DNA from: Odontesthes bonariensis
Taxonomy: Eukaryota > Chordata > Actinopteri > Atheriniformes > Atherinopsidae
Direction of reading: 5' to 3'
Length of the DNA: 64,000 nt
Assembly (NCBI RefSeq): GCF_027942865.1
Contig: NC_134506.1
Span: 15,894,436-15,958,435 of the forward strand
Positions 1 through 64,000 of the stretch are shown piece by piece. The notes below the pieces were generated by a model. That model was given only the letters and a program-made list of their open reading frames with translations, had not been told where the DNA came from and made no database searches. The translations under genes were made by a program, and so were the position numbers. Each line of letters starts with the position of its first letter. Position 1 is the first letter of the stretch.

Positions 1-1704
1 AAGCCCTGCTTTCCCTTGTTGAAGGAATTAGGTCCTGCAGATGTAGGCGTCTCCCTGAAAAGATGGCAGGCAGTTATTACAAAGTCAGGCTAAATCACAA
101 AACATGAGGTGCAGACATTAAAAATTTCAGAAGCCGTCTCCCATCGTAAAAGGAAGAGACAGAGGAAACAATTATAAGGTGTCATTTTTGTGCAAGTACC
201 TGCCAATGTTCTTCATCCTCATCTTTGCTTCTGGCGGCATCTCCTCTGGTTCACTCTATAAATTAAGTGGAAGTTAAAGTCAGCCTCCGCACATCCATCT
301 GTGCATCTGTACAAAAATGATAATGCTGTGTACTGTAGGCTCTTACATCATCATCTTCATTAAAAACAGATGCCAGCCCTGGCCTCTTTGGAGGAACTGA
401 TGGTACAGTCTCTTTGGGTTTCTAGTACAGGTTAGGGACATGCACACAAAACAATACATAAATATTCCACACAAGCCAAGATGCAGCATCATATCCCACT
501 GCTGTTAATACTAAAATCATAACAGAAGTTTCAAATCCTCACAATTGCTCATGGTTAACCGGCAAATTAATCCCAATTATGATGACTGATGGACTTAAAA
601 CCTCTCACAATTAGGGTGACATTCAAACAGTGTGCATGTACATCCCTAAAGGACTTTGCCTTGCATCCTTTTGTTGTTCCTCTGAGCAGTGTGCAATGAT
701 CACATACATGCTGGTGCGTACATGCTTATGCCTTATTTGACTAAAAGCAATACACTTTTATGAAATATTAAACTTTATATGAAGTATTTTTAAGCGGATG
801 ATGTGTGTTGCTTCACACTTACTGGCGCACCCAATTTGATGGATATGGGGTTCGATTTCATCGCCATCTTACTGCTTAAGTTGAGGCCTATTTTGGAGAC
901 TTTGCGAGGTGCTGGTGGGTCTGGTGAGGACTCGTCTTCATCTTCATCTTCAGGAGTGAAATTCTGGGATTTGCGTTTGAGTGCGGTCCCATGTCCTCCC
1001 ACAGTGCTACAAGAGACAGGCTTAGTTTTCACACTGTCTCCCTCCTCCTGCGGCCCTGCTTGAGGCAAGACAACTCACCAAGGTGAACAACACTGTTTTT
1101 TGGGAACTTGGAATGATAAAAGCTATCACTTTTTACCTGTTTGGCTAGCCATCAACCATTCACAGATTACTTTAATTCCTCATATACCATGTTAATTGCT
1201 ACGTGCACTCATTGGCTGTGTGTGCAGAAAGTAATAGCAACATTAACGTTTCCAGTTAATTCACAACTGAAGTGCTACAGAATTTATAACGCTTTCGCTA
1301 ACTAGCTTAGGTTAGCTGTTGCGACCTACCACGGCTCACGCCAGGATAGCGAGCAAAGAGAGTGTGGGCTATTTCAGAAACCAGTATACAAAAACAAATA
1401 TTTGCATTGTAATGTTGTTAAATTGATCATATCTATTGGGGAATTTAGCTTGTAGCTACACGGGTAACGTTAATACAATGATAATGTTACTTGCGTTAGC
1501 TAGCTTAAGCTAACAATAAGTTATTTTGATGAAGATCTAAGAACTTCTGCTCTTAAGCCAGGCCAGTTTTAACCCAAAGGAGGCAAATCTAGTTTATGCC
1601 TTACATGTTTGTTTTTAAAACTATATTTTAGGCATTTAAACACCATAAATATCACCTCCATCTTCGGTGCAATTTGTGCTGTTATGCTCGTAATCCGCCA
1701 TCAT
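1..1704 (-). CDS. pcnp: PEST proteolytic signal-containing nuclear protein, partial (C-terminus beyond window edge)
   Basis: Small nuclear PEST-rich protein; in mammals it is ubiquitinated and linked to cell-cycle control (family knowledge). Exons read on the minus strand: 1656-1704 (start ATG at 1704, directly followed by a second ATG), 823-1055, 347-421, 200-255 and 1-54, running off the window. All junctions are GT/AG and the phases agree (1, 0, 0, 2). Recognised from the stretches KTKPVS, KVSKIGL, ISIKLG, KPKETVP, EEMPPEAKMRMKNIG and ETPTSAGPNSFNKGK, in the same order as in mammalian PCNP. About 155 residues are visible, against about 178 for the human protein. Residues 42-48 form an acidic EDEDEDE run of the PEST type. 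Exon 1 is short and was placed by phase and by the conserved GGP-E-E junction, so it is slightly less certain than the rest. A DNA transposon begins about 165 bp upstream of the start codon. Confidence 0.93.
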
Positions 1705-1784
1705 CTCTTCACAAATTTACCGGCTCACGCCGCTAGTCTTCTTCAAGCGCTGTGCTCCAAACAACCTTCGTGTTTCAAGAGTAG

Positions 1785-1822
1785 AAGAAGAAGAACAAAA
1801 AGCATAAGAAGAAGAAGAACCG
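1785..1822. repeat. (GAA)n-rich tract upstream of pcnp
   Basis: Two AGAAGAAGAAG blocks about 15 bp apart, between the pcnp start codon and the transposon. The same kind of tract ends the LINE remnant at about 9165-9200, so this may be a LINE tail or a simple microsatellite. Confidence 0.5.
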
Positions 1823-1870
1823 CATATTGGAGTCAACTATAATCTTCAAAGCAAAAGAACATTGATTTAA

Positions 1871-1889
1871 AGGTAGGGTAGGTAATCCT
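1871..1889 (+). repeat. Left terminal inverted repeat of the transposon
   Basis: Sequence AGGTAGGGTAGGTAATCCT directly after TTAA. It pairs with 8476-8494 at 17 of 19 positions, with mismatches at positions 3 and 6. Confidence 0.9.
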
Positions 1890-2023
1890 GTTCAGAAACA
1901 CATTTTGTAATACTGGGTGAAATGCTCCGTCTATCCTGAGAGAAATCTAACCAAGATGTATTTAGAAAAAGGGACGGAAATAATCAGACCTCTGTGGCAG
2001 CTGCAGGACTGAGAAAAAGCAGA

Positions 2024-2136
2024 CCAATCCGAGATCAGCGGGACGCTGATCTCAGCCTACAAAAAACCAATCAGATGCATCTGCGCTTTCTGCCTACGCC
2101 CCCCTCTGTCGGCTCCCTACTCCGCGCGCGCACGCG
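2024..2136 (+). promoter_or_regulatory. Probable transposase promoter with hairpin, two CCAAT boxes and CpG cluster
   Basis: Between the left end and the transposase ATG lie CCAAT at 2024-2028, a perfect 10-bp palindrome with a 3-nt loop at 2031-2053 (arms GAGATCAGCG and CGCTGATCTC), a second CCAAT at 2067-2071, and a CpG-rich block at 2121-2136 (CCGCGCGCGCACGCGG). No TATA box is seen. This suits a CpG-type promoter; the hairpin could instead be a subterminal transposase-binding site. Function is inferred from position only. Confidence 0.5.
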
Positions 2137-2163
2137 GTTCTAAAACGACTTTATACGGCAAAA

Positions 2164-3918
2164 ATGGCAGATAAAATGCAGCCGAAACCACCAATCCCCT
2201 TACTTGTGACGGCTCCCCCCGCTAAAAAGGGAAGAAAAAGAAAGCCGGCGGCAGAAACGGCTGCTACTAAAAAGGCTAAGGATAAAGCCAGAAACAACAC
2301 AAGAGTCAACATCGGTCCAGCGTTTGAGCGGTGGAGACAACTGAGGGATCTGAAGGGCCTGCAAAGCGATGCAGCGGTTGCTTTCTTTCTGTTGGACATG
2401 TAATTATTTGTTTTGCTTCGGGGGGATTTGTTATTTTCATGAAATATGCAAGGTTTGCCAACTTGGCTACTTTTGTAGCTCGTATTAGCCTAACGCTAAC
2501 ATTAGCGTCTTCTCCGTGTTGTTTTTAGCCATGAGATGGCCGTCGAAACACAGACTGATGAGACCCCCTCCCCCACCTGTGTCAACAATTTTTTCTTTGA
2601 ATCTCTGTCCGACCGGTGAGTTCAACTTGCTGCTGCTGTGAACATGGCTTTGACAAACGTTGTCTTTGTTGGGATATATGTCACTGGCTCTTCTATGGAC
2701 TATTTGCTGGTATATGCTATGCAGAGAGGATGGGGGCAAACTGAGGATCTTCTCAACAGTAAATATCAATCTTCAGGCTGTTTCGGTCCGTCAAAACATC
2801 TTCCCATAAACTGCCAAATCAGTGCTGCAGTCCTGTGTTGCATCCTTGATGAATGAAGACATTTTTTATGTTGATGCTGTGCTGACAATATTATATAATT
2901 GTGTAATCTTCACAGAGAGGATGACTTTTCACAAGCTGGAGTTCAGGAGTTAAACATTAGCTGCCCAGAGGAGACAGCTCTCCAGCAATTGGATGCAAGG
3001 TATGTTATGGTAGTAAGATAATGTGTCCAATTATTTCCAGAATATAACTAAGAGTAAATTTATGGTATGTGCATTATTTCAGCGACATGTGGTGATGTAA
3101 TATTCCCTCATTTTTGTGTGTGTTTTTGTCTTTTTAGCATGTCACCACTGGACCTGAACATTGATGTTGATGCAGATGAATTTAATGACATTCGAAACTC
3201 CATGTAAGTTGCTGTGTGGTGTGCAGAGATGTTTTTACTCTCCTGTTTGTGGAAAATTGTAGTCATTTTGTGAATTTTTATATTGTTTTCTCCGAATTTC
3301 TTTTTTATTTTATAGCATTGACTGGGAAGATGAAGATGACTCCTGGAATCCTGATATGGAGACAGTGTCATCATTAGAAGAAGATGCAACCAGGGAAGTG
3401 GACTCAGATGATGATGACAGTGACGATCCAGATTTTAGGCCTCGTATTTGTGTTAGGTAGTTTCAATACCTTCTAGCTCCACTTAGTCAAGTTATTGTGT
3501 TTTTTTTATTGTAATTTCTCATAGCTGTTCTTATTACAACAGGACTGGCGGTGCTCTGAAGACTACAATTTGCTTGGAATCACTTCAAGAAATTAGCATG
3601 GAGGACACTGTACATGATGCTCCAGACAACGCCCCAGATCCAACTATGGCAGACATGTCAACACTCCCTGATGCACTCAAAGTCATGGTTGAGGATGACA
3701 TAATTGGCCATCCGGCATCCATTGCATATCATGACAGCTTGAAGCAGCTTGCCGAGTATCTCCTTCTCCCTGTCAGCGTGTGTTCTGCCAAGGACCCAAA
3801 TAGGAAGGGAGAGTGCCGGGCACCTGGACCATTCGAAATCAATATCAGGTCCAGGGGAACCGCTGCTGTCATAGAATGGGTGAGTCTTTATTTTGCATAA
3901 AAGAGTATTACATATATT

Positions 3919-3955
<37 letters not shown>

Positions 3956-6742
3956 GAATCAACTTCAATAAACATAAATGGAAAAGCTTATAACATAAGT
4001 GCTGTAGGGTGGAAGTTGTCAAGGAGAAGAAGAGAGCCTTTTAGGTCAGGAAACAAGGAGGCGACAAGGAGAGCTCCTTCAGCGACAGACTGAAAAAAGA
4101 TAATGTGTAGTATTAATCATTGTAGTTGCTATAATGTGCTCTTTCTCCCTGCCTGCTTTTTTCCAGGTGTGTCCTCGAGGTCACACTGTTTGGAAGTGGG
4201 CTTCTCAGCCCATTTTGAAATATGGGATGGCAGTCGGAGACTTCATGCTTTCCACTAACATCCTGCTATCGGGCAACAATTACGCCAAGATCTCACTGCT
4301 GTTCAAGTTTATGAAACTTGGGATGGTAGAGAGGTCGTCATTCTTCAGGATCCAGGACTCCTACTGTGTGGACACTATAAAGGAGTTCTGGGATGACAAG
4401 AGAGCCGCAGTCATCACCCAGCTCAAGTCAAAAGGGCCTGTTGTAGCTCTGGGTGAGTTAGAGACACACGCATGTGTTCACAGATACACACACAAGCGCA
4501 CATGCATTATTCATATGAAGCACAATATAATCTAAATGGATATATTTCCAAGAGATGGTATTTGGCAAGCCATATGCATATTGATAGTAAGACCAAAAAC
4601 TACACAAAATAAAATAGTTGAGTGTAGACATTGAAGAGTAGGATAAAGTATATTAATATTTTATCGGGGGATTTATTTGTAAGATACGAAGTGCTGGACT
4701 GACATATTGCACAATGGTTTTTCATAAAGTTGGATCAGCATAAAATGCCCTATTTGGGACAATGTTTTTATAACTTTTTCTCTGTTTTTGTTCTAATTTA
4801 TTTTCAAAGGAGATGCTCGCATGGACAGTCCTGGATTCTGTGCGCAGTATTGTACCTATACTGCCATGGACAATGAATCCAAACAGATAATCTGCATGGT
4901 CAATATCGACAAGCGTGAGACCATGCGGAACTCTGTCATAATGGAGAAGGAGGGCTTCGTGCAAACTTTTGAGAAATTACGTGAAGAACTCAACATTGAG
5001 GAATTCTGCACAGACGCTCATTCACAGATATCAGCCCTCTTCAGTAAATTCATTATCTTCTTTTGCTGTAGGAGATTGTTTCAGCAATCCAACTTTGTGC
5101 ATATAGTCCCATGACACAATCATCACTTACATTATTATGAATCGATAATGATTGGTATTATGACTTAGTATTTATCCTCAGACTTTTTTGTCCTACAGAC
5201 AACAAAGGGAAATATAAAGATTGTGGTGTCCGACACACCCTGGACATGTGGCATGGGTCCAAAAGTTTGGGGAAAAAAATTCATGCAGTAAGTTAATGAT
5301 CTCTCTGTAGATATAGCTGGATTAAAAAAAAAAAAAAATCATCTACGCCAATTATCTTCTCATAAACCTATTTGACATCCCAAAAATGTATTTGTGCTCC
5401 ATTGTCAAGGCAGGACAACAAAGGGGGTGCACCATCCTTCAGATGTGGAGTAAGGATGTTTGCAACCACTTCTGGTACTGTTGCAAAACTGCAGACACAT
5501 ATGAAGATTTCTTTGTAAGTATTATCAAAATTCATCTATCTAGGCCACACTCTATTGCTGAGTAGTAATTGGGCAAAAATGGTTTAAATTTTTTTTTGAC
5601 CAAATTTGTCACAACGTGTAATTTTTTTACCATAGGACAGGTGGACTGGACTACTTCACCATGTGACAGGAGAACATGCGTGGGCCCTTGGTGCCTGTCA
5701 TCATGGTCCCTTGGTGGAGGACAGAGAGAAGGAGTGGATCCAGAAGGGTTCTATGGCACACCAGAGACTGAGAGAAGTAGTCCTTGATGCACGCTGGCTA
5801 AAGAGCGTACACAAATATCTACATTTTAGGTATGTCAGCATAGTTCTATGTTCAACTGACTGTTTTCTCCTATGAAAATATTTCACTGTACTTCTGTATT
5901 TGCCCTGCTATTTCTTCATTTGTACTACCAGAGTATAAAGCAATTTTATCTTTCATCTGTGGTCTCAGGTCAACTGCAGAGTTGGAGTCCTTCCACAATC
6001 ATATTCTCATGTATGCCAGCAAGAGCTTCTGCTTTTCACCGCCCGTGTACACTGCTCGAGTCCTGTTGGCTGGCCTGGACTACAATCACCACGTTGACAG
6101 ACCAGTCAAGAGAAGGGCTGATGGCTCTATTCTGTATGTTTAATTTTATGTGGAAAAATTAAATACTGTACATTGTAAGATAATATGAACGTATCACTAA
6201 GCTTCTAATCTTTTCTCTAATGGCAGATACGGCAAGGTGTACAATAAAAAGTCCAGGAAGTGGAGCCTTTACGCACTAAAGGTGGAAAAGGACTACGGTT
6301 ACATTGTGGACCTCCAAAGTGCAATTCTGCGGCACAGATTGTCCGTTGCTGGGGGTTTGCCACGGACTGCAAGGAAGAGGCCTGACGATCCCCGTCAACA
6401 TGGGGTTCTGTCAGGTGTCCCGGCCCCATCAACGCAGGAGCTTTTGCAGAGACAACTCAGCAGAGGGCTAGGTGAGTTTTCTTGCAATATTGTAGCTTGA
6501 TCACGAATATAATTATGTGCAAAAGTTAGTTTTAAAAATCCATGTCATAATTTATGATCTAAAATAATTATCTAAACAAAGCCAAGGATGTAACACTTAG
6601 AAAATTGTCACAAGTGTTTGTTACTGTGTAAAATGGAAACAAAGTTGTAAGTGTTGTCATTGTGTCTCTAAAACGCAGTAATTATTGTCAGATGTGTAAT
6701 TTTGATATTCTTCCTAAAGGTAAATCGCTGCCAAAGGAATAG
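2164..6742 (+). CDS. Kolobok-like DDE-type transposase, intact, 14 exons
   Basis: Exons: 2164-2399, 2529-2615, 2916-2999, 3138-3203, 3316-3456, 3543-3879, 4167-4452, 4810-5043, 5199-5287, 5410-5514, 5636-5829, 5969-6133, 6227-6471, 6720-6742. Every junction is GT/AG and in phase: 2292 nt, 763 aa, no internal stop. The ATG at 2164 has a good context (AAAATGG). N-terminus: basic, nuclear-signal-like (KKGRKRKP), then VNIGPAFERWRQL. Exons 3-5 encode an acidic region (DSDDDDSDDPD). The core contains GDARMDSPG (Asp414) and CTDAHSQI (Asp481), followed by DMWHGSK, FWYCCK and TGEHAW (Glu568). These fit an RNase-H-fold transposase with carboxylates in order, as in the D-S-P-G...T-D-x-H family frequent in fish genomes. 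Catalytic assignments are inferred. Its position inside TTAA-flanked inverted repeats supports the role. It could be a live transposase or a recently inserted copy; nothing indicates host domestication. Confidence 0.85.
3928..3954 (+). repeat. Poly-T tract in transposase intron 6
   Basis: About 27 consecutive T residues ending in TTTAGG. It offers a strong-looking but unused splice acceptor: the exon that keeps the frame starts at 4167. Confidence 0.8.
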
Positions 6743-6815
6743 ATCGCCACATGCACAGCCTGACCAGTCGGTCGGCCATCCCTGGAAATATCTTTTGCAT
6801 TTTTTTTTTTTTTAC

Positions 6816-6821
6816 AATAAA
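6816..6821 (+). terminator. Polyadenylation signal of the transposase gene
   Basis: AATAAA, 74 bp after the TAG stop at 6740-6742, just after a run of T. Confidence 0.7.
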
Positions 6822-7071
6822 AAGTGTTATACCACATTTGTTGTCATTATTCATTTAGAATGTGAGAGGGTGAGAAATGTAATACCTTGTTTATGCATAA
6901 ATTGTAAAGGAAAGGCATTTATCATTTTTAAAATGTTATTCAAACGACAAAATATAAATAACAATAAAAAGACAGAACTTTGGACAGTACAGACTGTAAA
7001 CCTGAGTGCAAATTTTAAAGAAATATGTAAACACTAACAGTATGAATGGCAGGGCTCAAGAGCAGATGCTA

Positions 7072-7077
7072 TTTATT
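7072..7077 (-). terminator. Polyadenylation signal of the ballast-domain gene
   Basis: AATAAA on the minus strand, only about 10 nt past the stop codon (7087-7089). This gives a very short 3' UTR and a tail-to-tail arrangement with the transposase gene about 250 bp away. Confidence 0.6.
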
Positions 7078-7086
7078 GCACTGTGC

Positions 7087-8336
7087 TTACACCCTACTGG
7101 GGATGAAACCTTTGTACTGTCCATGTGGATCTGGGTAGCGGTCTCTAATTTTCCAAACACAGCAGCTAGGAATCACTACTCTGTGCCCAGCTCCCAGTGC
7201 CCCATATTGCCACACAACATATTGCCGGTATGCAGCATGGTGGAATTGTTTGTTGCTCTCCCCTGGGTTTGGAACATCCTCCACAGCCTGTACATCGTTC
7301 CAGATCCTTCTGGCAAGTCGCAAGACCCCCTCCTGCAAAATGTACGCTTCAAGGTGAGGCAGCGTGGAAATGCAGGAGTCGGGTTGTTGCCCACAACACT
7401 TTCTTTCCACATCTGTGGGCATCTCCCGGCAGTTTCGGCACACACACCAAGTGGGTTGACCTGGAGCTGGAGGGCCTGGTGGAGGCACATCTCCTGATGT
7501 TGATATGTGCAGGATATCAAACATGAGACTTGGGTCCCTTGTCAGGCAGATCTGCAGCAAGCCATGGGATTCTTGCAAGCTCAGTGTCTGAATTCTGGAC
7601 TGTAAAACAATTCATCAAGAAGATTAGACTTTTTTGACAACTTTGTTGTCCTCTAAGAGGACTTTTATGTCCATAGTAGGCCTATATGGCAGGTCATCAT
7701 TTATAGTTATTGATGATGTAGAGGTGCGAAAAATATTAATTAAAAATGCTATTTTAAATAGGTGACCTGCTCATCTGCAATTCTTTGAGCTTGCAGATTA
7801 TCCACTCGCACAATGTCTTCATGTAGAAGTTGTTCTCCGGTCGCAGTCCGGCTTGCTCCCCGTCCTCTACCTCGAGTTCCTCGGCTTCTACCCCGTGCAC
7901 CACCTCTTGCACGGCCCCCTCTTGCTCGAGCATGAACGCGCTGTCCTCTTTGCCCTGAAGACGTGCTCGGCTCCGGACTGTAGCTAGGATCAGAGCCGCT
8001 CTCGTCGTGGGTGCTCTAACAAGCAAAATAACAAAGACATATCTTTAAAAAAATCAAAAATCACGTTTGCCAGGGGAAAAAACGTTACGTTACATACAGT
8101 GTAATTTAGCAGACGCTTTATCCAAAGTGCCGTACATTTGAGAGTTCCCTCTTCTAACAATGGCGTGGGGGTAATGGGGGACGGTGTTTATCATAGCAGC
8201 CAACCATGACATGCTAGCTGGAGAGCTGAATCTGCAGCCTCTGGGTGTGCAGAGACATACTACGGTACTTTTTTTCTTTTTCTTTTAAATAATCGTTGCA
8301 ATAGTAATATAGTTTACTTACAGGTGAGTGAGACAT
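7087..8336 (-). CDS. RG-rich protein with P2X7-type cytoplasmic ballast domain, carried by the transposon
   Basis: Three minus-strand exons: 8322-8336 (ATG at 8336, five codons, GTAAGT donor), 7767-8015 and 7087-7599; all phase 0, 258 aa, no stops. Residues 28-61 are an Arg/Gly-rich tract (repeated RGG/RG), typical of RNA- or nucleic-acid-binding tails. From about residue 138 the protein matches the C-terminal cytoplasmic domain of the P2X7 receptor: WCVCRNCREMP (139-149), KCC (155-157), FHHAAYRQYVVW, GALGAGHRVVIPSCCVW (Cys234, Cys235) and IRDRYP...GFIPSRV at the end. In P2X7 this cysteine-rich fold binds zinc and guanine nucleotide. No P2X channel part and no membrane segment are present, so it is not a receptor but a stand-alone ballast-domain protein. 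Its place inside the transposon, convergent with the transposase, suggests it belongs to the element. Function unknown. The exon 2 donor (GTCACC) is weak. Confidence 0.85.
8095..8200. repeat. SINE/LINE-tail-like fragment inside the transposon
   Basis: Contains AGCAGACGCTTTATCCAAAG, the start of a very common fish dispersed repeat, within intron 1 of the ballast-domain gene. A weaker relative lies at about 33340-33500. Confidence 0.5.
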
Positions 8337-8449
8337 GTCGTCAGAGTCCCAGCGTCAGATGCGCGTTCAAGTTTGTGGGGGCGTGGCTTTGGATGAAGCA
8401 TGGGGGGGGGGGGGGCGGTTGGAGCTTAGAGGAGGGGCCACTTTCGAAT

Positions 8450-8473
8450 CTTGCTAGCTCTCTTGCTAGCTCT
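8450..8473 (+). repeat. Tandem 12-mer next to the right transposon end
   Basis: CTTGCTAGCTCT occurs twice head to tail, ending 2 bp before the right inverted repeat. A subterminal position like this suits a transposase-binding repeat, but no copy was found near the left end. Confidence 0.6.
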
Positions 8474-8475
8474 CT

Positions 8476-8494
8476 AGGATTACCTACCATAGCT
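8476..8494 (-). repeat. Right terminal inverted repeat of the transposon
   Basis: Inverted copy of 1871-1889 (17 of 19 bases), followed directly by TTAA at 8495-8498. Confidence 0.9.
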
Positions 8495-8504
8495 TTAACA
8501 GTGA

Positions 8505-9200
8505 CCTATAGTAAAATAGAAGAACAAAGTATAATTAAGAGTAGAATGAAGGAAAGATGGCAGCAGCAATGAGAAGAAGAGAGAAAAGGACAGTGGGAGA
8601 AGTGTGATGGACTGGAAGAAACAGAAGAAATTGGGAAACGCTGGGCTTAATAATAAATACTGTACTTGTGGGGTTATTTTGATGTTTTTTTTGTTCTCCA
8701 GTCTGTGTTGGAGTTTATTGTAATGCACTGGGCTTTGTTCAGACTGGACACATATCATGACAAAGTAAAAAATAAAATTGTATAGAAAATTTTTTTTTTA
8801 AAAATACTGTACGTAATGTGTAAACATGACTCGGGTAGATGTGATTTTTTTTTTAATCAAGAAGAAACAATAGAACATGTTATGATTAAGTGTAAGAAAT
8901 ATGACACTGGAAGGATAAAGATGATTGAAAGACTTAGGGAAATAAAAGTGCAGTTTGAACTTGTAGACAGTTGAGTTGATGTATGTTATTATGAAATCAT
9001 ATTTTATCATCTGGCATTATCTGGTCTGATTAAAAGAACATAGGTGATCAGTGTTTTTTCTATTTGTTTGTTTTTTTTGGCTGGCTGTCTTCATCCATAC
9101 TCCTTATCAGTTGGTGGCAGTAATGCACCACAACGTTGTTTGCCACCCGCCAATTAATACCGGAAGAAGAAGAAGAAGAAGCAGAAGAAGCAGAAGAAGC
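8505..9200 (+). mobile_element. 3' end of a non-LTR retrotransposon with (GAA)n tail
   Basis: At about 8870-8960 one frame reads ETIEHVMIKCKKYD, like the C-terminal Cys/His segment of fish LINE ORF2 proteins. It is followed by GGTGGCAGTAATGCACCA and CCACCCGCCAATTAA, and then an AGAAGAAGAAG tail at about 9165-9200, the usual 3' end of a GAA-tailed fish LINE. It is 5'-truncated with no intact ORF. It lies between the transposon and the stk16 5' leader. Confidence 0.65.
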
Positions 9201-9270
9201 AGCAGAAACGCCGCCACCGCAGCAACAAAAAAAATAAAAAATACAAATAATGACAGCAAGCTAACTTGGT

Positions 9271-9543
9271 GAAAATAAAGCTGGTAAGAATAATAAGATA
9301 ACGCAACTGTTTACTGTCCTATCAACCATCGATATTGTTGATGTGCTGTGTGAGCTAACGTTCGTAGTCTGGCACTCTTTTTGCTATCTTATTAAGTCAC
9401 TGGGCGAACATTTCGCAGTTTGCTGTCAGTGATAAACGTTTTAGACAACAACTTACCTTTCTACATGTCACGCTGTCTCTATAATACGTTGTTTGTTCTT
9501 ATAGGCCCTTCAAAGTTTGGGGTTAAACAATGTACCAGTCAAG
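9271..9543 (+). promoter_or_regulatory. stk16: stk16 5' leader (non-coding exon, intron and start of exon 2)
   Basis: A good donor (CTG|GTAAGAA) at 9283/9284 and an acceptor (TTCTTATAG) ending at 9504 suggest a short untranslated first exon ending at 9283 and a second exon from 9505 that includes the ATG at 9544. The transcription start cannot be placed. No TATA box is obvious. Confidence 0.5.
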
Positions 9544-12500
9544 ATGGGACAGACCCTGTGCATATGCTCCCGTGGCTCCATCACTATTGATAACAAAAAA
9601 TATTACTTTGTCCAGAAACTAGACGAAGGGTAAGATGACATTCTTGTGTGATATGTTGTCGTCGTCATTAAACTACAAAAGTATGGATAAGTGTGCTAAT
9701 GCTTTATATTTTTAATATAACTAATTAAAAATACAAAACGTGCAGGTACTGTCCACGGTGCCACAGCTAGTTACACAAGGAGTAACCTACACTATTACAG
9801 CTTGAAAACAAAATTGTATATTTCAAAGATGATTTTTAGCAGGAATGAGAGTCTCTGACATCAAGGGAAGCCACAAAACAGTGAAACAGACATGTTAAGT
9901 GCATGTTAATTTAGGCTTTTTATGAGATTTCTGAACAGAAACAAATATAGAATATTACCACTCTTATCCTTAAAGTCCTGCTCTGCGTCCGGATGCTGTT
10001 TCTAAACTCTCTCCCTTTCTGTGACCTCCGCTCAGTGGGTTCAGTTATGTTGATCTGGTAGAGGGGGTCAAAGATGGGCACTTCTATGCCCTGAAGAGGA
10101 TCCTTTGTCATGACCGTGAAGGTCGCCATGAAGCTCAGACAGAAGTGGAAATGCATCAGCTGTTTAATCATCCCAACGTCTTGAGCTTGGTTGCGTACTC
10201 GTTTGTTGATCATGGAGGCAAGACTGAGGCCTGGCTGCTTCTGCCTTATATTAGAGTAAGTGGCAGCAGCTACATCAAAACAACATTGGGGGAAATTCTC
10301 CAATTCTGATTTGCTTGTGTATGTATGTGTGAACAGAAAGGAAGTCTGTGGTCTGTTCTGGAGAAGATAAGAGACAAGGGGAGCTCAATGCCAGAAAAAC
10401 AGATTTTACAAATCTTCCGGGGGATCTGCTCTGGACTGAAGGCTATTCATGAAAAAGGCTATGCCCACAGGTAAAGCAATGTTGAATGCGAATTTATAAG
10501 CTCACTTTCAATGTGCTTGAGACTGCAGTGTATGTAGTTTTCCACAAGCTTCCATATGTCTACATGCTCGCCAAGGCCTATTCCCATTAGTTTCCTGAGG
10601 TTAAATGTCTTTTTATACAAGAACCTCAAAAATCTAATGATGAGCAGTTTCATGTGACAGACATTTTTGCTTGTAGACTTTTAAAGAAAGAAAGAAATTA
10701 TTTTTAAAGGTTCTCTATTGATCCATTACACACCAAGCTGATAATCAATGTGTCATCTGGAACATTGTCTGTCTATATTATTTTTTAGGTGTGTAACTCA
10801 CCGTTGGTTCTGTTGGACCCTGTTGAGGCTCTTTTTTTTTTTTTTTTTTTTTTTTCATGGAACACACCTGATCTGTTAAAAAGAGAGATTAATCCTGGCC
10901 GTTTTCACGCATGCACTGAAGTCCCCAAATGCTCTAGAGATTTTTCTGGATGGTGGCATGTATCCGCAGCATTCGCTCAGGACTTCTTGCAGAATTTTTT
11001 TGCCCAGTGCCCCAGTTAAATCTCTTAATTATTAATGGGTAAGGTAGTGTACAAACATATCAGCACGTTTTCCATTTACTGTGCAAGTGGTGGGAGCTTC
11101 ATTCTGCTTTCCGCTGACCTGTATTTCCACTCAACCCTTGCTAAGTGGGACATGTGGTAGACCGAGGAAAAAAAAGAACACATTACTGCAAAAAAAATGT
11201 GATCCGTTTGACCAAATTGTAATATGGCGGAGGACTTAGTCGCTGTCAGGAATGCTTAGATCTGTATATCTTTCTCAGTGGTGGGGAATTTCGGTGGGTT
11301 TTTGTGAAAGCCACTTAATGCGCTTTTGTTTTTATTCTACCAATAATAAGGGTAAAGGCTGACTCACAAGAACGTAGTGCTGAAAGGATGGGTAGTGCAT
11401 TTTCAAGAATAACATTTGAGACTGCATGTTTGCATCCGATCTGGATGCAACTGCGGGGCCTTAAACGATTTCAAACTGGATGTTTGCCTTCTCCTGGAAA
11501 TATTCCTTTGTCACTAAATCAACTTGAAGGATAAAACTAATCTTAACAGCTTAGTTATGCCGGATCCCTGAGGCTGGAAATGTTGAGGTCCAGCAGCCAT
11601 GATTACTTTTACATATTCGTCAACGTCAGCAAAACGCGACTTAATTTTATCCCCAAAACATATTCATGTGCTGTGTGAATCAGGGCATAAAGATAGGCAC
11701 AAAGCCCTAGTTTCAGAAAAAAGAAACAGAAAATAAAATCCTATAGAATGTGCTAACGTTTGGTCACTGTGCTCGTTATCACTTGAGTCACCCATGTGTG
11801 ATTTGCTGGAGATAATTTTGCAGTTCATATAAATTTAGTCTGTGTAATGTGACTAGTCATTCAGCATCTTCTCCCAATATGGGGCAAAGAGATCCAATGT
11901 TTAACAAATTCACCCACATCTGAACGCATGAAATGTGCTATGATTTGACAGAGATCTGAAGCCAACAAACGTGCTTCTGGATGAAGGTGACAAACCAGTT
12001 TTGATGGATCTCGGTTCAATGAACCGTGCAAGAATTGAGGTAAGGGTGCAGGATGTATGAAAGATTTCACTGATCACTAGATAAGCACCAGACGCAGTCG
12101 GTAACATATTAAAACCGCAGTTAGTCACTGACTCCGAGGTCACCTTCCTCTTATCTGTTCTACATATAGCTTTGAACACAAAAGTGTGGTTAAGTTGTTC
12201 ACAGTCAAGTCCTTGTGTAGGTGAATGTGAATAACCAAACTGTTTCATGTTTTTCTAAGGTGTCTGAATTTCTGCCTCTAGATGGCTCATATTCAAATGA
12301 TGAGGTTCATGTCATTGAAGTACATCATCTGTCATTTCTTAGAGTACAGCCATTTATTTTCTTGATGATTCACCAATGTAAAAATTACAACAAATAGAAT
12401 CACAAGTTTTGTTGTGAGGGGTTCATATTAAAACATGAAACATGTTATGGTTTTTGCTTCAGTTGCAGATTTATTCTTTTTTTACTCCTCTTATTTCAAA

Positions 12501-15269
12501 TTCTTTCAACAATTTATTCATTTTTTTCCGCATCACTTTTTTTTTTTATTGGTGAATAAAGATAATTTAATTTTTGTTGGTGTCTTTTGGCTATGCAGGT
12601 TTGTTTTTATCACATTTGTGTTTCAAGTGAGAGTGACAAGAAAGTACTTGAGCATCCCTGAGATAGCCAAACATCGTGCAGTCTTTTGATATTAAGCTGT
12701 TGTAAAGACAGTGTGTTTAAAGGCTTATTATTTTAACATTATAGACTCTAATCGATCATTTCCTTAATAAGATAACTTTTTGAAAACTGACTCTATTACA
12801 GGTTAAAGGATCCAGAGAAGCCATGACCATACAGGACTGGGCAGCCCAGCGGTGCACTATTTCATACAGGGCTCCGGAGCTCTTTAACGTAGAGAGCCAC
12901 TGCATCATAGATGAGCGCACCGATATCTGGGTAAGGCATTGGAGTCTTCTTCCCTCTTGGCTTTATCCTGTTCCCAGTAGTGTTCTCTACAGTCTCGTGA
13001 GGTTACCGTATCTCTGAAATGTCAGATGAAAATGACTTGTTTGTTCTGTGACTAAATGAGTTCTTTTTGATTGTCTGTGGTTTTCCTGTACTCCTCCAGT
13101 CCCTCGGCTGCGTACTGTACTGCATGATGATGTTGGAGGGACCATATGATCTGGTGTTTCAGAAAGGGGACAGTGTTGCTTTGGCTGTCCAGAACCCAGT
13201 GACTATCCCACCAACTTGCAGGTCAGTATTTAACCAGTGACGCTAATTTTCCCATTGATGTGTCCCTTTCTGTGATTGTATTTAATAGTTGTAAGACTGC
13301 AGTAATTCTTAAGTGTCCATGGAGTGGATTTTAGGACTAATTGCATATTAGCAGCAAATAGAATAACCAAAATTTTCATCCACTTAAAAACCCTTTGCAT
13401 TTACTGTCCATTGGTAGTATGCAGTCCACTTCAGTACAGTTATATCAGATGTAACAAAATTACAGATTGTTTATTATGTTTAAGTTGCTTTAGTTGTGTA
13501 TGAACTCAGGTCTCTTCCAGACACGTTTCCTCATTTTGATGAAAATATACTCAGTAACTGATGACAATCCCGTGGTTGATGTTTGTGATGTATTTAAAAA
13601 AATCTTTCTCTATTTTATTAACATATTTGACCGGGACAGTACACACTAATGATCATCATCGTAAATGTGGCAGATAGTCCGTGGACAGGTGTGAAAGAGT
13701 CACCCCAATAACAGAATCTAGAATTAGAATAGGAATTAAAATCATTACAACACACAGATTAGTAATGAATAAGAAGAAATGAAGAGTTTATAAAGTTATC
13801 ATTCATAGCAGACATGAAAGACTTACACAGTTGATTAAAAAGAAATTTGTCGCAGCAAAAACAAAACAAAGACGTCAAAACATAGTTGCAAATAAGTGAC
13901 CAATGGCAGCAGATAGGAAGACATTGTTGACTCAGTAAAATACTTAAACATGAAGTGGGTGTGTGTTCAGTGTTGACAGTACTATTTAACCATTTATTCA
14001 AATGAGATTTAACAAGAGTATACGCATTCAGTTCTCTAGTGAAGTGAAGTGAAGTGAAATTTATTTATATAGCACTTTTCAGCAACAAGGCGATCCAAAG
14101 TGCTTTACAACACAGACAGAAATACAGAAATAAAAGCATCAAAAAAATCTAACGTAGAAATACAGATACAGAACATCAATCAGGTCATTTTAGCTAACAG
14201 TAAGATTGGTATAACTATAACAGAGCAAAAGTAAATTTAGCTAATAGTAGGATTGGTATAACTATAACAGGTCATTTGAGTAAACTAACAAAAGCTAACA
14301 AACATGGATACATTTTCCTCTAAGAGGAGGCATTTAAAAATATAGCTAATAACAGAACGGTTGATATAATGAATGATAACAAATCTTTAAAAGACTTTCA
14401 TCTGAGAGGAAATATTAAGGTTTATACAGTGGTAATAGGTCTTAATAGACCATTTGAATATGACTAAGTTTTCCTCCTACTGAAGTATTAATAAGATCAG
14501 AAACATGGATAAGCTTTCCTCTAAGAGGAAGCATTTAAAAAGCCGTTCGATCGTCTATAAATCAGTGGAAATATTTTAAGGTCTATTATTTAACTTGGAT
14601 AAGAAACTTTCATCTGAGAGGAAATATTAAGGTTTATACAGTGGTAATAGGTCTTCATAGACCATTTGAATGTTTTCCTCCTAGTGAAGCATTAATAAGA
14701 CAAATCTATTTGATAAGGGAGGAATGACAGAAGAAATACCACATTAGGGGAGAGGAGGAGAAAAACCTCAGCACAAAAAAGAAAAAGCAACACATACACA
14801 CACCATCAAGCATTGGGACCGGTAAGGAGGTGTGGGAATTGCGTATGTTAATCATTGAGCGTGTGTGTGTGTGTGCGTGTGAGTGTGTGCAAGTAAGTCC
14901 ATGAAGCACTGTCTCAGAGGCCATTGTCCTTGATAATGCGATGGAAAGTTTATCAACCAGCCTAAACAGTTTCCACAGGTGTCCTCAGGAAGGGGAGGGA
15001 GCACATGGGGCAGAGAATGCAGACTGAAATCGCTGCTTTTCCTAATAACACTGTCCCCTCTCACTGATCCTCTTTAGAGTCTGTTACCAAGGTTTGCACC
15101 ATTCCTTGTTGACTAAATCTTCTGTTTCAGTTACTCAGAGGGCCTGCAGATGCTGCTGAGCTCTATAATGGTCTCAAATCCTCAGGAGAGACCAAACATC
15201 AGCTGGGTTCTTGACCAGGTACAGGACCTGCAGAGTCGCAGCCCGAACACCCAAACCAACATGGTCTGA
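9544..15269 (+). CDS. stk16: Serine/threonine kinase 16 (MPSK1/PKL12 type)
   Basis: Golgi- and membrane-associated kinase of the NAK family, anchored through N-terminal lipids. Exons: 9544-9629, 10036-10255, 10337-10470, 11952-12039, 12802-12930, 13100-13221, 15131-15269; 918 nt, 305 aa, the same length as human STK16, all junctions GT/AG and in phase. N-terminus MGQTLCICSRG keeps Gly2 (myristoylation) and Cys6/Cys8 (palmitoylation). Kinase motifs: glycine loop at 27-32, ALK with Lys49, HRDLKPTN with Asp148, DLG with Asp166 (DLG for the usual DFG is normal for this family), ISYRAPELF, DERTDIWSLGCVLY. Odd: the first glycine of the loop is Asp27 (KLDEGGFSYV, where human has KLGEGGFSYV). The C-terminus ends in TNMV. 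Divergent from pcnp, with a transposon and a LINE remnant between them. Confidence 0.97.
10834..11830. repeat. Poly-T tract and possible dispersed repeat in stk16 intron 3
   Basis: Intron 3 (10471-11951) holds a run of about 25 T near 10831-10855. It is followed by 'TTTTCACGCATGCACTGAAGTCCC...GTGGCATGT', which loosely recalls sequence at about 32320-32400 and 35010-35130, suggesting an old non-autonomous element. No coding potential. Confidence 0.3.
14038..14120 (+). repeat. Fish dispersed-repeat fragment (LINE-tail-like)
   Basis: GTGAAGTGAAGTGAAATTTATTTATATAGCACTTTTCA...AAAGTGCTTTACA resembles widely dispersed fish repeat ends, such as the L2-like tail at about 30515-30590 read on the other strand. 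In stk16 intron 6. Confidence 0.6.
14301..14702. repeat. Diverged tandem duplication, two units of about 200 bp
   Basis: Unit 1 (14301-14501) and unit 2 (14502-14702) both start with AACATGGATA and share TTTCCTCTAAGAGGA, TTTCATCTGAGAGGAAATAT, GTGGTAATAGGTCTT and TTTTCCTCCTA, in the same order. A smaller repeat (AGATTGGTATAACTATAACAG) precedes them at about 14200-14270. Located in stk16 intron 6, following the dispersed-repeat fragment. Confidence 0.75.
14860..14888 (+). repeat. (GT)n microsatellite
   Basis: GTGTGTGTGTGTGTGCGTGTGAGTGTGTG in stk16 intron 6. Confidence 0.8.
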
Positions 15270-16640
15270 TGGCGCACGGTGCACTTCATGTGGAGCCTTT
15301 TGCACATCTCAATGAACTCCTCTTAATTCCAGCTCAATTTTTTTTTTTATCTATTGAGTTTGGTGTAAAAGCCTTGGAACTGATTTCCACACATCTTGGC
15401 GAGCTTTGCAAATGTGGGGGGGTTTTAGTCTGAATAGTCATCAATTCAACCAAAACGTTCTTGTAATGATCGAAATGCTCTGTGTGTATTTCTAACACAT
15501 TCCTGTAAGATAACATTGTAGTTTTTCTTTTTTCTTCCTTTTAATAAGAAAAGGGATTAATTCTACCCGAGTTCAGTAAATATCAGATTGAATTCCCTAC
15601 AAAGGAGGTTTACTCTCCCATTCATTATTATTTTTTAATGGTGATTTCTCAGTTTTGGGTGTAACATCTTCTCGGTTATACATGTGCTGTAAACTTGAGT
15701 GCATAGCTTCAGCTTTTCTCCCCACCTTTTCTCACTCTCTTTATGCCTGAACTGGACAGAAGTTTAAGTGCTCCTCGTCTGCAATATTGCATTCGGACAC
15801 AAAGGTGCTCCACCATTACAGTCATCCCACCACATAGTCGCATCGCAATTGTTCACGTTTGCATTGACTTTTTATAATATGCAGTATTGGCTTTCTTCTT
15901 CCACAAAATGGAGTGGGGAAAATGGTCAGGCATCATTTTTGCTCACCCAAAGAACAGAAAGTGACATTTTCATGAGTGTGTGGAACTGCTTGATGTTTTA
16001 ACTCTTAAGTAAATGAGTTATTGTACCTGGCATTGCAGAATAGCATTTTCAATTCACTTTTCATGGTCTTGGGTTTTTTTAACGGTTCATTGTTTGCGTT
16101 TCCTGTTTACTTCTGGTTTTCTGCCATGTGTGGATGTCTAACTTTTGTTCTCTCAGGGTACAGTCACATCTCAACAGGTCTTTCTTAATGGATCTAAACG
16201 GTACCTTTAAAACTTTATGACAAAGGAATATTTTATGCATTTAAGTTGAATGCTTTTGTGACTGTAATGCAATGATATAGGACCATGTGACAGCTAAATT
16301 GTCATTGATCATTGACTTGTACAGTTAATAGTTGGAATGTATGTGATCCGTAGTTGACACGCAAATCAAATATATTATCATTTAATGCAAATTGTGGTCA
16401 TGGCCAGTGACTGTAAACTCTTTTGTTGCAGTAAAATGCAAAATAAAACTGGATTGATGCTACAGGTAGGAAATATATTAAGTGTATTAGTGAAGGTCTC
16501 AGATATTATGAAGACCGGGCTCTTGATTATTGAAAATCCTTTTAAAACTATGTTCCCTTATTCACTGCACAGTACAGGGTGAATAAATAATTGTGTAGCT
16601 CTGTATATACTTTTTAATAATTGTGAAATAAAATGGCATC
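15270..16640 (+). other. stk16: stk16 3' UTR and downstream flank
   Basis: AT-rich non-coding sequence after the TGA at 15267-15269. AATAAA signals occur at 16442-16447 and again near 16627, so the 3' UTR could be about 1.2-1.4 kb. No coding potential. Confidence 0.45.
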
Positions 16641-19600
16641 CTACAGTGAATCCTAAATGTGAAGCAGTTCTCACATCCATTTTCATCTTATACACCCAAA
16701 CACTAGCTTGTTGAATTAACTTTCTCTCAGCATCAAGTAAAATTGGCATTTTTCACTTACGTCAGTCTTGTTGAATCATTGAAATGTGACACGAGTAAAC
16801 CTCACCTTGGTTCATGTAACATCTGATCTAAACTTAGTTCCACCCACCCAACCAAACAGAGACCCAGCCATCGTAATCACGTTTGATCAACACTAGCTGA
16901 TGATGTTGACCCGATTCAAACATTCATTTATTAAAACAGAGTTACTTAATGCTGAAAGAATGTTTGTGTCTTTACTTCATGTGTTTTTTTTTTTCCTTTA
17001 TGTTCATCCAACAAGTTCTTATTTGAAGTGCTCGATTTATGTACAACCAACAAGAATAGATCACATCACAAATAAAGACGATGCTTTTATGATAGTTTTT
17101 ACACTTCTTTACTGTCTAGTGGGGTTGAATATTGTTTTGAAGGTCACCAGGTAAATGCTGCACCTAATTCACTTTGGGTGAATTCATTTCAGATAAATGT
17201 GCTGTTGGGAGATATGTCGGTACATCTGTATATGAGGTCAGAAATTATGAGACAATTTGGTGTTCAATTACAGTGCGAGTCTTAAGACCCAAGATCATCA
17301 TGAATGCTACAGTGGTTGAATGAGAGTGAATCCTTGCAACCATGCAACATTCTTACTTTAAAATGATAACTTGTGACGTTAAAGTTGGAATTGGAAACAT
17401 TATAAAGATGCAGTAAAGATCACCACATTACAGCCATAAAGGGATGTAATAGAGTTGTACTGTTGAAAAGGCACTTTTGAGAAATGAAGGATCAAATTAC
17501 GATGCAAGTACAGACAGCGGCGCATCGGTTGTCCTCAAATAGGTAAAAACATTCAAATTCAGGACAGTCGAAGGCAGAAAAGGCTTTTCCCAGATAGAAA
17601 GAGCTGATGAAGGGTGCAGATTTCTGCTTTCTTTTGGGAAGTTGCACCTGAGATGGTTGCCATCTCCATTTTCACCTCTAGATGTCAGTAACTGTCCATC
17701 ACTGTTACTCTATTACCAATGATTGCGTTGGCGAAAAAAATGGTATTTTTAAGAAATTAAGGATTTTGATCATAAATGTGGAGTTTAATAAGTGAGTTCT
17801 TCATCTACAGTTTAAAATAAAATGATAAAGCCTGAACTGTAACAATTTTAGAAGACTTGTCTCCCCTGGCAACCCTTATCTGACAGTATTGAGCACTGTT
17901 GGCCATTGCCCATATTTGTGCACACATACTAGAAAACAAGAATCAAACTGCTCATGTAGCAGGATTTACAACCCTTACATCCTCTCAGATCAGTGAGATC
18001 TTACACTTCGCTGCAACTGCAATTACTTTCAATGGTAATTCTTACCTTTCCAGGCACAAGCACACATATATGACCAGTCATAAATACACACAACCTGCCA
18101 CATATTTACAATGCATATGCCCTTTAGTACACAGACACCATAAGAAGTCATTACACTTGAAATAATAATATCCCATCTGATTTCTTCCCTGGGCCCACCT
18201 ACCAACCCCAGACTCCCCTGGGACTGGGTATAGGACAGAGCTGTGTTTATGGGGTGACAGGCACAGAAACACACACACAGTCACACTCTGGCCTCACCTT
18301 TTATATTCAAAATCATCTGCCTGTGAGGGGCTGAATGATGTCATGCAGCACATTTGCAAGGTCAACTCAATGTTTGTCTACAATTTAGCACCAGTTTCAT
18401 GCACTTTTGGAAGAAGCACTGCTGTATTTAATCTTATGTATGTGTGGTTGTGTGTGTGTTTCATTTGAAACCCGAGCCCAGACCTCAAAGACAAATACAC
18501 TTTAGCTCTCACACAATAAACTATATGCAGGCTTTATTGATTTGGCTATGAATCAATTACTGAATTATTTAATTAGCAAAGCATTATGGGTCAGTGTAGA
18601 GCTGCTCCCAGTTTGCAGTGCTCCTAGGTCTCTTTAAATCATTTTGCACATATGTTTGGAACTCATGAGGTGTGTAAGTTTATCTTATCTTTGCAAAATG
18701 ACCATACAAAAGTCCCTTGAATACACTGAATTCAGATGTGAGTCCAGGGAGAACTTGTAAAGTAGTCCAGTAAGTTTGTGTTGTTACTTGCCAGGCGGGA
18801 GATTTTATTTCTTTAAAGCTTTATGTGCACAGACTCAGAACTTTTGCTGTCACTCAAGTCCAAATTAGTCTTGGCTGCAGCTGAAAGAGGGAGAAATATG
18901 GACATTACGTCTACCCCGTTGAGTGGATGAGTTATGACTTATACTTGTGATCGGAGCGTTCTTTCCATCCAGGAGCTTTCTGTGTGCCCATTAATTCATG
19001 GGAGTGTTTGGGTTAAAATGCATAATGAGTTCATTAAGGAGGATTGGCGTAATCAAGAAAGGTATTGCCTTAATTACTGGCACACAGCCAGGGCTATCCG
19101 TTCTTTGTGAAATCAGCCACCCACCCTGTCCACAGAGCTCGCTAATTTAATTAAGTGTACAAAATGCTACACCCTAACGTCGCCCTCGGGGGCAATTATG
19201 GCACTAGAGATTGAAAGATCTCCGCTGGGGGTATTTTTACTTACTGGCAGGAGATTGCCTGTGTCAGTTAGCTGATTGCATTGATTATATTGATTTGTAA
19301 CAGCTTTTCGGGTAATTTCATCTGCAAAGGTGAGAGCAACACGTTGGCCCTGAGATTTTTTTATTTATTCTTTCTTTATTTAGACGCTTGACTCTTTTGC
19401 CAAGTGATTAGATGAAATGGAGCTCCACAATAAGTCTTTTAAAGTAGGTGTTAGCGAGGAAGGATCGATAGTTTTTATTTGCCATATAAGGTCAGAACAG
19501 GTTGGATGTTATGAATTCTTTTAAAGACATCACAACCCTTTCACCAACATTGTAGGGGCATGGTCTGCTGAAGAAGCAAGAAAGTAGCTTTAACTTACAG

Positions 19601-22600
19601 CTAGGAAGGAGCTAGAGCTCTTAGAAGAGGCAGATGGACTGATGTACTTTATCGAAGTCACCAACACCACAACACAGAGATACATACTTTCATTTCTGCC
19701 TTGATGAGTTTCTGAAAAAGGAAAGTTACCATGTATGTCCCCTGATACGGATTGTGCTCAACCAAAGTTTATTCAGTTAAGGAAAGATGAAAAAGTAATC
19801 TATTACTTCAGAGGATGCATTTAAAGAAAGAAGAAATATCAGGGCTGCTATATATTTCTCTGAATCGCTTAATCATTGCAGACTCTCAATCTGGGTAAAT
19901 TTGGATGGCTACGCCAGATTCCTAAGATAAAGCTTTCTTGTCCTCATAACTCTATCTCTGCTGATGTTTTAAAAATGTTTTTATATAAAGGGATAATTAG
20001 ATAGAATATTTTCTATGACAGAATTAAAGCGCTTAAGGCTTTGACCAGGAAAATTCTTCAAACCGAATGTAATCAATCAACCAAGGAAGATACTGGATAA
20101 GTCCTGATTCACAGAGGCCTCATCCCGCAACCCGAGAAGTCTGCTGACAATGTCCTGTGCCAGACGACACAGGACGCTTAAAGGGTAATAGAGCTGTTTT
20201 GGTTGCATAAGGGGTACTAGCCCGATATCAGGCATTTGTTTTTTGATGTTACGACTCTCTAATATAAAATTCTGAAAGGAGGTAAAAGTATTCTGTCTGT
20301 TGTAGTCTTTTGATACCTGTCTCCATGTTTCCACATGTTTGACACAACTCAAAGGGGGTTACTTTAATCGAAGGTAACATAACACCAGGAATTGTTGTAG
20401 TATAAAAAACCCCAACAGCCTTTATGGCACAACATATGGCACCAGCTGTGGAAACACTCACTTTTATGGTGATATTAACAAAGAAATAAAAACCATACAC
20501 ATGAATATGCTGGTATTGAAAACATCTTCATCACTTGTATATTATATTTGCAGATACTTTTTTCACAGTTTTTTCACAGTTTATGCACATAAATGCTGCC
20601 TATATGTTCTCAAAGTTGCAAGGATATTAATTTTATTTGCTTGTTTTTTAAATGTGGAATTTAAACATCTTTGTTGTCATAAAAATGCTACCAACATGGC
20701 CTCTATTTCACAAGTTAAAGAGGGAAGTGTGACCTAACAGATTAGTTTTAATTACAGGCCTGTAACCTTTGCTAAGCATGGCAAAACATAAGAGAGGCTA
20801 ATAGTTTAATGAACAGTTCATCAGCACTGATTAAGTGGATGAGATGACAAGATAATCCAGAGGTGGCATGGTCATTAAAGGTGGCCAAAGGAGAGCAAAT
20901 TAGCTGATTAAACAAGTTTCCACCCCTCGGCTGCCGAGCGGGCGGAAGGGAGGGCCTAGTTGAGTGATGGATGGGGAGGCGTGGAGGAAGCATTTATGTC
21001 CCTTGCTGGTAGACTTGTCACTGAAAGAGTGAAGTGTCTTCATCAATTTGGAGCCATTATCATGTCAAAAGGCGAGGATAGTGCTTGAAGGAGGGGAACA
21101 AGTTGGGGGAGGAGAGAAGCAGAAAGCCTATCTGCATACTCTAAGCTTATTCATTTTCACAAACACACTCCTCGCCCACGCAGCCCCTCCTCCCAGGCCG
21201 GCAAGTTTACCGTAAGGCTGTTTAATTTTCCTGAAATAGGGCCGTGACAGCTGTGCCATGCTGATGAGAAGAGTGGCAGCCTGTCACACCTCATCTATCT
21301 CAGCTCTGATACTGCCGAACCTCCTCTCTCTCCTCCCTTTCATTGCCTCGTGTCCCTTCACTAATTCCTTAATAGACGTCAAAGTTTTTCTTCAAATAAA
21401 CCCAACAGTCCCAGTCTGTTAAACTGCCGTGTACAGGGAAAGGAGGTAACTGAAACAGGAAAAGCAGAAAAGTAATAACTAGAAGCTGTTTTTTATTTCA
21501 CTTCCATCGATTGTTATGGGTCTCTTTATCATCTGACCTGGCTCAATTATGCCAATTGGATGTCACGGTGACACAGAGAGGTTGTGAAGATAGTAAAATG
21601 AAACACAGAAAGTGTGGCGGGGATTAAAGTGTGTATGTGTGTGTTTGAGAAGGTGGAGTAAAGATGCTGTGGATAAGTGTATAAAATGGCTTGTTGGTGG
21701 AATCTGCATCACTTAGTATGCATTACTTTGCAGAGAGAGGGACAACAATTTAAATGCTAGTGATGTAATTTCCAGCCGTCAGTCATGTCAGGGTGCGATA
21801 AATGTGGAGCCATTACATAAATGAGATGTTGACGTGACCCTCTATATGCATGCATGCAGACACATACTCCTATCTCTTCAGTTTATGTAAATAAAATACA
21901 AATATAACAAATAACCCCATTTGTTGGTATTACAAGGAACTCATCAGTTGGACACCAACAGCGTCAGAAAAGATTTTTCAGAAGCTTTGGATCTAAACCA
22001 CATTAGTCCAAATTAATTTAGTGACCGCAGGTGTGATGTCATGTGGAACTTCGGTCTTGTTTATGTTAAAGCTGAATACAATACAGAGATACAACTAGCT
22101 GGTGAATATAGTGGATTAAAATAGATCAAATCTGTGGTGAAGGAAATGTAATATTACTGAGAAAATCTGCGGGTGAATCATCACAAAACCACAACTCTAA
22201 ATAACTGAGGTGCTGGCTCTACAAATGCGCAGCTATCAAAGTGTTTTGCATCAACTTGAAAAGCTATTTGCCTCCATCCCACAGAAAACAGTTACTGCAG
22301 ATAAGAAATGAAGACTGTCATGACAGTAAAGCAAACGTAAATCAGAATCTTTTAATAAATCTTGAGTATTATTGTAAGTGCATCTTTTTGGACTGCCTCT
22401 CTAACTGCTGTTTGAACATCAGCTTGTGTAGAATGGGAAGTCTTACCTCCCACTGACAGTTTTTTGACAAGATATCTCATACATGCAGCAGCTTATGGAG
22501 AGCACCAGCTCTGCAGATTGAGCGTGGTTGTGGAATTAAAGAGGCCTCGCATTAGATGAAAATATATGGCAGAGGGAGAAAAATTGGCAAATACCTTAAA

Positions 22601-25187
22601 AGCATTAGAAATACAAATTACACAAATCAGAAGCACAACTTAAAAAAGAAAATGTTTAACTCCCATTCTGTATTAGTTTTGTTCCCACAGAGGAGCCCAA
22701 TTACCTTGGACTGACAGCAGTAGTATCAGATGATGGTCATCTACACATTATATGCAGAATTTAAAAAATGGTGTCTGTATCTCAGACTGTATCTTGAATA
22801 TAGATATGATAATGGATAAATGCACATCACTCCTGTTATTTAATATGATCTTCCAAATAAACTGAATGAATTATCAATTAATGCAAACAATATCTATATT
22901 TGCTATAAATCTAATTTAATTTCACAAATCTGAAACACTAAATTTAGAGGCGATTAAAGGGTTTGTAATATAGCTTGTGGTCCACTCCTGTTTAATTCAC
23001 AACATCTCGATTGCTCTCTGTTTCACGTCAGTGCAGTGGATCAGTAAAAAGTACCATTTTATTTCTCACAGCTACTTCAGATTTTTTAGTACCCACATTT
23101 TTACCTGTTTGATGCGATACTTTTCTCAATTGTGAAAGTAAAGAGGGATGTGTTTCGAAATTTTGTGACCATGTCAAAAATATTTACCTCAATGTTTCAG
23201 TTTTTTCAGAGGCTTAACAGTCAGACTTTTCCTAGTCTCCTTTGCAATTGTTTACATTTAATCCTCACAGGTGTAAACAATATGAACCCTAACCCCTAAC
23301 ACAGAACCTGCAAACCTTTTCAACTTTTTGCCAGTTACAGATGCAAAATTTGGGATTTCTGTCTATATCAGATATGCAGATATTTCTAGTTTCTTTCTTA
23401 TTTTCACTGATTGCTGCACAGAAACACGACATATTCTTTTAAGAGTTAAAGAGTTTCATCCTCTAATTTGTGCATATTTCCGTGCACACTTTAGTACATT
23501 TACCTGTACCTGCATGCTGACATGCAGGTTCATGTGTAACCTTCACAAACAGCCGCGGTGGCTACGCCTCTGTCACTACAATTGGTGCCAGTTGCTTTGA
23601 TGCTGTCACGCAGACAGATTGCCCCGCTCTTAACCCACCTTTTGAACCCTGTGCGCCACACAAAAGCCAGCTCTACACTTTTATACCAGTGCAAACACTT
23701 ATTCACATTAATGCCACTTTATTCACTGTCATCACTTTACAAGTGAAGGAAGGACACATTTATTTTGAGTCAGCATCAAGATCATATGTCACACTGAAAA
23801 CAGGCAGGATTAGAAAAGGTCAACTGTGTGGTGAAGGCGTACTTGGTTGAAAAGGGAAAAGCATCATCATCATATGTCGATTAGCTCTATGGTCCTGGGA
23901 AAGCAAATACTGTTATTGCAGATAAACACTCAGTCTCCTAAAGATCATTTGTGTGAAACTGTTAAACGTTTGCTTCATATAAAGATAATAAGAATGTCCC
24001 TGTTTTTCTGATCTGTCGTCAATCAAAATTCATTTCTGGCCAAGGCTTCCAACTATTTTGTTAGTCATCAAGTACCATGTGATTAAAAGAATTACAATCG
24101 AGCTACTTTTGTATATGATTACTTATAAATTCTTCCATGGATTAGTACTGGGCAATGAGTTGCAATTGTCCTTTACTTAAAATTAGTCATATAATTGAAA
24201 TAAATGATTTCCTATTTAATAAGTTGAAGTGGCATTGGGCATTAAGGTGCAAACTTTCTGTATAGCAGAACAGTTTCCATGTATCCTTGCTGTTTGCACG
24301 GCCGAGGTGGAAGATGGAAGCAACAGGGTTGGAAGGTCATCGTCTCTCCTGCCGGAGGAGGGGAGGTAGTCTGTGGGTAGATAGAGGGGGGATTTTAATT
24401 AGAGCGAGTGCCTGCCTCCCCTGCTGGTGTCCTGCTCCGAATTACTACTTGCTGCCAGGGGTTAACTAGTCTGATAAATGGGATCAGCCTCACTCGTATG
24501 CACATACAACACACTCACACATACAATTGTGGTGAAGAGAAGACATGACTAAGGCCCGTATACTCCTATCAAAATGAATAAAGATGACACAGGTTTTTAA
24601 AACAATATGTGGTCTGATCTGATATCCTGCACTAAAGCCCTGTAATGTGATAGATTCTTTAGATAGTGGGTCTCTTCCAACTGCTCTGTCTGCACTCATA
24701 AACGTGTGACAAAACTATAAAGTTGCCTTAACTGTGAGTTTATGGTAGAAAGCATACTCTTATTTAGCAGCAAAGTGAACATACCTGAACTGATCTCCAA
24801 AAAGCATAAAGATGTAAGACTCATTTGAACATTTCAAGCAAGATTAGCACATCATTTTTTGTTTTGTTCAATCTTAGACCTAATAAAGGAAAGGAGGGGG
24901 AATAAAAAAGGAGGAGTGGGTGAAACTCCCCAACATAATACCTGAAAGACTGCTAGGCCAATAACATTCTTGTTTTTTATTACGGATACGGGTGTTTATC
25001 ATAGCTGCCTCGCATATCCTGCAGTCGCTGTAAGCATAGTTTTTGCACAAATTACGCTATGCAAGCTGCAATATCCATGTGTGTAGAGCCAGAACCAAGA
25101 AACTTAACTGTGGCAGTCACATTAATGGACATATATGCATAAATGCATAGTGATAGATTAGTTTGCCTTATCAGCTACTCAGAGGAA
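16640..25187. other. Gene desert, no genes recognised
   Basis: About 8.5 kb of AT-rich sequence with only short chance ORFs. No repeat family recognised with confidence. The stretches 18990-19330 and 20760-21320 are less AT-rich and contain many homeodomain-type TAATTA/ATTA cores, and may be conserved non-coding elements. Confidence 0.5.
18990..19330. promoter_or_regulatory. Candidate conserved non-coding element
   Basis: Dense in ATTA/TAAT cores (TTAATTACTGG, CTAATTTAATTAAG, GGCAATTATGG), no repeat character, no ORF. It looks like a developmental enhancer and would be assigned to the downstream homeobox gene. Inferred from composition and motif density only. Confidence 0.3.
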
Positions 25188-25188
25188 T

Positions 25189-25455
25189 GGTAAATAGGCT
25201 GTACTTATATAGCACTTTTCTTGTCTAGTTGACCATTCAATGCTCTTTTACACAACAAGCCACATTCACTGATTCACACACTGATACAGCATGTCTTAGT
25301 CTATACAGTGTTACAGGCTACGCAGTGCTTTTTCTCTAGCAAAAATCCACACACCGATAGACACATCAGATGCAACACTTTGACATGTGGTCTGGGGAAG
25401 TCTGGAATCGTACCACCAATCAGACCACTGCCCTTCCTCTTGAGCCACAGCGGAC
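25189..25455 (+). repeat. Fish dispersed repeat (SINE-like)
   Basis: Begins GGTAAATAGGCTGTACTTATATAGCAC, continues with TTCACTGATTCACACACTGATAC and TTTGACATGTGGTCTGG, and ends with ...GAGCCACAGC. This order of blocks is that of a widespread fish repeat. Confidence 0.65.
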
Positions 25456-25995
25456 TGTGTGTTTATGGTTCAGTAATTAGTTGTCCTGATTTCTGTGTTG
25501 GGCTTTGTTTTGTTCCAGTATTTGCATTTTGTTCAGTTCGTTGTAATTTGAAGAGCTCATGCTATATTCTCGTTTGTTTTGCTTCATCTTTTGTTTCGAT
25601 AGAGCTTGGTACCTTGTGTTTTCTGTGACGTCATACTACTAGACGCGTGTGTAGAAAGCCCCCCGATAGCCCCTAATAACAACAACATGGCAGCTCTGAA
25701 CTAACAGTGCAATAGTACGAGTTCATTCAATTATTCGGCGTGTTGGTGAAATAAAGAGAGATAATGCCTTATTTAGAGGCTGTTTTGTCTATGCCCTGTT
25801 CACTCCTGTTATATTGATATGCGTGGATCTCGAGTAATCTAAATAACGTCTGAAGAATGCAGACTTTCACCAAACTTTTACCGGTGAGTAGATGAACGTA
25901 TTTTATGCCAAAAATAAGGTCCAGGTTTAAAAAAAAAAAAACGACCTTGCCCTTTAAATAAGAAGGCCTCTTGTGAAGTGGGCACTCTGACCCTC

Positions 25996-26837
25996 CAGTG
26001 CACATATGTCAAAGTCAAGGCCCCAGGCCACATCGGGCCCGCAAATTAATTATCTATGGCCCCCTGGATGATATTTAATTACTATTAGAACCGGCCCGCA
26101 GGCCACAGCTGCCCGCTGGTGTTTTGCACGCACCAACACTACATTCCCCACAATGCAACGGTAGCCCGCGAAGTCACTGAAGCGCGCACAAGCAGCTTCA
26201 TTATTCATCAGCAGTCAGAGCAGAGATCAACTTTCAGCTACCCCCCTCCTCAAAAATGGCTAAACGTAAGGTGGACGCTGAGAACAGGGGGTTTCAAGCC
26301 AGGTGGGAGGCAGAGTGCATGTTCACGGAGGTAATCAGGCTAAGCCTCAGATAAGTGAGCATCACAGAGCAGTAACGTATTTTCAGTTTTTAATTCAGTT
26401 AAATTCTTACATTTGTTTCTACAAGACGTGATTTTTCTTTGAAGGAAGTATTGTTTAATTTTCTTATTTTACTATTTGAAAGCAGTGATCGGTAGGATCA
26501 TAGAGCAGCACAATAATGCATTTTCAGTTTATAATGCATGCACTTTTATTTATGCATTTATCTTGATATTAAGAAACATATTTTGTTTTTAAAAACAATT
26601 AAATTTTTTGCTGCTTGCCTGTTGAAAATGTTTTCCCTTGAAGTTACTGACAGAGCCATAACAAAATATTGCTTTATTAATTTAATCATTAAATAATATA
26701 CAGTGTGTTAGGTCTTGGTTCAATAGGCTATGTGCAATCATTTCAATATGTTTTAATAAACATTGAACCAGTCCGGCCCTCGGCTTGTAACAAATTTGTT
26801 TTTTTGGCCCTCGGTGTATTTGACTTTGACATCCCTG
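25996..26837 (+). mobile_element. Non-autonomous hAT (Charlie-like) element
   Basis: Ends share the inverted sequence ATGTCAAAGTCAA: left CAGTGCACATATGTCAAAGTC at 25996, right TTGACTTTGACATCCCTG read inward to 26837. GGCCC-rich blocks follow inside each end (GGCCCGC, GGCCCTCGG). No clear 8-bp target duplication was found. The interior keeps only the first codons of a transposase (26256-26354). Confidence 0.7.
26256..26354 (+). pseudogene. hAT transposase N-terminal stub (GTF2IRD2/Charlie-like)
   Basis: Starts MAKRKVDAENRGFQARWEAE, a start shared by many hAT transposases of this type in vertebrates, and stops after 32 codons. The rest of the transposase, including the BED zinc finger and catalytic core, is deleted. 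Confidence 0.65.
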
Positions 26838-26881
26838 ATCTAGACTGAGTCAAGTTGAGTTAGCAAATCTGTTTTTACAGT

Positions 26882-27710
26882 GTGGGCAAAGTGCATGTAA
26901 CCGCTGCTGCTATTCAGAAAGTAGGGCAGGGGGTGAAATGGCACCTGGAGTCAATTGGAGAACATGGCCACAACACTTCAGAGATGAAAGTGGGGCTGGA
27001 GAACAAGCTAACCCTTTCACTCCCTGAAAATTACTTTGGACATGCTGGGTGTAATGTGAGTGCATGGATCTCACCCACTGCCTTGGCTTCTAGTTCTACA
27101 GTGAGGAACCTTGGAGTTTATTTTGATCAGAATCTATCCTTTGACGAACATATAAAACAGGTTTCTAGGACTGCCTTCTTTCACCTTGGTAATATTGCCA
27201 AAATCAGAAACATCCTGTCTCAGAGTTATGCAGAAAAACTAGTCCGTACAGTCGTTACATCAAGATTGGACCACTGTAATTTTTTATTATTGGGCTGTCA
27301 CACAAATTCTCTGAAAAGCCTCCAGCTGATCCAAAATTCTGCAGCCAGAGTTCTGATGAGAACTAACAGGAGAGATCATATTTCTCCAGTTTTAGCTTCT
27401 CTTCATTGGCTCCCAGTTAAATTCAGAATATAATTTAAAATTCCTCTCCTCACATCTAACGCTCTTAATGACCAAGCTCCATCATATCTTAAAAATCTCA
27501 TAGGGGAATATTTTCCCAACAGAGCACTTTGCTCTTAAACTGCAGGTTTACTTGTGGTTCATAGAGTTTCTAAATGTAGAATGGGAGGCAGAGCCTTCAG
27601 TTATCAGGCCCCTCTCTTGTAGTACCAGCTGTCAGTAAATGTCAGGGAAGCAGACACCCTCTCTACCTTTAAGATTAGGCTGAGGACCTCCTATGATATG
27701 CCTTTCCTCA
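26882..27710 (+). pseudogene. L2-like LINE reverse-transcriptase C-terminal fragment, decayed
   Basis: An open frame to 27433 contains STVRNLGVYFDQNLSFDEHI, RLDHCNFLL, LQLIQNSAARVL and SPVLASLHWLPV, typical of the C-terminal end of fish L2-type LINE polymerases. After an in-frame stop at 27431-27433 (one change after FRI) the similarity goes on (ALNDQAPSYLKNLI and onward) to about 27700. The N-terminal endonuclease and the RT catalytic motifs are absent. Lies directly behind the hAT element. Confidence 0.8.
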
Positions 27711-28610
27711 TTCTGTTCTCTTTTTTCTCTGTGTGCGTGAACACACCTCTAACTACAGAAACTGTGTTCGATGAAATGCCACCGGTGAGTTTTTTCATAA
27801 AATTTTTTTCAACTTTCATCTTAATCAAAGTCAAGGCAATGTCCATTAATAACTCAGTGTGGCTGACCTGATGGCAGAAATAAATGCTCCTAATGGAACA
27901 ATTTATTTCCATTATGCCACAGTCAGGGCAAGCCGATAGCCCCAAGGAGGGAAGAACAAAAGAGTGCAAGAGAGGAAGCAAATGCAAGAAAACAGAGAGG
28001 ACAATGTTGAAAGCCATTAAGGTGAGGGGGAGGGTTAAGAATATTAGTGCACGTAACCATATTCTTTTTTTAAGGATGAGAGAGACATGTTTTCATAAAA
28101 TGTGCTGCATCTCTTCACATATCCATAGGCTCTTGATTCTAAATCCAAAGGTACACTGACTGCTAAAGCAACTAGTTCTGGTCTCTATTTGCTCAAAGCT
28201 TAATTTGAATGGCCGCCATATTTTACATTGTAGCTTTAGACAAAACCATTGTCACTGAAAGGTGATTATACTTCAAAACACTATTTGAATATGAGTTTCA
28301 CTGCTTCAAATATTTTTCTATATTTCAAATCCCCCAAATCTACTAAGCAAAGAGGCAGCACCTGAAAATGTGTGTAGGTATACTATACTTTACTATACTT
28401 TAGATCTTAAGGGGTTAAATTAAATTTGAGGCAGTTACACTCACATGCTTCCTTACTAAGGAGTTAGATTAAAAGATACATTCTGAATTTATTTTGGTAT
28501 CTAGACCTGAGGCAGTTAGCCTTGCTCAGCAAAGAGATTGGCAGGAGCTGAACTTTTCATCCTGATAAATAAACATTTACACCTATATCAGCATCTCTAA
28601 AGATTGGAAG
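27710..28610. other. Non-coding stretch, nothing recognised
   Basis: AT-rich unique sequence between two LINE fragments, with only chance ORFs. Confidence 0.4.
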
Positions 28611-28611
28611 T

Positions 28612-28940
28612 GAACATCTCACACAGACTGCTTCAGCTCCGCTGTCGAAGGGACAGATACAGGAAATCTTTCCTGCCACATGCCATCACCCTGTACAATA
28701 ACAGTTAAGTGTCATTATGGTATCTCAATACCATAACTGCATAACCGCACAACTGCATTGTTGCACTTTGATGTACATATATTTTTATTATATCTATTTT
28801 ATTTTTATTTTTTATTTTATTTTATTTATTTTATTTCTATTCTTATTTTTATTTTTACTGTCTGTACGCTGCTACTGCAAAATAATTTCCCAGCTGGGAT
28901 GAATAAAGTAGTTCTATTCTATTCTATTATTCTATTTTGC
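28612..28940 (+). mobile_element. LINE 3' end with T-rich spacer and (TTCTA)n-like tail
   Basis: At 28625-28705 one frame reads LRCRRDRYRKSFLPHAITLY, the usual C-terminus of a fish LINE ORF2. A T-rich spacer and AATTTCCCAGCTGGGATGAATAAAG follow, then TTCTATTCTATTCTATT. This is the standard 3' end of a 5'-truncated LINE copy. Confidence 0.7.
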
Positions 28941-29511
28941 ATCTTATTTGTCTAATGACTGCAAGATAGAAATATTTACAGGTTGTGTTTTAGATGGAAT
29001 TACACGCTGTTATTGACTTAGGCACGAACATGGCATTTCAGTTTCTGTACAGATTAAAGATAAAATGTGTACCTTTAAAATGTGTGAGCTGGAAAGGAGT
29101 TGGCAGGTGTATGTTTGCACTCATTATGTGTAGCTGTACATATGTAAGTTTGAGGGATGTGTATTGTAACAGTTTACTTAGACTCACGACCCAGTTGTGG
29201 GTTTTTTTCTTTTTTTCTGATAAGTGTAGGAATGTTGGGGTCCAGAGATATGTCCCCGTCTCAGGATGAAATATCTTAACCGATCATTACCTTTTATTTA
29301 GCAATAGAATGTAAAGTCAACATTTCAATTTTATTGAAATCATAATTTGTAAAACTAATGTCACACTGATCAGTCTCAGAGGTACTTTGTTCAAACCCTA
29401 TCTTACGGTACCATGCTTTGCCGAGCACTAAAAACAGCCACTGAAGAAAAACAACAAAGTTTTCAGCATTTTTGACTTGCTTCACTAGTTGTTTGCCTTT
29501 TTATGATGTTT

Positions 29512-29862
29512 CATCCATCCATTTTCTACACTCGCTGAATCGGTCGGTCGGATTGCAGGGGGCCTGGAGACTATCCCAGCGGTCATCGGGCGAGAGGCTG
29601 GGTACTCCCTGGACAGGCCGCCAGTCCATCACAGGGCCACACAGAGACAAACAACCACACACTCACTCCTAAGGACAATTTTAGAACCACCAATTACGCT
29701 AACATGCATGTTTTTGGACAGTGGGAGGAAGCTGGAGTACCCAGAGAGAATCCACGCACACAAGGGGAGAACATGCAAACTCCACACAGAAAGGCCCCCT
29801 GCCGGGAGTTGAACCCTCTCGCTGTGAGGCGACGGTGCTAACCACCACACCACCGTGCAGTC
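29512..29862 (+). repeat. Dispersed fish repeat (CATCCATTTTCTAC... type)
   Basis: Contains CATCCATCCATTTTCTACAC, GGGGGCCTGGAGACTATCCC, CCAGTCCATCACAGGGCCAC, GGACAGTGGGAGGAAGCTGG, GAACATGCAAACTCC and GGTGCTAACCACCACACCACC in the order of a very abundant teleost repeat. It abuts, and probably interrupts, the L2-like LINE that follows. Confidence 0.8.
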
Positions 29863-30590
29863 CTATGCAAAAAACTACTGCAATGCCCTTTACACTGGCA
29901 TTGACAAATCCCAAATCCACCGTCTGCAGCTGGTTCAAAACTCTGCCGCCCGTCTCCTCACCCGCACTAAAAAACGTGAACACATCACCCCGGTCCTTGC
30001 ATCACTCCACTGGCTCCCTATTCACTTCCGTATCAATTTCAAACTGCTACTCATAGTCCACAAATCCCTCCATGGCTTGGCCCCCTCATATCTGTCCGAC
30101 CTCCTCCACCGTCACATCCCCCCTAGAGCACTTCGTTCAGCCGACCAACTGCTTCTGGAAGTGCCTAGGTCCAGGCTAAAATCAAAAGATGACAGAGCCT
30201 TTGCCATAGTGGCCCCCACTCTCTGGAACCGTCTCCCCCTCCACATCCGCGCAGCCGATTCGGTAGATAGTTTTAAATCCCTGATAAAAACCCACCTTTT
30301 TAAACTGGCCTTTGGTTAGGGTCCTCCCTTGTTTTTAAACACTTGCATATAGTGTCCCCTGGTTGCCTTATTAAATGTTTTTCTTTTCCTTTTTCTTATT
30401 TTAAATCTCCACCAGTCACTGTTCTCTAGCCCTTTTTATCTATTATTTGATATTTTCTTTTGTTTCTTTTTTCTCTTCCTCCATGCACTTTTTAGCACTT
30501 TTTGACTGTAAAGCACTTTGGTGCGGCTCTGCCGCTTGTAAATGTGCTATATAAATAAACATTTACTTACTTACTTACTTACTTACTATG
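29863..30590 (+). pseudogene. L2-like LINE: reverse-transcriptase C-terminus plus 3' tail
   Basis: An open frame to 30319 reads NYCNALYTGI, RLQLVQNSAARLLTRT, TPVLASLHWLPIHFRI, GLAPSYLSDLL and APTLWNRLPLHIRAADSVDS: the end of an L2-group LINE polymerase, about 150 codons with a proper stop. The 3' UTR follows with AAAGCACTTTGGTGCGGCTC and GTGCTATATAAATAAACA, ending in a (TTAC)n tail at about 30563-30587. It is 5'-truncated but well preserved, younger than the fragment at 26882. Confidence 0.85.
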
Positions 30591-30599
30591 ATTTTTCAG

Positions 30600-33500
30600 T
30601 TCTTGTTTTTTTTTTTCTCAATGCAAAGGTCAACTTTTTAAATCAGGCTTTTTTTTTTATGAGCCAAATTACAGCGTTATCTTTTTCCTTTCTTGATATT
30701 GACTAGACAACTCAACCCTAAATGGCAACTCTCAATCACTGCTGAATCAAATATAACTGTTGTGCACAAACTAACACTGAATCAACATTCTGTTTTTCTG
30801 TCCAACACTTGATGTTGTTCCTTGAAACTATAGTTACGATGTAAATTCAAAAAGCCCTTTAACTCCACGCAGCTAATCTTTCAAGCTTTCAATCTCTTGC
30901 AAGTAATGCTAGCAGTGCAACATCCATCAAGTACTTTCTGTTAGAAGGTAGTCAATGTCCCAAAAATTGGAAATAATCAATCAGTTTCTAGATTCTGTCA
31001 ATAGGCTAAATTAGCTATATTAAGATTTGTCAATCTATGAAAGTGCAGCAGTGGTAAATCACAGTACCGTGCTGTATTTTCATGGCTTTGAATTGATCAA
31101 AACATATTCAGAGGTGTGACAAAGTGTGGCTTGTCTGGCATCTTTGGCAATAGGGCTCTGATAAGTGACAAAGCTATTGTGACAGTCTCCCACATTACAG
31201 ATCTCTGTTCATTGGATTTATACAAGATGAAACCAAAAAGAAAAGTAGCTAGATCTCTTGAAAAAAGCAATGTTTCTAGCTCAGTAAGCCTTTTTTAAAT
31301 GTGTGTCATGTGGATTGTTTTGTAAACGTATGTTTTTATTAAGCATTTATGCACAATGATTAAAAATGAAAACAGTTAATGGCTCGTGAAATTATGGGTT
31401 TCATTTACTGCACTAAATGGCCAATCAGGGAATTTTCTCACTGACAGATCTGGCCCTGATTCAACATGAAAATAACAAAGATTGGCAGATTCTGATAGAG
31501 CTTTACATATATCACACCAAACAGACGTTCACAGATGCTTCTGACGTCCCCAATAGCTGATTGTTGGTTTGGTGTATAGCAGTCCAGACACATTACAGGC
31601 CTGCTCTACCACTTGGTTCAGTTTTCAACATGAGTTGGTTGAAATACAAACGTCTTTGCCTCATTCACATGTCTTATCTCTCTGTTCAGTATATTTGCTG
31701 TATTTACAGCTTCAAGGGTAGAGAGGTCAGGGAACTCATCCTTCTCTGTCAGCACACTAATTGGTTTGAATAGGCAGCTCCTCCTCCCAATAAACAACCC
31801 ATGCTCAATCTTTAAAATAGCCTAACTCATTTTTAGTAAGCTTGTCTGAAATAACACAATACGGACAAACTCTTCACATTGTATCAATTAAAATGTGCCT
31901 TGAATGTGTTAAATAAGCTTAAGAACTTGTGGTATTTTTAGATGCCCTCTGATAAAAATCAAGTGTTTAACCCTTTTAATTATGTCCTCAAGATTTTTTG
32001 TTTGTTGTTGTTTGTTTGCTTAATGTGTTACAAGAGATAAATCATAAGATAAATCATTAATCAATAAGATCCCTGCTTTGAATATACAGAACACGTCCTT
32101 CATTCTCTGAAAGCCGAGGTCAGACATCCTGTATGCTCCATGTAGAAAATTGGAGTAGCCAATTCTGAATAGCAGGATGGGGCTGTACAGCTAATTTGCA
32201 AGGGTCTGAAAATGTTACAAATCATTAAAATGAGAAACTAGCAGAAGCTATAATGAGAAGTTAGCACAAGCTTGGCTGCGAACAAAGTAAAAGCAAGGAA
32301 AAAAGCTATTTGAGCCATTTTCACACATGGCATTCTGAAAAGTCCTTGTGATGTTCTGGAGTGGTGGCATGTGCAAACTCAAATGTCAGCAATATTCACT
32401 GGTGTGCTGCCCCACAGTAAAATTGGAAAATGTTAATAATGCTCTGGAAATAGTAAAAGTTCCAACACACCAACACCAACTAAACACCAACAGTGGTCAT
32501 CACTGAGTCTTCCCTGACATTTTTCACCAGAAAATAGCTGGTGAGAAAAAAAAAGAAAACACAAGCAGCATAATGTCTTTGCAGCCCAAAAAAAAAACAG
32601 ACCACACTGTCACTGTGTTCATGTCTGAAAGCAGCTTTAGTGTGTTTTGCCCTTGTGAGGATAACAGGCCTGATATGTTTTGTTTCTGTCTGCGATTGCT
32701 CAAAATCCTATTCTGCAAGTCCTCGTGTTATACCCAAAGATTTTAAACTGTGAGGGAAGAGGATTCAGTTCACTTTGTGTCCTAAGAAAAATGTTTTCTG
32801 TTTTTAAGGCATCAATAAGTTGTTGCTGGATGGCTGAACATTCCCTAAACGGGTTTCATGTATTACTCACTCCACCCACTGGTTGTAAGTTTAATATAAA
32901 TCATTCAGGAACTAACTATAAATATTTGTTTCCAATATGATCTTGTTTTCATCATATTCCCTTTATGAATCTTTATCATCTGGACTAACTTCAGTCTCTG
33001 ATATTTCATTTTTGTTGTAAAGTTATTTGCAACTTCTATATCTACTATATTTACACAGCTATATCCCCTATTTATTGACATCAAGTTTTGTCCAAATATT
33101 CTTCTGAGATTAGCTCTGTTTGTGATACTCTATTTGCTCTTGGGTGCAATGACGTGTTAAGTTTCGAGAAATGTTCCGAACATGTCAAGTTGGGACTGAC
33201 TCAGTGTGCGCTAAATGAGGAATTAGCAATTCAAAAACTGATCGCTCTTTAATGGGTACTAACAAGCTGAAATGAAGTAGTTACTGAGAAAATTTAATTC
33301 CAATGAGCGCAGGTCAAACAAAGGGTTTAAAAGATTACAGCAGAGTAGATGTATTTATCAAATACTTTTAACCAAAGTAACTTACGAGTGAAGAACACGA
33401 TGGGATGGGGGTTTAGAGTCTCTAGAAATGAAGGATTAAACCTGTAACCTTCTGATTGAAAAACAATCGCTCTCTTGCTTCTGAACTACAGCCACCAGAG

Positions 33501-36490
33501 AAGAAGAAAGAGCTTTCTGCACATTGAAAAACTCACTTGATTAAACTAAATTGAAATGACTTAGTATCTTTTTTTTTTTACATATTGTAAACAGCCATGG
33601 CAGCCGTTTGTCTTGCTCTCTGTATTCGACTGCTTGTCTATCCTTTTTCTCTCAGTAACCTTTGGCTAGTGATGCGGGGTAATTTGGGCAATAAGAAGAT
33701 ATTACCTGAGTGCTAATGGCGGCAGATAATATCCTCATTGCATAAAGCATGGCAGAAGAATTGCTATCCTGAGCAATAAGCCCCTATCCCCAAAGTAGCA
33801 ATTAGGTGTAGATTTAAACGTCATTTTAGAGAGAAAGGTTTGACTCAATGTGGTTGGGAAAGAACAGAATTTATAACATGCTATATAATTGAAACAGAGT
33901 TGATCTTTAAGGAAGAGGAGAAGAGAGAACACTGAAAACAACCAACTGACGGAGATCTTCAAAGCCCTTGATGACTCTGAATATCCTCATAAGTGGCTAC
34001 ATAATGCATGATGGAGAGAGAGGGTGAGATAGCAGGGTGAAAGTAATTATGTCTTGTTGTGGCTGATAAAGTGTATTTACCTCCTATCTGCCATATCTTT
34101 GCACAATGGGGCCCTTGTATGGGTGACAGTAAAACATGGGACTGTTAGATAGAAGGACCCATTAAATGGTCATAAAAGTCACACTAGACTGGATAATGTT
34201 AAAAAGAAGCTTTTGTTTTCACACTGTAAAAAAGAAACAGGCGAGCTTGGAAGCATATTGGAAAGTCACAAGGTCGGAATTCCCCAATTGAGACTCTGAA
34301 CCTGAGCTCTTTTATTTGTTCTGCATCCATTGTGGTTTATCAGATGCAAAAACGTTAATAAGCTATCATTAATTATCTAAGATCAAACATTAAAGATGCC
34401 GCGGAGAGGTTAAGATCAGATGCATTATCACACGAGAGGGACATTTATAACTGACAAGGTGTTAAAATCTAGAAAGTATTCAAAAGCACACATACAATAC
34501 TACTTATATTCGTACCAGCTACTGTAAACAATTTATTTATGAAAGCTTCTTGTGCTTCCTGAGCTCATAGATTACCCATTTACATCCAGAAATCAGAAAA
34601 TGACCTTTCACCTTTTATGTGTTCAAGTGTGCTATGCTCACTGGTTTGTGAGTGTGTATATGATTGAGACAATGGTGCTGCTTAAATAGAAGACAAATTC
34701 ATACAAGAAACTCTGTATTGCTTCAGTGAATGGGTGAATGTAAAACACTATGTAGAACCTAGACAAGGTAAACAGGTGCTATGTAGGCTAAGTTTAGACA
34801 ATTCATTACTTTCTGCCTCTTAACCATGGGTCTCCTCTGGAGCAAAATGTTACGGATTATTATAGGCGCACTTGAAAGAAGTAAATGTTTTTAAGCACGA
34901 ACATCTAAATCGGTTGCCGTAGTTTTGTCAACTTGTGTGTTGAAGGCTGCATTGACTCAGAGATGGCTGAGAATGATAGGTGTCAGTGGTGTTGAATAGC
35001 TAACTATTGTCGTTTTCACACACAAGAACACCTAAGATTTCCTAGGGTATGTGTGGACATTTTTGTCCAGACTTTTTCCACAGTTCCCGTTCACACATGG
35101 ACTTCACAGCAGAAGATTCTGCAAATGTGAGTGGTGCCTGGGTCGAGGGGACAAGGATGGGAATTTCTGCGTTTAATTTCAACGCAAGTGGAGAATAGCA
35201 GAGGAGGCTCCTTGATTACTGTACTGAGTACTGATATCGGTCCCATTGAAAAATATTTGTGCTGCAGCACAGAAAAGAAAACAGCCTTTATGTTAGTTGT
35301 AACATTTCTAGTTATACGGGTTGGTTGGAAGCTGACGATCCCTCTCCTCTTCCCCTTGTGGCCAGCCCCCTTTTTTTTAACACTTTGTACAAACTATTAC
35401 CACACAGTGAACCTGTCAAAAATCTGTGAAGAAGTGCATTCATATATGCTCAAAGTCTGAGTAAAGCAAACTCAGAGGTAAGCATAGAAACATGTTATCT
35501 GTGTTCGACAATAGTTTCTTAAAACGTGTTAAAAGACTGAGAACTATATGCTGGACTGGACTGTGAAATTAGGCCTGTTTTTCATAGATTTTCTGTTCAG
35601 GATTTTCATTGCAGGTCTGAAATCAAGGTTCCACAATACAGTGGACTAGTATCATAAGCCAACAAAAGTCAATCCCATTCCTAACACTGTAATGTTACAT
35701 ATATATAAATTACGTATAAATTAAACTACTACAATACAATAACATCAAAACGAGCCAACCATGCCACTTAGCTGTGTATCTGACACCAGCTAACTAACTG
35801 TCATTCATTATAGTAATGCATCTTTCCATGAATGCATGAATTTGCTATACTTAGGGCTGTCTTTTTAATACGCTGAGGAATAGTTAGATCAAAATAACTG
35901 GCTGAGTTTTGTTCAAGAGTTCAAAATTAAAACATGGCACCACAGATGTCGGAGAAACAAAACACACCAGCTCAATAACCAGTATTATGCTCAGTGCACT
36001 CAGGAGTACAGCAGTTGTTACAGTACTTTACTTACATGCACTTACAGGAGTAACACACCCAATGTGTGAGATATGTACTGTGGATTCATTTTGCGAAAAA
36101 GCCAACACCGCACCATGGAGGTCAGAGGGCTGTGCATCTATACAGGAAAACAAAGTTAGGTGTAAATATGGTCAGTGAACAATCAAGATTGACAGAGTGC
36201 AGAGCCACTGCTGACAGTTGAGGATCGTCGGCAACACCTTCTTCATTTTTCACCCGTTAGTTTTACAAACCTTCACCAGAGATAGCTGAGATAAAGGAAT
36301 GCACTGCTGCCAGTTAATCTTAGCTTTCCTTTTGCCACTACATCGGCCGGGACCTCGACTGCATTGTGGCAGGACATATTGCCATGTGAATGTTCAGAAA
36401 ATCAGGGTTTGTTTTTAAAAAGGGCCCTTTCACTATGCTAACAACGTGTTAAAGTGTAAACTTGTCCCGTGTGCAACAAGCTTCATAATC
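30600..36490. other. Gene desert, no genes recognised
   Basis: AT-rich unique sequence with chance ORFs only. 33340-33500 is a worn SINE-like fragment (ACCAAAGTAACTTACGAGTG...CTGTAACCTTCTGATTG). 33640-34120 has ATTA-rich, repeat-free sequence that could be conserved. 32320-32600 and 35010-35130 share TTCACACA-type phrases with stk16 intron 3 and may be old non-autonomous elements. Confidence 0.4.
33340..33500 (+). repeat. Degenerate SINE-like fragment
   Basis: TTTAACCAAAGTAACTTACGAGTG...ATTAAACCTGTAACCTTCTGATTG...CTTCTGAACTACAGCCACC matches the order of a common fish repeat with a 'row of text' that is now strongly mutated. Confidence 0.5.
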
Positions 36491-36499
36491 AATTTCTGG

Positions 36500-36945
36500 A
36501 TTACGTCATGTCTATTAGTTTTGTCAGGTTTTTAGTTCCTGTTTAGTCTTTGGTTTTGACACTGTTTTCCCTCAGTCACTCTTGCCCTGGTCATCAGCTT
36601 CACTCACGTCACCTGTGTTTTTCCCCTCAGCTGCCTTAGCTCATTAATCACCCTCCTCAGTATTTAGTCTCCAGGTTTCCTCATGCACTTTGCCAGATCC
36701 TGACTGTCATTCATGATTCCATGCCATGCCAAGTAACCCATGTCAAAGTAAGCGTTGTCCAGGGTTGTTCTTTTGTTTTCACAGTTATAGTCAGGTTTTG
36801 TTTTGCCAAGTTTTTTTATAAGTTTAGGTTTTGTGTTCTGGCTCAGCTGCGCTTTTTGTTTGGGTTGTTTTAAATAAATCAAGTATTATATGGAAAGTCT
36901 GCATTTTGGGTCCTCCTTCTCCATGCCATAACCACCGTTATGACA
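36500..36945 (+). repeat. Possible solo LTR (fish retroelement)
   Basis: Series of phrases typical of a common fish LTR-like repeat: GTTTTTCCCCTCAGCTGCC, CTCATTAATCACCCTCCTCAG, TATTTAG, CATGCCATGCC, AATAAATCAAGTATTATATGG (polyadenylation region) and TGCATTTTGGGTCCTCCTTC, ending ...GTTATGACA. No internal coding part and no paired LTR in this window. Confidence 0.4.
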
Positions 36946-39400
36946 GATTACAAACAGGACACCAATTTACATGCACTCATTCTCTGCATAACCATTTGTA
37001 GATTTGAATTATTTTGCTTCTGAGATTAGTTTTTTTGGCTACCTGAATTTAATTTTAACATTTTGTTATTACCACAAATGTTCATGATAAATACAATATG
37101 TGCACTGAAAGCGCTATTGCATGAATCCAAGTAGGTTTGTACTGGTCCGGTAAACGACCCTACTTTCATTGTGTAATAGCTCTTCCTGGAGAACTTAGAA
37201 GTGAACAAGCAATTGCACAAACAAGAAAATTCCAATAGAGCATTAGCACATGACTTCCAGTTACTGAAAAAAGTACCATAACCTGCCCACAGATCACAAA
37301 GTGCTGATACTCACCTGCTGGAACAGAAGAGGGGGGCTGGAAGGGGCCAAAGTAGCAATGGCAGACAGAAGGAAATTCACGTCCAGTGGGGTAGATGTCA
37401 TATGGCAAAGCTCAATATTGGTTAATAAATGATGGGGACAGGGTACAGAGACTGAGACGAGAAGTAAAACTCTAATAAATTACCTTTATCTCCATAATGA
37501 GACAACATTAATTTTGGTCTCAAGGTCTGGCAAAAAGCAAGATGATTTATCTTGTGCATTTAACACTGTGGGAATTACTCTAATTACCAGGGGTATGGAG
37601 AACTGATTTTCACTTCACAGAAAGCCCATTGTGCACCTGGATCATTTATCACAACCGCGGCCCAGACGCTGGTGGGAAAGTGGTGCTGGTTGACAGTGTC
37701 CCTGAAAGCTTCATGTGTGCCTTAAGGAGAAGATAGAAGAATATGCACACACCATCAAAGCAAGTTGAACTGTGATGAATCATTCTGCCTGTATCAATGT
37801 ATCAGTGACAGTGGATAAAGTAATCTGTATCTTTGATGGCCTACTGTATGAGTTTTACTATAAAATGCAATAGTTAGATCAATGTTTTCCAACTGAAAAA
37901 CCATAGAGACTCCAGAGATGTTGCTTTATTTCGGCTTTCTTTTGTCTCATCTATCAGCAGTGTGAATCATCTTATCAACAGGTGGTAAGTCAGTGAGAAT
38001 CTGTGACCCAGAGGAAGTGAATATTGCACTGGCTTGGACAGCACTCAGTGAGCACAAGAGCATACCAGGATTGGTTTAAGGACAGGGCAAGCTGTCTCAG
38101 AGCTGTGGTAATGATTGAAAAATATGCCTGTAATTGCTGATAAGCTCTTTAATGTTTCAGTAAACTCCTGTTAGCCGCTAAGTTTACTGACGCATAACTT
38201 GTTGATAAACTGGCTTTGTAGTCAAGGGCTGGCGGCCTCTTTGAACCAATTGTCCTCTCGCAGTGTGAAGGGTGTGTGCTGAGTTTTGAGAGCTCTGCAA
38301 AAAGTTCAAGAGGGCATATGCATGTGAGAACATGTGCGACAGAGGAAGAGAAAGGAGGTAATGACAGCTTCGATCAGATGAGAGACAAATTCATTAAGTT
38401 TTCCAGGCCCATCGCCTGCAGACAGATAATTCAGTCAATGGATTGCACAGACTGATATTGCTGTTCCTTATTGCATGATTGTGAGCATCATCAATACAGT
38501 AAATCATACTCTGCTGCACTGAGCCTGGGCCTGATCTGTTGAGAGGTTTTGTCATAATTGATCAATAACTGATCACTTCACTATATCTACAATTTATAGC
38601 TGTGAAGCAAAAGGAAAACACATGCCTAGTGTATGAAGTTGCACAGGGCCTTGAAATTAAGGCTGATGGTATTGTTTTTAGTGTTACAGGTCATTTTTCA
38701 GAAACCACACTGTGCGAATTCATTCTGAAAAGGAAAGAAAGAAGTCATGAAAATCCATCCAATATGTGTAAATGACTTCTTCTAAAAGAAATGTGTTAAA
38801 GTGCCAAATGACTAGCTCAAAAAAAACAAACCCTAACTTGTGCTGTCATTTATGGTCGGTGGCAGCATCTTAGCATGCCAATTTGCTGGTTGCCTGGTTA
38901 CATGTAAACAAAACATGTTACAATGAATTTTTGGCCCTTCCTGGTTATGTTTTAGACAATAGCCTCACTTGTTTAAGGTAAGAAATCTTTTTACTGCATC
39001 CTTATGGGTGCCAGGAATAGAGTGTAGTCTCGCTGAATTTTGTGAAAGCTGTCGTGAAAGTCATGTTTACTCCATTAAACAGGCAAAAACAAAAAGTGCA
39101 TTTGGAGGCTTCACAAGGTGGTGGTTTGGTTGCACACATCACGAATATCTGGGAGATGTGTTGATATCCCTTTCAAGGACAAACCTCTATTTTTGACCTC
39201 TAGTCATTTTGTTTTCACTTTTGCTTTTGAACCCTGTTTTATGACCCTCGATTGACTATCATGGAAAGCCTCGTGCTCACACACCAGATTCACATATATT
39301 TAACAAATAAAGTACAATAGAAAAATGTCTCCAGAGGCATGCTTTAAAGATAATAACAAATGACCTGCTAAATGACTCGTTTTGGAATAAGGATGTCCAC
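36946..39400. other. Non-coding stretch upstream of the homeobox gene
   Basis: No genes and no clear repeats. 37540-37700 and 38180-38480 are mixed-composition, repeat-free segments that could be regulatory. Confidence 0.35.
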
Positions 39401-39429
39401 CTCACATCTTTATGACACCGCACCTTTTG

Positions 39430-39800
39430 TTTTTCAAGGATAAAGGCAGACGTGCTGCACAGAAGACGGCAGCTGACACCAGAGGCGGGCGCACAGGCCC
39501 CGACTCAATTTAATTTGTGAGCCTCTGTCAGCGGCCCGGGGGACGGATTTACCTGTGGCCTTGCTATTTAAATTACCCTCAAATCCTTAAAGCAAGGAAA
39601 CAAGGCTTCGCAAGGGGTGGGGTGAAAAAAAAAACAGGCAGAGAGCGCCTTGGCTTTCCCTGGAACAAATTACCTCTATATCTGTCCCGCAGACGGGCCG
39701 TAATCTGGCTGATAGAGAGCCTCGGAGGGCGGGAGCCACACAGGTGGTAGAGGAAGAGAAAGGTGAGATGAGAGAGGAGGGAGGTCAGCAGGACGCTGCA
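39430..39800. promoter_or_regulatory. Candidate upstream enhancer of the homeobox gene
   Basis: GC-rich relative to its surroundings, with phrases such as GCTATTTAAATTACC, CACAGGTGG (E-box) and GGCCGTAATCTGGCTGATAG, no repeat character and no coherent protein. About 1.7 kb upstream of the start codon. Inferred from composition and place. Confidence 0.3.
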
Positions 39801-40979
39801 CGTGCTCCGGCCAGTTACAAACCGACTCGCTTACTCATGTCAGCTCAACTGATTTCAGTTTGGAAACTTAGTATGGATGTTTGGTTCTGAACGCTGCACT
39901 TTGTGTTGTGAGCCTGTTAAATAGTAACGTAGAGAGCAAAAACGGTTGTTCGGGAATTCATTGAAGGTTTCCGGCCGTATTCCGTTTAGACAGACTGTAA
40001 ATTGTAAATTACAGATCAAACCCGTTGTCAGTTTCATTTTGTTCTATTATGGATCAAAACGTTTCTCGAATGGCAGTTATTCAGGGTTGCTTTTCCCCAG
40101 TCTATTTAACGATAATGAAAAGATTGGCGATTCGTGACCCCCCCCTGAAAAAAATCTGAAAAAGTCAGTGGAGCCTAATCAAAGTTATAGGCTACAGCTT
40201 ATATTGGCCTTTTGTCGTCGCATTTAAGGGCTGCACGTGTTAAAAAAAAAATAATAATAACGAGTCTGCATGATGCTTTTACGTAAAGATGAATCATTAA
40301 AAATGTTTTTATCCGCCAATTTCTCAACGGAAAGTTTTGAAGTCCAACAGTTGTCATTTTGATCCAGTAGCTACTTTAACAAATTGGCCTCGTCTGCATG
40401 CGCAGTTATTGTACTATTTAATTGTAACCTATCAATATTTTTACAAGTCAACATCTTTGTCAGCTGCCATGCCGCGACTGCGCGAGACCCCTCTTCAGCT
40501 GATGCACCTCGGTTTTTTTCGGGTCTTAAAAAGGCATTAGTCCACATTAAGCAGAAGGCCAATTAACTTATTGCCTCCTCTGCCAAGTCATTACAGTTTT
40601 ATACGATTTGTGTGCAATTCTAGATCGTAAACTTTAATGGCAGCGGTATGCCCTTAGTATGAGACTAAAGCCACACATTCATATTAAAGACTTAAATACT
40701 GGACACAGTGTTTTGTTGAACATCACCAAAAATAGTCGTCCGGATGCATTACCTAGTGTTGAAAAACAGCCAGTGTTTGGTGCGGAGGATGTTTTCAGCG
40801 CTAATGATTAGCTAGTCTGGACAGCCACAGCACAGAATATAATTCCTTGTTTATGGCACGTAGCTACAATCTGTGGCAGGTACTGTTCACAGGCGGTAAG
40901 ATGGAGGCTGAAAATACATTTGCCCAATCTTCTAATGTAGGCTACCTCTGCGCTTTGATGCAGTTGAAGGTGTTCGCGG

Positions 40980-41459
40980 GCGGGACAAGGGTTGGACATT
41001 ACCTCACTCTGAATGCGTTCTGGGGGGAGGAAACGAGCGAGTAATTAGCTGATTAGAGGCCAGTCAGAGCAGCCCAACCTCCAGCCAATCCAAGCTCACC
41101 CCGGCCTTCAACGGCAGAGACGGATGGCTGATAGAGAGACACCTCTGTAGTTTGTCAGGGAAGGAATGTTGCAGAGGAGCGTGGAGGTGCAGTTTGAGGA
41201 AACAGGCGAGCGATGCATGAGCGCCAGTAAATACAACTGAGTTTTAGGGATATTGGCTGATACTGATAAGTCATTGATGCACGTTTCGGAGCAGCACTTC
41301 GCGTTTCCAGGCTGCCTTTGTTAAAAGACAATAAGAAGCATAAGAGATTTTGACAGTAGACGCTCAACTGTCTGCACGCTGACGCACGGCACAGGTGCGC
41401 ACGAAAGCGTGGCAAGTTTGTTCCTTCAAGACTCTGCAGTCCCTATAGTTAAAACCGCC
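40980..41459 (+). promoter_or_regulatory. mnx2: Proximal promoter and 5' UTR of the mnx homeobox gene
   Basis: Contains GAGTAATTAGCTGATTAG (paired ATTA cores) at about 41040, a CCAAT box in AGCCAATCC at about 41090, and then GC-richer sequence to the ATG at 41460. No TATA box seen. The reading frame stays open for 17 codons before the ATG, but the conserved N-terminus begins at 41460. Confidence 0.4.
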
Positions 41460-44847
<3,388 letters not shown>

Positions 44848-45720
44848 GAAGACGCCCGACTGGATACTGAGTGTTACAGAGACATCACACCAGGGGACTG
44901 TCCCAAAATGTCTGTGTTTGTCGTTACTTGAAAAGACAATTTCCAAACCTAAATATTTGTCTGGTTTGTTTTTCATTTTCATCCGTCACTCAGCTTTCAG
45001 ACAGAAACACATGCAGGATGATAAGACATAAACACTGTTTGAACTATCTGTGAATAAAATCATTTTAAGTACAGTACATTTTGTAGCATGCAGGGGGAAA
45101 AAATGGCTGTTGTCATGAATATTTGCAAATCACCTTAGAGTAGCATTGTGTTAGCTCCATCTGCTGACAGCTGGAGCTCCACCCACATGAAGGATGTGAA
45201 GAAAAGCAAGTGAACTTTCATGTGTTCAGACCTATCGAGGATAAACTTCAGGAAGTTAAAAGAGCTCTTTGATGAAATGACAGAAGATTAGAAAATCTTT
45301 CAAAAAAGTGTCAGACACTCTGTATGTGTCAAAATGTATTAATTAAAAAAAAAAGTTTTGGCCTTATGGAGCCAGCGAGTGCAACACTTTTTGAAAGGTT
45401 TTTCTAGTGATTTGTTTCCAGTAATCAGAACCTCACCACAATTTTAGATGTCTACTATATAGAAATGACAGAACAAAACAAAAGCTCAGAAACATCTGCT
45501 CTTCTCGATACTTTGCAAAACATCCCATGTGTTCCATTCACTTTTTGGGCATTTTATGTGAATATTGTTGTGTTTCCATCCTTGATAATGTTCATCCTTT
45601 TGTTCTTGTTATTTACATGTAAATGAGCTTAATTTATTTGAATGATTGTAAAGATGAATCACACATGTATTTATCTCAGACCTGTTTGTTGTGTAACTGT
45701 GAAATAAAGAAAAAAGGTAA
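44848..45720 (+). other. mnx2: mnx 3' UTR region
   Basis: AATAAA signals at 45053-45058 and again near 45703 suggest a 3' UTR of about 0.2 or 0.85 kb. No ORF of note. Confidence 0.45.
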
Positions 45721-48700
45721 AAGCAAAAAAAGAAAAACCTGAAAAACTAGGTGAATTTTTGACAGATAGTCCTAGCTTAGTATGTCCAATTAAATGTTTA
45801 CGGCAAACAAATCACGATGATACACCAGCAAAAAATTAAAATAAAAGCAAGCTCTTCTTCAAATGGTAGTGTGCTCTTACTTTTTTATTCAGTTTACTTA
45901 TTCCTTTAAATAAAAAAAATCTAATCTAATCTAATCTGCTAATACATTTAGAAATTTTAGTCAGATGTGATATCTGATACCAAAGTGTTAGGAGATGCAT
46001 AATTGTGTTGTAAATCTGGCAAGCTACTACTTGTGAAACATTTCCAACCCACAGGCTAACATTTACATGGAAAACGGGTCATGATAGACGTTGGCAGCTG
46101 AGGATAAGTTCAGAGTCTGAATGAGTTAGAGCTTGTGGTTACATTAAACAAACACTTGCTCTTTTAAACAGACTAAGAATCTGAAAATGAAGCTATATAT
46201 ATGCACAAAGTTGTGTATGCAAATTATATTCATCCTTTCCAGCTTCCAATATCAGCTGTTTGAAATGTCTACAAGAAATGACAGTTAAAAAAAGAACTGT
46301 GAAAAGTCAAAGAAAAGCTTGAATACTAAGAGATTTTTTGGGGTGAACTTGCATGTCTGCTGGCTGGAAAGGCACAGCAAACCCGCAAACAACTGCCAAA
46401 GATGATGTGGTGAGAGTCCAGATGACACAAGAGAGGCAGTGCAGTGTTTTCCTGTGCAGCATTAATGCACTGAGAGGGTCTCCAGGACAGGAGTCTCCAG
46501 AAGTGAACCCTTCCTGCAACTTCAGCACAGCGGTCAGTCTCTGAAAATCTACACAGCTGCATGACCCAGAGAGGTTTTGGAAACAAGTGTTGTGGACATA
46601 TGGAAACAGGTGTTGTACTGTATGTTTTATTACACTCAGCTTGATATGAAAGTAACGTATTTTAGGTGCAGGTTTTTTTTTGTGGGGCCTGCTCTACATT
46701 TCATTACACGTGAATCGGATCGGGCAGATCCATGCAGTCCATGGGCAAAACTCATCAACTTGGGCTTCTGAACATGAGGTAGGCCGGTGCTGTGATTGGG
46801 TTTATTTTAGAACAGATGTTTTCCAAAATCAACTGGATTAGTGAAACTAACCAAATTATTGGTGTCTCTTGAAATCAGTCCATAACCACCGTCTGAGACT
46901 GTCCTCCACCCAAATACGCCTTGTTGGGTGTTTATTCATGATGTCCATATGGTTGTGCTGCAAAAAAAAAAAGTATTCCAGTCCTAACTGTGATCTTTTT
47001 CTAATCCTAATCCTGTTTCGTTAATGCCTAAACCCAACCAGGAAGTGACAAACGTGTTTTAGTAAACCGCTGAATGGAACTCAAAAGTGAAAAATCTTTT
47101 GTCACATGTTAGTCTTGAACACACATCATGAACAAATTATTTAAAGTGCTGTCTGTTATGACATCAAACCCCACCTCCTGCATTCTCAAGAATATTTTGT
47201 GGCTTCTTAATGTGAAAACATGACAGTGTCATCTGTTCTTATAAGGAAATGCTCATATGAGTCATATCTAAATCCTACAGCTTGTAGGGGGCATACTTTA
47301 CAATATGTCCTTATTGGTCGCATGTAAGGGTATGAACAAACAATCTCTATGATGATTTCAGCAGGAGGACTCTTTGACCCTTGTCACCTCTTAAAATGAA
47401 ATTACTGTCTTTTTATGTCCCTGTGAAGGAAATTAATGTAGAAATTGTGTTAAATAACACAAATCAATAGGCCAATACTTGGTTTAATAACTGTTAGGAA
47501 TGGCTTAAAATTCTTACGTAGATAAATAAATAAAAATCTAGTAAAAATTAAAAAAATGGCTGGCTAAATGCTAAAATTTATCAGGAACATTTAGCTTATT
47601 TATTGATTTGGTGTATTGGAATGCTAACATTTGCTAATTAGCACTAGTAAAACTGTGACTGGGGGTTATGTCATTTGTTTTATTGCAGCCTTGTGATTCA
47701 AAAATGTCTCTTTTTTTATGGGGAAAAGTTGTGTAATCTCCAACAAGATAACAATTTATCCTGAATTTATCATACATCTGAACGTAATTTTCTGAATCTG
47801 TCCAAAGTGGTGGAGATATTTTAGTCTGAAAATTTAATGGTAGATGAGCTGGCCATTCCAAGAGCCAATTGTGAGTTGTGATCATAACAAAGAATAATCA
47901 AAAATGTATTTGTAAATCTCACCCATAGAAGAGTAGCTCATGGTTGAATCAACAACATCTATTTCTGCATCTCCTTCAGCTGCTTCCTGTGGTTGTAAAG
48001 CAAAGCAAAAGTAATTCTTACCTCCTAGTTTTTATTTATCACAAAGCCTCTTAGATATTAATTACTTGGTGAGGTTTACTGATGGCCAAATGATTAAGCT
48101 AATGAATAGAAAGCAAAGCAATCAAAAGCCTGATGGTGAGTGATCACACAGGCCCATTTTAATTTCCAGGAGCAACAGCATGATGAGTGTGTGCAGCTGC
48201 AGCTGGGCGTTTATTGGGCACACATGTAAGGGCCGTGATTAAGGAGCAGATTGGAGGACATAATATGTACTGTCATTTAGCCCCCTCTCAGACCACAGTC
48301 ACATATTTATATAGTGATTAAATACATTCTTAACTGGCTGGGCACACTGGCTACTCTTGTGAAAAAGCCGATCTGTGAAGTGCCTTTAAACACTGATGGG
48401 ATTTAAAGCAGAAACTTTATCGGGGCTGTAGGCAAAAGCTGCATCTTAAATGAAACCGAAGAAAGACTGAAGGTTATTATTTGTAGAATTTGTTCTCAGT
48501 TTTTTGGTAACAAAATGGCATCAAATTTTCATAGAGTAAAAATCCATTCAGTTCTCAGTTTACAGTGAGACAGCAGACACAAATGATTGTGAACTTTTCC
48601 TGTGTCAGGTCCTCATCTTAGTAAGTAAAAGCATTCAGTGAAATAGTTTTTCTAAATTAGACCAAATTTAATAACTGATTGCTCTCTTATCAATAGATTG

Positions 48701-48785
48701 GACACACTAAACGCTCTCATGTGCAAGATCATTGACATGGATGTGTTGTTTTACAATTCTTAGAATGGTTTATTGTAGTCCAATG
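45720..48785. other. Non-coding stretch downstream of mnx
   Basis: A short (AATCT)n block lies at about 45920-45937. The stretch 48040-48260 is repeat-free with ATTA cores (ATTAATTACTTGG, GATTAAGCTAATGAATAG) and GCAGCTGCAGCTGG, and may be a conserved element. No genes recognised. Confidence 0.4.
48040..48260. promoter_or_regulatory. Candidate conserved non-coding element downstream of mnx
   Basis: ATTA/TAAT cores, overlapping E-boxes (CAGCTGCAGCTG), no repeat or coding character. Inferred from motif density. Confidence 0.28.
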
Positions 48786-48789
48786 GATT

Positions 48790-49400
48790 ACTGATTCAGG
48801 GGAATGTAAAAGTTTGGGCATCCCTATTCAGAATTTCTGGAACTATCAAAAGGTCAGTGAATCAAAGGTTAAGTGATGTCCAAAGGACATAAGTGAACCA
48901 TAAGTGAACCCTTCTTTTCAACATTTCAGGCCAGACTGGTGCATTATTTTTGGTTTTGAACAGTTTGAACAGACTGAAATGAAAAAGAGCAGCATGCTAA
49001 ATTTTGGGCAAAAGATTTGAACTTTTAGATAACTTTGACCAATGTCTGAGACCTAAAGCAAAGACTGTTGGCCTTATTTAAAGTCATCTTCTGAAAGGCC
49101 AGGAGATGATTTCAAAGATTTATAAATAATATGACTCTCTAAATCGTGTCCCAATAACAGCTAATTCAACAGAAAACTTGAAGCTTGTAGAAATTACCGT
49201 AAGGAAAATTGAACTGATTCTGCGGTAGTGGCGCAATATTTGACTGTGAAGTCACATTTACACAAGTTTGACATCTTTAGAAGAGTCACTATCAGAAAAT
49301 CTTTCCTGTATCCTGTCATTAGAAATAATCCTCAGAATTATGCAAAAACCATCTAAACACGTCTGAAGCATCCTTGTGAGTTAATAAGAGAGCTTTGTGA
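48790..49400 (+). mobile_element. Truncated Tc1/mariner-like transposon, 5' half
   Basis: Starts with GGGGAATGTAAAAGTTTGGGCATCCCT, the terminal phrase of a common fish Tc1-like family, includes GCCAGGAGATGATTTCAAAG-type subterminal sequence, and at about 49240-49380 keeps worn transposase codons corresponding to the part between the paired DNA-binding domain and the catalytic core (LHKFDI-like, then RKSFL-like). Frameshifts and stops throughout; the 3' half is missing. Confidence 0.65.
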
Positions 49401-51280
49401 CCATAAAGAGCAAACGCATGTATAGCAAATATGTGATGTGTTATTGTTCATCTCAGGAGATATATACCTACTTTCAAAACGGAGAAGGACCAGATGACTT
49501 TATATTATGTTGCGATACATATTACCTTAGAGTTGAAAGAGCTATTAAGAAAATAGCATCTTGAATTTGCTCACAGGAACAAAGCATTTCATTTAATTGT
49601 GTGATTTCTTAGACAGCTGTCATTGTGCCTCTAAAAGCACCTTCAGAGATTAGCTGTAAATACAAATCCATCATGTGAATGTAGAGTCAAAAAATTTTGA
49701 TTAACTATTATTTAAATTTATATCAAAATAAAGAAAATAAAAAACAGTACATGATAAAATTTAATTTCAAATGCAGCCAAAACCTAGAGGACCTGAGGGG
49801 TTACAGACAGTGTTGTAGTACTCCAGGCTTTAAAATCTGACCTACAGAAGGAAGAAAACAGATGGATGGAGGAAAGAAGATCAACATGGTTAGATGATGT
49901 TCTGGATATACTTATTAGCGTTAGAAGCAGTTGTCTTCATGACAGCACAATAACTTCGTTAAGATGTGTGGCTAACCTATCTGCAGGAGTATTAAATAAT
50001 CTTCCCTGTTCAACAAATGAACGCTCCTATATGCAGACTTTGAGGAGCTATCAGGGATTTTCTATTTGACCTTTAGACTTTAGGGAGCGAATAGAATAGC
50101 AACATGACAGGCTTCTGGACCGAACCTGAATGGCAGCTTTTAATTTGGCTGATGAAAAAAAATTTGAATCAATAGAGGCTCATTTAGTTGTGTGACTTGT
50201 CAACTGCATGACAAAGGGCCCCTTTGACACAGTACAAAAATAGCAGCTAATTGATAAAGCAGCAGAGCAATATATGAAGGTCATTGATTCCGCTTCTCCT
50301 CCAATTTAATCTGAATACAGCAGTCATGCTGATTAAAAATTTCCTGCGTAATTTACAGTTACTGCTGATAATGCTGTCAGTTTTCTCAGCAGCTGCCCGA
50401 CAAAAGTGCTGACGGCCTTCTACCTCTTTCATTTTTTAACCAATAATGCATAGTGAGCCTGTGTCTTATCATAAAAACGTTTCACTGTCTATTGAATCAC
50501 TCAAGTCACCCCTGAGATGTCAGAGTGGTTACCAGAAACCTGCTTTTTCATAGTTACACAAATAAATTGGCCTCTTTTTGCTTTGTTGGATTATAAATCA
50601 GACACCCCTAAAGATATTTACACCCTGTAGTTTAATCAATCAGCAAAATGTTGGGCTCATTACGTAAATATGAACAGATTGTGCGATCTTTTAACGTAAT
50701 CACACGTATTGCTTCAGCTTTCCCAGGGCCCTGTCCTGTCACTTAACTAATGGACAAGTATGGCAGTGAGCTGTGTGGCCCAATAAATTCACATCTGTCT
50801 GACTTAAAACACTGTTCTAAAGCAAGGAAAAGGCAGCATTTTGCCAGTAAACTTTAATGAAAAGGCGTGTTCAGGGTTAATGTATTCATGAGAGTCATTT
50901 ATTGTTGCAGGAAATTCATGTTACAGGTATTTCACCAGTCATGGAGAGAACAGTGTCAGTGTAACCTTCGGTTTATGCTGATCCGCAGAAAATTCTAGCC
51001 TGCATCAAACAAAAGAAAACATTCATACTTTAAAGTTATTTTACCGCTAGTTACATTATGTTTTCTCTCTGAAATATATTCAAAAATGCCCCAAAACATA
51101 GCTGAAGATTCACAAGTTAGATCTCTTTTTAATAACAAAAGAAAATAAAACCTGCTAGTATTAATCATTGACCTAAACAATATTAACATCAATCTTGTAT
51201 TTATTCATTCATGTACTTTTGCAAAGCGTTCTTTAATTACTATTTCAGATTTTTGAGCCCAGACAAATTTAAACCTGACA
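49400..51280. other. Non-coding stretch, no genes recognised
   Basis: AT-rich unique sequence. 50630-50910 is repeat-free and of mixed composition and may be conserved non-coding DNA. Confidence 0.35.
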
Positions 51281-51282
51281 GA

Positions 51283-52389
51283 CAGTACTGTACAGTCTTG
51301 AGCCGTCCTCTTTTCTTTGTATTTTGCCTCCAAGCAGCCAGAATTACTTGTAATCTTTTAAAGTCTTTTGAGCAATATGTCTCAAAAGTGTTCTTTGGAC
51401 ATTATCAGATTTTTCATTCATTTCGGTCTGGTTCTTGTACCTCAAGTAACTTGTACTTTCAATGGGATGTGTTTTTCTGTTGAAGCATCTTAACATTGAC
51501 CTATGAATCATTCAAAAATAAAAAATGCCCTTAACTCAATGGATGAACCAGCCTTGTGTCTACACATAATAATTCAACAAAGAACCAACTTTCAATCGTA
51601 TCATTAAGCACTTTTTTACAGGCACATCATTCGTTTCAATTTCTCTAGTTACATCTCTTAAAAAGTCAAACGTTCATAGTTTGAAAGTTATTTTATAGTG
51701 TCTTTGCAAAAACAAAGTGATTCCCAAAGAGATTACAGCTGAACAGGTGGCATTTTTCAGCCCTGCGTACGCCATGTCCTTAACAAATTGTGGAAACTAG
51801 ACAAGTGGAGGACAAAAGAAAACTGCCTTCAGCAAATAAAAAGTATCTGAAAGCGATGTCTAAGAAGTAGAAGTAGGTAGTCGACCAACCTTCTGTTCAC
51901 CGAAGCCTCATCAGAAATTGTCGTGGAAGGTTTGCTGTCAAGAAACCATTCTTAAGGAAGTGAAACGTGGATATAAGGCTGAGATATGGCAAATGGCAAG
52001 TGGCAAAAGAACAGGACTGAAAATATTAACATTGTTGAAGTAGTCTGGGATCATCTTCTCAGAGAATGGGAGAAAATACAGCCAACATTCAAAGAAGAAC
52101 TTTGGAAAGTCCTTCAAGAAGCCTGGAGAACTATTCCTGAGGACTTCGTACAGAAATGACAAGAAAGCTTTTCTGAGAGGGTTCAGGCTGTGTTGAAGAA
52201 TGAAGGTGGTCACATCAAATACAGACTCTCAAGCTCGTTCGAACTGAACAAACTGTGTTTGCCTTATTTACTGTATTTCCATTTATGTTTGCACAAGTTT
52301 AAAAAAATCACTGCACCTACTTTTTGCTTTTCTGGAAAGAAACATATAAAGAAATTAAGGAAAGCTCAAGAGCTTTGCACAGTACTGTA
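51283..52389 (+). mobile_element. Decayed Tc1/mariner-like transposon with both ends
   Basis: Inverted ends: CAGTACTGTACAGTCTTGAGCC at 51283 and, on the minus strand from 52387, CAGTACTGTGCAAAGCTCTTGAGC; TA follows the right end. Near 52040-52205 a worn frame reads VWDHLLREWEKIQPTFKEEL and onward to a stop, the C-terminal part of a Tc1-like transposase. Most of the DNA-binding and catalytic part is missing or scrambled. Confidence 0.7.
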
Positions 52390-53211
52390 TCACTAGTTGA
52401 CTGTGCTAAGACGCTAATTATATAGGGGAAAAGGTGTATGGATAAAAAAAATAGGCTAAATTTTTACAATTTAGGTAAATATCATTGCCTCAATAAACAT
52501 AAATGTACATCCACCACACAATAGACTTTTGTGAACAAGGTTTGTGTCTGCCCTCTGGTGGTAAAATGAAAGAATTTTCGCCTGACTTCAGCATCATACG
52601 TGGACATACAAATGGATATTTAATCAACTTGTACATTTTAATGAAGCCTCCGCAAATCTTAACCAGTAAAAAACTAAAGTGTTTGTTAGGGGAAAAATAC
52701 TACTGTTGAAAGAAGGGCATGGCGGTCTCAGTCATGAAGTTTTTGGTAAGTTAAGATTCACCAAGCCTCCTCCGGAGCAAAAACAACCCATGAACAAATA
52801 TTCCAGCCATGATCAAACTTTTGATTCATTTCTCATAATAAGACGGTTATTTGTTGTATTCCAAATTTTCAAACGTATGAATTTGAAAATCCATTACAAG
52901 CGTGGAGGTGTTGAAAAATATCCATTTATGACGTTTATCCGTACAGTTTGAACGTTGTGAAAGACAAAAAAATAAATGAGATGACGGTTAATTAAATGCG
53001 TTTTTTCTGCGCCGCATGGCTCTCCTGGGTGCGCTTGGTGTTTGGGGCGGGCCGCCAGATTTCGCAGGGCGGGTCTTTTTTGGTTTGAAGCACATGATGA
53101 ATCCGTGAAAAGCCTGCAGATTTGTTTCAGACTTTTTGATCTTGCTCTGCAGGAAAGCCTACGCAGACAGATAACCAAACCAACCGCGTCCTTGACTCTG
53201 TGATCGTAAGC
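52390..53211 (+). promoter_or_regulatory. atic: atic upstream region and promoter
   Basis: The last 250 bp turn GC- and CpG-richer (GCGCTTGGTGTTTGGGGCGGGCC at about 53030-53052, with a GGGCGG GC box), as expected for a housekeeping promoter. No TATA box seen. The rest is AT-rich with nothing recognised. Confidence 0.5.
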
Positions 53212-60874
<7,663 letters not shown>

Positions 60875-60989
60875 GCAACACTGCAAAGTCAAACATTTCG
60901 CTAACACTGCTGATACAAAAACAAGCGACCGACACGAGAACTGCGTTATTCTTTCTTTTTCTCTCCATGTCAGTGTTGTATTGAGATGA

Positions 60990-60995
60990 AATAAA
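60990..60995 (+). terminator. atic: Polyadenylation signal of atic
   Basis: AATAAA 116 bp past the TGA at 60872-60874. Confidence 0.75.
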
Positions 60996-60999
60996 CTGC

Positions 61000-62100
61000 T
61001 GTAGACTCTGAGTATCTTGTTTTTAATCTTATGGTCAGTCTGTTGATCCTTTTTAGCCCAAACTTGCCTTTCTTTGCGGTTACTTGAGATTGCTTTGACA
61101 TTTTTGTAGAGATGATTCTGCTCAGCAAACCTTTTTTTCAGAGCCCATTTTCAAAGTAATGAGTTTTTTCCATCGAAAGCAACACTGACTTATGAGTTAT
61201 TCAAGCATTAAAAAAGGCACCTAACTTAAGGGATGAGTCAGGGAAGTGGCTTGGCAAGTAACTGATTTTATTAAGTATATTTGGGCACTTTGTTACTGCC
61301 AGCCTCTTGCAAGATTCATAATTTGTTCCAATTTGTATTGTTGCATGTATGACAAGCGCCAAAGATAATGCAGTCTGACACGTGTGAAAGAGTATTTTTG
61401 CAACTAAGACGATTCCAAAGGAGCCATTGGGGAAGGACGACAAAAAAAAGTGTCGGACCTAAAAACTATTTACAGCAGCTGAAAAGTATGTGAAAGTTAT
61501 TTGTTTGAAAAAAATCCAGTAAAAACCTGAGAGATGCATCTGTGGCCCTTTGGTTGATCCATCTGTTTACTGGACCCTCGCACTGTACCACTAAAGTTTA
61601 TTGTGTTAAATTATTGATTAAATAAGAAGAAAATGTATGCATCTAAAATAGGCTATAACATTTATTTTTCAGGCAAATGTGATTGATTAAAATATTGAAA
61701 GAAACGTCCATGGATACATCCACAAACTTGACAGACGGTTGGTGAATCAGGCTCACGTCTGCCTTGTAGTGGCAGAATAAAAGAAGACACCTTGCCTGAC
61801 CTCTGCAGCAGATGTCGACTGAAAAATGGATGTTTGATACACTGGTGAAGTTGATTATTAGTCTATCTATATTCTGAAATAAGCTATTCATGCAAGTTTT
61901 TATTTTTATTGTTTATGAAGCTTTTAAATAAATTACAACAAAGCTTTACTAACATGATTCAGAATGTGTTAGATAGTAAAGGTTGTCATACCAAACAATG
62001 ACTAACGCTTGATAGTATTTTGCCCTGCACGCTATATTTGCAAGTTTGCTTGTATGTTACAGTAAATCGTTGCATCAAGTTCCTGTCTTTTTTTGCCAGT

Positions 62101-62133
<33 letters not shown>

Positions 62134-62690
62134 GGATAGCTCAGGACTTTTGTATTGTTTTGAATACTTAATCGACACTTGCTCATATGATTACTTCGGT
62201 TAAGACAATGCAAATCTTTCTCGTATGAGGTCATTCATTCATCTGTGTATTTATCTTGTGTTTAATAATGCTGCGTTTGAATAATCCAGTGTCAATTTAT
62301 GCTAATTGGTGTAAATTGTAAGAGCAGAAGTGTGAACATTGGATAAAGCCATGTTCAAAATTATTGTAGTTTCCCAATGTTTCTTGATCGCTTTTCTTCA
62401 TCACTCTTTAAATCTGAAAATATTGTCAACATCTAATGTTTTGAACCCTCATTCTATGTTTTTTAAGTTTTAGGTCATTTTTAAATCCAAAACATGAATA
62501 CAGCCTTGAACACTGCCTTGAATTTCTTAATTTCTGTTTTCAGTCTGGAATAGAGGGCATAATGGATTAATGGAAACTGAATTTTAGAGTCAGAATCTTA
62601 ATCTATGAGCCAGCAGAGTGTTGGCTCATAGATTAATGCAAACCAAAATGTGTATACAAAATTTACAGAAACACAACTGTACATTTCAGG
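61000..62690. other. Intergenic stretch between atic and fn1
   Basis: AT-rich, no genes recognised. Contains a run of about 26 A at 62104-62130. At 62602-62635 a phrase and its reverse complement (TAATCTATGAGCCA and TGGCTCATAGATTA) face each other across about 9 bp, forming a short hairpin. Confidence 0.45.
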
Positions 62691-62701
62691 ATCTCTCCGG
62701 C

Positions 62702-63347
62702 TTTATTAAAATAAGGCACTTCTTTTGTCAAAGGTAGAAACGACTTTGGCACTGACAACAATACAAAAATAGAACAGTTCACATTCTCACATCCTTGTTC
62801 ACACATTCACAAGTTGAGATTAAAGGGATAAATTAGTAAAAGACACTACAAATCAGAATGTGTCAATCACACACAGTGCGACCCCTTTGTAACAACAGAA
62901 GGGCTACAGAAAAGAAAAGCTCATTTTCATGGACAATAGAAACAATGTGGTTAATAACTACACAGACACTCTTAACACAGGGCTTTCTGGTGCTATTTTG
63001 ATTAGGAATGGTTTTGAAATATTTCAATGGGGAAAAAAGGCCAGTTTGACAAGTACATACAGCAAATCTGAATGTGACAAGTCCTAAGTGCCTTTAACTC
63101 AGGCTTACATAAAAGTATGTGAATGAAAGTGTTCAGTGGGAGTTTTCAACAGATCTTGAATTTAGAGCCAACAGTGAAAAGACTGGCAAAAGAGCATGAT
63201 CAGGACTGATCATACAGCAGAGCAGTGTAACATATAAAGGAAGTGATAAGGAAGTTTCAGTCACACAAACAGCGTGGCTTCTACAAGGTGAGACAGTGCA
63301 GCGACTGGACGGTGACGGAGCAAAGCAGATGTCAGACGACCAATCCA
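62702..63347 (-). other. fn1: fn1 3' UTR
   Basis: From the TAA stop at 63348-63350 to an AATAAA on the minus strand at 62707-62702, about 640 nt without coding potential. The end is inferred from the signal only. Confidence 0.5.
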
Positions 63348-64000
63348 TTATTTCTGAGAATTTTGAGGAACATGTGCATCTGCCAGTAGCTCGGGTCTGA
63401 GGCACTCAAGGGGGCAGTGAATGTTCTGGAGGAAAAGTCGTGGTAAGAGTTAAAGGTTAAGATGTGCTTACAGATGACTATTATTTGTATGCCGATATCT
63501 AATGACATTGAAAAAGGCAAGACATTAGAAGTATTCCACTCACTTTGCGCAGTATTTTGTCTCCATATCTAACAGGCTGCAACAGATCGACATCAAGATC
63601 AGCACCTGGTTTGCGACAGTTGTCACATCGCCATCCCTGATGAGACAAAAGGTACAGGAGCGTACGTTGAATTATGCTTCATTTAACTCCTGAATGACCA
63701 TAATGAATAGCCTCCCAATGTCAGCTGTGAATCCAGGGAGGCAGACAGTGCCGTACCTGTTGTCCTCCGAAGCATGTGCAGGTGCAGATGGATCCCAGGA
63801 ACTCCTTCTGCCACTGGTTGCCCTCCTGGTAGGTTTTGTCGCCATCGTAGCACAATGATTCATCTGTGTGACATACACATTATGATTAAAATGCAACTTC
63901 TAAACTTCATTAGACAGCTGTACAACATTTATTTGGGTATCCATAAGGTCTTACGTGGTTCACACTTAAATTCTCCTTTGCCATTTCCCAAACAAGTGCA
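63348..64000 (-). CDS. fn1: Fibronectin 1, C-terminal end (partial, 5' part beyond window)
   Basis: Secreted extracellular-matrix glycoprotein. Minus-strand exons: 63955-64000 (continues outside), 63757-63863, 63544-63636 and 63348-63425 (TAA stop); phases 1, 0, 0 agree. The first two exons carry the end of one type I module ([15 protein letters not shown]) and the next ([27 protein letters not shown]), then [11 protein letters not shown]. The last exon encodes [12 protein letters not shown] with the two cysteines that, in mammalian fibronectin (NVNCPIEC), form the interchain disulfides of the dimer. The linker before them differs in sequence from the human one and is about 10 residues shorter. 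Fish have fn1a and fn1b; this stretch alone does not decide between them. Tail-to-tail with atic, as in mammals. Confidence 0.95.

Follow-up and report, generated by a model that had tools for sequence, protein, structure and literature searches.

The window analysed here, a stretch of 64,000 nucleotides from Odontesthes bonariensis, contains at positions 1871-8494 a mobile element of 6,624 bp, lying between two copies of TTAA, which carries a transposase gene and, convergent with it, a second gene (KolX) encoding a P2X7-type ballast domain. We consider it highly probable that this is a DNA transposon of the Kolobok superfamily, of the Kol0 type, which moves by cut and paste and may still be autonomous, with KolX as its convergent partner gene. 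The ballast gene is part of this element, which is young and moved not long ago. The window thus holds a young and well-preserved example of the transposons from which P2X7 is thought to have obtained its cytoplasmic domain.

Ends and target site of the element

The left terminal inverted repeat (1871-1889, plus strand) begins with AG and the right one (8476-8494, minus strand) ends with CT; 17 of 19 bases agree between the left end and the reverse-complemented right end. Target-site duplications TTAA are found at 1867-1870 on the left and at 8495-8498 on the right. They are present on both sides in all four of the copies L001-L004 (the window included, with both ends in one locus), and in the other four near-full copies TTAA stands beside the ends in view, namely one end each in L005, L006 and L007 and both ends of the copy on contig C6, seen in L008 and L013. 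Three repeat members were compared as possible empty sites: L058 and L059 continue through the insertion point with one single TTAA, being 85-87% identical across the junction, and the third, L057, gave no alignment across it. As for the surroundings, the element is nested in an older repeat (1841-1870 and 8499-9000 of the window), and its right flank is broken at about 8664-8789 by a short, very common repeat.

The transposase gene

The first gene is predicted to encode, at 2164-6742 on the plus strand, a Kolobok-type DDE transposase of 763 aa, whose frame is uninterrupted until a TAG stop. Its 14 predicted exons lie at 2164-2399, 2529-2615, 2916-2999, 3138-3203, 3316-3456, 3543-3879, 4167-4452, 4810-5043, 5199-5287, 5410-5514, 5636-5829, 5969-6133, 6227-6471 and 6720-6742, and an AATAAA that may be the poly-A signal follows at 6816-6821 on the same strand. 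The splice sites of both genes were predicted from GT/AG and frame; in a comparison with L048, a second family with about 39% identity, the gaps of the alignment coincide with the predicted junctions or lie no more than a few residues from them.

Kolobok elements are described as having a TTAA target, RR/YY ends and a DDD/E transposase with a C/DxxH motif and a zinc finger between DxxH and E (Kojima & Bao 2022, PMC9587614, in part). The TTAA duplication and the termini AG...CT, that is 5'-RR and YY-3', agree with this description. The Pfam match of the transposase is weak (Mutator, E 5e-5, below the cut-off), and the DDD/E triad with DxxH between the second D and E was recognized by motif: LGDAR-DSPG (D414), TDAH-QI (D481), LDMWH (D506xxH509) and LESFHNHIL (E626). 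D481, DxxH and E626 are kept in all four of L046-L049, and D414 is kept in L048, the only one of these four in which that stretch aligned. Between DxxH and E there is also a C/H-rich stretch (C538/C544/C545, H563/H564/H569), the first cysteine of which is missing in L048.

The second gene and its ballast domain

KolX is predicted on the minus strand, from 8336 to 7087, as three exons encoding 258 aa in an open frame. Exon 1 (8322-8336) is a prediction only and would supply the start MSHSP, exon 2 (7767-8015) is predicted to encode an RG-rich region, and exon 3 (7087-7599), with a predicted phase-0 acceptor, encodes the ballast domain PF20478; 3' of the stop an AATAAA at 7072-7077, also on the minus strand, was read from the sequence as a possible poly-A signal. 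The ballast exon scores PF20478 at E 1.1e-30 and, among PDB entries, matches chains of P2X7 with an E of about 1e-18, so that a second gene with the ballast fold, as expected of KolX in Kol0 elements, is recognized by sequence. PF20478 is the only Pfam match of KolX above the cut-off, and no P2X channel domain was found among its Pfam matches.

The preliminary description had spoken of an intact TTAA-flanked element with two open, convergent, spliced genes, the second of them encoding the cytoplasmic ballast domain of P2X7. The first statement is confirmed by the ends, the frames, the further copies and the empty sites, and the second by the PF20478 and PDB matches.

The residues of the domain were compared in 26 ballast rows other than P2X7. 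Cysteines of the zinc sites at rat positions 477, 479, 482, 498, 499, 506 and 572 are found in all 26 rows, and the one at 573 in 25. C548 is present in rat P2X7 and in the P2X7 of the same genome, and in 0 of the 26 other rows; it is no firm mark of P2X7, because another mammalian chain, 9e3q, has R there. Five GDP contacts are reported for rat P2X7, R546, H547, R574, R578 and K583 (PMC7016195, in part). Among the 26 rows R578 is found in 26, R546 in 21 and H547 in 20, and R574 and K583 in none; these last two are also missing from the own-genome P2X7. In the window KolX (7087-7599) an H stands at the position of rat R546, which is R in P2X7 and in 21 of 26 rows; H is found there in one other row of the 26.

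The N-terminus of KolX is RG-rich in five families (window, L046, L048, L050 and L052). Judging from its codon changes, KolX is constrained between families: the window copy and L030 differ by 58.5 synonymous changes in 79 sites and 38.5 nonsynonymous changes in 284 sites, and the pair L030-L024 gives a dN/dS of 0.16. Synonymous sites are saturated in 7 of the 14 pairs, and the young pairs, having few changes, give noisy values from 0.2 to 1.0 (1.0 for L027-L029, 0.67 for L011-L017). We take this constraint to mean that the copies that founded families kept KolX intact, as expected for a protein that the element needs, and we regard it as very likely that KolX is of some benefit to the element.

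Ballast genes and transposases across the genome

A search of the own genome with the PF20478 profile yielded 596 candidate places; scores were computed for 150 of them, without exception above the cut-off, and the same search in 14 control genomes gave zero matches. One of the 30 best loci, L009, was taken as P2X7 on the basis of its score (222 bits, the next best having 118) and of its match to both parts of PF20478 in two exons, a check that covered the ballast part. All 29 best non-P2X7 loci show some transposon evidence (150 of 596 candidates scored, one genome). At 25 of the 29, convergent C-terminal exons of a transposase are no more than 1.5 kb away; the window's own family, the window itself included, contributes 9 of the 25, and outside that family the proportion is 16 of 20. 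At L023 the convergent transposase is 6.1 kb away, near L022 (= L052) there is a first exon of a transposase, L036 (= L054) is a deletion form having one end in common with the L048 family, and L010 has TTAA, ends agreeing at 16 of 16 bases and a transposase-like N-terminal exon.

The reverse search, starting from the transposase, gave 677 candidates, of which 59 were scored, grouped by eye into 37 places and paired by eye with the ballast matches. At 23 of the 37 places one of the listed ballast matches lies no farther than about 11 kb away, every time in convergent orientation; the window's family accounts for 9 of the 23. The other 14 places, without a ballast match among those listed (150 of 596 scored), comprise 8 distant relatives (30-32%) and 6 closer ones. 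KolX proteins in this recurring convergent arrangement are 48-71% identical to that of the window.

Ends were also searched for in other families. L048 and L049 have TTAA and inverted ends agreeing at 15 of 16 bases, with both genes inside, and no such ends appeared in 20 shuffles of each. Among the other families, the scan for TTAA and inverted ends showed both ends for L048, L049 and L010 only; it gave none for L050, L051, L052, L053, L054, L046 and L047, nor for L046+L055, L056+L047, L043, L044, L045 and L040. L044 has inverted arms of 27 bases, which we do not claim as ends because no TTAA adjoins them.

It had been supposed beforehand that the ballast domain may be carried by mobile elements of this sort, and that this would explain stand-alone 'P2X7-like' genes of fish. 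The former is borne out by many copies in several families; the latter holds for the best 29 non-P2X7 loci of one genome, 25 of them with a transposase tail within 1.5 kb. Of the searches then proposed, the one for transposase and ballast genes as neighbours found the pairs at 23 of 37 places within about 11 kb, and the one for copies with the same ends and both genes found at least eight near-full copies, as well as both genes between the ends of L048 and L049.

Other carriers of the domain and distant relatives

Shorter ballast carriers were also noticed. L010 (G000:C17:5402518-5405991) contains at 765-2771 a TTAA-flanked element of 2.0 kb with inverted ends of about 370 bases, 96% identical, in which splicing could join a transposase-like N-terminal exon, in frame, to a complete ballast exon; no in-frame ATG was found at the expected start in the left end. 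Among the matches listed (40 of 147 scored) its relatives include L040 (94%), with ballast coding sequence, and many consisting of ends only. A second type, seen in L045 (2082-3055) and L062 (G000:C1:11125860-11127210), is an element of 1.25 kb with inverted ends of about 93 bases (78%) that begin with AGGAAAA beside TTAA. It encodes solely an intronless ballast protein, which is open over 256 aa in L045 and has a broken frame in L062, and it occurs in at least five places including L045, 91-97% identical to L045 (40 of 546 candidates scored). A gag-like ORF (SCAN, zinc knuckle) directly follows the L045 element.

L043 and L044 represent an abundant family with an intron inside the region coding for the ballast domain, so that only profile positions of about 142-192 match; the pattern is common to many of the 150 scored PF20478 matches, two places (L043 and L044) having been opened. 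In L044 a THAP domain (E 5e-6) lies on the opposite strand, convergent with the ballast exon. Finally, five distant relatives of the transposase, about 30% identical (G000:C2:32106385, C14:39805205, C15:34233400, C13:26768417 and C16:5203684), each consist of one long open frame, 581-694 aa in length; none has a ballast neighbour among the matches listed, and they may belong to a different Kolobok lineage or be domesticated genes.

The ballast domain of P2X7

A tree was built from 29 ballast domains, 26 non-P2X7 rows, all from one genome, and three P2X7 rows; L035 (internal stop), L040, L043 and L044 (partial) and L015, L016 and L033 (identical to others) were left out. The P2X7 rows group together in a single clade (100/99), placed on a long branch and outside all 26 others; long branches are the subject of a warning given by the program. 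Being unrooted, the tree does not give the direction between P2X7 and KolX.

The own-genome P2X7 has, as read by eye, a phase-0 intron before its ballast exon, and in the gene model the ballast exon of the window KolX starts in phase 0 as well. In nine KolX rows (L010, L022, L023, L024, L031-L034 and L037) our script found a suitable acceptor at that position, also phase 0; in most other KolX rows, including the window, the acceptor failed its pyrimidine rule. The script gave candidate phase-1 acceptors close to the WCxC motif for L018 and L027-L029, and phase 2 for L043 and L044, with the split domain. By eye, the KolX intron lies some 8-10 codons earlier than that of P2X7. The shared phase 0 agrees with the capture of a whole exon, weakly if taken alone, since equal phase is expected by chance in one case of three.

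It is also conceivable that the capture went the other way, the ballast gene being a host gene, derived from P2X7 or a nanor-like gene, that was picked up as a passenger and is not ancestral to the element; the unrooted tree, in which P2X7 and KolX split cleanly, leaves room for this. We judge it unlikely, because the convergent arrangement recurs in all 23 pairs with KolX proteins as divergent as those described above, because none of the KolX rows groups with P2X7, and because ballast proteins are reported from sponges and cnidarians, whereas P2X7 is reported from bony fish and tetrapods (PMC7016195, in part). The preferred reading, that exon 13 of P2X7 was taken from a KolX-type gene, is probable in our opinion, and it has already been published (PMC9587614, in part). 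The preliminary description had proposed such elements as the route by which P2X7 gained the domain and a tree including P2X7 as a check: the proposal fits the data, without its direction following from the unrooted tree, and in that tree P2X7 does form one clade, lying outside the sampled KolX on its long branch.

Copies in the own genome

Copies were searched for in the own genome, 945 Mb in 187 contigs; 40 of 1133 candidates were scored, and the copy numbers given here are lower bounds. At least eight near-full copies including the window were found (on C1, C25, C8, C24, C18, C26, C12 and C6), of which the one on C18 lacks the last 81 bases, those on C26 and C12 are interrupted and that on C6 lacks about 107 bases. 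There are also at least three copies with large internal deletions (C7, C15 and C4) and at least 18 short copies, made up of roughly 270 left-end bases joined to roughly 110 from the right.

Besides the window, four near-full copies out of seven were mapped for open frames; gaps excluded, these four are 98.1-98.7% identical to the window. One of them, L002, has an open transposase, and KolX is open in L002 and in L003. In L003-L005 the transposase frames were broken in the exon mapping, possibly by alignment error, and one might think of a KolX domesticated by the host beside the debris of a dead transposon. This we hold to be very improbable, considering that neither gene has a broken frame in the window copy or in L002, that the mapped copies are so similar to the window and that the empty sites are precise.

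Proposed mechanism

The idea that the element is a piggyBac, which also targets TTAA, hardly deserves credit, given the AG...CT (RR/YY) termini, a stated difference from piggyBac (PMC9587614, in part), the lack of any piggyBac transposase model among the Pfam matches up to E 10 and the seven conserved zinc-site cysteines. A viral carrier was also considered and rejected: a scan of viral contigs for KolX gave 23 pattern matches, none of which was confirmed.

For the Kolobok element, the DDE transposase, with D414, D481 and E626 assigned by motif as its catalytic residues, would bind the short inverted ends and excise the element. Insertion would then take place into TTAA with duplication of the target, the product and the empty site of this step being observed. 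The short copies consisting of ends only would be moved in trans. The RG-rich part of KolX may contact nucleic acid and its ballast domain may act as a stiff module for protein contacts; that KolX is such a non-catalytic accessory protein is the role we favour for it, but as a tentative suggestion with a probability somewhat below even. More speculative still, the ballast could be primarily a transposon module, with KolX a conserved and selected partner in Kol0 transposition, joined to an RG-rich tail for binding nucleic acid, with full carriers and short TTAA-flanked ones that lack a complete transposase (the L010 and L045/L062 types) spreading the domain through this genome, and with exon 13 of P2X7 as one landing that became fixed, acquired as an entire phase-0 exon.

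Since both frames of the window copy are open, the role of KolX in transposition and the function of the ballast before it joined an ATP-gated channel become testable at the bench. The results are also a warning for annotation, as a stand-alone gene labelled 'P2X7-like' may belong to a transposon.

Comparison with known systems

With the P2X7 ballast of PDB 6u9v, which we take to be rat P2X7, and of 9e3q, KolX has in common PF20478, the zinc-site cysteines and R578, and with the own-genome P2X7 the phase-0 intron before the ballast exon; it differs from P2X7 in having no detected channel part and an RG-rich N-terminus instead. Compared by description, KolX also resembles nanor and the nanor-like ZCD proteins (PMC7016195, in part), which are stand-alone ballast proteins with a short N-terminus. 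In the parts of that article dealing with them, these genes were treated in 2020 as host genes and no conserved synteny was reported.

Rump et al. 2020 (PMC7016195, in part) followed the ballast domain through the Metazoa and described how a P2X4-like gene captured it; the string 'transpos' is absent from the main text. Kojima & Bao 2022 (PMC9587614, in part) attributed a ballast fold to the KolX of Kol0 Kolobok elements, derived P2X7 from a fusion with KolX and considered nanor a likely domesticated KolX. The link between KolX and P2X7 has thus been in print since 2022, and therefore the idea of the preliminary description was right in essence and already known. The abstract and sections 3 and 10 of PMC9587614 report no experiment on KolX, no RG-rich tail, selection test or phase-0 intron, no convergent order with counts and no short ballast carriers. 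With Kol0 as described in those parts, our element shares TTAA, RR/YY ends, a DDE transposase with DxxH and a KolX with the ballast domain, and nothing decisive separates the two. To this description the present analysis adds, for one genome, the locus counts, the convergent order, the constraint on KolX between families, its RG-rich N-terminus in five families and the phase-0 ballast exon.
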